From NCBI GenBank assembly GCA_937862805.1, contig CALMDO010000251.1, forward strand, positions 1 to 53,880: 53,880 nucleotides of DNA. Direction: 5' to 3'. This stretch comes from an uncultured Bacteroidota bacterium (lineage in GTDB: Bacteria; Bacteroidota; Bacteroidia; Bacteroidales; FEN-979). The notes below the pieces were generated by a model that searched no databases, was not told where the DNA came from, and worked only from the letters and a program-made list of their open reading frames with translations. The position numbers were made by a program, and so were the translations under genes. Shown here piece after piece: positions 1 through 53,880 of the stretch (the first letter of the stretch is position 1; every line of letters begins with the position of its first letter).

Positions 1-873
1 AAACCCGGAAGATACCTCTACAAATACATTTTAGACGGAAACTGGACCTCCGATCCTTTTAACCGCTTGTGGGGTAGGGATGGCAACATCAATGACAATT
101 CGGTCGTGTATTGCTACAATTATTTTTTTACACTGAAGGGAAAAACCAATGCCCGTACGGTTTACCTCACGGGAAGTTTCAACCGGTGGAACGGTCATGA
201 GCTGAAGATGTTCAAAACGGCCTATGGATGGGCTTTGCCTTTGTACCTCAGGGAAGGCACCCATGCTTATAAATTCATCGTTGACGGAGAGTGGATCACC
301 GACCCGAACAATCCGGTCACCAGGCCTGACGGAAACGGGAATTTCAATTCCTTTCTGGGCATAGGTACGCCTTTTAACTTTACCCTCAATGGTTACCCAA
401 ATGCCGGTAAGGTAATGGTGGCAGGCAATTTCAATGGTTGGAACCCCGGCGAACTCCAGATGGAAAAAGCATCCGGAGGTTGGCAGCTCAACTATGTTCT
501 GGCCCCGGGGAATTATGAATACAAATTTATTGTCGACGGGAAATGGATGACCGATCCGGCCAACCCATTCAAAGTCGGAAAAGGAGATTTTCAAAACTCC
601 GTACTGGTTGTCCAACCCAACCACACTTTTATTTTAAAGCTGTACCCTTCTGCTGGAAACGTAATGGTGACGGGGAGCTTCAATCAATGGAATGCCGATG
701 GATGGAGAATGACCAAAAAGGATGGCCAGTGGATTTTGCCTGTTCATCTGAATCCCGGAAAATATACTTATAAATTCGTTGTTGACGGGAAATGGATCAT
801 GGACCCGATGAATGACTTATGGGAAGACAATGAATACGGCACCGGAAACTCGGTAGTGTGGATTGAACCCTGA
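1..873 (+). CDS. Tandem CBM48/AMPK-type glycogen-binding-like domain protein (5' truncated)
   Basis: The reading frame is open from the first base of the window, so the start lies upstream; the TTG at 67 is only an internal leucine. The visible 290 residues are one partial and three complete repeats of about 82-85 residues (bases 1-120 partial, 121-366, 367-615, 616-870). Each repeat carries the same signature: a V-x-V-T/A-G-S/N-F-N-x-W-N strand-turn, a G-W core, P-G-x-Y-x-Y-K-F-I-V-D-G and W-x-x-D-P. This is the E-set fold of the AMPK glycogen-binding / CBM48 family. There is no catalytic domain in the visible part. It may bind alpha-glucan or serve as a structural repeat; the unseen N-terminus decides. 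It ends 35 bases from the convergent DUF5916 gene. Confidence 0.85.
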   Translation, partial: KPGRYLYKYILDGNWTSDPFNRLWGRDGNINDNSVVYCYNYFFTLKGKTNARTVYLTGSFNRWNGHELKMFKTAYGWALPLYLREGTHAYKFIVDGEWITDPNNPVTRPDGNGNFNSFLGIGTPFNFTLNGYPNAGKVMVAGNFNGWNPGELQMEKASGGWQLNYVLAPGNYEYKFIVDGKWMTDPANPFKVGKGDFQNSVLVVQPNHTFILKLYPSAGNVMVTGSFNQWNADGWRMTKKDGQWILPVHLNPGKYTYKFVVDGKWIMDPMNDLWEDNEYGTGNSVVWIEP

Positions 874-908
874 TGTTCCGGTTATCCCTGGCTAAGCGGC
901 AAGGGTTC

Positions 909-3359
909 TTAACGGGTCAGATTGCGATGTTTTTTCTTAAAATACAATGCATCCAGATAATAGAGGATCCGGATTGAGAAGCTATTGGAACCTGGCGCGT
1001 TCATCGTATTTCGAAAATCCCGTATGAAATTGTTTTCGATATCGTTGCTGAAAGTGTTGATAGCATTTTTCCAAACCACGGATAGCTGGCTGCCAGGTGC
1101 GAAGTTCCAGATATAACTCAAATCGAGATTGAACAAATTGTAGCTGATGTCCTGATCACCCGTATAGGATGAGGGTTCAAGACTGCCATCGGGTTGCAGG
1201 TCATAATAGGCGTAGTAAGGCGCCCTGACCCAGTAATGACGGGCCCTTACATCAACACTCATCGCACTGGTGATCATAAAATTGGCTTCCAGGACGTTCA
1301 CGATGATAGATCGGTCTCTCCGGCCGAAAAGGATTACGGCGCTGCCTGCAGGATTCAAAGAATCCATCACGTAACCCACATCATTCATCACTTTTTCCAA
1401 TGAAAAATCATAGATTATAAAAATCCGGTTGCTGATCCGGTAGCGGGGGGTGAAAGAAAAACTGTAACCTGAAGATTTATAGGGTGTTGAAACATATCCC
1501 CAGAGAGAGAAATCGAAAGCGAATTTTTTCCTGTAATCTGTTGAAATCCAAATTCCCGGAGTGGCAAAGGGAGGTGCTTTAAAGAACCACCCGTCGACCC
1601 TGGGTTCATAATAATCATAGGTTGTAAAAGGTTGGATATCGGTAAAGGCGCCAAGGGTCAGGTACCCGGGTGTGGTGGTGTTGCTCTCTGCATGGATCTG
1701 AAAAGAGGAGAATTTGAACCCGTCGTACAGACAATTGTACGATAACCGGGCATAATTGTACCAATTCAGCACTTTCCAGAAGGGATCGTACCGGTTGTAC
1801 CGGAGTTCAACAATGTTGTTGAATTTATTATTGACTTCGTTGAAGCCTATATCATTCGGATCATATTGATCGGTTTCAAGTACCTGTTGGATATTGTATT
1901 GAAAATTGCCGGAGATCTTCCCGAACCCGATGGAATAATGGTAGCCAAAATCGGGTGAATCATGACTGTAATATTTCTGACTCATGAAAGCATCACCCGT
2001 CACGGCGTAGGTATATTTCTTGTTAGCAAATTTAAAAGAGGTTCCCGTCACGTTGGCGGTATATCCTTCCGTGGGCATGAAGTAGTTGGTGTTGAGAAAG
2101 TCGAGGTATGAATTGTTTTTCAGGTTCTGATCTAATACGATCATGTTGTAGTTGGTAAATCCCTGGGTGAGAAATCGTCGGCTCTCTCCTGAAACCGTAT
2201 CGGTGATGGTGGCCCAGGTATTGCCTGAAATGGCATTGAAAAACCCGATACCCAAGCCACCGGCTGTTCTACCGGAGATCTTGGATGCGTTCAAAAGCTT
2301 TGTCGTTGAAGGATTTTCAGTCACGATTTCATTCTGGCCGGTATCATCATAAGCGTTTTCGAATTCCCTGGGTTGGTTCCCGATTCTCCGCGAATAAAAG
2401 ATACCTCCTTTATCAAACATTTCCGTTCCTTCAGTAAAAAATTGCCTTCTTTCGTCATACCGGATTTCAAAGGGAGAGAAGTTATATATCTTGTCATCTG
2501 ACCGGACCTGCCCGAAATCGGGAATGAGCGTCATGTCAAGGGTAAAGCTCTGGTCGATGCCGTATTTGAGGTCAGCGCCGTAGTTGTAACTCAATTTATA
2601 GGAGGATTCACCAGGGTTGTTTTGAAAATACCCTGATACGTAGGGCATCAGGGAGAGCCTGAGCGGAGGGGTGATGTCCCTGATGCCTTTCAGAAGGCCG
2701 GATTGGTTGGTATAGCCGGATACCTTTGAATCAACGAGGTTCCATGTATCGATTTCCCTGAATCTCCGGATGCTTCGTTGGCAATTGAGTCCCCAGTCCT
2801 GTACCGGCTTTTTGGGAAACCGGATGGCTGAGTAAGGAATTTTCATTTCGACTACCCACCCTTTTTCATTTTTCCTCGCTTTGCTTTGCCAAACCGCATC
2901 CCAGGAATAATCATCTCCGTCGGTATCACTCCCGGGTAGCTTGAAATCAGCCTGGACGTCAGATACATAAACCTGGAAGCAAAAGGCGTTGATCCCGTCA
3001 TTGAACGGACTGATTATCAGAATGAAATAATCGGCATTCAAGGATTCTGAATCCCTTAAACCCAATTGCGCAGGGATGCTGTCGGGGTGGGGATCGTACA
3101 TCAAAGCGCCCACGTACAAGCCTGAATTATCATAAGCAAACCGTACCTCTGAGTTGAAGAAAGCGGGTTTACCGTTGTATGGAATTCTTTGAATGAAATC
3201 CGTAGCAATGGGCGCTGTTTTCCAAACGGTTTCATCTAAAATGCCGTCGATTTTGATAAGATCGGCGACCGGGAGGGCCTCGATACTCTTTTTAACCGGT
3301 TGTGCTATAAGCGTGAGGGAAAAGAGCAGAAACAGGATTATCAGGCGCGTTTTAAACAT
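909..3359 (-). CDS. DUF5916 outer-membrane protein with N-terminal CBM9-like domain
   Basis: 816 residues. An N-terminal signal peptide (about residues 1-19, hydrophobic run ending A-Q) is followed by a CBM9-like sugar-binding fold: D-G-I-L-D-E-x-V-W near residues 38-46 and R-F-A-Y-D-N-S-G-L-Y-V-G near 93-104. The remainder is rich in alternating aromatic and polar residues, as in an outer-membrane beta-barrel. This architecture is the DUF5916 family, common in Bacteroidota, often of similar size and of unknown function; a surface role in polysaccharide or other large-substrate handling is inference. The gene is preceded by 36 bases from the macrodomain gene on the same strand. No -7 box was recognised directly upstream. 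Confidence 0.88.
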   Translation of the reverse strand: MFKTRLIILFLLFSLTLIAQPVKKSIEALPVADLIKIDGILDETVWKTAPIATDFIQRIPYNGKPAFFNSEVRFAYDNSGLYVGALMYDPHPDSIPAQLGLRDSESLNADYFILIISPFNDGINAFCFQVYVSDVQADFKLPGSDTDGDDYSWDAVWQSKARKNEKGWVVEMKIPYSAIRFPKKPVQDWGLNCQRSIRRFREIDTWNLVDSKVSGYTNQSGLLKGIRDITPPLRLSLMPYVSGYFQNNPGESSYKLSYNYGADLKYGIDQSFTLDMTLIPDFGQVRSDDKIYNFSPFEIRYDERRQFFTEGTEMFDKGGIFYSRRIGNQPREFENAYDDTGQNEIVTENPSTTKLLNASKISGRTAGGLGIGFFNAISGNTWATITDTVSGESRRFLTQGFTNYNMIVLDQNLKNNSYLDFLNTNYFMPTEGYTANVTGTSFKFANKKYTYAVTGDAFMSQKYYSHDSPDFGYHYSIGFGKISGNFQYNIQQVLETDQYDPNDIGFNEVNNKFNNIVELRYNRYDPFWKVLNWYNYARLSYNCLYDGFKFSSFQIHAESNTTTPGYLTLGAFTDIQPFTTYDYYEPRVDGWFFKAPPFATPGIWISTDYRKKFAFDFSLWGYVSTPYKSSGYSFSFTPRYRISNRIFIIYDFSLEKVMNDVGYVMDSLNPAGSAVILFGRRDRSIIVNVLEANFMITSAMSVDVRARHYWVRAPYYAYYDLQPDGSLEPSSYTGDQDISYNLFNLDLSYIWNFAPGSQLSVVWKNAINTFSNDIENNFIRDFRNTMNAPGSNSFSIRILYYLDALYFKKKHRNLTR

Positions 3360-3395
3360 AAATAAATAACGCGTAAAAATAGCAGTGAGGTACGG

Positions 3396-3914
3396 TTACT
3401 TGATTTCTCCCTGGAGCATTTTCTGGTAAATGGCAAGGTTTTCATCATCGAAACAGACAAAAATCACCTTTTCGGGGGTGGTATTGGCAGCAAGGTAAGT
3501 TTTGACTTCTCTGATGGCAATTTCTGCAGCCAGTTCTTTTGGGAAATGATATACGCCGGTCGAGATGTTGGGTATCGCGATGGTTTTGCAATCATGAATG
3601 GTCGCCTGGGCAAGGCTGTTCTTGTAACAGGAGGCTAAGAATTCAGCTTCCTGCCGGTCACCGACACCCCAGACTGGTCCAACCGTATGGATGACGAACC
3701 TGGCAGGTAGTTTGTACCCTCTTGTGATCTTGGCTTCCCCTGTTTTACACCCTCCCAGTAACCGACAAACCTCTAACAAACCAGGTCCGGCAGCCCGATG
3801 GATGGCCCCGTCCAACCCTCCGCCACCCAGCAGGGAGGGATTGGCAGTGTTCACGATAGCATCTACCCTCAGGGTGGTGATGTCGCCTTTGATCAGTTGT
3901 AGTCTTGTTTCCAT
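3396..3914 (-). CDS. Macrodomain protein (O-acetyl-ADP-ribose deacetylase-like)
   Basis: 172 residues, a single macrodomain. Visible hallmarks are G-D-I-T near residues 10-13, the [10 protein letters not shown] motif (about 18-27), the glycine loop [10 protein letters not shown] (about 31-40) and the phosphate-binding [10 protein letters not shown] near residue 115. These match the MacroD/YmdB type that binds and hydrolyses ADP-ribose esters such as O-acetyl-ADP-ribose. Its first 22 bases overlap the end of the inositol-monophosphatase-like gene, so it is probably translated from the same message as mtaB and that gene. Substrate (free metabolite or ADP-ribosylated protein or nucleic acid) cannot be told from sequence. 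Confidence 0.9.
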
Positions 3915-4690
3915 GTATCGAAGAGTTTCAAAAATTCGGTATAGATAAAAGGATTGGCAGCGATGATTTGTTTTCCAAAAAGATAATGTTCGTGACCCCT
4001 GAAATCACTGACTGTTCCTCCTGCATTGTTGACCAACAGAGCTCCGGCTGCTACATCCCACGGCCTGAGTCCGTACTCATAAAAACCGTCGAATCTGCCG
4101 CAGGCGGTCCAGGCCAGGTCAAGAGCAGCTGAACCCAGGCGACGCAAACCCCGGCTGTTTTGCATAAGGTGCCTGAAAATTGCCAGGTAATCGTCAAGCG
4201 AATCATAATCGTAATAGGGAAATCCCGTGGCGAAAAGCGATTCATTGATCACCGGTGTGGTTGAAACCCTGATGGGTTGGCCGTTGAGAAATGAGGGAGC
4301 CGATTTCCAGGTATAGAAACATTCATTGAGGTTGTTTTCAAATATCACTCCGGCTACCAACTCCTCGCCTTCCATCAGACCGATGCTGATGCAATACAAC
4401 GGGATGCCATGGATAAAATTGGTAGTGCCATCCAGCGGATCGATCACCCAGGTCAGTTCTGACCGGTTGAGGGACGGACTCTCTTCGGCTATGAAACCAC
4501 ACCCGGGGAGAAGTTTTGAAAGGTTAGCGACCAGCCTTTGCTCTGATTCTTTGTCTACATAAGTCACGTAATCATGGATACCTTTTACCAACACGTCATC
4601 AGAACGGAGCCGTGAGATCTCCTGTCGCTGGAAAAGGGCAACATTCCTGACCACTTCACAGACCGCTGTTGTTAATTTTTCAAGATTCAT
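3893..4690 (-). CDS. Inositol monophosphatase family protein
   Basis: 265 residues from the ATG at 4690. The longer frame to 4768 would run into the end of mtaB and adds a basic non-conserved 26-residue tail; the 4690 start leaves only two bases after the mtaB stop and begins at the usual position for the family. Motifs: E-E near 69-70, the metal site [12 protein letters not shown] (D84, D87) and W-D-V-A-A-G towards the C-terminus. These are the Mg-dependent, lithium-sensitive phosphatase signatures of the IMPase / FIG superfamily. In bacteria such proteins act on inositol-1-phosphate, other sugar phosphates or PAP; CysQ-type PAP phosphatase activity is an alternative. Confidence 0.9.
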
Positions 4691-4692
4691 AG

Positions 4693-5967
4693 TTATTCTT
4701 TCACATGCAGATAACATCCGTCGCCTCCGATAGTCTTCAGGACGACCGGTTGTACGGTATTGACCCATTCGGGGAGATAGGCAGTTTTCACCCGGATATA
4801 ATTTTCAGAGAAACCGTGCATGAATCCGTCGTCGTGATCGGCCTCAAAGAGCACCTGTACCGTTCTTCCGCAATGCGCGGAGTAAAAAGAATGTTTCTTT
4901 TTCACAGAAAGGGCATGCAGGGCCTCACTTCTTTGTTTACGAACGCGATCCGGTACCATTTTATCCATTTTGGCGGCCAGCGTATTCTCTCTTTTTGAGT
5001 AGGAAAAAACGTGGAGATAGGAGATATCCGCCATTTCGAGGTATTGTAAGGTTTCCCTGAAATCTTCATCCGTTTCACCGGGAAAACCGACGATCACGTC
5101 GGCCGCGATGCATGCCAAAGGCATCAGGGAACGTATTTTTTGCACGCGACTGAGCCAGGTTTCGCGGGTATATTTCCGGTGCATGGCTTTTAAAACCTTA
5201 TTGCAACCCGACTGTAGCGGAATGTGGAAATGGGGTAAAAATTTCCGCGAATCGGCGATTAACTCAATGATCTCATCGGAGAGCAAATCCGGTTCGATGG
5301 ATGAAAGCCTTATCCGGTCAGGTCCTTCCATTTGCTCCAACCTTCGTATCAGCCCTGCAAGGGTTTCCCCCTGGTGCCTGCCAAAATCGCCAATGTTCAC
5401 ACCGGTCAGTACCATCTCCCTGATTCCTTGAGCTACGATTTCGGCTGTACTTTTTATAACATGGTCGATGGTATCGCTACGGCTGCGTCCTCTCGCCAGA
5501 GGAATGGTACAATAGGTACAGAAATAATCGCAACCATCCTGGATTTTTAAAAATGAACGGGTTCTGTCACCATATGAATAAGCCGGGACAAACTTGTCCT
5601 GCTCTTCATCCGGGATGGATCCCGAGACTTTTTCCAGCTCTTCCAGTAAATGGAACTTTGCAGAATGACCCAGCACCAGTTCAACTCCTTCCATGGCTTT
5701 TAGCAGGTCAGGTTTCAGCTCCGGGAAACAACCGATCACCGCAATCCTGGCAGTGGGATTCTGTTTATGCGCCTGCCGGATGGCAGCCCTGCACTTCTTT
5801 TCCGCCACGCTCGTGACCACACAGGTACTGATTACATACAGATCGGCAATATCATGAAAATCCCTGATTTCAAAACCTTTATCAGCAAACTGTCGGGAAA
5901 GGGAAGAGGCTTCAGCAAAATTGACTTTGCATCCTAAATGGTGGAACGCTACCGACCGTTGATTCAT
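4693..5967 (-). CDS. mtaB: tRNA (N6-threonylcarbamoyladenosine37-C2)-methylthiotransferase
   Basis: 424 residues. Radical-SAM methylthiotransferase that turns t6A37 into ms2t6A in ANN-decoding tRNAs. The N-terminal UPF0004 domain supplies three cluster cysteines (C13 in L-G-C-K-V-N, C49, C80); the radical-SAM triad C146-x3-C150-x2-C153 lies in D-G-C-D-Y-F-C-T-Y-C. The L-G-C-K-V-N signature and length separate MtaB from MiaB and RimO. The gene heads a minus-strand unit with the IMPase-like and macrodomain genes. A variant -7 box, TACCTTCG (complement of 5972-5979), sits only about five bases before the ATG, which would make the message almost leaderless. Confidence 0.93.
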   Translation of the reverse strand: MNQRSVAFHHLGCKVNFAEASSLSRQFADKGFEIRDFHDIADLYVISTCVVTSVAEKKCRAAIRQAHKQNPTARIAVIGCFPELKPDLLKAMEGVELVLGHSAKFHLLEELEKVSGSIPDEEQDKFVPAYSYGDRTRSFLKIQDGCDYFCTYCTIPLARGRSRSDTIDHVIKSTAEIVAQGIREMVLTGVNIGDFGRHQGETLAGLIRRLEQMEGPDRIRLSSIEPDLLSDEIIELIADSRKFLPHFHIPLQSGCNKVLKAMHRKYTRETWLSRVQKIRSLMPLACIAADVIVGFPGETDEDFRETLQYLEMADISYLHVFSYSKRENTLAAKMDKMVPDRVRKQRSEALHALSVKKKHSFYSAHCGRTVQVLFEADHDDGFMHGFSENYIRVKTAYLPEWVNTVQPVVLKTIGGDGCYLHVKE

Positions 5968-6011
5968 GGTGCGAAGGTAGCGATTTGATCCCTAATACGG
6001 GTAAAAGTTCG

Positions 6012-6019
6012 TAATTTTG
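6012..6019 (+). promoter_or_regulatory. -7 promoter box for copA
   Basis: TAATTTTG fits the Bacteroidota TAnnTTTG box and ends 22 bases before the copA ATG. A TTTG at 5984-5987 is 24 bases upstream, wider than the usual spacing, so the -33 element is uncertain. Confidence 0.5.
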
Positions 6020-6041
6020 CCATCGCTTTTTCTTAAATTTC

Positions 6042-8468
6042 ATGACCCTTCAGAAAAAATCGGTATTTCCGGTAACCGGCATGTCATGCACCAATTGCGC
6101 AGCTAACATAGAGCGCAACATTAGAAAATTACGAGGTGTCGGGAGCGCTGATATTGACTTTTCAGCTGAGAAACTGGTGACCCTCTTTGATCCTTCGATC
6201 ATCTCTGAAAAAGAGTTGATGGAGCAGGTACGCAAAGTGGGTTACGGGGTGCCTGTCGGAAAAACGGAACTCCCGGTCGTCGGCCTTCACGATCATACCG
6301 ATGGTCTTGCATTGGAGAAGCTCCTCTCAAAAATTGACGGAATACTTTCAGTGTCTGTTAGTTACACTTCCGGGCAAATGGCAGTTGAATTTATTCCCGG
6401 CAGGATGACCATAGCGGATCTGGCCTCGGTGGTCAGGAAAGCCGGATACGAATTGATGCAACCTATCGTGGATAAGCCATCTGAAGATTTTGAAGGTCAT
6501 TTTCGCGAGACTGAATTACAGCATCAATTGCACTTACTAAGGGTAGGACTACTTTTTACCATCCCCTTGGTATTATATAGTATGGCGCTTCATTTTGGGT
6601 TGGGCCATTTTCCATTCGACCAGTATTTTATGCTGGGAGCCGCTACTGTTGTGCAATTTTACACTGGTTGGCAGTTCTATACCGGCGCATATAAAAGCCT
6701 CAGATCCGGAAGCTCCAACATGGATGTCCTGATCATGTTGGGGTCCTCTGTTGCCTATGGAGCAGGATTGGCGGGAGTGCTTGGATGGGCTGGTGCATCT
6801 TCTCATTATTTTGAAACCGCTGCTGCCATCATCACCCTGATCCGCCTGGGAAAGTTCCTGGAAACGAAAGCCCGGGGAAGGACGACCCGTGCACTGAAAG
6901 CGTTGATGGAGCTGGGCGCAAAAAATGCAAGGGTGATCAGGCAAGATATTGAAGTTGAAATCAGTGTAAACGCTGTCGAAATAGGAGACCTGTTGGTTGT
7001 CAGACCCGGGGAGAAAGCCCCGGTCGACGGCATTGTCCTGGATGGACAGTCGGCCTTTGATGAATCGATGATCACCGGAGAGTCGATGCCTGTCACCAAA
7101 GGCCCTGGTGATGAGGTTGTCGGCGCTACCCTTAACCGGCAAGGAATGATCCGGTACGAGGCTACCCGCGTGGGCCGCGATACCATGCTTGCCAGGATCA
7201 TTCAACGGGTAAAGGAAGCCCAGGCAAGTAAAGCTCCAATACAGCAGATGACAGATAAGATCGGGCAGTACTTTGTTCCGGCCATAGTTTTCATTGCATT
7301 GCTTACTTTAACCGGATGGTTGGTTTTTGGGGAGAGTGGCTGGCCGGTTGCAATTATGAATTCCGTAGCTGTGTTGGTTATCGCCTGTCCCTGTGTCATC
7401 GGTTTGGCCACTCCTACGGCGGTGATGGTCGGGACCTCGCGCGGTGCATCATCCGGGATCCTATTCAAAAACAGTGAAATCCTCGAAAGGGCAGGACGTG
7501 TTTCCATCGTTGCCCTCGATAAAACCGGTACCATTACCAGGGGGGAACCGGTAGTCACCGCAATCCATTCTTTGACCGGACTGTCGCAGGATGAACTGCT
7601 CAGGTTGGCTGCCAGTGCAGAAATTGGTTCAGAACATCCGTTGGGAAAAGCGATCGTAGCCGCTGCCCGCGACAGAGGGTTTACATTGACCGAACCAGCC
7701 CGGTTCCACGCGATGAGTGGACTTGGAATCCGCGCTCTCGTGGAGGATCACCGGATGTTGGTTGGGAATCTGCACCTGATGCGGAATGAAAGCATTGATA
7801 TACTGTCGCTTGAAGAAGCAATTGCTTCCTTTCAGTCCAGCGGAATGACCATCATGGCGATTGCCCTGGGTGCTTTAGATGAACAGTTTCCTATGAGAGT
7901 TGCCGGTTTCATTGCTCTGGCTGATACTGTCAAACCCGGATCACATGAAGCGATCAATGAATTGAAGCATCTGGGGATGAAAGTGGTGATGATCACCGGA
8001 GATAACAAGGCGACAGCTGCTGCCATTGCTGATCAGGTTGGGATTAAGGAGGTGATAGCAGGGGTTCTTCCTTCCGGGAAAGCCGATGTCATTCGCAATT
8101 TGCAAGGTTCCTCTTTGGGGAAAGTAGCTGTTACGGCCATGGTGGGCGATGGGATCAATGATGCGCCGGCGTTGGCCACTGCCGATGTCGGAATTGCCAT
8201 CGGTACCGGGGCTGATGTCGCCATGGCGGCTGCCGGGATTACTTTGATAAGCGGAGACCTCAAGGGTGTGGCCAAAGCCATTGCCCTTTCGAGGGCAACC
8301 CTTCGTACCATCAAACAAAATCTGGCATGGGCACTGGTATACAATGTTGCCCTCATTCCTGTTGCTGCCCTTGGTTGGCTGGATCCTGTTTTTGCAGCCG
8401 GTGCCATGGCACTGAGTTCCTTATTCGTGGTGACCAACAGCCTGCGCCTGAGATCCTTTAAATTTTAA
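6042..8468 (+). CDS. copA: Cu(I)-translocating P1B-type ATPase
   Basis: 808 residues; exports Cu(I) (or Ag) across the inner membrane using ATP. Order: heavy-metal-associated domain with G-M-S-C-T-N-C (C16, C19); a second, degenerate HMA domain (about 76-145); paired membrane helices; actuator loop with T-G-E-S; metal site C-P-C in [10 protein letters not shown]; phosphorylation site D-K-T-G-T; hinge [10 protein letters not shown]; and a last helix with M-A-L-S-S. C-P-C plus Y-N and M-x-x-S-S are the P1B-1 copper signature. The second HMA has lost C-x2-C: the equivalent stretch is G-L-H-D-H-T-D (81-87). No CopZ, CsoR or CueR gene is adjacent. Confidence 0.95.
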
Positions 8469-8527
8469 ACCAGGTCAATGATCGTTTGACCATTGGCATG
8501 TCATCCCCGGGAAATGGATGCCCCCGT

Positions 8528-8734
8528 TTACTTTGGAGTTTTGAGGTATTGTTGCAGCAGAATTCCTTCCACGATCATCATCAATCCGGCAATTGTCGTG
8601 GGCAAAATGGTTTCCTTCAGAAGGATATGAATAATAATCAGTGAGATAAAAGGGGAGAGATAAATCAACTCGCGGCGGGTTACTTTTCGTTCCTTTGGTT
8701 TGGCATTGGAATACGAAGGTAAATAAAGATGGAA
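8528..8734 (-). pseudogene. C-terminal remnant of an EamA/DMT-family transporter gene
   Basis: In the 300-base gap between copA and carbamate kinase, one minus-strand frame stays open from about 8734 to a TAA at 8528-8530 and reads like the last two helices of an EamA transporter: a basic linker (K-P-K-E-R-K), R-E-L-I-Y-L-S-P-F-I-S-L-I, L-L-K-E-T-I-L-P-T-T, then I-A-G-L-M-M-I-V-E-G-I-L-L-Q-Q-Y. The usual E at the end of the penultimate helix and the G-x-x-x-I-x-x-G-I pattern of the last helix are kept. There is no ATG in frame and the upstream eight helices are absent; the promoter of the next gene lies there instead. I read this as a truncated, dead gene. The rest of 8469-8770 holds only weak inverted repeats. 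Confidence 0.6.
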
Positions 8735-8743
8735 TTTTTTTTA

Positions 8744-8751
8744 TATTTTTG
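8744..8751 (+). promoter_or_regulatory. -7 promoter box for carbamate kinase
   Basis: TATTTTTG fits TAnnTTTG and ends 19 bases before the ATG at 8771. No clear -33 TTTG was seen at the expected distance. Confidence 0.5.
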
Positions 8752-8770
8752 CTCCCCAATCCATTGATAT

Positions 8771-9715
8771 ATGAAGAAACTCGCAGTAGTAGCCCTTGGC
8801 GGGAATGCTTTGTTGAGGGGTGATCAGAAAGGAACCATCGATGAACAGGAAGCCAATGCCAATGCCACGGCAGAATCCCTGGTTAAACTGTTGAAACGGG
8901 ATTACAACATTGTGATCACCCACGGTAATGGTCCACAGGTAGGCAACATCATGCTGGCAAACTCCGCCGGGTACAAACTCTTTGGTATTCCGGAGATGCC
9001 ACTTGACATCTGTGTAGCTTATTCTCAGGGATTCATCGGTTACATTATTGAGCAACAATTAAAAAACGTTCTTGAACAGCATGATATGGAGCGCGATATC
9101 ATTACGATTGCCACTCAGGTATTGGTCAATCGGGATGATCCCGCTTTTCAGAATCTGACCAAACCTGTCGGGCCCTATTATTCGAAAGAGGAAGCAGATG
9201 CCATGGCAGCAGAATCCGGATCGGTCTTCCGCGAAGATCCAAGGGGCAGGGGTTGGCGCAAAGTAGTTGCTTCTCCGCGTCCGCTGGTAATCATCAACAA
9301 GAAAACGATTGAAAAAATTGCCCGTCAGGGGCAGATCGTCATTGCAGTCGGAGGGGGGGGGATTCCGGTGTTTTATGTAGAACCCAACAAATTACAAGGA
9401 ATTGATGCCGTGATCGATAAAGACCTGGCTTCGGCTTTGCTTGCCTCCCAGATCAATGCCGACAAATTCTTCATTTTGACCGATGTTCCCAAAGTCTGTA
9501 TCAATTATAATACACCTCAGGAAAAATCGTTGGACCGGATAACCATTGCAGAGGCTAAAAGATATCTTGAAGAAGGGCAATTCCCAGATGGGAGCATGGG
9601 ACCCAAGATCCGTGCGGCCATTCATTTTGTGGAGCACTCAGGAAAGGATACCATCATTACCAAAACCACCATGCTGGGAATTGATAACGGAGGTACACGG
9701 ATTACACTGGTTTAA
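8771..9715 (+). CDS. arcC: Carbamate kinase
   Basis: 314 residues, the normal family length. It interconverts carbamoyl phosphate plus ADP with carbamate plus ATP; with arginine deiminase or ureide pathways it makes ATP from carbamoyl phosphate. Motifs: A-L-G-G-N-A-L-L-R-G at 8-17, T-H-G-N-G-P-Q-V-G (about 55-63), the glycine loop V-G-G-G-G-I-P-V near 193-200, and D-K-D-L-A-S nearby. No arcA, arcB or carbamoyltransferase is in the window, so the pathway it serves is unknown here. The glycine loop is encoded by nine consecutive G bases (9353-9361). It ends five bases from the convergent end of the hydG operon. Confidence 0.95.
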   Translation: MKKLAVVALGGNALLRGDQKGTIDEQEANANATAESLVKLLKRDYNIVITHGNGPQVGNIMLANSAGYKLFGIPEMPLDICVAYSQGFIGYIIEQQLKNVLEQHDMERDIITIATQVLVNRDDPAFQNLTKPVGPYYSKEEADAMAAESGSVFREDPRGRGWRKVVASPRPLVIINKKTIEKIARQGQIVIAVGGGGIPVFYVEPNKLQGIDAVIDKDLASALLASQINADKFFILTDVPKVCINYNTPQEKSLDRITIAEAKRYLEEGQFPDGSMGPKIRAAIHFVEHSGKDTIITKTTMLGIDNGGTRITLV

Positions 9716-9720
9716 GGGTT

Positions 9721-9978
9721 TTATTTTTGAAAAACCATTTTCCTGACCTCAGCTTCTTCAAGTTTCAGCAACTCGTTTTCCAGTTTACAGAATTCCTCCC
9801 TGTTCCCGATGAGTTCAAGCAGTACCATGCCGCTGGCAGAACAGTTTCCTTCTGTGGTTTCATGAAGACCCAACCGGGTCTTGATCGTACAGCCATATTT
9901 GGTAAGAATGTCCTGTAACGCTTGTGCCTGGCGGATGCGATCACTAAGCCGGATGCCTATTATCCATTGTTCGTTCAT
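9721..9978 (-). CDS. TM1266-type iron-only hydrogenase system regulator, copy B
   Basis: 85 residues. Last gene of the hydG operon, 16 bases after the histidine kinase. The pattern I-I-G-x-x-x-x-D-R-I at 6-15, the central I-K-x-R-L-G-x-H-E (32-40) and a hydrophobic E-L-x-G strand match the TM1266 family, small ACT/NikR-C-like proteins found beside hydA/hydE/hydF/hydG genes and named putative iron-only hydrogenase regulators. It has no DNA-binding domain of its own. It aligns without gaps to copy A with about 37 of 85 identical positions, sharing C46; C30 and C64 are unique to this copy. A role in sensing or regulating the hydrogenase system is family inference. Confidence 0.8.
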   Translation of the reverse strand: MNEQWIIGIRLSDRIRQAQALQDILTKYGCTIKTRLGLHETTEGNCSASGMVLLELIGNREEFCKLENELLKLEEAEVRKMVFQK

Positions 9979-9994
9979 AAAGGGTTTAATTTGA

Positions 9995-11662
9995 TTATTG
10001 ATTGAACGTTGCCTGATTTTTGAATGTTATTCTGAAAAGGGTCCCTTCCTGACTGACAATTTCCATTTTCCCTTCCAATTGTTCGACCAACAGTCTGACA
10101 ATGAACAGTCCCATCGAGGGCGTGTTGTCGATATTGAAGTTTGCGGGAAGTCCTGTCCCGTTGTCACTGATGGTCAGCGATAACTCATCCTCAGTTTTTT
10201 TCGACAATTCCAGTCGGATGATCCCCTCTCCATAATCAGAAGGGAAGGCATACTTGAATGCATTGGTAACCAGTTCGTTTGTAATGATTCCGATAGGAAG
10301 GGCGACATCAATGCTCATTAAGGCAGGGGTCAGATCTGTGATCAAATGGATCCGGGGCACACCGAACACCTGGCCGAGATTGGACGCAAGCGACGCGAGG
10401 TATTGTTCTATTGGGATTTGCTCGAAGCTTTCAGAACGATAGAGTTGTTCATGAATCAGTGCCATCGAACGGATACGCAATTCGATATCCCTGATGATGC
10501 GCTTTAATTCGTCGTTGTTGCTGAGTTTTTGTTGAAGTGTTAAAAGGCCGATAACGATAGCCAGGTTGTTTTTAACCCTATGATGGATTTCCCTGATCAT
10601 CATTTCTTTTTGCTGAATGTTCCGGGACTTCAGATCTTCTATTTCCTGTTCCCTGCTACGATCCCTCATGATGGTGATGATCTGGACTACTTTTTGATCT
10701 TTAAAAATGGGTACTTTTCTCACTTCCCCGTGAATTTTCCGGTCAACCAATTCAAAATCCTGTTTTTCCAGGATCATTTGCCCGTAGCGGAAAATCTGGT
10801 CAAATTCCTGCAGTGCTTTTTTTGAGATCAACGGATAAACAGTCGTGATTTTTTTTCCGATGCAATCCTCATAATAACCCTGTCGTTCATGTTCACTTTT
10901 CAGTGCGGAATTGAGCATCACGATCCGGTACTGTTCATCCACCACATAGATCCAATCAGGGATGGCGTCCAGGATGTTGTGGAGTTGAGTTTCATTGTTC
11001 TGTAATGCCTCTTCCGCTTTCAATCTGGTTTTGGATTCAATAAGCAGGTTTTGATAGTGAGCTGACAGCGCTTTCCGGTGGATGAAATTTTTCCAGTTCA
11101 GTTTTTCAATAATGATCGCCAGGATTGCTACCAGGGAATAGCCGGCTACTATGAAAAACAGGGAATTGATCATTTTTAAAGGATTCCTTGTCAAGGTTCC
11201 ATTCCAGGTGATGGTGAGGATGAAAGATAAGATCTGGCATCCACCGATGATCAACAGGTCTCGAAGGTGAAGCCTGTAAAAGGTGAACAAACCAAAAACG
11301 AGAAGCATTACCCAGGCGAAAAAGAAGTCGTAACCGGGGGTATTCAGGTCGGCTTTGTAGCCGACCAGGAAGATGACCGGACAAACCAACAGGTTCAGGA
11401 TAATAAAGATGGGTTGAAGATAAGGGAGAAGTCTTCGAAAATAGGTAACGAGGATAGAGAGGAGGAAAATCGGAAGGATCAGGCTAAACCGTCTGAAAAA
11501 GAGGTTTTCAGCGGGTTTGTTGAAAATAAAGTAGTTGCTGACAATCAGCAGCGCAAAAAGAATAATCGTCAGTGTCAGTCCGATTCTTAAGGCTGGCAGA
11601 GATTTTCTGAGGTAATAATCCCTGAATTCATCAGGCAGGGCGCTTCTTGAGTTTTTCGGCAT
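9995..11662 (-). CDS. Membrane-bound orphan sensor histidine kinase (PAS, HisKA_2)
   Basis: 555 residues. N-terminal membrane part with about six hydrophobic helices (roughly 25-45, 58-75, 82-101, 111-130, 134-152, 166-186), a short helical linker, a PAS domain (about 225-335), then a HisKA_2-type dimerisation domain with R-E-I-H-H-R-V-K-N-N where H360 is the expected phospho-acceptor. The ATPase domain has the N-box N-E-L-V-T-N-A-F-K (462-470), D-N-G-T-G at 500-504 and a M-G-L-F-I-V lid. No periplasmic sensor domain and no receiver domain. No response-regulator gene occurs anywhere in the window, so it is an orphan. It lies 9 bases after TM1266 copy A and 16 before copy B, implying co-expression with hydG. 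Confidence 0.9.
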   Translation of the reverse strand: MPKNSRSALPDEFRDYYLRKSLPALRIGLTLTIILFALLIVSNYFIFNKPAENLFFRRFSLILPIFLLSILVTYFRRLLPYLQPIFIILNLLVCPVIFLVGYKADLNTPGYDFFFAWVMLLVFGLFTFYRLHLRDLLIIGGCQILSFILTITWNGTLTRNPLKMINSLFFIVAGYSLVAILAIIIEKLNWKNFIHRKALSAHYQNLLIESKTRLKAEEALQNNETQLHNILDAIPDWIYVVDEQYRIVMLNSALKSEHERQGYYEDCIGKKITTVYPLISKKALQEFDQIFRYGQMILEKQDFELVDRKIHGEVRKVPIFKDQKVVQIITIMRDRSREQEIEDLKSRNIQQKEMMIREIHHRVKNNLAIVIGLLTLQQKLSNNDELKRIIRDIELRIRSMALIHEQLYRSESFEQIPIEQYLASLASNLGQVFGVPRIHLITDLTPALMSIDVALPIGIITNELVTNAFKYAFPSDYGEGIIRLELSKKTEDELSLTISDNGTGLPANFNIDNTPSMGLFIVRLLVEQLEGKMEIVSQEGTLFRITFKNQATFNQ

Positions 11663-11671
11663 CCTGGAGGG

Positions 11672-11929
11672 TTAACACGTGAAAACCATCCTTTGAAGTT
11701 CAACGCCCTCTACCTTTGCAAGTTCTTGTTCCAGGAGGTTGCATTCAGCCTGGCTTCCTGAAAGTTGTAAAATGATGACCCCCACGCGACTGCATACGTC
11801 CTCGCTTACTTCATGAAACCCCAGCCTCGATTTGATAAGATGGGCATGGGTAGTGAGGAGTTTCTGTGTACGACCCGCTTCCTTAATCCTGTCGGTGATC
11901 AGCAGGCCAATAATCCTGATTTCGTGCAT
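11672..11929 (-). CDS. TM1266-type iron-only hydrogenase system regulator, copy A
   Basis: 85 residues, 12 bases downstream of hydG and 9 bases before the kinase gene. Same family as copy B: I-I-G-L-L-I-T-D-R-I at 6-15, I-K-S-R-L-G-F-H-E at 32-40, then a valine/isoleucine strand. Cysteines at 46, 63 and 85; only C46 is shared with copy B. TM1266-like genes commonly accompany [FeFe]-hydrogenase and its maturases, which the direct hydG neighbour supports. The two copies flank the kinase and look like an old duplication with one member moved to the operon end. Confidence 0.85.
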   Translation of the reverse strand: MHEIRIIGLLITDRIKEAGRTQKLLTTHAHLIKSRLGFHEVSEDVCSRVGVIILQLSGSQAECNLLEQELAKVEGVELQRMVFTC

Positions 11930-11941
11930 AAGCCTTGTTTT

Positions 11942-13372
11942 TCAGAAGTAAAGATCTCTTTTTCCTTGTTTCACCAGGTTCAGTTTCTCTGTTAACTTGT
12001 CTTTAAAGCCGTCTGGTTTCATCTCTTCCAGCTTTTTCCGGATCAGTTCAAATCCCTGGTCACGGGTGGTTTCAGGTGCATAATCTTGCAGGTATTCGGC
12101 TAAAGTGAGTAAAGCATTCGGTTGGCAATACCTTTTAATAAACCCGGGGACTGAAAATTCCATAAAATGTTCTCCGGTTCTTCCCAAACGGTAGCAGGCT
12201 GTGCAGAATGAAGGAATGTATCCCTTTCCGATCAACTCATCCATGATCTCATTCAAGCTGCGGTTGTCGTTAATCTGAAATTGCTCGAGATCAATATCCT
12301 GAACTTCGGTCTCTTTATGTTTTGAGTAACCCCCCAACTCTATGTTGGTTCCGCCGTCGATCTGGGAAACGCCGAATTGAAGGATTTCATCCCGGATGGC
12401 AGCCGGTTCACGGGCTGTCAGGATCAGACCGGTATAAGGAACCGCTAAACGCAGAATGGCAACCAATCGGGTGAAATTCTCGTTATTAACCAGATAGGTT
12501 GAATCGATGTTCAGTTGAGAAGCAAACTGGATACGGGGGAAAGAGATCGTATGGGGACCCACATTGTAAACGGCTTCAAAATGGTTGGTATGCCGCACCA
12601 ATCCGAGGACTTCAAAACGCCAGTCGTACAATCCGAACAAAGCGCCGATACCCACATCATCGATTCCTGCTTCCTGGGCTCGATCTAAAGAGGTCAGCCG
12701 CCATTCAAAGTTTCTTTTCATACCTCCGCGATGAACCTGGGCGTAAGTTGGTTCATGGTAGGTTTCCTGGAAGATCTGGTAAGTTCCGATCTTCGCATCT
12801 TTGATGATCCTGAAACCATCAATGTCCATGGGGGCCGCGTTGATGTTAACCCGGCGAATCTCACCCGGCCCGCTTTTCACAGAATACACTGTTCGAACTG
12901 AATCGGCGATAAACTGTGCATCATACCGCGGATGTTCGCCGAAAACCAGGATCAACCTTTTTTGACCTGTATCCTCCAACGCCTTGACCTGATCGACCAG
13001 CTCCTGTTTTTCGAGGGTGACCCTTTTAACCTGTTTGTTGGAGGCTTTGAAACCACAGTAGACACAATTGTTGGTGCAAAGGTTCCCGACGTAGAGCGGG
13101 GCAAAAAGAACTATGCGTTGGCCATAAACTTTTTCTTTCAGGGTTCTGGCCCCTTGTTTGATCTCTTCGATCATTTCAGGGTCATCAGTTTTAAGGAGCG
13201 CAGCCGTTTCTTCCAGAGTAAGCCTGTTTTTATCAAGCGATTTGGCTATGATTTCCCTTACTCTTCCACGGTCAGCCCGGGCGTTATTGAGGTAATCCCA
13301 TAATTCATCCGGATCGATAAAAGGCCTCATCCGCTGATCCTTGATCTTGCAAATCTCAGGATTAAATTTCAT
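11942..13372 (-). CDS. hydG: [FeFe]-hydrogenase H-cluster radical-SAM maturase HydG
   Basis: 476 residues from the ATG at 13372; the longer frame to 13417 would start upstream of the -7 box at 13393-13400 and is unlikely. HydG cleaves L-tyrosine to give the CO and CN ligands of the H-cluster. It has the radical-SAM triad C99-x3-C103-x2-C106 (C-T-N-N-C-V-Y-C) and the C-terminal second-cluster motif C390-x2-C393-x22-C416, which separates HydG from the tyrosine lyase ThiH. The neighbouring TM1266-type genes agree. hydA, hydE and hydF are not in this window, so this is a detached part of the maturation set. Confidence 0.95.
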   Translation of the reverse strand: MKFNPEICKIKDQRMRPFIDPDELWDYLNNARADRGRVREIIAKSLDKNRLTLEETAALLKTDDPEMIEEIKQGARTLKEKVYGQRIVLFAPLYVGNLCTNNCVYCGFKASNKQVKRVTLEKQELVDQVKALEDTGQKRLILVFGEHPRYDAQFIADSVRTVYSVKSGPGEIRRVNINAAPMDIDGFRIIKDAKIGTYQIFQETYHEPTYAQVHRGGMKRNFEWRLTSLDRAQEAGIDDVGIGALFGLYDWRFEVLGLVRHTNHFEAVYNVGPHTISFPRIQFASQLNIDSTYLVNNENFTRLVAILRLAVPYTGLILTAREPAAIRDEILQFGVSQIDGGTNIELGGYSKHKETEVQDIDLEQFQINDNRSLNEIMDELIGKGYIPSFCTACYRLGRTGEHFMEFSVPGFIKRYCQPNALLTLAEYLQDYAPETTRDQGFELIRKKLEEMKPDGFKDKLTEKLNLVKQGKRDLYF

Positions 13373-13392
13373 TTGAAATGCTTTTAAGATTG

Positions 13393-13400
13393 CAAATTTA
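13393..13400 (-). promoter_or_regulatory. -7 promoter box for the hydG operon
   Basis: The complement reads TAAATTTG, an exact TAnnTTTG match, 20 bases before the hydG ATG. It argues for the 13372 start and for one transcript covering hydG, TM1266-A, kinase and TM1266-B. Confidence 0.55.
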
Positions 13401-13458
13401 CGCAATAATAGCGTCAATGATGCCCGGACCGGGAGAAACTTTCAACTGAAACAACAGT

Positions 13459-14346
13459 TTAGCGCTCGTTGTTACCTCTTTCTGAAAGATAAACACCCCC
13501 GATCACCAACCCAATGCCGGCGATTTTTTGCAACGTAAAAACCTCCGAGAGCAATAAAAAGGAAAAGAGGGCTGTGAATACCGGGATCAGGTTGGTATAA
13601 ACATTGGACTTGCTGATTCCCAGATGCTTCACGGAATGAGCGAAGAAGACAAAAGCAACCGAAGAGGCAAAAACAGAGAGCAACAAAAAGGAGCTCACTA
13701 TCTGGCTGTTAAGCGGAACTGCGATGGCTTTCCTGAACTCAAGGACGAGGAATAAGGGCAGGAAAAGAAAGATTCCTATGAGATTTTGATAAGCAATGAT
13801 TGTGAGGGCGGAGTATCTGACCGACAATTTGCGCAACGTGACACTGTAAAAAAGCGAAGTAAAGACGGCCCCTCCCAGAAACAAAACGCCCCTTACATCC
13901 ACAGCCAGGGAAAAGGCGCGGGTGATCAACATGATCAAAACTCCGGAAAAAGAGATAAAAATTCCGATAAAATTGATCGGTCTCAGCTTTTCTTTCATGG
14001 TTATATAGGCGACCAATGGCGAAAAAACCGGGATCATGGCGATGATCACCGCGGCAATGGTGGGTGTACTGTATTTCAATCCGTAATTCTCGCATAAGAA
14101 ATAAAGAAAGGGATTGAACAAGGCACTCATTACGATCAAAAGGCGGTCTTTCCGCAGAATTTTCTCATTTTGTTTTAAAAGGGTAAGAAGGGTATAGAGA
14201 AAAGCAGTGGAAAGGATCAGCCTGATAAAGATGATGGTGATGGGCTGGTAATATTTTAAAAGTACCGAACTCCAGATGAAGGAGAGCCCCCAGAAGAGCA
14301 TTGCTACAAGGGCATAAACCGGGGCCGGTAGGGTGAATTTTTTCAA
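13459..14346 (-). CDS. EamA/DMT-family transporter
   Basis: 295 residues, about ten hydrophobic helices in two EamA repeats: the first has L-F-W-G-L-S-F-I-W-S near 18-27 and closes with G-I-F-I-S-F-S-G-V-L-I; the second ends with F-L-L-L-S-E-V-F and G-I-G-L-V-I-G-G-V-Y. Members export amino acids, sugars or other small metabolites; the substrate cannot be inferred. The frame begins with TTG, seven bases after a -7 box, so the message would be almost leaderless; an ATG 15 residues in is an alternative but would cut into the first helix. It is divergent from the ECF sigma gene. Confidence 0.87.
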   Translation of the reverse strand: MKKFTLPAPVYALVAMLFWGLSFIWSSVLLKYYQPITIIFIRLILSTAFLYTLLTLLKQNEKILRKDRLLIVMSALFNPFLYFLCENYGLKYSTPTIAAVIIAMIPVFSPLVAYITMKEKLRPINFIGIFISFSGVLIMLITRAFSLAVDVRGVLFLGGAVFTSLFYSVTLRKLSVRYSALTIIAYQNLIGIFLFLPLFLVLEFRKAIAVPLNSQIVSSFLLLSVFASSVAFVFFAHSVKHLGISKSNVYTNLIPVFTALFSFLLLSEVFTLQKIAGIGLVIGGVYLSERGNNER

Positions 14347-14353
14347 AGGCAGG

Positions 14354-14361
14354 CAAAGGTA
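14354..14361 (-). promoter_or_regulatory. -7 promoter box for the EamA transporter gene
   Basis: The complement reads TACCTTTG, an exact TAnnTTTG match, ending seven bases before the TTG start. Confidence 0.5.
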
Positions 14362-14396
14362 CTTTTTTTCCGGTTTTTTCCTTTAACTTGTAACAT

Positions 14397-15008
14397 TTGA
14401 AAATTGTCAGAGTCTTTTTGTTAAAATTCCCGGTTTTGAAAACCCAGACCCCGGCCCTTCATCACGATTTGATCAACGCCTGCCGTTCAGGAGACCGGGG
14501 AGCCCAGTCCAGAATCTATCAACTCTATTATAAAGCCATGTACAACACTTCCCTTCGAATCGTCAATGACAGCGCTGAAGCAGAAGACATCATGCAGGAG
14601 TCCTTCCTGGATGCCTTTCAGCGGCTTGATACCTACACCGGTGAGGGAACCTTTGGATCCTGGCTTAAACGGATCGTGATCAATCGTTCGCTCGACTATC
14701 TGCGGAAACATCAGGATAAGATACCATTGGAAGAAGCCGGAATTGACCTGGTCGATGAACCGGATCAGGATTTCGACGAAGCGGTCATGCTTCAGGTGAC
14801 TGCAGTAAAACAGGCCATTGCAGAGCTTCCCGATGAATACCGCATTGTCGTTACCCTCCTGCTGATTGAAGGATACGATCATGAAGAGGTGGCCCAGGTG
14901 TTGAAAATCACCAACCAGTTGTCAAGGACCCGTTATTCGCGGGCACGCCAGAAACTGCTCGAAATACTGAAAAGAAACAATCATCATAAAGCGTTTAGCT
15001 ACAATTAA
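14397..15008 (+). CDS. ECF-family RNA polymerase sigma factor
   Basis: Up to 203 residues. Region 2 includes A-E-D-I-M-Q-E-S-F-L-D-A-F (about 62-74) and F-G-S-W-L-K-R-I-V-I-N-R-S-L-D-Y-L-R-K; region 4 has A-I-A-E-L-P-D-E-Y-R and a helix-turn-helix ending S-R-A-R-Q-K-L. No in-frame ATG lies before region 2, so a TTG start is needed: 14397 (longest) or 14433, which gives a more typical N-terminus. It is followed two bases later by a one-TM protein that may be its regulator, then two secreted proteins, the arrangement of envelope-responsive ECF systems in Bacteroidota. The targets are unknown. Confidence 0.88.
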   Translation: MKIVRVFLLKFPVLKTQTPALHHDLINACRSGDRGAQSRIYQLYYKAMYNTSLRIVNDSAEAEDIMQESFLDAFQRLDTYTGEGTFGSWLKRIVINRSLDYLRKHQDKIPLEEAGIDLVDEPDQDFDEAVMLQVTAVKQAIAELPDEYRIVVTLLLIEGYDHEEVAQVLKITNQLSRTRYSRARQKLLEILKRNNHHKAFSYN

Positions 15009-15010
15009 TT

Positions 15011-15550
15011 ATGTCAAAACTGGAACAATTCATCATCGACCATAACGAGGAATTCAATGATCAGGAACCAGATCCCGGCCATTTCAACCGTTTTGAGGAA
15101 AAACTGAATAAACCCTCATTCCGTGTTACTGTTCACCCGGTCAAAAACATTTTCTTGCGGATTGCAGCAGTGATTGTTGTTCTGATAACTGTCACGGTTT
15201 TCGTTTTTGATTGGGTTGCCCGTGAACTCCGCGAAGGGTTCAACACACAAACAGCCAACACAGAATTGTCAACCGAGGTAAGGGAAGTCGTCCAATATTA
15301 TGATTTAAGAGTGGCCGAAAGTATGGGAAAACTCAATGCCCTCGCGGCTAACCCCATTGAAGCAGGGATGCTCAAAAAGGATGCTGAACGCGAAATCAGT
15401 AACCTCAATGCAAACTCGGGAGAACTTAAGCACTCTCTGGCAGAAAACCCAGACAATGAAAGGATATTGGCAGCCTTTATCCTGAACCAGCAAATGAAAG
15501 TGGGCGTAATCGATAACATGATTGACAAGTTGATGAAAATAAAACAGTAA
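15011..15550 (+). CDS. Single-pass membrane protein, probable anti-sigma partner
   Basis: 179 residues. A charged cytoplasmic N-terminus (about 1-45) precedes one transmembrane helix (about 47-66, I-F-L-R-I-A-A-V-I-V-V-L-I-T-V), then a mostly helical, predicted coiled, outside domain. Starting two bases after the ECF sigma stop, it is in the position of a membrane anti-sigma factor. It has no recognisable zinc-binding anti-sigma or FecR motif, so this role rests on position and topology only. It contains the short motif D-P-G-H-F-x-R-F near residue 21, often seen at the start of such Bacteroidota proteins. Confidence 0.75.
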   Translation: MSKLEQFIIDHNEEFNDQEPDPGHFNRFEEKLNKPSFRVTVHPVKNIFLRIAAVIVVLITVTVFVFDWVARELREGFNTQTANTELSTEVREVVQYYDLRVAESMGKLNALAANPIEAGMLKKDAEREISNLNANSGELKHSLAENPDNERILAAFILNQQMKVGVIDNMIDKLMKIKQ

Positions 15551-15573
15551 CGAACCCCTGATACCTCATTACC

Positions 15574-16623
15574 ATGAAAACCCTGATCAAAATTTCGTTA
15601 TGCTTCCAGATGTTCCTCCTCCTGCCGTTCATCCATGAAGCCAATGCCAAAGATGATTATTCAAAGATCATCCGTAAGGAATTTACCATCAATCCCACCG
15701 GACAATTGACGATCAGCAACAAATTCGGGAAGATCCAATGCTACAATTGGGAAAAAAATACTGTTTCTATCGAAGTGGTTATCACCGTTGCTGCCTCCGG
15801 CCAAAAAGAAGCCGACCGGATTATGGAACGGATCTCCATAGATATCTCAGGAACGCCTGATCAGGTCACCGCCATCACCTCGATTACGGAGGGAAAAACA
15901 TCCAACAGCCGGTTCTCCATTGATTACAATGTTAACCTGCCTTCAACAATCGACCTGGATCTGACCAATAAATTCGGCGATATCTATATCAATGAAGCGC
16001 AGGGGAAAGCTAAACTTAACCTCGCTTATGGCAATCTCGATCTCAAACAGTTAGGCAATTCAGATAACCTCGTTGATCTGAAATTCGGAAAGGCAAGAAT
16101 TGGCCGGATCAAAGGAGCTGTGGTCCTGCTGAAATATTCTGAACTGGATATTGATTATGCAGGCAGCCTCCGGCTGGATTCAAAGTTTTCCGACGTGAAA
16201 GCACGACAGATCATTGCCCTGAATGTCAATGTTGAAGGTGGTGATCTGGATCTGGAAAACGCTTCTGCCATCGAGAGCAAATCAAAATTTACGGATCTCG
16301 ATATTGGCAGGATCGAAAAAAGTCTTAACCTCGATATCCAATATGGAGATTGTGAAGTGCGGGAGATACCGGGTGATTTTTCTGTGATCACCATCCGCAA
16401 TAAATATGCAGAGGTCAACCTGGGCATCAGTAAACAGGCAGCCTACTCGCTCGAAGCTGATCTCAGGTTTTGCGAACTCAGTTACCCATCCGAAAATGCA
16501 AAATTCACTTTCCGATCCACAACGCCCACCTCGAACAATTACAAAGGGATCATCGGCGGGGAACGGGACCAGATGGGTAAAGTCACCATCCATAGTGAGT
16601 TCGGCGATGTCGACCTCAAATAA
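15574..16623 (+). CDS. Secreted DUF4097-like beta-helix protein
   Basis: 349 residues with a signal peptide (about 1-25, ending A-N-A-K). The rest is a ladder of short beta repeats of the form hydrophobic-x-hydrophobic-x-N/S-K-F-G/S-D/K, for example at T-I-S-N-K-F-G-K-I, L-T-N-K-F-G-D-I, D-L-K-F-G-K-A and S-K-F-T-D-L. Such ladders are the DUF4097/GIN type of right-handed beta-helix, thought to be surface or periplasmic adhesin-like proteins. It follows the putative anti-sigma gene by 23 bases, so it is probably part of the ECF operon and may be the sensed or produced envelope component. Function unknown. Confidence 0.8.
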   Translation: MKTLIKISLCFQMFLLLPFIHEANAKDDYSKIIRKEFTINPTGQLTISNKFGKIQCYNWEKNTVSIEVVITVAASGQKEADRIMERISIDISGTPDQVTAITSITEGKTSNSRFSIDYNVNLPSTIDLDLTNKFGDIYINEAQGKAKLNLAYGNLDLKQLGNSDNLVDLKFGKARIGRIKGAVVLLKYSELDIDYAGSLRLDSKFSDVKARQIIALNVNVEGGDLDLENASAIESKSKFTDLDIGRIEKSLNLDIQYGDCEVREIPGDFSVITIRNKYAEVNLGISKQAAYSLEADLRFCELSYPSENAKFTFRSTTPTSNNYKGIIGGERDQMGKVTIHSEFGDVDLK

Positions 16624-16674
16624 ACCTGTAACCATTTGCAATAGTCCATGTCCAATCATCAAAACCCCAAATTC

Positions 16675-17406
16675 ATGAAAACAAAAATTTTTCCGGTCAT
16701 CCTTGTTCTTTTCCTCTTTGCAGGCATGTCAGGTCTCTTCGCCGGTTGCCACTTTCCTGGCAGCATTAGTGGCGATGGCAAAATAATCAAAGAGACACGC
16801 AGTGTTCCCTCCTTTGACGGGATCGATATTTCAGGAGCCTTTGATGTCTCTCTGAAACAAGGCGATACCCAGGAGGTGATCATCGAAACCGACGACAACC
16901 TGATGCCGCTCGTCAAAACTGAAGTAACAGGGGGAGTTCTGAAAATCTACACCCAGGGTCCCATTCACCACATCACGACCATGAAGGCTTATATTACTGT
17001 AAAAGAACTTCGTAAGATTGAGGTGAGCGGTGCCGTCGATCTCGAAACCACAGGAAGGATCACAGTCCCTGAACTCAAAATCGACGCCAGTGGCTCTTCT
17101 GACTCCAAAATGGAGATTTCCGTAAGCCGCCTCTATCTTGATTGCAGCGGTGCCAGTAAATTCAGTTTTTCCGGTAATGCGGGCGATGTAAAACTCGACC
17201 TTTCGGGCGCTTCCGATATTTTCGCTTACGATTTGCTGGTTGAAAATTATGAAATGGAAATAAGTGGTGCCGGCAAAGCCAAAATAAATGTTTCCAAACG
17301 TCTCCGGGCTGAAATTTCAGGCGCCGGAACTGTCCTTTACAGAGGGACTCCGACCGAAATCGATCAGAACATATCGGGCGCAGGATCCATCAAAAAAGGA
17401 GATTAG
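16675..17406 (+). CDS. Head-GIN-domain (DUF2807) lipoprotein
   Basis: 243 residues from the ATG at 16675; the nine extra residues from 16648 would precede an ordinary signal sequence and are not needed. The lipobox L-F-A-G-C is at about 20-24, so the protein is probably lipid-anchored. The body repeats V/I-x-I-S-G-A-G/F strands (S-G-A-F-D-V, S-G-A-V-D-L, S-G-S-S-D-S, S-G-A-S-D-I, S-G-A-G-K-A, S-G-A-G-T-V, S-G-A-G-S-I), the hallmark of the GIN/DUF2807 fold. It closes the presumed ECF sigma operon. The family is widespread in Bacteroidota without assigned biochemical role; adhesin or envelope-integrity functions are suggestions only. Confidence 0.88.
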   Translation: MKTKIFPVILVLFLFAGMSGLFAGCHFPGSISGDGKIIKETRSVPSFDGIDISGAFDVSLKQGDTQEVIIETDDNLMPLVKTEVTGGVLKIYTQGPIHHITTMKAYITVKELRKIEVSGAVDLETTGRITVPELKIDASGSSDSKMEISVSRLYLDCSGASKFSFSGNAGDVKLDLSGASDIFAYDLLVENYEMEISGAGKAKINVSKRLRAEISGAGTVLYRGTPTEIDQNISGAGSIKKGD

Positions 17407-17432
17407 GACACCTGTCAAAATTTGTGTTAAAT

Positions 17433-17453
17433 TCGCCGGGAACTAATCGGCGA
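17433..17453 (+). other. Short hairpin just before the glycosyltransferase start
   Basis: TCGCCG and CGGCGA form a six-base stem with a nine-base loop; the stem ends three bases before the ATG at 17457. It could weaken translation initiation or be a chance pairing. Confidence 0.25.
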
Positions 17454-17456
17454 TAA

Positions 17457-20958
<3,502 letters not shown>

Positions 20959-20962
<4 letters not shown>

Positions 20963-22083
20963 GGCGAAACTTTGTCAACAGATTCTATGAGTTTTTCAGC
21001 AACATAAACCAGTTGTTCATCGGTCAACCCGATCCAGGTCGGCAGGCTGATGCCTTCCCTGGCAATGACTTCAGTATTAGGGTATTCGCCCCTGGCATAC
21101 CGGGGATCCTGGTAAAAAGGCATTTGGTGAATGGGATAAAAAACAGGGCGGGTGTCGATGCCCTCTTCTTTCAGCAGAGCCATGACCGCATCTCTTTGTT
21201 CATAGCCGAAACCATCGATCCTCAAGGTAAAGATCCAGTTGACATTTTGTTGGCTATGGTTCTCCTGGAAAATGAATCGATCATTTCCCCGGAGGGTTTC
21301 CATGTAAACATTAAAAAGATGGTCCCTTTTCGCGAGCAAGCCGTCCAGCTGTTCCAACTGGGCTAAACCTATGGCTGCTTGCATGTTGGTCATCCGGTAG
21401 TTGAAACCAAGGTGGTCGTACCAGTACTTTTTACCGCGGTTCATGCCGTGGTCACGGAGAATCCGCATTCTTTCGGCCAGTTCATCATCATCGGTGATGC
21501 ACATGCCCCCTTCACCGGTGGTGATCACTTTGTTTCCAAAAAAACTGAAACAGGCTATTTTCCCAAAAGTTCCAATGCGCCGTCCACGATATAGCGCTCC
21601 CAACGCTTCGGCGCAATCTTCGATCACCACCAGTTTCCGGGTATCGGCCAGTTCGATGATTTCCTCCATCCTGGCAGGGTTTCCGTAAAGGTGAACCGGG
21701 AGGAGGGCCCGGGTGCGTGGGGTGATCCTTTCAGCGATGGCAACCGGACTGATGTTCCAATCATCGTTTTCCACGTCGGTCAACACCGGTGCGGCTCCGC
21801 AGTACCTGACACTGTTGGAGGTGGCGATAAAAGTCAGATCAGGGACCAGGACTTCATCTTCCTTTCCGATCCCTGCAGCAGCCAGTGCAAGGTGAAGGGC
21901 GATGGTGCCGTTGTGAGTGGCAATGCCATGTTTCACCCCGTGATAGGCTGCAAATGATTGTTCAAAACGCTCGATGTATTTTCCGATAGAGCTGATCCAA
22001 CCGCTTTCCAGGGCATCGTTCACGTACTTCTTTTCATTCCCCAGGAAAGTGGGTTGTGCGATATTGATTGGTTTTTTTACCAT
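20959..22083 (-). CDS. DegT/DnrJ/EryC1/StrS-family PLP aminotransferase
   Basis: 374 residues. Transfers an amino group to a keto-sugar nucleotide, typical in making 4-amino-4,6-dideoxy sugars (perosamine/PseC-like). Motifs: T-H-N-G-T-I-A-L-H-L-A near 56-66, V-I-E-D-C-A-E-A-L-G with D156, and the PLP lysine K185 in S-F-F-G-N-K-V-I-T-T-G-E-G-G. The start ATG follows the stop of the upstream GT-C gene directly (TGA-ATG), and the last four bases overlap the next gene. No dedicated dehydratase is in the operon, so the keto-sugar substrate must come from elsewhere. Confidence 0.92.
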
Positions 22084-23673
22084 TCAGTCTTTAATGGTTT
22101 CTTCAGGAATAAGGGCGGCATTTCTGTAAATAAAGATACGGCGGTTTTTGTTTACCGGATTCAACCAATGTACAAAACGGTCGATGAATCCCGGTTCAAT
22201 GGTGGTTTCATAGACCAGGCGGGGAAAATAAACCCTTGCTTTTTCCACCAGTGGCCGGATGTTTTTGTCCCCGGTAAAAAGGATAAAACGCGGAGGTTGG
22301 TAACATGGAAGGGCCGCGGTGGCCAGGATAGAATCTGCACTCAGGTCTTTGCTTATCTCACTATAACATAAAGGCCATTGATTCAGGTAAAACTTAGGCA
22401 TCAATTCCGGATCGTTGTGTTCATCAACAACAGCAATGGCTTTAATATCACTGTATTTGGATAGGTAAGTCATGGCTTCAACACGGGCCTTTTTAGAGTA
22501 AGTAAAAGAGAATACCACCAGCAAAATGGTATTGATCACCCAGAAAAAGATCCAGCAGGAGTGAAGCAAAACGCGATGTTTCTTCCAGAAAGTTGAACAG
22601 TTGACAAATTCCTCCCAACCGGAGACGCCCACAAGGATCAGGAAGGGGATCATGGGGAGAATGAACCGTTCCTGTTTGTTGGGAAAATATGAATGAAAGA
22701 TGAAAAACAGCATGACCGGAACAAAGATGATCAGGTACTTTTTCCATTTCCTGGCGAATCCGTACATCAGGAAGAGGCTTACCGGTGGGATCAACAACCC
22801 TCCGATGGTGAGGAAATAGTTGTACCAGGGCAGGGATATATAATCGTTACGTTCGGTAAAGCAAACATCGACATAGGCCAGCATTTCCGCAAAAGGTTTT
22901 CCCCAGATAAAATAATCAATACCTCCCTGGATCAGCACCACCATGAAAACAGATCCCAGTGTCAGGGCTATCAATTCTCTCCATTTTTTTTGAAAGAGGA
23001 TAACGATCCCGGCTCCCAATGGGAAGAAAACAGTCTGCGGCCGGATGTTAAACGCCAGCCCGAAAAAAAATCCTGCCACGAAAAACGAGAGAAAGAGGGA
23101 TTTTCTCTTTCGGTCTCCCAACATCATCCAATACGCCAGCATTAAAAACGGAATGGATGTCATTTCTACCAGATTTCGGACGCTCATCCAGGGCATGAAC
23201 CAAAGGATGGCCAGGAGCAAACCGGTGATCCGGGCAACTTTTTTCCCTTCCAACTGTTCGGCAAGCCGGTAGCCGACCCAGACTGTGATAAGCGACAAGC
23301 AACCGTGAAGAAACCTTACGATTAACATCTTAACCTGAGGGTCGCTAACCCCGGTCAGGTTCAGCAAAGAAAATAGAAGATAGTGGAGGCCGGGGTAAAA
23401 GAAATTATGACCTGTGGGGCCATGGTTGAGTTTGCTGCCCGGAAGCCAGTCGTTGTAATCGTGGCCGGCAGTCCAGGAACCCGATGATTCAATTACGATG
23501 AAATGATCGTCGAACATTCCCCAGCCTTTGGCAAAGATCACGGCGATCATCCGGAAGATCACTGACAGTAACATAATCAGTACCAGCGGTTGTTCTTCCC
23601 AATATTTTTTTAACCTTGAAATCATAGGGTCAAACAATTGTTGATTGATGCTTTGTTTCTTTTGTTCAGGCAA
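22084..23673 (-). CDS. GT-C membrane glycosyltransferase (GT22/Alg9-like)
   Basis: 529 residues with about ten membrane helices. An early loop has F-D-D-H-F-I-V (about 54-60), a D-D/E-H catalytic pattern of GT-C enzymes, and a later loop has S-Y-F-P-N-K-Q-E-R-F-I-L-P-M-I-P, close to the H-K-E-x-R-F signature of the Alg9/PIG-B family. GT-C enzymes use polyprenyl-phosphate sugars on the outer side of the membrane, in agreement with the DPM1-like gene two places down. The C-terminus (about 400-529) is soluble. Acceptor unknown: protein, lipid or polysaccharide. It overlaps the universal stress gene by eight bases. Confidence 0.8.
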   Translation of the reverse strand: MPEQKKQSINQQLFDPMISRLKKYWEEQPLVLIMLLSVIFRMIAVIFAKGWGMFDDHFIVIESSGSWTAGHDYNDWLPGSKLNHGPTGHNFFYPGLHYLLFSLLNLTGVSDPQVKMLIVRFLHGCLSLITVWVGYRLAEQLEGKKVARITGLLLAILWFMPWMSVRNLVEMTSIPFLMLAYWMMLGDRKRKSLFLSFFVAGFFFGLAFNIRPQTVFFPLGAGIVILFQKKWRELIALTLGSVFMVVLIQGGIDYFIWGKPFAEMLAYVDVCFTERNDYISLPWYNYFLTIGGLLIPPVSLFLMYGFARKWKKYLIIFVPVMLFFIFHSYFPNKQERFILPMIPFLILVGVSGWEEFVNCSTFWKKHRVLLHSCWIFFWVINTILLVVFSFTYSKKARVEAMTYLSKYSDIKAIAVVDEHNDPELMPKFYLNQWPLCYSEISKDLSADSILATAALPCYQPPRFILFTGDKNIRPLVEKARVYFPRLVYETTIEPGFIDRFVHWLNPVNKNRRIFIYRNAALIPEETIKD

Positions 23674-24547
23674 GCATCACCCATTCGTAATAGTAATAAC
23701 CGTAATCGACCGGGTTAATGCACATGACCGGTATTTGTGCCTCGTTAAACATCAGGCGTTCACTCCATGCCGAGAGGCTGAAACCCGGGAGATCCATGTT
23801 GGGGCGGGTGATCATCAGGATCAAATCCGAATGTTTGTAAACTGCATACGAAATCACCTGTTCTGCAAATCCACCTGGTTTTTCAGCGTGTGTGATGGTA
23901 TAGGGAATTTTTTCTTCATCCAATATATCCGTGATCTGTTTGGTCATGACGAGAATCCTGTGGTTCAGGGCAGCATCTTTTTCCTGGCTTAGGAACAGGT
24001 TCACTTCCGATTTGAACAGTTTTGCCATAAGTTTGGCCCAGGGTACGGCCTGACGGGGTTCCAAGTCATTGCTCACGGGAAAAACGAGGTTTTGGTAACC
24101 CTCCCTGAAAGAGCGTTTCTGAACAACTACCACGGGAATAGGTGATTCAGCGACCACTTTCATCGCATAGCTCCCAAAAACGTGCTGTAATCCCTTTTTC
24201 CCGTGGGTTCCCAGGATCATCAGGTTGGCTTTGATTTGTTTCGTCACTTCAGTGATGGTGGTAAAAATGCTCCCTTCCACTGCCATGGTGTCAACCGGCA
24301 GTTCGTACTTTTTTTCATAGTACTTTTTGTACTCTTTGAGCCGCCATTCAACATAGTCAACCCCTACATTTTTTTTCTTCAGCGAGGCTTTGGTTTCATT
24401 GTTGATAATGTGGAGGATGCACACTGAATAGCCCAAAAACCTTGCCAGTTTCACACCATGGGAGATGGCGTTTCCGCATACTTCCGAAAAATCGGTCGGA
24501 ATCAGTACGACATTGTTGTAATTGGATTTTTGCTGTTGCTGGGACAT
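23666..24547 (-). CDS. Tandem universal stress protein
   Basis: 293 residues, two UspA folds. The first begins V-V-L-I-P-T-D-F-S-E-V-C (about 13-24) and ends with the nucleotide-binding G-T-H-G-K-K-G-L-Q-H-V-F-G-S motif; the second is weaker (Q-N-L-V-F-P-V-S-N) and lacks the G-x2-G-x9-G-S motif. UspA proteins bind ATP and raise stress tolerance. It is the first gene of the glycosylation/ligA run, overlapping the GT-C gene by eight bases, an unusual partner that may reflect co-transcription rather than function. Confidence 0.9.
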   Translation of the reverse strand: MSQQQQKSNYNNVVLIPTDFSEVCGNAISHGVKLARFLGYSVCILHIINNETKASLKKKNVGVDYVEWRLKEYKKYYEKKYELPVDTMAVEGSIFTTITEVTKQIKANLMILGTHGKKGLQHVFGSYAMKVVAESPIPVVVVQKRSFREGYQNLVFPVSNDLEPRQAVPWAKLMAKLFKSEVNLFLSQEKDAALNHRILVMTKQITDILDEEKIPYTITHAEKPGGFAEQVISYAVYKHSDLILMITRPNMDLPGFSLSAWSERLMFNEAQIPVMCINPVDYGYYYYEWVMLA

Positions 24548-24593
24548 GATGGGAAAAAGTTAGGTTAATTTAATGGATTCCTGACTCTGAATA

Positions 24594-25178
24594 TTAGTGT
24601 TTCATCATTTCTGTAATCTGACGAAGTGTCCTGAGTTTTTTTTCATTCCTCAGCAGGTTGGCTGAGGCGGTATAATACCGGTGATCCCCCAGAAATTTTA
24701 CCTGTATTTTGAACCATTCTTCCAAAGTAGATTCGAGGATACCGAGGTTTTTCCATTCCAGTTGCAGCTGGAAGGAATGAATGAAAAAATCATCCCTGCC
24801 CAGATAGTCCAGATCAGCATCGCAAAGGATTTGTTCTGCAAGGGTTGCCGCTTGTTGAGGCAATCGGGTAACCAGGATCAATCCTGCAATTGTCTCTGTT
24901 TCATCGGGGAGGTAACCGAACTTAGGAAGCGTCTCCCTTGCGATGGAAACCGAGCTGTTTTCATGGTCTTTATAACGGATCAGAATACCCGCATCATGGA
25001 AAAGCGCTGCTGTTTCAAGCAGTCGAAGCAGGTTGCCGTTGACATTTTCCAATTGTGCAAACCTGCGGCATGCATCCAATACGTCAAGTGTATGGTCAAC
25101 GCTATGGTAACTAAATTCTTTTGCCAATTCATTTTTCAAACGGTTCACAATATAATCATGAGCCCCTATGAAATCCAT
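24594..25178 (-). CDS. HD-domain metal-dependent phosphohydrolase-like protein
   Basis: 194 residues. The HD motif A-A-L-F-H-D-A-G (about 57-64) is accompanied by an upstream histidine in H-S-V-D-H-T-L (about 25-31) and a downstream D in C-D-A-D-L-D-Y-L (about 118-125), the three metal ligands positions of the superfamily. HD enzymes cleave nucleotide or cyclic-nucleotide phosphoesters; substrate unknown. It is transcribed alone; 46 bases separate it from the stress gene and 46 from rpe. Confidence 0.82.
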   Translation of the reverse strand: MDFIGAHDYIVNRLKNELAKEFSYHSVDHTLDVLDACRRFAQLENVNGNLLRLLETAALFHDAGILIRYKDHENSSVSIARETLPKFGYLPDETETIAGLILVTRLPQQAATLAEQILCDADLDYLGRDDFFIHSFQLQLEWKNLGILESTLEEWFKIQVKFLGDHRYYTASANLLRNEKKLRTLRQITEMMKH

Positions 25179-25224
25179 AGCTTCGTTTTTTTTGTAAAAA
25201 TAGTAAAAAATAGAAATGCAAAGA

Positions 25225-25896
25225 TCAAACGTGGAGATTCTTCATTCTTCGGATAACCGACAAGGGTTCCCGGGAACGAAAGATCGCGTTTCCTGCCACC
25301 AGGATGCCGGCTCCTGCCTTAACCAGTGCGCCTGCATTTGAAAGATCGACTCCGCCATCGACCTGGATCAGCGGGGTTGCATTTTTCTTCGCGCAGAGTT
25401 CGCGCAATTCAGTTAGTTTTTCGTAGGTGCTTTCGATGAATTTTTGTCCGCCAAATCCTGGATTTACTGACATGATCAAGACCAGGTCAGCTTCACGGAT
25501 GACTTCTCCCAGGAGGCTGACCGGAGAGTGAGGATTAAGTACTACCCCGGCGCGGGCTCCCGTTTTTTTTATGAAGTCTAAGGTCCGGTGAAGATGAGGG
25601 CATGTTTCGTAGTGAACGCTGATCACCGAGGCCCCTGCTTCTCGGAAACGGTGGATATAACGATCGGGATCGATGATCATCAGATGAACATCCAAAGGTT
25701 TTTGAGCTGCTTCCGAGATTTTTTCAACAACGGGAAAGCCAAAGGAGAGGTTGGGGACAAATACCCCGTCCATAATGTCAAGGTGAAACCAATCGGCTTC
25801 ACTCCCGTTGATCATTCGTATCTCACTGTCTAAATGCAGGAAATCGGCAGCAAGCAATGAAGGAGCGACAAGAACCGGTTCCTGGTTCCTGCTCAT
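25225..25896 (-). CDS. rpe: Ribulose-phosphate 3-epimerase
   Basis: 223 residues, full-length TIM barrel of the non-oxidative pentose phosphate pathway. Motifs: S-L-L-A-A-D-F (13-19), [14 protein letters not shown] (metal H and D, about 36-49), [13 protein letters not shown] (about 139-151) and V-D-G-G-V. The start overlaps the end of the primary sigma-factor gene by four bases (ATGA type), so the two are probably translated together. Confidence 0.96.
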
Positions 25897-26756
25897 CCCA
25901 GGTAGGTTTTAAGGATTTTGCTGCGAGAGGTATGTTTCAGCCTGCGGATGGCTTTTTCCTTGATCTGACGGACCCTCTCACGGGTAAGGTCGAATTTTTC
26001 GCCGATCTCTTCGAGGGTCATCGGATGGCTTCCGTTCAGACCGAAATAGAGGCGAATCACATCGGCTTCCCGCTGTGTCAGCGTCGATACGGCCCTTTCG
26101 ATCTCCCTTTTGAGCGATTCATAGAGCAACCCGTTATCCGGAGTGGTATTCTCTTCGCTGCGAAGGACATCGTACATGGTGTTGTCTTCATCCTGTATCA
26201 AAGGGGCATCCATAGAAACGTGCCGACCCGAATTCCGCATTGATTCTTTCACTTCATTCTCGGAAACCTCCAGTAAAGTGGCAATTTCTCCGGCATTGGG
26301 TTCCCGTTCGTACTGCTGTTCAAGCTGGGCGTATGCTTTATTGATCTTATTGATCGATCCTATTTTATTGAGTGGTAATCGTACTATTCTTGACTGTTCA
26401 GCGAGCGCTTGCAGGATCGACTGGCGGATCCACCATACGGCATAAGAGATGAATTTGAATCCGCGGGTTTCGTCAAACCGTTGGGCTGCTTTGATAAGGC
26501 CCAGGTTTCCTTCGTTGATCAGGTCAGGAAGGCTCAATCCCTGGTTCTGATATTGTTTAGAGACAGAAACGACAAACCGGAGGTTGGCTTTGGTAAGTTT
26601 TTCCAGGGCGACCATGTCCCCCTGTTTAATCCGCTGTGCCAGTGCTACTTCCTCGTCAGCCGTGATCAATTCAACCTTCCCGATCTCCTGTAAATATTTA
26701 TCCAGGGAAGCGGTTTCGCGGTTGGTAACCTGTTTTGTGATTTTTAACTGCCTCAT
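25893..26756 (-). CDS. rpoD: Primary sigma factor (RpoD/SigA, short Bacteroidota type)
   Basis: 287 residues, the length typical of Bacteroidota housekeeping sigma, which lacks the long region 1.1 of proteobacterial RpoD. Region 1.2 has L-D-K-Y-L-Q-E-I-G (18-26); region 2 has [11 protein letters not shown] and [10 protein letters not shown]; region 3 V-S-M-D-A-P; region 4 has [14 protein letters not shown] and [11 protein letters not shown]. It directs transcription from TTTG/TAnnTTTG promoters, which are seen across this window. Overlaps rpe by four bases. Confidence 0.96.
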
Positions 26757-26826
26757 GGGATTCTGAAATATATTAAGAGCGAATGAAAGGGTTTACGTAA
26801 AAATCGGGATGAAGGTTACATTTTCC

Positions 26827-29058
26827 CTATCTGCGTGGTCCGCGATGGTCTCCGCCGTGTGATCTGTCACGGTCGTTTCCGCGCTCCTGGCCTCCTTCCC
26901 GGCGGCCCTCGTTGCGACGCTCCGGAGCCCGTTCAACATAGCCTTCTGGTTTAGGAATCAAGGCTCTGCGCGAAAGTTTCAATTTTCCTGATTTGGGATC
27001 CACTTCGATGAGCTTCACTTCCACTTCATCTCCTACTTTCAACGCATCTTCCACCTTTTCCAATCTTTTCCAATCGATCTCAGAGATGTGTAACAGCCCG
27101 TCCTGATTGGGTAAAATCTCGATAAAGGCGCCAAAGGGTTGAATGTTTTTCACTTTTCCGCGGTAAATTTCTCCCACTTCGGGAACCGATGCGATCCGTT
27201 TGATTTTTTCGATTACTTTATCGCGGGCTTCCAGGTTGTCAGCAACGATATCCACGACACCGAAGTCGCCGACTTCTTCGATCACGATGGTGGTACCGGT
27301 TTCGCGTTGCATCTCCTGGATTACTTTTCCTCCGGGGCCGATGATGGCGCCTATGAATTCTTTAGGCACTTTGATCTGGGTGATCCTCGGAACAAAAGGT
27401 TTATAATCGTCACGTGGAACAGCAATGGTTTTCTCTATTTCGCCCAGGATGTGGAGCCTGCCTCTGCGCGCCTGGTCAAGCGCTTCCGCGAGAATTTCGT
27501 AGGATAATCCATCCACTTTGATGTCCATCTGGCAGGCAGTGATTCCGTCGCGGGTGCCGCATACTTTGAAATCCATGTCTCCCAGGTGATCTTCATCCCC
27601 GAGGATATCTGAAAGCACGATGTACCGTTTGTTGTCGGTGATCAGGCCCATTGCGATGCCGCTGACCGGTTTAAGAATCTTTACACCGGCATCCATCAGG
27701 GCCATGGTTCCGGCACAAACCGTAGCCATGGAGGAAGAGCCATTGGATTCGAGAATGTCTGATACGACACGGATGGTGTAGAGATTATCTGGTCCCTGGG
27801 GAATCATGTTTTTTAAAGCCCGCAAAGCGAGGTTTCCGTGACCGATTTCCCTGCGGCCTGTACTTCTTATGGGTTTCACTTCGCCGGTGGCAAAGGAGGG
27901 AAAATTGTAATGAAGGATGAAGTTTACGGTTTCTTCGATTACTGCCCCGTCGATGATCTGAGCGTCCAGTTTGGTGCCAAGGGTTACAGTGGTCAGCGAC
28001 TGGGTCTCACCACGGGTGAAAATGGCTGAACCATGGGCTGCAGGCAGGTAATCGACTTCTGACCAGATGGGTCGGATTTGGTCAGGAGCTCTCCCGTCCA
28101 CCCTTCGGCGGTTATCCAGTGTAGCATTGCGGATAGCCTCTTTTTCAGTCTCATGGAAATAGCGGCTGATCATCGCGCTTTTCTCCTCTTTTTCTTCCTC
28201 GGCAAGGGTTGATACAAAGGTTTCAAGAATGGCATCCAGTGTCGATTTCCGCTCCTGTTTGTTGGCCAAACCTTTGGAGGCCATCTCATAGATCTGTTGA
28301 TAAGTAGCCGTTCTCAACCGCTCTTTGAAAGCGGGGTCGTTCACTTCATGGCAGTATTCTCTTTTCATGGATGATTTTTCAACCATGGCGGCCAATTCCA
28401 ATTGGGCACGGCATTGATCTTTAATCGCTTCATGTGCTGCTTTGAGGGCATCAATCATGTCTTTCTCAGAGACCTCTTTCATTTCGCCTTCCACCATCAC
28501 GATATTGTCAAGCGAAGCAGCCACCATCAGGTCGATGTCCGATTCGGCCATTACCTGCACGGTAGGGTTTATCACGAACTGGCCATTGACACGTCCCACC
28601 CTGACTTCGGAAATGGGGCCGTGAAAGGGGATATCACTCACTGCCAGTGCTGAGGAAGCTGCCAGGCAGGCCAATGCATCGGGTAATACGTTTTTATCGG
28701 CGGAGATGAGGGTAACGATAACCTGTACCTCTGCATGAAAATCATCGGGAAAGAGGGGCCGGAGGGCACGGTCCACTAAACGGGAGATGAGAACCTCATA
28801 ATCGGAAGGGCGGGTTTCCCGCTTGAAAAAACCGCCGGGAAATCGCCCTGCAGCAGCATATTTCTCGCGGTATTCCACGCTCAGGGGCATGAAATCCACG
28901 TTTTCTTTAGCCTCTTTGACTGCTACCACAGTGGCCAGCAGCATGGTGTCACCCATTTTAACAACCACTGATCCGTCTGCCTGTTTGGCAAGTTTTCCGG
29001 TTTCCAGGGTGATCTCCCTGCCGTCGGCAAGGTTGAACTTTTTCGTTATTCCATTCAT
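26827..29058 (-). CDS. pnp: Polyribonucleotide nucleotidyltransferase (PNPase)
   Basis: 743 residues. 3'-to-5' phosphorolytic exoribonuclease of the RNA degradosome. Two RNase PH domains are separated by a helical region; motifs include [14 protein letters not shown] (about 79-92) and G-A-R-D... region [13 protein letters not shown] (about 491-503), followed by a KH domain (I-I-G-P-G-G-K, about 568-574) and an S1 domain ([11 protein letters not shown], about 638-648). The C-terminal 40 residues are a charged R/G-rich tail of the kind often seen in RNA-binding proteins of this phylum. Downstream of rpsO as in many bacteria. Confidence 0.97.
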
Positions 29059-29081
29059 TGGTTACGTTCTGTCAGATATTA

Positions 29082-29108
29082 AAAGAGGCAATGATCCATT
29101 GCCTCTTT
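29082..29108 (-). terminator. Rho-independent terminator or processing hairpin between rpsO and pnp
   Basis: Perfect 12-base arms (AAAGAGGCAATG / CATTGCCTCTTT) with a three-base loop; on the minus strand the stem is followed by a short run of T. It lies 22 bases after the rpsO stop and 23 before the pnp start, and may attenuate readthrough into pnp. Confidence 0.75.
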
Positions 29109-29130
29109 GTTCCATATTTCGGAAATTAAT

Positions 29131-29400
29131 TTATTTACGGATACCGAGTTTTTTGATGATGGCACGGTACCGTTCTATATCTTTGGCTTTAAGATAATCA
29201 AGAAGTCTTCTGCGTTTACCTACCATGATCACCAATGAACGCTTGGTAACCATGTCTTTTTTATTCACTTTCTGGTGTTCGGTCAGGTGCAGGATTTTCA
29301 TGGTGAACATCGCGATCTGGGCTTCAGTGGAGCCACTGTCGAATTCCGACTTACCATATTCCTTGAACGATTGCTTCTTTACTTCAGGGGCTAAATTCAT
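29131..29400 (-). CDS. rpsO: 30S ribosomal protein S15
   Basis: 89 residues, normal length. Core motifs G-S-T-E-A-Q-I-A (about 23-30), L-T-E-H-Q-K-V-N-K-K-D (about 40-50) and L-V-I-M-V-G-K-R-R-R-L-L-D-Y-L-K (58-73) bind 16S rRNA and S6/S18 during early assembly. It precedes pnp on the same strand, the classical S15-PNPase order, with the hairpin between them and a well-formed promoter upstream. Confidence 0.98.
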   Translation of the reverse strand: MNLAPEVKKQSFKEYGKSEFDSGSTEAQIAMFTMKILHLTEHQKVNKKDMVTKRSLVIMVGKRRRLLDYLKAKDIERYRAIIKKLGIRK

Positions 29401-29455
29401 TGTGTTCTATCGTGTTTCTTAATAAATTTGTAATTCGGCTGTAAAAAACGGGATG

Positions 29456-29486
29456 CAAAGGTATGAAAATCTTTTCTAAATACAAA
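29456..29486 (-). promoter_or_regulatory. Complete -33/-7 promoter of rpsO
   Basis: On the minus strand TTTG (29483-29486) is followed after exactly 19 bases by TACCTTTG (29456-29463), the ideal Bacteroidota arrangement. The implied leader is about 45 bases. This is the best-formed promoter in the window. Confidence 0.8.
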
Positions 29487-29509
29487 TGCCACAGCTAAAA
29501 TTTGTATTT
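29478..29509. repeat. Inverted repeat between rpsO and the aldehyde-dehydrogenase locus
   Basis: AAATACAAA (29478-29486) and TTTGTATTT (29501-29509) form perfect nine-base arms 14 bases apart. The left arm overlaps the rpsO -33 box and the right arm overlaps a plus-strand TATTTTTG box, so a protein bound here would touch both divergent promoters. Low sequence complexity means chance is possible. Confidence 0.4.
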
Positions 29510-29512
29510 TTG
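29505..29512 (+). promoter_or_regulatory. -7 promoter box upstream of the SDR remnant and aldehyde dehydrogenase
   Basis: TATTTTTG, an exact TAnnTTTG match, 21 bases before the ATG at 29534; it probably now drives the aldehyde dehydrogenase gene through the remnant. Confidence 0.45.
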
Positions 29513-29533
29513 AACTGACATGAATCGAAAAGC

Positions 29534-29785
29534 ATGACAAAAATACGCAATAATACCGTACCGGTGACCGGCGGAGCAAGGGGAACAGGTCGGTTGATGG
29601 GTGAGATGAGGGCTCTGCACCATGAAGTCCATTCCTGCCTGGTGGATGTTGGTAAACCGGAAGAAGTGAGATCGACTGCAATGAAAGTTAAAAAGGAGAC
29701 GGGCAGAGTCGATTCCATGAAAGGATGTACAGGTTCGGCGAAACCACCGGATGTTATTCCTCCAAAAGACCAAACAAAACCTTGA
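29534..29785 (+). pseudogene. Collapsed short-chain dehydrogenase (SDR) gene
   Basis: An 83-residue open frame that looks like an SDR with large internal deletions. It opens with V-T-G-G-A-R-G-T-G-R-L-M-G-E, the Rossmann T-G-x3-G-x-G loop of SDRs, then jumps to V-D-V-G-K-P-E-E-V-R-S-T-A-M-K-V-K, which in normal SDRs lies about 40 residues later, and to T-G-R-V-D just before the point where N-N-A-G should follow. The N-N-A-G motif, the catalytic S-Y-K and the remaining two-thirds of the protein are missing. Its promoter and start are kept, and the frame ends 23 bases before the aldehyde dehydrogenase, the usual partner of such alcohol dehydrogenases. Confidence 0.65.
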
Positions 29786-29808
29786 CTTAATCCCAACCCG
29801 ACCCTGCC

Positions 29809-31182
29809 ATGGAAGAATTGGTCAAACAGATTATCGAAAAGCAAAAAGCATTCTTTTTAACCCACCAGACAAAATCCGTGGCTTTCCGGATCGAACAGTT
29901 GAAAAGACTTCGGATTGCTATTGGTGCCTATGAGGAACGGCTTTACGAAGCCCTCTGGGAAGACCTTCATAAATCGAGATTCGAAGCCTATGCTACGGAA
30001 ATAGGATTGGTGATGGCAGAAATCCGCCTTCATCTCCGAAAACTGCACTCCTGGTCAAAACCAGAGAAAGTTCCGACCAACCAAATGATCCATTTTTGGT
30101 CCGCCAGCAGGATCATTAAAGAACCTTATGGCCGTGTATTGATCATCGCTCCCTGGAACTATCCTTTTCAGTTGCTCATCAACCCTTTGGTGGGGGCCAT
30201 CTCGGCAGGAAACTGCATCACCCTGAAAGCATCGGAATACACGCCGGCTACGGCCCGGGTAATGAGCGACATGATCCGGGAATATTTTCCTCCTGAATAC
30301 ATTGCCTGTCTTGGCGGCGGAAGAGAATCGAACCAGGCATTACTGGCGCAGCAGTGGGATTATATTTTCTTTACCGGCAGCCCGATGGTGGGAAAAATCG
30401 TCATGGAATCCGCTGCTCGTCACCTGACGCCTGTTTCCCTCGAGTTGGGCGGAAAAAGTCCCTGTATTGTCGACCGCGATGCCAACCTGGAGGTGGCTGC
30501 CAACCGCATCGTTTGGGGTAAGTTTCTCAACGCGGGGCAGACTTGCATTGCACCCGACTATCTTTTTGTACATTACGAGGCAGAAAATCATTTAATGGAA
30601 TTGATCAAAGACAGGATCAGGAAGTTTTTCGGGGAAGATCCTCACGAAAGCCCGGATTTTCCACGCATTGCAACCATCCCTAAAACCAAACGACTGGCTG
30701 CTTTCCTCGACAACGCGAAGATCATTACAGGCGGTCAGGTACTCACCAGGGAACGCTATATCGCACCGACAGTGATTAAAGCCGAAGCATCAGATTCCAT
30801 CATGCAGGAAGAGATCTTCGGTCCCATTCTGCCTGTGATGACCTTTCACGACCGGTCGGAGGTGATTAACTACGTCAATGCCCACCCCAAACCCCTGGCT
30901 TTCTATTATTTTTCAACCAACAGGGAGAACCAGGAAGAAATGCTCCTGAAAACTTCCTCCGGGGGCGGATGTATCAATGAAGTGATCATGCACATTGCCA
31001 ACGACAAAATGCCCTTTGGCGGCGTCGGGAACAGCGGCATGGGCCGGTACCACGGAAAATTCAGTTTCGACGTTTTTTCCCACCAGCGCGCGATCATGAA
31101 AAAATCACTCTTTGCAGATATTCCCCTCCGTTACCCGCCGTATGGCAACAAATGGAAATTGATCAAAATGGTTATACGTTAA
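29809..31182 (+). CDS. Class-3-type aldehyde dehydrogenase
   Basis: 457 residues, the shorter length of class-3/fatty-aldehyde dehydrogenases, which oxidise medium- and long-chain or aromatic aldehydes with NAD(P). Motifs: P-W-N-Y-P-F-Q-L (115-122), F-F-T-G-S-P-M-V-G-K (187-196), general base E212 in L-E-L-G-G-K-S-P, nucleophile C246 in N-A-G-Q-T-C, and E-E-I-F-G-P. No signal peptide; the C-terminus (W-K-L-I-K-M-V-I-R) may associate with membrane as in some fatty-aldehyde enzymes. Its former SDR neighbour is a remnant, so the alcohol-to-aldehyde step is lost here. Confidence 0.94.
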   Translation: MEELVKQIIEKQKAFFLTHQTKSVAFRIEQLKRLRIAIGAYEERLYEALWEDLHKSRFEAYATEIGLVMAEIRLHLRKLHSWSKPEKVPTNQMIHFWSASRIIKEPYGRVLIIAPWNYPFQLLINPLVGAISAGNCITLKASEYTPATARVMSDMIREYFPPEYIACLGGGRESNQALLAQQWDYIFFTGSPMVGKIVMESAARHLTPVSLELGGKSPCIVDRDANLEVAANRIVWGKFLNAGQTCIAPDYLFVHYEAENHLMELIKDRIRKFFGEDPHESPDFPRIATIPKTKRLAAFLDNAKIITGGQVLTRERYIAPTVIKAEASDSIMQEEIFGPILPVMTFHDRSEVINYVNAHPKPLAFYYFSTNRENQEEMLLKTSSGGGCINEVIMHIANDKMPFGGVGNSGMGRYHGKFSFDVFSHQRAIMKKSLFADIPLRYPPYGNKWKLIKMVIR

Positions 31183-31207
31183 ATTGAAAAATCCTTAATA
31201 AATCGCT

Positions 31208-31519
31208 ATGGATAATTTTTCTGAAGAATTTAAGGTCAAAGGGGAAGAACTGGTTGAAAAGGTCAAACAGCTCATCCATGAAGGCAATGTCAGACGATTG
31301 ATCATCAAAGATGAAACAGGAAAGATTTACCTCGAAATTCCTGTCACTTTTGGTGTGATCGGCGCGCTGATAGCCCCGATGCTGGCAGCTGTCGGGGCAG
31401 TGGCAGCCATGGTGGCTAACCTGAAAGTTGAGGTGGTGAGAACCACGGAAGGTGAACCGCGTAAAGAGACACCGAAACCTGACCCACCTGATCCGACCGG
31501 AGACCAACCTGCTCAATGA
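31208..31519 (+). CDS. DUF4342 protein
   Basis: 103 residues. N-terminal amphipathic helix (E-E-F-K-V-K-G-E-E-L-V-E-K-V-K), R-R-L-I-I-K-D, then a glycine/alanine-rich hydrophobic stretch (about 49-70) that could be one membrane helix, then a proline/acidic tail. This is the DUF4342 pattern, in Bacteroidota and Firmicutes; function unknown. Its last seven bases overlap the convergent end of aroE. Confidence 0.8.
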   Translation: MDNFSEEFKVKGEELVEKVKQLIHEGNVRRLIIKDETGKIYLEIPVTFGVIGALIAPMLAAVGAVAAMVANLKVEVVRTTEGEPRKETPKPDPPDPTGDQPAQ

Positions 31520-32262
31520 AAGGGATCCATAAAGAGATCCCAAGCCAGACCGGCTTGTTCTTGCAACATCTTTTCCCCGTTCATGACGCGGCATCCTTGA
31601 AGGCGGCCTGCATGCATGAAGCGGGTTTCCGGCGGGTTGTAAACCAGGTCATATAAAAAATGGTCCGGTGTCAATAATTCCCAGGGCAGGGGAGGGATTC
31701 CCTCGGTATCAGGGGACATCCCGACCGGAGTGGCATTCACAATCAGGGAATGGTTGTGAAGGATCTCTTTTGTTATATTTTCATAAGGTAAAAAGCATTC
31801 AGAAGTATGCGTTCTTGAAACAAACAAATACCTTATATTTTTCTGTTGAAGCGCGTAAGCCACAGCTTTCGCGGCTCCCCCGCTGCCAAGAATAAGTGCC
31901 CCCGACCAAGGGATATCCACCGGTAGGGAGCGCAGAAAACCTCCTGCATCCGTATTGTAACCCACGGTTTTCAGGTCGTGTGATCCACGGCGAATGACAA
32001 TGGTGTTGACAGCTCCGATCCTGCGGGCAGTCTCTTCCATGTGATCCAGAAAAGGAAGGATTGACTCTTTATAAGGGATGGTGACATTGAGTCCGCACAA
32101 CTCCGGCTGATCCTTTAGCAATTTGGTGAATTCAGAAACTGTCTTCAGAGGAAAGAGCCGGTATGAAAAATCTGTCTTACACTCCTTACGGAAACGATCG
32201 TTGAAGAGATCAGCGGAATACGAATGGCCGAGGGGATAGCCAATCAGGCCAAAAAGAGGCAT
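31513..32262 (-). CDS. aroE: Shikimate dehydrogenase
   Basis: 249 residues, slightly shorter than usual (about 270). Reduces 3-dehydroshikimate with NADPH in aromatic amino-acid synthesis. Motifs: G-Y-P-L-G-H-S-Y-S (8-16), N-V-T-I-P-Y-K (catalytic K near 65), N-T-D-A-G-G (about 103-108), and the Rossmann G-S-G-G-A-A-K-A-V. Last gene of the TPR / ComA-like / aroE operon, five bases after the ComA-like gene. Confidence 0.95.
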   Translation of the reverse strand: MPLFGLIGYPLGHSYSADLFNDRFRKECKTDFSYRLFPLKTVSEFTKLLKDQPELCGLNVTIPYKESILPFLDHMEETARRIGAVNTIVIRRGSHDLKTVGYNTDAGGFLRSLPVDIPWSGALILGSGGAAKAVAYALQQKNIRYLFVSRTHTSECFLPYENITKEILHNHSLIVNATPVGMSPDTEGIPPLPWELLTPDHFLYDLVYNPPETRFMHAGRLQGCRVMNGEKMLQEQAGLAWDLFMDPFH

Positions 32263-32267
32263 GACTT

Positions 32268-33047
32268 TTACTTCGGTTGGTATTTTTTCATTTTGGGAGG
32301 CAGGTACTGGAAAAAAGTATCGGTTCGTAAACCGATCCGCAGGGTCTCCAGGGGAATGACCTCCTGGGCGGGAATATTGCCCAGGTTAACGTTTGCGCCA
32401 AAATGCCTGATGAACCATACCTGCTGTGATTTCAGCGGTGCCTCCCAGATAATCTTATCCGATTGTACTTTCGACAGGATTTTGTTGATGAGGGTAACAT
32501 GGGCTTTTCCCGTGGGACGGTAAATCCCGACATTCCCGCTTTCGCGTGCTTCCCCGATCACTTTGAAAGAACCCGCCTGCAACTCTTTTTGCATCATTTC
32601 GATCCACCGGTTCGGGGCGATCATAATGCCTGACTCCTTAGAACCAACTTCCGACAACACCAGGTAATCTTTTGCAAGTTTGTGAATGTACTCACATTTC
32701 ACGTCGTGCTCCATCATCATTGATCCGTCGGAGATCTCAATAGTATCCAGTCCGAGTTTATCCACGTATTTCCTGTACTCGTCGAACATGTCACGGATTA
32801 TAAAGGCTTCAAAAAGTGTCCCTCCCAGATAAACCCTGATATCAGCTTTTTGGTAAGCTTTGATTTTTTCAGGAACCTGTTGAGCAACAAGAGAAGTACC
32901 GAATCCAAGTTTCAAGAAATCGATGAGATGTCCCGCTGAAGCAATTAAATCTTCAGCTTCTCTCAGGCTCAAAGATTTATCCATGACCATGGCAATCCCC
33001 GTTTGCCTTGGTTTGGTTGTACGTTTTGGTAAAAAAGGCAGGTTCAT
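32268..33047 (-). CDS. Phosphosulfolactate synthase (ComA)-like protein
   Basis: 259 residues. The TIM-barrel ComA family adds sulfite to phosphoenolpyruvate to give phosphosulfolactate, first studied in archaeal coenzyme-M synthesis. Visible family signs: an early V-M-D-K (about 21-24), F-L-K-L-G-F-G-T-S (about 44-52), Y-L-G-G-T-L-F-E-A (about 72-80), E-I-S-D-G and a late F-G-A-N-V-N-L-G-N-I. Other ComB/ComC genes are absent. In Bacteroidota a related role in sulfonate metabolism is possible but unproven. Sits between the TPR gene (25 bases) and aroE (5 bases). Confidence 0.85.
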   Translation of the reverse strand: MNLPFLPKRTTKPRQTGIAMVMDKSLSLREAEDLIASAGHLIDFLKLGFGTSLVAQQVPEKIKAYQKADIRVYLGGTLFEAFIIRDMFDEYRKYVDKLGLDTIEISDGSMMMEHDVKCEYIHKLAKDYLVLSEVGSKESGIMIAPNRWIEMMQKELQAGSFKVIGEARESGNVGIYRPTGKAHVTLINKILSKVQSDKIIWEAPLKSQQVWFIRHFGANVNLGNIPAQEVIPLETLRIGLRTDTFFQYLPPKMKKYQPK

Positions 33048-33072
33048 AGTGGTTCGATTTTGTCAGTTATGG

Positions 33073-34491
33073 TTAACCGTTATTCAAATCGGAGGGTTGA
33101 TCCCCCAGCAATTCCATCAGTAATGGTAAATTTCTTGCATTTGGGAAAGTAGCCAGCAGTCTTGAACCTCCTTCGCTATCCATAATAAGGGCACGTGACA
33201 GCGTTTCAGAAGCCTCCTTGTCGCGACCTAGCACGAAAAGAAAATAGGCGGTCGCAAAGCAGAGGTCGGCGTTTTGATCATGGTGCTGCAGCGCTTCCCG
33301 TAAAAGCTTCAGGGCGGTCTCAGTCTCATGGTTGTCATCATAAACTACTGAAAGGTCTAACCAGGCATCGTCATCCTCGGGATCAAGTTCTATTACTTTA
33401 CGGTAGGACGCAATACCCTCGTCGATCATCGATAATTTAATCTGGAGGTCTCCCTGGATAAACCAGTATTCCGGTACACCGGGTGCCAGTTTCACCGCTT
33501 TTTTAACGTAAGTGAGAGCGATGTCGGTTTTGTCCAGTTCATCATTGCAGATCCCAATACCCAGCCACGCATCGGCGAATTCCGGATCGAGGTCAATTGA
33601 TTTCTGGTAATACCCGATGGCTGTCTCGAACTGGCTCAGTTTTTCGTAACACTCTGCAATATAATAATAGGTTATCGGTTCGGGCTCCTCGTGATAGAAT
33701 GTTTCAAAATAGACTTCGATCGCTTTTTTGTAATCTCCAATGTTTGCGTAGCAGTTGGCTTTATTGAAATAGGCCGAAGAGAAGGTTTCATCAATAGCAA
33801 TGACGTAGTCGTATGCCAGGATCGACTTTTCATAAAGTTCCAGGTTACTGTACCCGATCCCCAGATTGAACCAGGCAGCCTGTGAATAAGGATGCTGGTC
33901 CAGGAACCGGGTCAGAAAATCAATGCTGCGCTCGGGTTGTTGGGATATTTCACAACAAAAAGAGAATTCGTACAGCGCCGCTTCATTGTCGGGGTTCAAC
34001 TCCAAGGCTTTCAGGAGATATTCGATGGCCTGGGCATATTTTCCCAGGTTCTCATATTCAAACGCGATATTGGAATAGATTTCATCAATAAATTCAGCTC
34101 CTTCAATGGCTTGCTTGTAGGCGGCGATCGCTTTATCAGGTTTTTCAAGCTGGCTGTAGAGATTTCCCTTTGCCAGGAAAAGATCGCTTTCACCTGTCTG
34201 AATCTGATCGGTTTCTTTGAGGATCCGGAGTGCCTGATTGTCCTTATTGATATTGACGTAATATTGGGCCAGCCTCAGCCGGAGCGAGGGGCAACCGGGA
34301 TGTTGTTCAAGGGCTTGCCGTAGCGATAGCAAAGCTTTCCGCTGGTCATTTTTGTAAAAGTAGTATTCGGTAATCTCCTCAAATTCATCGACATCGAAGA
34401 AACTGAGCTGTTCATTCCGGAGCATTTCTTCAAAACGATGCACCAGCGACAGGGTTTCGTGGTCAAAAAAAGGATCAGAAGGTTCTTCCAT
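33073..34491 (-). CDS. Cytoplasmic TPR-repeat protein
   Basis: 472 residues from the ATG at 34491. The frame reaches 34536, but a -7 box (34534-34541) lies there, so those codons would precede the transcription start. About ten or more tetratricopeptide repeats, with typical lines A-I-E-Y-L-L-K-A-L-E-L-N-P-D-N and A-I-G-Y-Y-Q-K-S-I-D-L-D-P-E. No signal peptide. A protein-scaffolding role is all that can be said; first gene of the operon with comA-like and aroE. Confidence 0.85.
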   Translation of the reverse strand: MEEPSDPFFDHETLSLVHRFEEMLRNEQLSFFDVDEFEEITEYYFYKNDQRKALLSLRQALEQHPGCPSLRLRLAQYYVNINKDNQALRILKETDQIQTGESDLFLAKGNLYSQLEKPDKAIAAYKQAIEGAEFIDEIYSNIAFEYENLGKYAQAIEYLLKALELNPDNEAALYEFSFCCEISQQPERSIDFLTRFLDQHPYSQAAWFNLGIGYSNLELYEKSILAYDYVIAIDETFSSAYFNKANCYANIGDYKKAIEVYFETFYHEEPEPITYYYIAECYEKLSQFETAIGYYQKSIDLDPEFADAWLGIGICNDELDKTDIALTYVKKAVKLAPGVPEYWFIQGDLQIKLSMIDEGIASYRKVIELDPEDDDAWLDLSVVYDDNHETETALKLLREALQHHDQNADLCFATAYFLFVLGRDKEASETLSRALIMDSEGGSRLLATFPNARNLPLLMELLGDQPSDLNNG

Positions 34492-34533
34492 CAGCAACAG
34501 GGGGTCAGTGATATTTATTACCGATAAGCCCGG

Positions 34534-34541
34534 CAAAATTA
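34534..34541 (-). promoter_or_regulatory. -7 promoter box for the TPR/comA-like/aroE operon
   Basis: The complement reads TAATTTTG. It lies 42 bases before the ATG at 34491 and on top of the first codons of the longer frame, which decides the start. Confidence 0.55.
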
Positions 34542-34566
34542 CTAAAATTTCGTTTATGAAATTTAT

Positions 34567-34574
34567 TACTTTTG
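34567..34574 (+). promoter_or_regulatory. -7 promoter box for the glmM-type gene
   Basis: TACTTTTG ends 13 bases before the ATG at 34588; divergent from the TPR-operon box 25 bases away. Confidence 0.5.
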
Positions 34575-34587
34575 CCTAAAACTTAAC

Positions 34588-35982
34588 ATGACATTGATCA
34601 AATCCATTTCAGGTATCAGGGGAACGATCGGAGGAGAACCTGGTAAAGGACTGACACCAGAGGATATTGTTAAATTTACATCGGCCTACGCACTCTTTTT
34701 ACAACAGACCCACCCCGAAAAAAGGTTAAAAGTCATGGTGGGCCGTGATGCACGCATCTCAGGTTTCATGGTCAACCAACTGGTAACGGGAACGCTCAAC
34801 GGAATGGGCGTGGATGTTGTGGATATCGGACTGACGACCACCCCCACCACCGAAATTGCGGTGACAGCTTCCGGCGCTCACGGGGGAATCATCCTTACCG
34901 CGAGCCATAACCCCGGACAGTGGAATGCCATGAAATTTCTGAATGACCAAGGAGAGTTCCTATCTGATGCCGATGGGAAAAAAATCCTGAATTTCGCGAA
35001 AGAAGCTGCCTTTAATTACGCAACCATCGATCAGATAGGTACCTGCAGAACGGAGGATCACTATTTGCAGAAGCACATCGACCTGATCCTTCAACATCCC
35101 CTGGTGGATGTGGATGCCATCAGGAAGGCTGATTTAAAGGTGGCCATTGATGCAGTTAACAGTACAGGGGGTATTGCCCTCCCCATACTATTAAAAGCCC
35201 TCCAAGTCCGGCACACTGAAATGCTTTATTGCAATCCCACCGGGCAGTTCCCCCACAACCCGGAACCGCTTCCCGAACATCTTCACGACATTTGCAACCT
35301 GGTCTCTCAAACCAAAGCCGATGTGGGTTTCGTGGTTGATCCGGATGTTGACCGGCTGGCGATTATCATGGAAAATGGTGAACCTTTCGGGGAAGAATAT
35401 ACGCTGGTAGCTGTTGCCGATTATTTTCTGAAAAATATAACCGGTCCGACCGTTTCCAACCTCTCATCAACGATGGCACTCCGGGTGATAACCGAAAAAG
35501 CAGGGCAACACTATTATGCTTCTGCCGTAGGGGAGGTAAACGTCGTGGCGATGATGAAGGAAAAGAAGGCCGTGATAGGCGGTGAAGGGAATGGCGGGGT
35601 TATTTGCCCCGACCTTCATTACGGAAGGGATGCATTGGCAGGTATTGCATTCTTTCTTAGCTATTTGGCGCGCTCAGGAAAGAAGTGTTCCGAATTGAGA
35701 AGGGAATATCCCGATTTCTTTATTTCTAAAAATAAAATTGAATTTGATCCTGAAATGGACATTGATAAACTGCTCAGTGCCATCAAAACCAAATACAAAA
35801 ACTATCCGGTAACTGACATCGACGGTGTTAAGATCCATTTCGAAGAGGGCTGGGTGCACCTACGCCGCTCCAACACTGAACCCATTGTCAGAATTTACGC
35901 TGAAAGCGATATGTTAACCAAAGCCGAAATACTGGCAAAAAAAATTATCAACGACTTTAAGGAACTCATCAAAGAAATCTGA
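34588..35982 (+). CDS. glmM: Phosphoglucosamine mutase-like (alpha-D-phosphohexomutase)
   Basis: 464 residues. Phosphoserine mutase: S106 in T-A-S-H-N-P is the phospho-carrier, D-P-D-V-D-R (251-256) binds Mg, G-E-G-N-G-G (332-337) recognises sugar, and R-R-S-N-T-E-P near the end binds phosphate. Close to GlmM, which makes glucosamine-1-phosphate for peptidoglycan, though phosphomannomutase activity is a possibility. Starts 14 bases after its -7 box, with no Shine-Dalgarno. Confidence 0.9.
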   Translation: MTLIKSISGIRGTIGGEPGKGLTPEDIVKFTSAYALFLQQTHPEKRLKVMVGRDARISGFMVNQLVTGTLNGMGVDVVDIGLTTTPTTEIAVTASGAHGGIILTASHNPGQWNAMKFLNDQGEFLSDADGKKILNFAKEAAFNYATIDQIGTCRTEDHYLQKHIDLILQHPLVDVDAIRKADLKVAIDAVNSTGGIALPILLKALQVRHTEMLYCNPTGQFPHNPEPLPEHLHDICNLVSQTKADVGFVVDPDVDRLAIIMENGEPFGEEYTLVAVADYFLKNITGPTVSNLSSTMALRVITEKAGQHYYASAVGEVNVVAMMKEKKAVIGGEGNGGVICPDLHYGRDALAGIAFFLSYLARSGKKCSELRREYPDFFISKNKIEFDPEMDIDKLLSAIKTKYKNYPVTDIDGVKIHFEEGWVHLRRSNTEPIVRIYAESDMLTKAEILAKKIINDFKELIKEI

Positions 35983-35995
35983 TACCTCTTATTCC

Positions 35996-36229
35996 ATGCC
36001 TCGTTTAAAAGCCGGTAAAAAGCGAAAAAAGGTCAAATACAAGACCATTACCCTCAAAATCACCTCAGGTCAGTACAAATCTTTATCCAATTTCAGCAAA
36101 TCGCGTCGGACCTCTCCCAACAAAGTGATCAAAAAAGCAATCAACCCTTACCTGACCAAATACAAGGAGTTGGATGTTACAATTCATAAAGTGTCAGTGA
36201 ATCAGTTGGCTCTTTTCAGCATGGATTAG
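35996..36229 (+). CDS. Small basic protein, ribbon-helix-helix-like
   Basis: 77 residues, very rich in lysine and arginine. The middle reads T-I-T-L-K-I-T-S-G-Q-Y-K-S-L (a beta strand then helix) followed by S-P-N-K-V-I-K-K-A-I (turn-helix), similar in pattern to ribbon-helix-helix regulators. It starts 13 bases after the glmM-type stop and may be its operon partner. I do not recognise the family for certain; a nucleic-acid binder is the most likely role. Ends two bases before the recR stop on the other strand. Confidence 0.65.
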   Translation: MPRLKAGKKRKKVKYKTITLKITSGQYKSLSNFSKSRRTSPNKVIKKAINPYLTKYKELDVTIHKVSVNQLALFSMD

Positions 36230-36231
36230 CG

Positions 36232-36855
36232 CTATTTTCTGCTCATCCCCGATTCATAAGGTGTGCGGTTCAGGATGGATCGGCCAAGGGTGACTTCATC
36301 GGTGTGTTCCAGTTCGTCCCCGACCGAAATACCGCGTGCGATGGTCGTTATTTTTAATTCGAATTCCAGTAGTTTACGGTAGAGAAAGAAATTGGTGGTG
36401 TCCCCTTCAATGGTTGCCGGCAGCGCTAAAAGCACCTCCCGGATCAAACCATTTCCGGCACGTGTCAACAAGGCTTCAAGGTGCAGATCCTGTGGACCAA
36501 TACCTTCTATCGGTGATATAATGCCGCCCAACACGTGGTATACCCCGCTGAACTGCCCGGTATTTTCGATAGCCATCACGTCGCGAATGGTTTCCACCAC
36601 GCAAACCAAACCGTGATCCCTGCGGGGATCAGCGCAAATACTGCAAATCTCGTCATCAGAAATGTTGCTGCATTCGCGACAATAACGGATTTCGCTGCGA
36701 AGCCGTATCAAGGATTCTCCCAACTTCTCAACCTCCGAAGGCTGACTCCTGACAAGGTGCAACGCCAACCTTAAAGCAGTCTTCCGCCCGATCCCGGGTA
36801 ACCTTGACAACTCATTCACTGCCTGCTCCAGTAACTTCGAAGGATAATTCTGCAC
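36232..36855 (-). CDS. recR: Recombination protein RecR
   Basis: 207 residues with a GTG start. Helix-hairpin-helix [11 protein letters not shown] (about 19-29), four-cysteine zinc finger (Y-C-R-E-C and I-C-S-I-C, about 58-74), Toprim domain with [10 protein letters not shown] and the conserved S-V-G-D-E-L-E near the end. Works with RecO and RecF to load RecA at gaps. A -7 box 21 bases upstream supports the GTG start. Confidence 0.95.
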
Positions 36856-36866
36856 AAAAAATATCG

Positions 36867-36885
36867 TTTACTTTGCAAAAGTAAA
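36867..36885. promoter_or_regulatory. Palindrome containing the recR -7 box
   Basis: TTTACTTT-GCA-AAAGTAAA, a perfect eight-base palindrome with a three-base spacer. The minus-strand TACTTTTG (complement of 36876-36883) is the recR -7 box; the plus-strand half, TACTTTG, is one T short of a -7 box for the MORN gene. It could be two back-to-back promoters or an operator. Confidence 0.5.
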
Positions 36886-36897
36886 ATTTCTCAGAAT

Positions 36898-37593
36898 ATG
36901 CACCGGATTTTCTTCATGGTTATCATCTGCATAATTCCCTTTGCTGCCTCAACACAGGATACCCTGAATGTTACCGACCTTTCAGGCTTCAGGCAGGGAA
37001 GATGGAAAAAATTCGATAGCGTAGGTCATCTCCTTTACGAAGGTCAATTCAGGAACAACCTTCCTGTGGGAACATTCCGCTATTTTTATCCTACAGGAGA
37101 GATCAAGACGGTATTGGTCTATTCAGATACAAGTAAAACCGCGGCTGTAACCAGCTACTTCAGGAATTCCCGAAAAATGGCTGTCGGCTGGTACAAAGAC
37201 GAAAAAAAGGAGGGTCTCTGGCAATTCTTTAGCGAAAAGGATGGTTCGCTTGCCTCTGAAGAGAATTTTCGACAGGGGAAAAAAGAGGGCCTGTCCAGGG
37301 TGTTTTATCCCGACGGAACCCTGGCGGAGACTTCTATCTGGAAAGAGGGACTTTTAGATGGGCCTTCAGAACAATTTTATACCGATGGCAAGCTGAAACT
37401 GCGGGTCACCTATCTTGAGGGTGAAAAGCACGATGCTTTTACCAGTTGGTTCCCCGATGGAAAGGTGATGATCAGCGGTAAATATTACAAGGGTCACCCC
37501 GATGGAGAATGGCTCTATTACAATGAAGCGGGTCAACGGATCCGCTGGGAGAAGTATAACCAGGGGCAACTCATGGAAAGTATCGAGAATTAA
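36898..37593 (+). CDS. Secreted MORN-repeat (YwqK-like) protein
   Basis: 231 residues. A signal peptide (about 1-19) is followed by roughly seven MORN-2-type repeats of G-x-Y/F-x-x-G-x-x-x-G-x-W/F-x-Y/F-Y, for example near V-G-T-F-R-Y-F-Y-P-T-G and D-G-E-W-L-Y-Y-N. In Bacteroidota these are often annotated as YwqK-like antitoxins, but no toxin is next to it and it is predicted to be exported, so that label is doubtful. Ends overlapping clpB by four bases. Confidence 0.85.
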   Translation: MHRIFFMVIICIIPFAASTQDTLNVTDLSGFRQGRWKKFDSVGHLLYEGQFRNNLPVGTFRYFYPTGEIKTVLVYSDTSKTAAVTSYFRNSRKMAVGWYKDEKKEGLWQFFSEKDGSLASEENFRQGKKEGLSRVFYPDGTLAETSIWKEGLLDGPSEQFYTDGKLKLRVTYLEGEKHDAFTSWFPDGKVMISGKYYKGHPDGEWLYYNEAGQRIRWEKYNQGQLMESIEN

Positions 37594-40196
37594 TTCATGA
37601 TATCCGTTATATTCTCAAATGACAACTTACCGTCCTTTTCATCTAACCGGATGACCGTTTCTTTATCCACTTTCCCTTCCAGGATCTTTTTCGACAGTTC
37701 ATTCAGCACATATTTTTGAAGGACCCTTTTAATGGGACGGGCTCCATACTGGGGATCAAATCCAATGGATGCCAGATGACGGATGGCAGCAGCGGTTGCT
37801 TCAAGTCGGATGTCATTCTTTTCAAGCATTTTCCTGATGAGGTTGACCTGCAACGTCACTACCTGTTCAATCTCTTCACGGGTCAGCGGCTGGAACATGA
37901 TGATTTCATCTACCCGGTTCAGAAATTCCGGGCGGATGCTTTTTTTCAGCAGATCGAATACCTGTTCCCGGGTACGGCTCAGGAGATCTGACCGGTTGTC
38001 ATCATTGACCTTCTCAAGGTTTTCCCGGATGATCGTCGAGCCGATATTAGAGGTCATGATGATGATTGTGTTCTTGAAATCCACCGTCCTGCCTTTGTTA
38101 TCGGTCAGCCGGCCATCATCAAGGACCTGCAGGAGAATGTTGAAAACATCGGGATGTGCTTTCTCAATCTCATCCAAAAGTACCACTGCATAAGGTTTTC
38201 GCCTGACTGCTTCAGTCAGTTGTCCGCTCTCTTCGTAACCAACATATCCCGGAGGGGCTCCGATCAACCTTGATACGGTGTGTCGTTCCTGGTATTCTGA
38301 CATGTCGATCCGTACCATGTTACTTTCATTGTTGAACAGAAACTCAGCAAGGGCTTTGGCTAATTCAGACTTTCCGACCCCGGTGGTTCCAAGAAAGATG
38401 AATGAACCGATGGGCCGTTTGCTGTCCTGCAATCCTGCACGACTGCGACGGATGGCATCTGCAATGGCACCGATCGCTTCCTCCTGTCCTACAACCCGCA
38501 TGTGAAGCTCAGTCTCAAGGTTCAGCAACTTCTGCCTTTCGCTCATCAGCATCCTGGAAACCGGAATGCCCGTCCACCGGGCTACCACCTCGGCGATCTC
38601 TTCTGTCCCGACCTCCTCGTTGACCATCGGGTTATCTTTCTGTATTTCAGAAAGTCTCTCTTTGTATTCACCGATCTCTTTTTCAGCTTGCGGAATTTTT
38701 CCGTACCGGATTTCGGCCACCTTGCCCAGATCACCTGAGCGGTTGGCCTGATCGGCTTCCAGCTTGAGGGTCTCAATCTCTTTTTTTCTTGATTGGATTT
38801 GTTCGACCAGCTCTTTCTCTGATTTCCAACGGGCCCGCAGGCTCTGTTCCTCGGCTTTGAGGTTTGCGATCTCCTGGTTCAAAGCTTTCAGCCGCTCTTC
38901 ATCGTTTTCCCTTTTGATGGCTTCCCGTTCAATTTCCATCTGTCGCAGCTTTCTCCCGCTTTTTTCCAACTCTTCCGGCAGGCTGTTGATCTCCAATCGC
39001 AGCTTCGAAGCTGCTTCATCAATCAGGTCAATGGCTTTGTCGGGAAGAAACCTGTCGGAAATGTACCGCTGTGACAGTTCCACAGCAGCAATGATGGCTT
39101 CATCTTTGATTCTTACATGATGGTGGGTTTCGTAACGCTCTTTCAGACCCCGTAAAATCGAAATGGCATCCAGCGTATCAGGTTCATTGACCATGACCGG
39201 CTGAAATCTTCTTTCCAGCGCCTTGTCCTTTTCAAAATATTTTTGATATTCCTTCAACGTAGTCGCCCCGATGGCCCGCAGTTCGCCCCGTGCCAATGCC
39301 GGTTTCAGGATGTTTGCTGCATCCATGGCCCCTTCAGAAGCTCCGGCCCCAACCAAAGTATGGATCTCGTCGATGAATAAAACAATCTCGCCATCTGCAT
39401 GGATGACCTCATGGATCACACTCTTCAACCGTTCTTCAAATTCGCCCTTATACTTTGCTCCTGCAATCAGGGATCCCATATCCAGACTGAATATCTGTTT
39501 GGTTTTCAGATTTTCAGGCACATCCCCATCGATGATCCGATGGGCTAATCCCTCCGCGATGGCGGTCTTACCGACCCCCGGTTCACCAATGAGGATCGGG
39601 TTATTCTTGGTACGCCTTGATAAAATCTGAAGTATTCGACGGATCTCTTCATCACGGCCGATCACCGGATCCAACTTGCCCTCCCGTGCCAGATCATTCA
39701 GGTTCTTCGCGTATTTATTCAGGGCATTGTAGGTTTCCTCTGCAGTCTGACTTTTGACAGTGCTTCCCTGCCGCAATTGACGCACCGCAGCCTTCAAATC
39801 TTTCTCAGTCACACCGCTCTCTTTCATCAGTCGCGAAACAGGGTCGTTGACTTCCAAAAGACCCAAAAGGATGTGTTCGAGAGAGACAAACTCATCGTTC
39901 ATTGTTTTAGCAATGGTGACGGCTTTTTGCAATGCTTTGGTGGTTTCCTGAGAAAGATATTGCTCTCCGCCACTGACCCGCGGAAGGGACTCGAGCAATT
40001 TATCTGCAGCATTGGAGAACAAGGTGGGGTTAACATCCATTTTTTTCAGCAGATAGGGAACCACATGTTCATCAACTGCAAGCAATCCTTTGAGTAAATG
40101 GATGTTCTCAATCGCTTGATGCTGATATGCCCCGGCAATCTCCTGGGCCTTCTGCACAGCCTCTTGTGCCTTAATGGTGAAATTATTGAAATTCAT
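37590..40196 (-). CDS. clpB: ATP-dependent disaggregase ClpB
   Basis: 868 residues from the ATG at 40196; the extra 31 codons to 40289 are not conserved-looking. Pulls proteins out of aggregates with DnaK. Clp-N domain; first AAA+ with Walker A G-E-P-G-V-G-K-T and a coiled-coil M-domain rich in E/K/R; second AAA+ with G-T-T-G-V-G-K-S and D-E-I-E-K-A-H. The M-domain separates ClpB from ClpA/ClpC. No CIRCE or clear -7 box upstream, so heat control is not visible. Confidence 0.95.
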   Translation of the reverse strand: MNFNNFTIKAQEAVQKAQEIAGAYQHQAIENIHLLKGLLAVDEHVVPYLLKKMDVNPTLFSNAADKLLESLPRVSGGEQYLSQETTKALQKAVTIAKTMNDEFVSLEHILLGLLEVNDPVSRLMKESGVTEKDLKAAVRQLRQGSTVKSQTAEETYNALNKYAKNLNDLAREGKLDPVIGRDEEIRRILQILSRRTKNNPILIGEPGVGKTAIAEGLAHRIIDGDVPENLKTKQIFSLDMGSLIAGAKYKGEFEERLKSVIHEVIHADGEIVLFIDEIHTLVGAGASEGAMDAANILKPALARGELRAIGATTLKEYQKYFEKDKALERRFQPVMVNEPDTLDAISILRGLKERYETHHHVRIKDEAIIAAVELSQRYISDRFLPDKAIDLIDEAASKLRLEINSLPEELEKSGRKLRQMEIEREAIKRENDEERLKALNQEIANLKAEEQSLRARWKSEKELVEQIQSRKKEIETLKLEADQANRSGDLGKVAEIRYGKIPQAEKEIGEYKERLSEIQKDNPMVNEEVGTEEIAEVVARWTGIPVSRMLMSERQKLLNLETELHMRVVGQEEAIGAIADAIRRSRAGLQDSKRPIGSFIFLGTTGVGKSELAKALAEFLFNNESNMVRIDMSEYQERHTVSRLIGAPPGYVGYEESGQLTEAVRRKPYAVVLLDEIEKAHPDVFNILLQVLDDGRLTDNKGRTVDFKNTIIIMTSNIGSTIIRENLEKVNDDNRSDLLSRTREQVFDLLKKSIRPEFLNRVDEIIMFQPLTREEIEQVVTLQVNLIRKMLEKNDIRLEATAAAIRHLASIGFDPQYGARPIKRVLQKYVLNELSKKILEGKVDKETVIRLDEKDGKLSFENITDIMN

Positions 40197-40506
40197 TTGG
40201 TTATAATTTTCTAATGAAATCCATGATCTTTTTTCAGGTTTTCTTTGAACTGTGGTGAAGCCATCAATCCCTTTGCCAGATCGGCACATTCCTGAAAAAC
40301 AGGAAAATGTGACAGGCCGTTCCTGTTCTTTCCGCCTTTTTGACTGATTTTTCCCCTTATTACCCCGAATGCTGATATCCGATGGTCAAAAAACAGCTAT
40401 AAGGGTCAGGCACGGGTCTTTAAATGACTCCTTTCGGACTTCCCGAACACTAAAACTGTTCACTTCCCGTTAATTCAATAATCACCAACCTTTTCAAAGT
40501 TTTTTT
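40197..40506. other. Intergenic stretch between clpB and the T9SS cargo gene
   Basis: No gene recognised. It holds two adjacent hairpins: CACATT-CCTG / CAGG-aa-AATGTG (40285-40311) and ACAGG / CCTGT (40312-40326). Their position well upstream of both genes could be regulatory or chance. Confidence 0.3.
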
Positions 40507-40514
40507 TACCTTTG
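40507..40514 (+). promoter_or_regulatory. -7 promoter box for the T9SS cargo gene
   Basis: TACCTTTG, exact match, 20 bases before the ATG at 40535; it argues against the TTG start at 40523. Confidence 0.5.
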
Positions 40515-40534
40515 CTTCGCTTTTGATATTGCCG

Positions 40535-41683
40535 ATGAAACATGCCCTGCTGATTCTCTTTTTTTTCATCGCATGCCTTGCCCAGGCGCAACCTGTGCTG
40601 ACTGTCACCCCGTCAGATGCAATCGTGTGCCCTCGCGACAGTGCTGTCTTTGTTGCCGGTTATGATACCACTTTCCATGGTACAATGACCTATCAATGGT
40701 ACCGGAACGGGTTGAAAATTAACGGCGCCATTGATTCCTTATACCGAATTCTGCATGTTACCAGAGCCGATACGGGATTTTATCACTGCGTCGGAATTTT
40801 CATTGCCCCGGGAATCAACGATACTCTGTCCAGTAACCTCGCCCATCTGCGAATGTACCCGGAAATAAGGCTTGATACTTTATACCGCTACAACGCCCTG
40901 GGTTGTTTCATTGAATGCAAGGGACAATTCTTTGCCAGGGTCGATCGGCACTCGGGAACCCCGTGGCCCGTTTCCCCTTATTATATCTACAATTGGCATG
41001 CGGGTAAGGCGCCCGATGATACCATCGTATTAGGACTTTGTCCGAGCCTCAGACCTTATCACCTCACCATTACCGATTCTGTTGGATGTACCTTTGACAC
41101 AACCTACCTGGTTGACTACCTCAAATCACCCAAAGTGACCTTCACGATGCTTCCCAAAGATACGGTTTACCTTACCAATCCCAATATCCAGGTTGCATTT
41201 CCTGACTCAATGAAGCAATACATCTCCAACTGGAAGTGGGATTTCGGCGACAACATCAAGGTGCCCAACGAAAATCCCCTGAACCATACTTACAGCAACT
41301 CCGGGAAATACAAGGTGATGCTCAGTTTTACGGATATCAACGGATGTGATACGACCATCACCGATACGATCACCGTCAAAGTGGCTGAACTGAAGATCCC
41401 CAATGTCTTCACCCCCAATGGCGATGGGATCAACGATGACTTCTCCATCGAAATCAATGGATCGGGAAAAGAGGTAGATTACCGGGAGGCCTACAAGAGC
41501 AATGAATTGGTGGTGATGGACCGGTGGGGACGAAAAGTCTTTTCCGCCTCCAATTACAAAAGTGGTGACTGGGCAGGTGAAAATCTTTCTGACGGAACCT
41601 ATTTTTATGTGCTCAAATGCATTGGTGAGTGGGGAAACGATGTTTTCAGGGGATCTGTCGCCATACTCCGAAGTGCCCCCTGA
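40535..41683 (+). CDS. Secreted Ig/PKD protein with T9SS type-B C-terminal domain
   Basis: 382 residues. Signal peptide (about 1-19, ending A-Q-A-Q), an Ig-like domain with Y-Q-W-Y-R-N-G and A-D-T-G-F-Y-H-C, a middle region, a PKD domain (W-D-F-G-D, H-T-Y-S-N-S-G) and a C-terminal sorting domain beginning I-P-N-V-F-T-P-N-G-D-G-I-N-D-D-F and ending W-G-R-K-V-F, D-G-T-Y-F-Y. The last is the gliding-motility C-terminal/CHU-C signal for type IX secretion. The product is thus exported to the surface; its ligand is unknown. Confidence 0.92.
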   Translation: MKHALLILFFFIACLAQAQPVLTVTPSDAIVCPRDSAVFVAGYDTTFHGTMTYQWYRNGLKINGAIDSLYRILHVTRADTGFYHCVGIFIAPGINDTLSSNLAHLRMYPEIRLDTLYRYNALGCFIECKGQFFARVDRHSGTPWPVSPYYIYNWHAGKAPDDTIVLGLCPSLRPYHLTITDSVGCTFDTTYLVDYLKSPKVTFTMLPKDTVYLTNPNIQVAFPDSMKQYISNWKWDFGDNIKVPNENPLNHTYSNSGKYKVMLSFTDINGCDTTITDTITVKVAELKIPNVFTPNGDGINDDFSIEINGSGKEVDYREAYKSNELVVMDRWGRKVFSASNYKSGDWAGENLSDGTYFYVLKCIGEWGNDVFRGSVAILRSAP

Positions 41684-41686
41684 CCT

Positions 41687-42919
41687 TCAGTGTAAAAGTG
41701 CCCTGATATAAAACCCTGGCCGGGTCAGTTTTTTCTTTGCTTTTTCACTCGTGTAAATGGCTGTAAGGAGTTCCTTTAAATCAGGATTTTTACTGGCTTT
41801 ATTCACGACAAAGTTGAACAACCATGGAAAACCTGCCAACCGCTGAAGGAGCGCAGATGTTTTGAATTCACCCACCACCCTCCGGTGCAGATGATGGTCA
41901 TAATCCTTCAGGGCAGTATCACTAAAATCCCCTTTGTGAAAACAGCTCCTGATCGTCTCGGCCGCAATTTCTCCGGAAGCCATGGCATTACCGATACCCT
42001 CCCCGCTGAAAGGATCCACCAAAAAAGCGGCATCCCCTAACAAAAGGATGCGGTGACCCGAACGACGAATCCTGGCGGTGCCCAGGGGGAGAAGATGGGC
42101 CTGAATCGGGGCGAGTTGACGGGCATTGCGAAACCTTGCAGCAAGCGCCGGATGGCTCTTTACCAGATCCGACAACAGAGGACCTAACGCTGCTTTCTGC
42201 CTGATCACCTGGTCTTGCCGCCATCCCAATCCTACATTGAAACGCCCCTCACCGACAGGAAAGATCCATACATAACCCGGCAGCACCGTTTTCAGAAAGA
42301 TCAGTTCGATCAGCCTCTCGTGAAAATCTCCCGAAATATTCTCGAAATAAGTTCGAACCCCTAAACTGTAATGTTTTTTTTCGAATGTTTCAGGGTTGAG
42401 TAGGTTTCTTAAGCGGGAGTTAACACCGTCGGCCCCCGCCACTATTTTTGCTCTGAAACACCGGTTCTCCGTAAAAACCATCATCCCGTCAGGATGCTCT
42501 TTTGCATTGGCAAAGCTTTCTTTCTGAAAAAAATGAATGTTCCTGAAAGACTCAACCCTGCTAATAAGAAAATGGTCAAATGTCGTACGGTCACACAGGT
42601 ATCCACCCGTCATGGGACCTGAGGGTCGGGATGGATGAAAGGGGAGGTCAATATGTTTCAGATTGGGCGCAACAAAGCGAATCCCGTCGCAGGGAACGAT
42701 ACCGGGGATCTTCAGAAACTCTTGTAAAGTATCTCCCGGGAGTCTGCTTAAGACCCTCATCACCTTCCCGCTCAGCGCGTCCCCGCATATCTTATAACGC
42801 GGAAATTCCGCTTTATCGATCACCCCGATTTTCATTCCCGTGGGCGCCAGGCAGAGAGCGAGGACTGCTCCTGCAGGGCCTGCCCCGGCAATCAGTACAT
42901 CATAATCTTCCGGCGCCAT
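41687..42919 (-). CDS. Geranylgeranyl-reductase-family FAD oxidoreductase
   Basis: 410 residues. FAD-binding G-A-G-P-A-G-A (12-18), the P-R-Y-K-I-C-G-D-A region (about 40-48) and G-D-A-A-F-L-V-D-P-F-S-G-E-G-I-G (about 290-305), all shared by geranylgeranyl reductases and PHBH-type flavoproteins. The family reduces isoprenoid double bonds or hydroxylates aromatics; in Bacteroidota the substrate may be menaquinone-like or archaeal-lipid-like chains but is not established. No neighbouring isoprenoid gene. Confidence 0.88.
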   Translation of the reverse strand: MAPEDYDVLIAGAGPAGAVLALCLAPTGMKIGVIDKAEFPRYKICGDALSGKVMRVLSRLPGDTLQEFLKIPGIVPCDGIRFVAPNLKHIDLPFHPSRPSGPMTGGYLCDRTTFDHFLISRVESFRNIHFFQKESFANAKEHPDGMMVFTENRCFRAKIVAGADGVNSRLRNLLNPETFEKKHYSLGVRTYFENISGDFHERLIELIFLKTVLPGYVWIFPVGEGRFNVGLGWRQDQVIRQKAALGPLLSDLVKSHPALAARFRNARQLAPIQAHLLPLGTARIRRSGHRILLLGDAAFLVDPFSGEGIGNAMASGEIAAETIRSCFHKGDFSDTALKDYDHHLHRRVVGEFKTSALLQRLAGFPWLFNFVVNKASKNPDLKELLTAIYTSEKAKKKLTRPGFYIRALLH

Positions 42920-42938
42920 GGCAATGTTTTATCACCTG

Positions 42939-42946
42939 CAAACATA
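42939..42946 (-). promoter_or_regulatory. -7 promoter box for the FAD oxidoreductase gene
   Basis: The complement reads TATGTTTG, exact match, 19 bases before the ATG; divergent from the nth promoter. Confidence 0.5.
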
Positions 42947-42970
42947 CATCTTTCCTTCTTTCTTTTTCCG

Positions 42971-42978
42971 TATTTTTG
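42971..42978 (+). promoter_or_regulatory. -7 promoter box for nth
   Basis: TATTTTTG ends 15 bases before the ATG at 42994 and rules out the longer frame that begins inside the divergent gene. Confidence 0.5.
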
Positions 42979-42993
42979 CCCCAAAACCGGGTA

Positions 42994-43638
42994 ATGAGAA
43001 AAAAGGAAAGATTTGAAAAAGTGATCGACTGGTTCCGGAACAACCGTCCGGATGCAACCACGGAACTGGGATATACCAATCCCTATCAACTTACTGTCGC
43101 CGTCATCCTCTCTGCACAATGTACCGATAAAAGGGTCAACCTCATCACTCCGGCCTTTTATGAAAAATTTCCGGACTTTAAGCAATTGGCTAACGCTCAA
43201 CCAGAAGCGGTGTTTCAACTGATAAAAAGTTGTTCTTACCCGAACAACAAAACCAAAAACCTGATTGGGATGGCCCAAAAGGTGATCAATGATTTTGGGG
43301 GAATACTTCCGACCGAAGTCGACACTTTACAAACGATTCCGGGGATCGGGAGGAAAACAGCCAACGTGTTAGCCTCTGTGTTATTTGATCAGCCCGTATT
43401 GGCTGTCGATACCCATGTATTCAGGGTGGCAGCCCGACTGGGCCTGACCAGCGGCGCTAAAACCCCGTTGCAAACGGAACAGCAACTCGTCCGGTTTATT
43501 CCGGAAGAACTTCGTTCCATTGCCCATCATTGGCTGATCCTGCATGGGAGGTCCACCTGTATTGCCCGGAAACCAAAGTGTCCCGAATGTGGATTGACTT
43601 CCTTGTGCCAGTATTACGAGAAACACCAGACCCTTTGA
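42994..43638 (+). CDS. nth: Endonuclease III
   Basis: 214 residues. Base-excision DNA glycosylase/AP-lyase for oxidised pyrimidines. Helix-hairpin-helix [11 protein letters not shown] with catalytic lysine K121, aspartate D139 in A-V-D-T-H-V-F-R-V, and the iron-sulfur cluster C189-x6-C196-x2-C199-x5-C205. A longer in-frame ORF (from 42580) covers the antisense of the neighbouring gene and is not real. Confidence 0.96.
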   Translation: MRKKERFEKVIDWFRNNRPDATTELGYTNPYQLTVAVILSAQCTDKRVNLITPAFYEKFPDFKQLANAQPEAVFQLIKSCSYPNNKTKNLIGMAQKVINDFGGILPTEVDTLQTIPGIGRKTANVLASVLFDQPVLAVDTHVFRVAARLGLTSGAKTPLQTEQQLVRFIPEELRSIAHHWLILHGRSTCIARKPKCPECGLTSLCQYYEKHQTL

Positions 43639-43689
43639 TTTTGTTGATAACTCATTGCGGGAGACAGCGGTAAATTTCAGAAAAACTGA

Positions 43690-43697
43690 TACTTTTG
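43690..43697 (+). promoter_or_regulatory. -7 promoter box for bcp
   Basis: TACTTTTG, exact match. The implied transcription start (about 43704) is after the first codons of the longer frame at 43702, so it supports the ATG at 43753. Confidence 0.5.
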
Positions 43698-43752
43698 AAC
43701 ATTGGTAAGAAAATTGGCCACGACCTGTAAAATCAAACAAAATTTTTTTCAA

Positions 43753-44229
43753 ATGAATGATTCTGAAAAAATAGCACTGGAATCAGGAGATAAAGCTCCC
43801 GATTTTTCGGCCCTGGATCATCAGGGCAACCTGATCAGCCTTTCAGGTTTTGCAGGGAAAAAACTGATACTCTATTTTTATCCCAAGGACAATACACCCG
43901 GTTGTACTGCAGAAGCCTGCGGCCTGAGGGACAATTATGCCTTGCTGAAAGATAAAGGATTTGATATTGTTGGAGTTAGCGCTGATGATGCCAGGTCACA
44001 CAAAAATTTTTCTGAAAAATTTGGATTACCTTTTCCCCTCATACCGGATTCAGGGAAAGAAATCCTCAGAAGTTACGGAGCCTGGGGTCCGAAAAAGCTC
44101 TATGGCCGGGAATATGAAGGTATTTTGCGAAAAACATTCGTGATCGACGAAAAAGGAAAGATCATGCATATCATCTCAAAAGTCGATACCAAAGATCCGG
44201 CCGGGCAGATTCTGAAATTTTTAAAATAA
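43753..44229 (+). CDS. bcp: Thioredoxin-dependent peroxiredoxin (BCP/PrxQ type)
   Basis: 158 residues from the ATG at 43753, the usual start; the 17 extra residues from 43702 are not typical. Reduces hydroperoxides; C51 is the peroxidatic and C56 the resolving cysteine (N-T-P-G-C-T-A-E-A-C). Other core motifs are F-Y-P-K-D (42-46) and S-A-D-D. It precedes recA by 45 bases and may be co-transcribed with it. Confidence 0.95.
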   Translation: MNDSEKIALESGDKAPDFSALDHQGNLISLSGFAGKKLILYFYPKDNTPGCTAEACGLRDNYALLKDKGFDIVGVSADDARSHKNFSEKFGLPFPLIPDSGKEILRSYGAWGPKKLYGREYEGILRKTFVIDEKGKIMHIISKVDTKDPAGQILKFLK

Positions 44230-44261
44230 CCACAACCGGAGAAAACCTTCACCGGCTATTC

Positions 44262-44267
44262 AGGAGG
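44262..44267 (+). promoter_or_regulatory. Strong Shine-Dalgarno for recA
   Basis: AGGAGG ends seven bases before the recA ATG. Most other genes here have none, so recA is unusual in this respect. Confidence 0.7.
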
Positions 44268-44274
44268 AACGAAC

Positions 44275-45279
44275 ATGACAAACGAAGTGAACAAGGAAAA
44301 GGTAAAAGCACTGCAGCTCACCCTTGACAAACTGGAAAAAACTTTCGGTAAAGGAACCATTATGCGCTTGGGCGATAACGCTATCGAAGCCGTTGAAGTT
44401 ATTTCGACGGGGTCTATCGGACTCAACGTGGCATTGGGTATCGGCGGACTGCCCAGAGGCAGGATCATTGAGATCTTTGGCCCGGAATCATCCGGAAAAA
44501 CGACACTGGCCATCCATGCCATTGCCGAGTCACAGAAAGCAGGTGGTATCGCTGCCTTCATTGATGCCGAGCACGCCTTTGACCGTTTTTACGCCCAAAA
44601 GCTGGGAGTGGATGTGGAAAACCTGCTGGTTTCACAACCCGATAACGGAGAACAGGCCCTTGAGATTACTGAAAACCTGATCCGTTCGGGAGCCATCGAT
44701 ATCATCGTGATCGACTCCGTGGCCGCCCTGACCCCCAGGAGTGAGATTGAAGGAGAGATGGGCGATTCCAAAATGGGGCTTCATGCACGATTGATGTCGC
44801 AGGCACTCAGAAAACTCACCGCAACAATCAGTAAAACAGCCACCTGTTGTATTTTTATCAACCAGCTCAGGGAAAAAATCGGTATTGTTTTCGGAAACCC
44901 TGAGACAACCACGGGGGGTAACGCACTGAAATTCTATGCCTCCGTAAGACTTGACATCCGAAAACAGACCCAGTTAAAAGACGGGGAGGAGACCTACGGC
45001 AACAGGGTAAAGGTGAAAGTAGTCAAGAACAAAGTGGCGCCACCATTCCGTAAGGCTGAATTTGACATCATTTTCGGGGAGGGGATATCACGCCCCTACG
45101 AAATCATTGACCTGGCAGTTGAAAACAACATCATTAAAAAGAGTGGATCGTGGTTTAGTTACGGTGATACCAAGCTGGGCCAGGGAAGGGATGCTGTGAA
45201 GAAACTCCTTCAGGATAATCCTGAACTCATGGAAGAACTTGAGAACAAGATCATGGAATTATTGAAGATTGTGAAATAA
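44275..45279 (+). CDS. recA: Recombinase RecA
   Basis: 334 residues. ATP-dependent strand exchange and SOS coprotease. Walker A G-P-E-S-S-G-K-T (69-76), Walker [11 protein letters not shown], loop L1 E-G-E-M-G-D and L2 [11 protein letters not shown]. The usual A-L-D-P-x-Y-A sequence reads A-F-D-R-F-Y-A here. The C-terminal acidic tail is short. The TPR lipoprotein gene begins at the base after its stop codon. Confidence 0.97.
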
Positions 45280-46302
45280 ATGCACCAAAAATTTTTTTTA
45301 ATACTGTCTTTCTCGCTGATACTGGCTATTGGTTGCAACCGCCCTTCCTCTCGCCAGGAAATCAGTGGTAATGATTCATTGACACTGAAACTGGAAACCC
45401 TGAATAAAAACCTCAGCGATGATCCTTCCAATCCTGACCTGTACAATGCCCGTGCCGCCTGTTATTTGGCAACCCACCAGTACGACAAAGCTTTGCAGGA
45501 TGTAAATAAGGCCATTTCCCTGAACAATCGCAACACGGCTTATTACATCACCCTTTCGGATATTTACCTTCTCATGGGCCAACCGCAGAACAGTCGCGAT
45601 GCCCTACTGACAGCGATACGGATCAATTCGGGAGATAAAGATGCCCTGCTTCGGTTGGCAAAGCTCTATCTGATTATGAAAGATTACAAGAACTGTTACG
45701 AAATGGTCCGTCAGGCCCTGTTGATCGACAATACACTTGCCCCGGCTTATTTTACCCGCGCCATCGGCATGCTCGAACAAGGCGACACCAACCGGGCGGT
45801 AACTGACCTGATGCAGGCTGTAGATAAGAATCAGAACTATTATGAAGCCTACGTTCAGTTAGGGGATCTCTTTGCCATGAAAAAAGATCCGCTTGCTGAA
45901 GCTTACCTGAAAAATGCGCTGAAATTAAGGCCCGACAGCCGGGAGGCATTGTACATGCTGGGCATGTTTTATCAGGAGACCGCCCACTACGAAAAAGCAA
46001 TTGAAACTTACCAGACATTAATCAGAACTGACCCATCCTTCAGAGAAGCGCCCTATAACATCGGCTATATATACCTGGTTTACCTGAAGGATTTCGCCAA
46101 AGCGATCCCCTTCTTCACCGCTTCCCTGGAAAGGGATCCTCAGTTTTATCAAGCATTATTCAACAGGGGATATGCTTATGAACTTTCAGGCGATTATAAA
46201 AACGCCGCTGACGATTACCAGCGTTCGCTTAAGATAAAAGTGAATTACGATAAAGCAGTGGAAGGGCTCAATCGGCTTGATAAAAAACAAATCAGGAAGT
46301 AA
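45280..46302 (+). CDS. TPR-repeat lipoprotein
   Basis: 340 residues. A signal sequence ends in the lipobox L-A-I-G-C (about 16-20), so the protein is lipid-anchored. The rest is about eight TPR repeats (A-L-Q-D-V-N-K-A-I-S-L-N; A-I-E-T-Y-Q-T-L-I-R-T-D-P). Its ATG is immediately after the recA stop (TAA-ATG), giving translational coupling. The end overlaps the convergent HPt gene by 11 bases. A periplasmic or outer-membrane scaffold is likely. Confidence 0.88.
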   Translation: MHQKFFLILSFSLILAIGCNRPSSRQEISGNDSLTLKLETLNKNLSDDPSNPDLYNARAACYLATHQYDKALQDVNKAISLNNRNTAYYITLSDIYLLMGQPQNSRDALLTAIRINSGDKDALLRLAKLYLIMKDYKNCYEMVRQALLIDNTLAPAYFTRAIGMLEQGDTNRAVTDLMQAVDKNQNYYEAYVQLGDLFAMKKDPLAEAYLKNALKLRPDSREALYMLGMFYQETAHYEKAIETYQTLIRTDPSFREAPYNIGYIYLVYLKDFAKAIPFFTASLERDPQFYQALFNRGYAYELSGDYKNAADDYQRSLKIKVNYDKAVEGLNRLDKKQIRK

Positions 46303-46636
46303 GTTCTGCCCGGATATTTTGCAATTCTTCCCTCAGGTTGCCAGTTGCTTTCTCAAGTTCTGAGAAGAGGCTTTCCAATCCATCTTCATCCTTGTTCTTG
46401 GCTTTTTCATCCAGCCTGCGGCTCAGCTCGATGGTTACCGGATCCATGAAGTTTGCGATAACACCTTTGAGGCTGTGGGCATGGAATTTTAACTGGTTGA
46501 AGTCCCTGATTGAAATATTTTCACGCAGGGCTTTAAACCGGTCCTCGTATTCCGATTCAAAAATATCGATGATCTCAACTATTATCTCCTTTTCAAAGTA
46601 CTGGAAGTTCTCATTAAATTTTGGACGGTCGATCAT
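46292..46636 (-). CDS. Histidine-containing phosphotransfer (HPt) protein
   Basis: 114 residues from the ATG at 46636; the frame to 46654 would begin with TTG inside the -7 box. A four-helix HPt domain with the phospho-histidine in H-A-H-S-L-K-G-V-I-A-N (about 51-61). It moves phosphate between receiver domains, but no receiver or hybrid kinase lies in the window, and the only kinase (9995-11662) is non-hybrid. It has its own promoter inside the end of the DUF5063 gene. Confidence 0.88.
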   Translation of the reverse strand: MIDRPKFNENFQYFEKEIIVEIIDIFESEYEDRFKALRENISIRDFNQLKFHAHSLKGVIANFMDPVTIELSRRLDEKAKNKDEDGLESLFSELEKATGNLREELQNIRAELTS

Positions 46637-46651
46637 AGCCTTGTTTTTAAG

Positions 46652-46659
46652 CAAAATTA
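46652..46659 (-). promoter_or_regulatory. -7 promoter box for the HPt gene
   Basis: The complement reads TAATTTTG, exact match, 15 bases before the ATG at 46636; it overlaps the last codon of the DUF5063 gene. Confidence 0.5.
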
Positions 46660-47202
46660 GAAATTTTCATCCTCCAATGTCTGTGAAAACATTAAATAAT
46701 GTAATGCAGCATGAACCGTGACTAACCGGTAGCCAAACCGGGTTTCAAAAAGGTACCGGCAATCCCGAACAGCATTCTCCTTGAAAGCCTTCAATGGTTT
46801 CTGGTAAAGCAAAACAAAATCTTTCAAATCCTGGTAAATATCTGCAAAATGTTCTGCCATGCTGCCCTCTACCGGATCATTATGACTTTTTTCATGAAGA
46901 TCGAGGTATTGAAAGGCATCCTCTTTTCCGAATTTGTTGCGTAAGATATTGAATAGCTCCTCCCATTGCTCCTCTGTGACGTAATGTTCTGTCGCATCTT
47001 CGTCCTCTGTGACCACTTCTGGCAACAGCGCGGCTTTCAGGTATATGAGGGGAAGGATTTTTTGCAGAAACCGGAGAAGATCTGCCTTGCTGTACTCCTC
47101 TGCTTTTTCGAGGAAAAGACAGAATTCATTCGCCACAGTAAGCATTTCCAGTACTTTCCTGGAATAGACCGGTTCATCGGGAAGGGATTGTTGATCGTTC
47201 AT
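46657..47202 (-). CDS. DUF5063 protein
   Basis: 181 residues, helical. The segment F-L-E-K-A-E-E-Y-S-K-A-D-L-L-R-F-L-Q-K, then L-P-L-I-Y-L-K-A-A-L-L-P and a later conserved A-L-H-Y-L-M-F is the DUF5063 pattern of Bacteroidota. No enzyme motif; cytoplasmic. It starts 16 bases after the DNA end of the Omp85-like gene and is presumably on that operon. Confidence 0.85.
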   Translation of the reverse strand: MNDQQSLPDEPVYSRKVLEMLTVANEFCLFLEKAEEYSKADLLRFLQKILPLIYLKAALLPEVVTEDEDATEHYVTEEQWEELFNILRNKFGKEDAFQYLDLHEKSHNDPVEGSMAEHFADIYQDLKDFVLLYQKPLKAFKENAVRDCRYLFETRFGYRLVTVHAALHYLMFSQTLEDENF

Positions 47203-47218
47203 GGTTTATAGAATATGA

Positions 47219-49246
47219 TTAATTGTTAAGACTCTCTTCATGAGGAGCAGTGACATTAAAATCAGGAAACCGGATCCGCAGATCCGATGTCAGGTAAACC
47301 TGGAAAGGATTCAGGAATGCGCCGGAATTCGGGTAAAAATATCCGGCAATCATGAAAGTGGGGAAAACAAGGTTATCATTTTTAATCAATAATCCGGCTC
47401 CGATTCCTGAGATCAATGGTTGAGTGATGATATCTGCCCCCTGAGGAGCTACCAGACCAGCTTGTAAATTGGCCATCAAACCGAACCGGAAACCATAAAA
47501 AAACCAGGGAGGGAAGCAGATCTCGGTAAGGTTCACCGAGAGGGTATGAATCCCTTCAAGCGCTTCTTCTTCATTGATCTTGTTGATCCTGAAGTCGAGG
47601 TTGATATCGTAGTAATCCCTGAAATTCGGCCGTAAATTGAAGGCATACCGGTAATTGGTGATCAGGTAGGTCCTGAACTTGAATTTCCCGTTATGACTCC
47701 TGTATAATGGTGTGAAATACTTGGTGTACACCTTGAGAATTGCATCCTCAAAGGAGGATTTGTGCCAGTATCCGCTCAGTCCGGCATATCCTGAAAAATA
47801 GCCTGCATGATCGAAATACTTTCCCGCCGAGACGGAAAATCCTGAGTATATCCGCTCATAATAATCTGTCTGGTCATATCCTGCGGTAAATTGGATAAGA
47901 TGACCATAAGGCAGGTTCTCGGTTTTCCCGAAAGAGGTAACGTAATCAGTAACGTAGTATTTGTTGTTCGACCACGAGAGACTACCCAGGACTTTAAAGG
48001 TGTTGTAATAACTGCGGTTAGAGTCGATCGTAACCTCCGGGCGCATTGAAAACTGCTTCCGGTATGTTGCAATTGCTATGACCATACGGGAACTTTTCGG
48101 AGAACTCAAATGGAAAGACCGTCCGACCCAAAACTGTTCTTCGTTATACCGGGAAGTGATTGCCTGGCCGGTATCAGGTTCGCTGACATCTTTCCACCAG
48201 GCCGCCCCGATTCCCCCGGCCCACTTGGTCCTGTTGGTGAGAAATGGTTTTTCGGCCGACACTTCATAACTTCGGTCTCCCTCGTTATTGGCATAATACT
48301 CAAGATATGCATTGATTTGTGATCCCCCGATATTGCTGAAAGAATAAGATACGCCGTCCAGCCTGAAAAAGGGCGCCCGTTTAAGTTCCGCCGAAGTATT
48401 GACCGTCAGCCGGTCGCCCAATCCCAGAAAGTTGGCGTCATAAAACCGGACAGCTATTTTTTGAGTAGTGATGCTGGGGATGTCCAGGCCAATCGACCAA
48501 ACATCCTTCGTGATAACTACCAGGTCAACCGAATCCGTGGAAGAATCGGCTTGTTCAACGAGGATCCGGGCATCATCAATGTACGGGAGATCTCGTAATA
48601 CCCGTTCATTGTCACCAAGTAACTCCGGATCAACGGGTTCACCTTCTTTGATCAATAAATTTTTCTTTATCACGGCACTTCGTGAATTCATGTGGACCTT
48701 ATTAAGCCACTTACCGGCCCCTGTCAATGGCGCCATCGTGGTATCAAACAACGACTCCCCGAAAGGATGCAGCACTTTAATCCTGATACTCCGGATGATC
48801 TTGGATTTGTATGGAACAAAGGGATCAGTGCTCTTTATCACCTGTACTGAATCGGGTAAAGAACTATTTTGCGGGGCAATGAAAGCAAGATCATATAAAA
48901 ATCGTGTGATCTTGTTTCGGGAAAACTTACGGTAAACCGAATCGTAAAAGGTCTTCGATTTCATGTGAAAGGATGTATCTCTTTTCCGTGACAGTTCAAA
49001 AGTACCTGTTAAAAAAGTATCTTTCTGAATGCAGATGATGAGGTCTTTTGTGAGGATCAATGGTCCTTTCCTGATGTAGAGGGTATCCTTTCCCGGGAGC
49101 GGGCTGCTTTTCTTTTTTCCCCCGGGAGTGACCAATGGGTCTATCGAAAGAAAAGAGTATAGGAAAGGGAGGAAAATGAACAGAAGGAGAAGACGATACC
49201 TTATAAGATGATATCTTTGCTTTGGCATCTTCAATCCCCGGGTCAT
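47219..49246 (-). CDS. Omp85-like (POTRA plus beta-barrel) outer-membrane protein
   Basis: 675 residues. A hydrophobic N-terminal segment (about 17-35) acts as signal. One POTRA-like fold is seen near residues 190-250: I-K-K-N-L-L-I-K-E-G-E-P, L-L-G-D-N-E-R-V-L-R-D-L-P-Y-I-D-D-A-R-I. The rest reads as an alternating beta-barrel of about 16 strands, without a clear bacterial-surface-antigen V-R-G-F motif. This suggests a short BamA/TamA relative. It begins directly after the phosphohexomutase stop (TAA-ATG); an ATG at 49228 is an alternative start. Confidence 0.8.
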   Translation of the reverse strand: MTRGLKMPKQRYHLIRYRLLLLFIFLPFLYSFLSIDPLVTPGGKKKSSPLPGKDTLYIRKGPLILTKDLIICIQKDTFLTGTFELSRKRDTSFHMKSKTFYDSVYRKFSRNKITRFLYDLAFIAPQNSSLPDSVQVIKSTDPFVPYKSKIIRSIRIKVLHPFGESLFDTTMAPLTGAGKWLNKVHMNSRSAVIKKNLLIKEGEPVDPELLGDNERVLRDLPYIDDARILVEQADSSTDSVDLVVITKDVWSIGLDIPSITTQKIAVRFYDANFLGLGDRLTVNTSAELKRAPFFRLDGVSYSFSNIGGSQINAYLEYYANNEGDRSYEVSAEKPFLTNRTKWAGGIGAAWWKDVSEPDTGQAITSRYNEEQFWVGRSFHLSSPKSSRMVIAIATYRKQFSMRPEVTIDSNRSYYNTFKVLGSLSWSNNKYYVTDYVTSFGKTENLPYGHLIQFTAGYDQTDYYERIYSGFSVSAGKYFDHAGYFSGYAGLSGYWHKSSFEDAILKVYTKYFTPLYRSHNGKFKFRTYLITNYRYAFNLRPNFRDYYDINLDFRINKINEEEALEGIHTLSVNLTEICFPPWFFYGFRFGLMANLQAGLVAPQGADIITQPLISGIGAGLLIKNDNLVFPTFMIAGYFYPNSGAFLNPFQVYLTSDLRIRFPDFNVTAPHEESLNN

Positions 49247-50989
49247 TTATCGTAAATGCAGAGAGTCGATGATACCTGAGATCTTGTCTTCAAGAAGCCT
49301 TTCTGTTGTTTCATAGGAGGCTTCCGGCGGAAAATCGTTTCGGACACTGAAGTAGAATTTTATTTTGGGCTCGGTACCGGATGGACGAACGCTGATGCAA
49401 CTACCATCTTCCAGCAAAAATTGAAGAACATTTGATTTTGGAAGCAGGATGGCTTTTTTAGCGCGGGCAGAGAGATCGGTCTCTTCCTGTAACTGGTAAT
49501 CCCGGATTATGAGTACAGGGGAGCCATTGATGGTCAAAGGAGGATTTTCCCTGTACCCTACCATCATCTGCTGTATCTCATCAGCACCCGTTTTTCCTTT
49601 TTTGGTCATGGAGATCAATCCTTCTTTGTAAAACCCGTAGCGATGGTAGACTTCGGAGAGTAAATTAAACAACGAAAGACCACGATCTGCAGCCCATGCA
49701 GTCATTTCAGCAATCATGGCGCAGGCGCTGACAGCATCTTTATCCCTTACAAAATCGCCGATAAGGTACCCGTAACTCTCTTCACCGCCTACGATGTAAC
49801 GCATCTCTTTCTCTTTGGTACGGATTACATCTGCAATGTATTTGAACCCGGTCAGACATTCAAAATAGGCAACGGAAAACGAATGGGCGATCTCTGAAAG
49901 GATTTTGGAAGTTACAATGGTTGAAACGATGAATTCGTTGCCTTTCAACCGTCCCAGTTCATGCCAGCGCGTCAGCATGTAATGAACGATCAAGGCAGCA
50001 GTCTGGTTGCCATTGAGCAGGATCATCTGTTTTTGTGGATCCCGTATGGCGATACCAACCCTGTCGGCATCGGGATCGGTGGCCATGACCAGGTCGGCGT
50101 TGAGCTTTTCCGCGAGTTCAATTCCCATGTTCAAAGCATCGTGTTCTTCGGGATTCGGAGAACGTACGGTTGGAAAATTTCCGTCGGCCACTGCCTGTTC
50201 CTCCACCACATGGATATTGGTAAAACCGTACTGCTGAAGAATTTCAGGGACCAGTTTACGACCGCATCCATGGAGAGGAGTATAAACGATCTTCAGGTCA
50301 TGGTGCCGGGCGATACTCTCGGGAGAAAGGGAGAGGGCGGCGATCCGGTCAAGATAAACCTTGTCAATTTCAGATCCGACAAGCTGAATGTTCGCCGGAT
50401 TCCCATTCCAGAGGACATCCTCCACTGAAGTGATCTTTTGGACTTCTGCGATGACATTGAAGTCGTGTGGGGAGATCATTTGTGCCCCGTCATCCCAGTA
50501 GGCTTTATACCCGTTGTACTCTTTAGGATTGTGTGAAGCCGTAAGCATCACCCCGCTCTGGCAACCCAGGTAACGGATGGCGAATGACAATTCAGGGGTG
50601 GGACGAAGGCCGTCAAATAAAAACACCTTGAAACCGTTGGCCGACAACACTTCTGCCACGATGTTCGCGAAATAGGAGCTATTGTTGCGGCTGTCGTGCG
50701 AGATAGCCATTTTGACGGGGTTCAGGTGCGGGAACATCTTCTTCAGGTAGTTGGCCAATCCCTGGGTGGCCATTCCTACGGTATATTTATTCATCCGGTT
50801 GGTTCCTGCTCCCATGATACCCCGTAAACCTCCCGTACCGAATTCCAGGTCACGATAAAAGGAGTCAGTCAGTTCAGCCGGATTGTTTTCCATCATTGTT
50901 TTCACGGCTTCTTTTGTTGCCTCGTCGAAAGGACCGGTTAACCAGGTTCTGGCTCTTTCCAGAATTTTTGGATCTATGGTTTGATTCAT
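49247..50989 (-). CDS. Phospho-sugar mutase (PGM/PMM family, large type)
   Basis: 580 residues, the long phosphopentomutase/phosphoglucomutase-2-like form. Phospho-carrier serine in T-A-S-H-N-P-K-E-Y-N-G-Y-K (about 150-162), metal loop D-P-D-A-D-R (about 306-311), sugar loop G-G-E-E-S-Y-G-Y (about 398-405) and R-P-S-G-T-E-P near the end. It makes glucose-1-phosphate or mannose-1-phosphate, feeding the UDP- and dTDP-sugar genes that follow upstream on the strand. The gap to rfbD is 24 bases. Confidence 0.93.
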   Translation of the reverse strand: MNQTIDPKILERARTWLTGPFDEATKEAVKTMMENNPAELTDSFYRDLEFGTGGLRGIMGAGTNRMNKYTVGMATQGLANYLKKMFPHLNPVKMAISHDSRNNSSYFANIVAEVLSANGFKVFLFDGLRPTPELSFAIRYLGCQSGVMLTASHNPKEYNGYKAYWDDGAQMISPHDFNVIAEVQKITSVEDVLWNGNPANIQLVGSEIDKVYLDRIAALSLSPESIARHHDLKIVYTPLHGCGRKLVPEILQQYGFTNIHVVEEQAVADGNFPTVRSPNPEEHDALNMGIELAEKLNADLVMATDPDADRVGIAIRDPQKQMILLNGNQTAALIVHYMLTRWHELGRLKGNEFIVSTIVTSKILSEIAHSFSVAYFECLTGFKYIADVIRTKEKEMRYIVGGEESYGYLIGDFVRDKDAVSACAMIAEMTAWAADRGLSLFNLLSEVYHRYGFYKEGLISMTKKGKTGADEIQQMMVGYRENPPLTINGSPVLIIRDYQLQEETDLSARAKKAILLPKSNVLQFLLEDGSCISVRPSGTEPKIKFYFSVRNDFPPEASYETTERLLEDKISGIIDSLHLR

Positions 50990-51013
50990 TGTATGTAATT
51001 GTTAATTAATTCT

Positions 51014-51880
51014 TTATATTATCTCCCCCATCTTTTGAAGGCATGTTTTCAGGCTGTCGCGCCAGTAGGGGATCTCCACCCCAAAGGTCTCTCTGATTTT
51101 GGCTTTGTTCAGGACACTATACCAGGGTCTTGCCGCAGGCAATGGATAATCGCGGGTTTCAATGGCATGCAGGGTACAATCGATGCCCGAGAATTCCACG
51201 ATGGCTTTGGCAAAATCGTACCAGCTGGCAACCCCTTCATTGGCATAATGGTACACAGTGGTTCCTTCGGCCTGATTACCACTTTGGAGAAGGGTCAGGA
51301 TAACCAGGGCAAGGTCGTACGCGTAAGTAGGGCAACCGATCTGGTCAAAAACAACATTCAGCTTTCCTCTTTCACGACCATATTTCAGGATGGTTTTGAC
51401 AAAATTGTTGCCGAATTCAGAGTAAAGCCATGAGGTTCTGATTATTAATGCTTTGGTTTTGGAACCCCGCACTGCTTCTTCCCCTGCATCTTTGCTCCGG
51501 GCATAAACCGAGACGGGTTCTTTGTTATCATCTTCCGTGTAAGGACGGAAGGTCTTTCCTCCGAAAACGTAATCAGTGGAGATGTGGATCAGGATCAGGT
51601 TGTGATGAAGAGCTGCTTCGGCAAGTTTGCCCGGGGCGGTAGCGTTGATCCGGAAGGCTTTTTCAGGTTCCTGTTCTGCTTTGTCCACGGCAGTGTAAGC
51701 GGCACAATTGATGATGGCTTCAGGTTTTTCAGAGACAATCATGGCTTCCAGGGCTCTCTCATCACAAATATCCAGCTCTTCAATATCGGTGAAAACAAAT
51801 TGAAAACCAGGAAAAAGAGGGGCGAGTACCTTGAATTCATTACCTAATTGTCCGTTGGAACCGGTGATGAGTAGTTTCAT
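51014..51880 (-). CDS. rfbD: dTDP-4-dehydrorhamnose reductase
   Basis: 288 residues. Last step of dTDP-L-rhamnose synthesis. Rossmann G-S-N-G-Q-L-G (7-13), I-S-T-D-Y-V-F-G-G (about 102-110) and the catalytic Y-x3-K in V-Y-A-R-S-K-D-A-G-E. The other rfb genes (A, B, C) are not in the window. Likely transcribed with the mutase and Omp85-like genes. Confidence 0.94.
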   Translation of the reverse strand: MKLLITGSNGQLGNEFKVLAPLFPGFQFVFTDIEELDICDERALEAMIVSEKPEAIINCAAYTAVDKAEQEPEKAFRINATAPGKLAEAALHHNLILIHISTDYVFGGKTFRPYTEDDNKEPVSVYARSKDAGEEAVRGSKTKALIIRTSWLYSEFGNNFVKTILKYGRERGKLNVVFDQIGCPTYAYDLALVILTLLQSGNQAEGTTVYHYANEGVASWYDFAKAIVEFSGIDCTLHAIETRDYPLPAARPWYSVLNKAKIRETFGVEIPYWRDSLKTCLQKMGEII

Positions 51881-51928
51881 GGAGGAAATTATTTGATGTT
51901 GGAATTCCTGTACAATATGATGTATGAT

Positions 51929-52882
51929 TTATTGATGGCCATTTCCCGTGATTGTTTTAAAAAACGCGATCGTTTTCAGTAATCCCTCTTCCAGCATGAT
52001 ATGGGGTTCCCAGCCAAGTTCTTTTCTTGCCAGGGTGATATCCGGTTGTCGTTGGGTCGGGTCGTCGGATGGCAAAGGTTGATAAACGATTTTTGAGCGG
52101 GAACCGGTAAGCCGGATCACTTCTTCGGCTAATTCAAGGATGGTAAATTCATTGGGATTACCTATGTTGACCGGTCCTGTGAAGGTTTCCCTTGAGTTCA
52201 TCAGCCGGATCATGCCGTCGATGAGGTCGTCCACATAGCAGAAACTGCGGCTTTGCGATCCATTGCCGTAGATTGTAATATCCTTTCCTTGCAATGCCTG
52301 GACGATAAAATTGGAGACAACCCTGCCGTCGTTGGGATGCATTCTTGGCCCATAGGTGTTGAAGATCCGCATGATCTTGATCCTGACATTGTTTTGTTGA
52401 TGGTAGTTGACGAACAATGTTTCGGCGATGCGTTTCCCTTCATCGTAACACGAGCGGATCCCGATCGGATTGACATGGCCCCAGTAAGATTCGACCTGGG
52501 GATGGACTTCCGGGTCGCCGTAAACTTCGCTGGTGGAGGCTTGCAGGATTCTGGCTTTGATGCGTTTAGCCAGTCCCAGCATGTTGATGGCTCCCATCAC
52601 TGAGGTTTTTACTGTTTTTATGGCATTGAACTGGTAATGGATCGGCGAGGCAGGGCAGGCCAGGTTGTAGATTTCATCCACTTCGATATAGAAGGGCATG
52701 GTGACATCGTGCCGGATCAATTCGAAGAAGGGGTTTGAAAGGAGGTGGACCACGTTTTGTTTTTGGCCGGTAAAGTAGTTGTCGAGGCAGACCACCTCAT
52801 TCCCTTCGGCTAATAACCTTTCACAAAGATGGGAGCCCAGAAATCCGGCGCCCCCGGTTACCAAAATTTTTTTCCTGATCAT
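51929..52882 (-). CDS. UDP-glucuronate decarboxylase (UDP-xylose synthase)
   Basis: 317 residues, short-chain-dehydrogenase fold. Converts UDP-glucuronate into UDP-xylose. G-G-A-G-F-L-G-S-H (9-17), [11 protein letters not shown] (about 73-83), [15 protein letters not shown] (about 114-128) and Y-D-E-G-K-R, all UXS signatures. Substrate comes from the neighbouring UDP-glucose dehydrogenase. Confidence 0.95.
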
Positions 52883-52906
52883 GGATACAGTATTTATGGT
52901 GAAATG

Positions 52907-52944
52907 AAAAAACCTAACAACTTGTTCAAGAGCTGTTAGGTTTT
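52907..52944 (-). terminator. Rho-independent terminator of the UDP-glucose dehydrogenase gene
   Basis: Perfect 11-base arms (AAAACCTAACA / TGTTAGGTTTT) with an inner CTTG/CAAG pairing; on the minus strand followed by six T. It separates the dehydrogenase from the UXS gene. Confidence 0.8.
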
Positions 52945-52962
52945 GGATCTAAACAGTTCACT

Positions 52963-53880
52963 TTACCTGGTGGTATCGACCCCGATGCAATAGTAGGTGA
53001 ATGCTTTTTGTTTCATCTCGGCGATATCGTATATGTTTCGGCCATCGAAGACCAGGGGTTCTTTCAGGAGTTTCCTGATGATGTTGAAATTGGGGAATTT
53101 GAATTCCGGCCATTCGGTGATGATGATCAGGCAGTCGGCATCGATCAGGGCGTCGTACTGATCGGGGGCGTAGTAAATTTTGTCTCCCAGGATACGCTGC
53201 GCTTCATGCATGGCTACCGGGTCGTAGGCTTTCACCCTGACGCCGGCTTCAGTCAGTTTCCGGATTACCACCAGTGAGGGTGCTTCACGCATGTCATCGG
53301 TCTGGGGTTTGAAAGATAAACCCCAGATAGCTACAGTTTTCCCTTTGATATCGCCTTTGAAATGGTTATTCAGCTTGTTGAATAGCACCGATTTTTGATC
53401 ATCGTTCACTGCTTCAACGGCTTTCAGTACCCGCAGGTTGTATTGATATTCATCGGCGGTATGGATCAGCGCTTTGACATCTTTCGGGAAACACGATCCG
53501 CCGTAACCGACCCCGGGATAGATGAATTTGTTCCCAATGCGTGAATCGGAGCCGATTCCTTTGCGCACCATGTTAATATCGGCACCGACGATTTCGCACA
53601 GGTTAGCGATGTCGTTCATGAAGCTGATTTTGGTAGCCAGCATGGAGTTGGCAGCATATTTGGTCATTTCAGCAGAGGTGATGTCCATAAAGATCACCGG
53701 GTGGCCGTTGAGGGTAAAAGGCTTATAAAGCGCTTTCATCAATGCTTCAGCCCTGGGGGAATCACAGCCTACCACGATGCGGTCAGGTTTCAGAAAGTCA
53801 TCAATGGCGGCTCCTTCTTTCAGGAATTCAGGGTTGGAAGCAACGTCGAAGGGGATGGAGACGCCCCGTTTGTCGAGTTC
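52963..53880 (-). CDS. UDP-glucose 6-dehydrogenase (5' truncated)
   Basis: The frame stays open to the window edge: codons 53776-53880 read [16 protein letters not shown], a family core motif, so the GTG at 53775 is not the start. 305 residues are visible. Catalytic cysteine in Y-G-G-S-C-F-P-K-D, binding lysine in [11 protein letters not shown], and W-G-L-S-F-K-P. It oxidises UDP-glucose to UDP-glucuronate, the substrate of the adjacent UXS. Confidence 0.95.

Follow-up and report, generated by a model that had tools for sequence, protein, structure and literature searches.

A hydG-linked gene unit with two diverged small proteins and an orphan membrane kinase in a family of Bacteroidales

In an uncultured member of the Bacteroidota (order Bacteroidales, FEN-979; assembly GCA_937862805.1, contig CALMDO010000251.1), the gene for a membrane histidine kinase lies between the genes for two small proteins, directly downstream of the hydrogenase maturation gene hydG. 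What are the small proteins, and do they work with the kinase? A sequence-only reading of the whole 53,880-nucleotide stretch, which we refer to as the window, had proposed that the small proteins modulate or report to the kinase, and we examined the locus and its counterparts in related genomes with this proposal in mind.

The hydG unit and its conservation

The hydG gene (11942..13372, minus strand, with its ATG at 13372) encodes the radical SAM maturase of the [FeFe]-hydrogenase H-cluster; the product scores 495.8 bits against TIGR03955 (cut-off 312.15) and matches 4wcx_A (E 4.7e-130) and the HydG structure 4rtb_A (E 4.3e-111) in the PDB. It is followed on the same strand by genes for an 85-aa protein here called A (11672..11929), the 555-aa kinase (9995..11662), and a second 85-aa protein, B (9721..9978), the four forming a single run whose intergenic gaps measure 12, 9, and 16 bases, just as had been read from the sequence. 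Upstream lies an EamA transporter gene (13459..14346, minus strand, PF00892), which also precedes hydG in most relatives, and the unit is ended by the convergent carbamate kinase gene arcC (8771..9715, plus strand, TIGR00746 386.4 bits), a flank also conserved in relatives. Neither Rfam families nor tRNA genes were detected in the window.

Scored across genomes, the order hydG-A-kinase-B recurs in 26 of the 41 readable family genomes (43 less G012, in which hydG falls at a contig end, and G037, with no hydG over cut-off). In 24 of these the genes share one contig, and in G020 and G024, where they are spread over two contigs, the full order was counted by inference. The order is thus no peculiarity of this contig, and the four-gene unit stands. 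Its short gaps are common to the window and 23 contiguous relatives. The box TAAATTTG (13393..13400, minus strand), 5' of hydG, fits TAnnTTTG, which we take to be the Bacteroidota-type -7 promoter consensus; this motif occurs at most 80 bases 5' of hydG in every one of the 24 genomes inspected (picked by hand from the 43 family genomes), against a shuffled expectation of 1.00. The conserved gaps and box support the earlier suggestion of a single unit with one promoter, from which the four genes would be co-transcribed.

Two diverged relatives of TM1266

The small proteins had been labelled TM1266-type, but they do not belong to TM1266 proper. Against TIGR03959, the model for TM1266 proper, A and B score only 31.4 and 19.6 bits (cut-off 60.8), and against NF052672, the CPF_0552 model with a cut-off of 85, B scores 98.4 bits and A, just under, 82.1 bits. 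The crystallised stretch of TM1266 (2NZC), used as a control, gives 97.1 bits with TIGR03959 and 29.0 bits with NF052672, and Thermotoga maritima, also a control, has an NF052672 member over cut-off. A and B are best described as CPF_0552-type relatives of TM1266, A on the border of the family; they share with the CPF_0552 family a pattern of R35, G37, H39, C46, and S47, and a profile comparison matches TM1266 at 7.1e-07. The model of A (pLDDT 90.5) is a single ACT-like domain of 85 aa with TM1266 (2nzc) as its best Foldseek match (E 8.5e-07, TMq 0.81), and a PDB sequence search with A alone gave no match. The TM1266 family (TIGR03959/PF21699) has the fold of A and the hydG neighbourhood in common with it but, as represented by 2NZC in the alignment, lacks H39 and C46, and the proteins described here are a diverged pair.

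The title of 2NZC reads uncharacterized protein, and open-access titles and the beginnings of abstracts yielded no functional study of TM1266, CPF_0552, or PF21699 proteins. According to one report (PMC6391272), a 'CopG family' gene and hydG of Caldicellulosiruptor make up a predicted two-gene unit under Rex, and that gene is probably TM1266-like. An 'iron-only hydrogenase system regulator' of Thermotoga neapolitana is tabled with hydE, hydF, and hydG among the expression data of a CO2 study (PMC7039931).

Residue loss in A and B is complementary. A-type proteins have H39 and C46 without exception (68/68 each) and C30 once (1/68); B-type proteins have C30 in 63 of 65, H39 in 52 of 65 (6 changes), and C46 in 42 of 65 (15 changes), the 65 including two identical sequences, L250 and L286. 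Judged by position alone in 57 pairs, C30 is present in one A and in 55 B. An alignment of the loci (A4) took in the window and 57 of the 79 that are named. In the window, A carries H39, E40, and C46 (codons of H39 to C46 at 11792..11815, minus strand) and no C30, and B carries C30 (codon at 9889..9891, minus strand), H39, and C46. Of 35 single CPF_0552 copies from other lineages, 33 have the complete triad C30, H39, and C46, in contrast to the two copies with split conservation found here. The full triad is nevertheless kept in 31 of 57 paired B proteins, that of the window included, and these could still make a homomer.

The two proteins are also kept together. Both are present in 35 of the 41 readable family genomes, neither in five, and B alone in one. 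Among the named loci (n = 79), 56 have two copies and 23 have one copy in view, and in seven of the eight genomes tested in which a hydG-linked A stood alone a B-type copy was located on another contig (the contig-cut loci L174 and L190, and L236, from the same assembly as L235, were omitted); in G441 (2.1 Mb) A is present and no B was found. In the small-protein tree, which is built on 83 columns and has few supported forks, a starred branch (98) sets the A-type proteins apart from the rest.

It is conceivable, if doubtful, that the two proteins are duplicated regulators of an ordinary kind, with B drifting, C30 purely structural, and no composite site. B does diverge faster (mean column identity 71% vs 78% for A) and has repeatedly lost H39 and C46, even with the triad intact in about half of its paired copies. 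Drift would leave unexplained, however, the retention of C30 in B set against its absence from 67 of 68 A, the joint absence of A and B from five genomes with a single exception, and the unlinked B-types of lone-A genomes.

The fold of A offers a comparison. Ni-bound NikR domains (1q5y, 2bj7, and 2y3y) are among the lower-ranked Foldseek matches of the model, and the ACT-like C-terminal domain of NikR matches A in fold; papillomavirus E2, ACT domains, and other ferredoxin-like folds are matched as well. The nickel site of NikR combines residues of two subunits. In the model of A, position 30 precedes the strand spanning residues 32-39 and H39 sits at its end, so that the two, at opposite ends of the strand, could presumably meet only across subunits; the almost invariant Gly29-Cys30 of B would lie at the end of this strand opposite the His39/Cys46 loop of A. 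Unlike NikR, A (by its model) and B (by length and alignment) have no ribbon-helix-helix DNA-binding part. As hhalign detected no sequence homology between E. coli NikR and the A profile (probability 0.1%), and other folds are matched too, the proposed equivalence of sites rests on the fold and the ligands known for NikR.

The hydG gene lies upstream of A in all 68 A-type loci seen, the window among them, directly except for an extra reading frame in L192, L196, and L238. This constant order, the conserved His-Glu-Cys loop, and a single ACT-like domain free of a DNA-binding part would also suit proteins that simply carry or protect the organometallic HydG product on its way to HydE and regulate nothing. 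We consider such a role unlikely, because five family genomes have hydG without A or B and CPF_0552 proteins occur where hydG was not found (8 of the 25 phylum genomes with CPF_0552 show no hydG). HydE, HydF, and HydG moreover mature the H-cluster in vitro with no TM1266-like small protein.

A membrane kinase at the hydG locus

The kinase comprises six hydrophobic N-terminal segments by hydropathy, for which no Pfam family was found, followed by PAS (PF08448), HisKA_2 (85.8 bits), and HATPase_c domains. Its H-box, EIHHRVKNN, is invariant in 24 of 24 aligned sequences and, with the HisKA_2 and HATPase_c matches, identifies a histidine kinase. A fold search recognised the PAS-kinase core (overall TMq 0.19-0.29 among the 50 matches listed; model pTM 0.40), and the core of the blue-light kinase EL346 (4r39) is a match at TMt 0.66-0.70. 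The PhyK model matches all 24 kinases, but the score of the window kinase, 91.7 bits, is far below the cut-off of 750. From HisKA_2/HWE kinases it differs also by its six-segment membrane part and, within the family, by occurring at hydG only.

The data support an orphan kinase tied to hydG. Pfam confirmed the absence of a receiver that had been noted from the sequence, and none of the 48 receiver matches in the genome (45 over cut-off) falls on the contig, which the window fills, bearing out the remark that no response regulator is nearby. The membrane kinase is present in 29 of the 43 family genomes, in all 29 directly after hydG or hydG-A, and a strict search of 393 genomes of the order, with at most three candidates per genome scored, gave matches in this family only. 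The kinase and the rest of the locus have diverged in step (Mantel r 0.89 over 25 genomes). At a cut of E 1e-70, other matches to the kinase profile in the same genomes span the PAS-kinase part only, and on this ground we reject a scattered generic kinase; the one match examined by Pfam was a multi-PAS protein.

Elsewhere in the genome, a sensor kinase with an [FeFe]-hydrogenase domain is encoded beside hydABC-like genes, receivers, and Rex. Clusters of this type likewise place a kinase next to hydrogenase genes, but the kinase encoded there combines a hydrogenase-like domain with a HisKA core in this genome, and the hydG-linked kinase has neither.

Kinase and small proteins seem to come and go independently. 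A and B occur without the kinase in 9 of the 41 readable family genomes, and the kinase follows hydG without A or B in three, one of which (G040) is 69% complete. Contrasts on the tree changed the same way in 1.0, opposite ways in 1.1, and showed no difference in 2.9 of only five independent pairs, too few for significance (G035 was scored kinase-absent and set aside for A/B). In named loci outside the gene frame of the family, the genes after hydG are A or A-B, the stretches in view contain no such kinase, and 33 of the 56 named A-B pairs have none between them. These counts give no support to the idea that the small proteins serve to modulate the kinase or to report to it, though they might contact it in this lineage. 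A three-protein control system, in which bound A and B inform the kinase of the H-cluster or redox state, would account for the recurrent and mostly closely spaced gene order and for the confinement of the kinase to hydG, but given how often each component occurs without the other we regard it as quite improbable.

The kinase has a candidate partner in an orphan LytTR response regulator, which in the same genome is divergent from hydE and 89 bases away. Close relatives (61-86% identity) in 20 other family genomes adjoin hydE, or ychF on their own contig; one of them is a fragment and one has an internal stop. Kinase and regulator could together be a split two-component system adjusting hydE and hydG jointly, an arrangement that would agree with the 16 genomes having both and the eight having neither among 40 scored (the 41 readable less G001, in which hydE was not seen). 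Against it, 12 genomes have the kinase only and four the regulator only (Fisher p 0.30), five independent pairs, an underpowered sample, gave 0.0 same, 0.3 opposite, and 4.7 no difference, and visual comparison of the sequences 5' of hydE and hydG in the 24 hand-picked genomes revealed no common motif. On balance we doubt that the two are a system of this kind.

Possible roles in H-cluster maturation

Our preferred reading, to which we assign a probability of slightly under one half, is an H-cluster maturation operon consisting of hydG, a pair of small proteins perhaps sharing a NikR-like site, and an accessory orphan kinase. The core of the operon would be hydG with the two diverged proteins acting as an A:B pair. 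We infer from conservation and fold that A and B may form a heteromer in which the His39/Cys46 loop of A and Gly29-Cys30 of B jointly build a single site between subunits, comparable to that of NikR, for a metal or metallo-cofactor. By holding or sensing iron or the HydG product, the pair could match maturation to supply. The kinase, which in this family is passed on together with the hydG locus, would add an accessory input that does not depend on A and B; it may respond to a signal from the membrane or of a redox nature, with an unlinked regulator as the protein it phosphorylates. We likewise infer this signal and target, and a possible influence on the supply of H-cluster. Several observations speak against this reading: 15 of the 32 phylum genomes with hydG show no CPF_0552, and to these are added the CPF_0552-bearing genomes in which no hydG was seen, the five family genomes with hydG but neither A nor B, the lone A of G441, the full triad kept by many paired B proteins, and the lack of sequence homology to NikR.

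A more far-reaching version, which we think rather improbable, holds that an ancestral homo-oligomeric NikR-like metal protein was split in the Bacteroidota into an obligate pair, that the composite site at its interface takes up either iron or the Fe-CO-CN species made by HydG, that the pair is a missing factor for H-cluster assembly or sensing, and that in one lineage the operon also gained a dedicated membrane kinase tuning maturation by a membrane signal.

The way in which conserved residues are divided between A and B points to precise residues and a precise partner to test for TM1266-like proteins encoded beside hydG, and a kinase found only after hydG would offer genetic access to the control of H-cluster supply.

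Gene order at the hydG site

In the window, hydG (13372-11942, minus strand; TIGR03955, 495.8 bits) is followed on the same strand by the genes for the small protein A (11929-11672), a histidine kinase of 555 aa (11662-9995) and the small protein B (9978-9721), the window sequence giving intergenic gaps of 12, 9 and 16 bases. An EamA transporter gene lies upstream of the unit on the strand of hydG (13459-14346). At its other end the unit meets the carbamate kinase gene arcC (8771-9715), which is convergent with it and whose stop codon lies five bases from that of B. The kinase comprises six hydrophobic N-terminal segments, one PAS domain, HisKA_2 and HATPase_c; Pfam finds no receiver domain in it, and there is no receiver match anywhere in the window, which is the whole contig. 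The sequence-only reading was right to treat these genes as a unit and the kinase as an orphan with a PAS domain. Elsewhere in the window, a 675-aa open reading frame (47219-49246, minus strand) has no Pfam match at E 0.001.

The earlier label of TM1266 type for A and B holds for the fold of A, for which TM1266 chains are the best matches, followed by an E2 DNA-binding domain, by NikR and by numerous folds of ferredoxin-like type, but not for sequence: both proteins fall well short of the TM1266 cut-off and are matched by CPF_0552 (NCBIfam) instead, B passing its cut-off and A narrowly missing it. For the TM1266 stretch in 2NZC the scores are reversed, high for the TM1266 model and low for CPF_0552.

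Our family sample (lineage FEN-979) comprised 43 genomes including the source assembly, with the hydG region readable in 41. The order hydG-A-kinase-B occurs in 26 of these (24 contiguous, 2 split over contigs) and is not unique to this contig. The other versions are hydG-A-B without the kinase (8/41), hydG-kinase without A/B (3/41), hydG alone (2/41), B alone (1/41) and hydG-A-alkaline phosphatase-B (1/41; named by Pfam). In this last genome, G042, the alkaline-phosphatase-like gene (PF00245; L052:772-2241) replaces the kinase between A and B. The flanking sigma factor, EamA, arcC and mtaB genes were found again in sufficiently long contigs with few exceptions, indicating that the gene-order versions are variants at one site. 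In the 23 contiguous relatives most gaps inside the four-gene unit are shorter than 25 bases; the largest, hydG-A at locus L042, is 60. A TAnnTTTG box, matching the -7 promoter element of Bacteroidota, is found no more than 80 bases upstream of hydG in 24/24 genomes examined, where shuffles expect 1.00. Judged by sequence, hydG-A-kinase-B is one conserved predicted transcription unit. One locus, L184 (SACF01000012.1), is titled Alphaproteobacteria, yet its gene order and proteins match this Bacteroidales family; it is probably a mislabelled MAG.

The hydG-site kinase and a candidate partner

A profile built from 24 kinases and searched in the family genomes gave matches extending over the membrane part in 29 genomes, each adjoining hydG or hydG-A. 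The remaining matches at E 1e-70 or better span the PAS-kinase part only, and one analyzed with Pfam is a multi-PAS HisKA_2 protein. One such kinase (L157:4405-6609) shares 52% identity with the hydG-linked kinase over its final PAS and kinase module. Fourteen genomes of the genus contain similar matches above 450 bits, some of which lie 10-22 kb from hydG. In an order-wide sample of 393 genomes, with up to three candidates scored per genome, four reach E 1e-90 or better; all belong to the family, and one of them matches by its PAS-kinase part only.

Kinase divergence parallels that of flanking markers (Mantel r 0.89, n=25), as expected for a gene passed on together with its surroundings. To explain where the kinase is present, a tree built from five marker proteins needs at least six changes, and its spread across the family suggests that it may be old and often lost. 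The kinases of genomes G036 and G040 (L068:7997-9292 and L150:502-1797) have membrane and kinase parts without PAS.

Among 48 receiver matches in the source genome, one is an orphan LytTR response regulator (L100:7691-8449, contig C74), divergent from hydE and 89 bases from it. The neighbour of hydE in most relatives is ychF, with the LytTR regulator between them or missing. Across 40 genomes, kinase and regulator are both present in 16, kinase alone in 12, regulator alone in 4 and neither in 8 (Fisher p 0.30), and independent pairs, which are too few, show no co-change. The regulator is a candidate output of the kinase. Also on contig C74, hydABC-like genes are followed on one strand by a [FeFe]-hydrogenase-domain sensor kinase, a receiver, a receiver-kinase and Rex (L101:5864-15096); on the opposite strand another hydrogenase-like gene runs off the contig end.

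A and B as a pair

Both A and B are present in 35 of the 41 family genomes, neither in 5 and B alone in 1. A single contig scan with A-type queries, covering 80 of 103 relatives, yielded 79 named loci; two copies are visible in 56 of them and one in 23. Seven of eight genomes tested with a lone hydG-linked A have a B-type copy on another contig, as in the MAG UBA2030 (L198 and L250); in the eighth, G441, a 2.1 Mb assembly, no B was found. The A:B pair is likely a functional unit. Unlinked B-type genes at L283, L284 and L286 sit among similarly sized reading frames, that of L284 beside HAD hydrolase and tRNA pseudouridine synthase genes.

In 395 phylum genomes, CPF_0552 was found in 25 (E 1e-6), hydG in 32 (E 1e-90) and both in 17 (Fisher p 1.6e-15, relatedness ignored); CPF_0552 was seen without hydG in 8/25 and hydG without CPF_0552 in 15/32. 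No hydG was recognized in the up to 1.5 kb covered on each side of CPF_0552 in 24 phylum-sample loci. By contrast, A comes after hydG in every one of the 68 A-type loci, three of which have an additional reading frame between the two genes. A-type proteins are strongly linked to hydG, and CPF_0552 proteins overall more loosely. Most single CPF_0552 proteins from other phylum families (L070-L093) carry a WGC-IKTRLGIHDG-CSD pattern. Two Lentisphaerae genomes (L309, L310) have a TM1266-like copy (ARTGIPY pattern; TIGR03959, 97.8 bits in L309) plus a CPF_0552 protein.

Of 35 single copies found in other lineages, 11 in other phyla and 24 in the phylum sample, 33 carry all three of the residues C30, H39 and C46 (window A numbering). 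A-type proteins, one side of a starred branch (SH-aLRT 98) in a tree of 83 columns with mostly weak forks, have H39 and C46 in 68/68 and C30 in 1/68. B-type proteins have C30 in 63/65, H39 in 52/65 and C46 in 42/65, with 2, 6 and 15 tree changes. By pair position only, C30 is present in 1 A and 55 B of 57 pairs, and the full triad in 1/57 A versus 31/57 B, window B included; this frequent retention weakens the case for B needing the residues of A.

The model of A (pLDDT 90.5) places position 30 before strand 32-39 and H39 at its end; as such a strand spans over 20 Å, position 30 and H39 could presumably meet only across subunits. Ferredoxin-like matches of A include ACT domains and nickel-bound domains of NikR, whose nickel site combines ligands from two subunits, although sequence comparison of A with E. 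coli NikR gives no match. A metal or cofactor site shared by A and B is a hypothesis, an attractive and testable guess.

Kinase versus pair

In earlier work, hydG and a CopG-family gene form one predicted Rex-bound unit (PMC6391272), a table lists the homologue by name alongside hydE, hydF and hydG (PMC7039931), and 46% identity to TM1266 is given (PMC9679718). Among the titles and abstract openings listed in searches of open-access papers, none concerns such an A:B pair or this kinase.

The sequence-only reading proposed that A and B modulate or report to the kinase as an undescribed hydrogenase control system. This idea is supported only in part. The kinase is indeed tied to the hydG locus, but A and B occur without it in 9/41 genomes and it occurs without them in 3/41. 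Independent-pair contrasts gave 1.0 changing the same way, 1.1 the opposite way and 2.9 with no difference, the five pairs being too few for significance. At named loci that lie outside the gene frame of the family, A or A-B comes after hydG and this kinase is not seen; several of these loci form a run that includes Rex and a sensor kinase with a hydrogenase domain. These kinase-free loci and the separability of the genes argue against the idea that A and B are built around the kinase. Direct dialogue with it is unlikely to be the main role of the pair, and contact may occur within this lineage. The kinase is particular to the hydG locus of one family, and the A:B pair is the wider feature.
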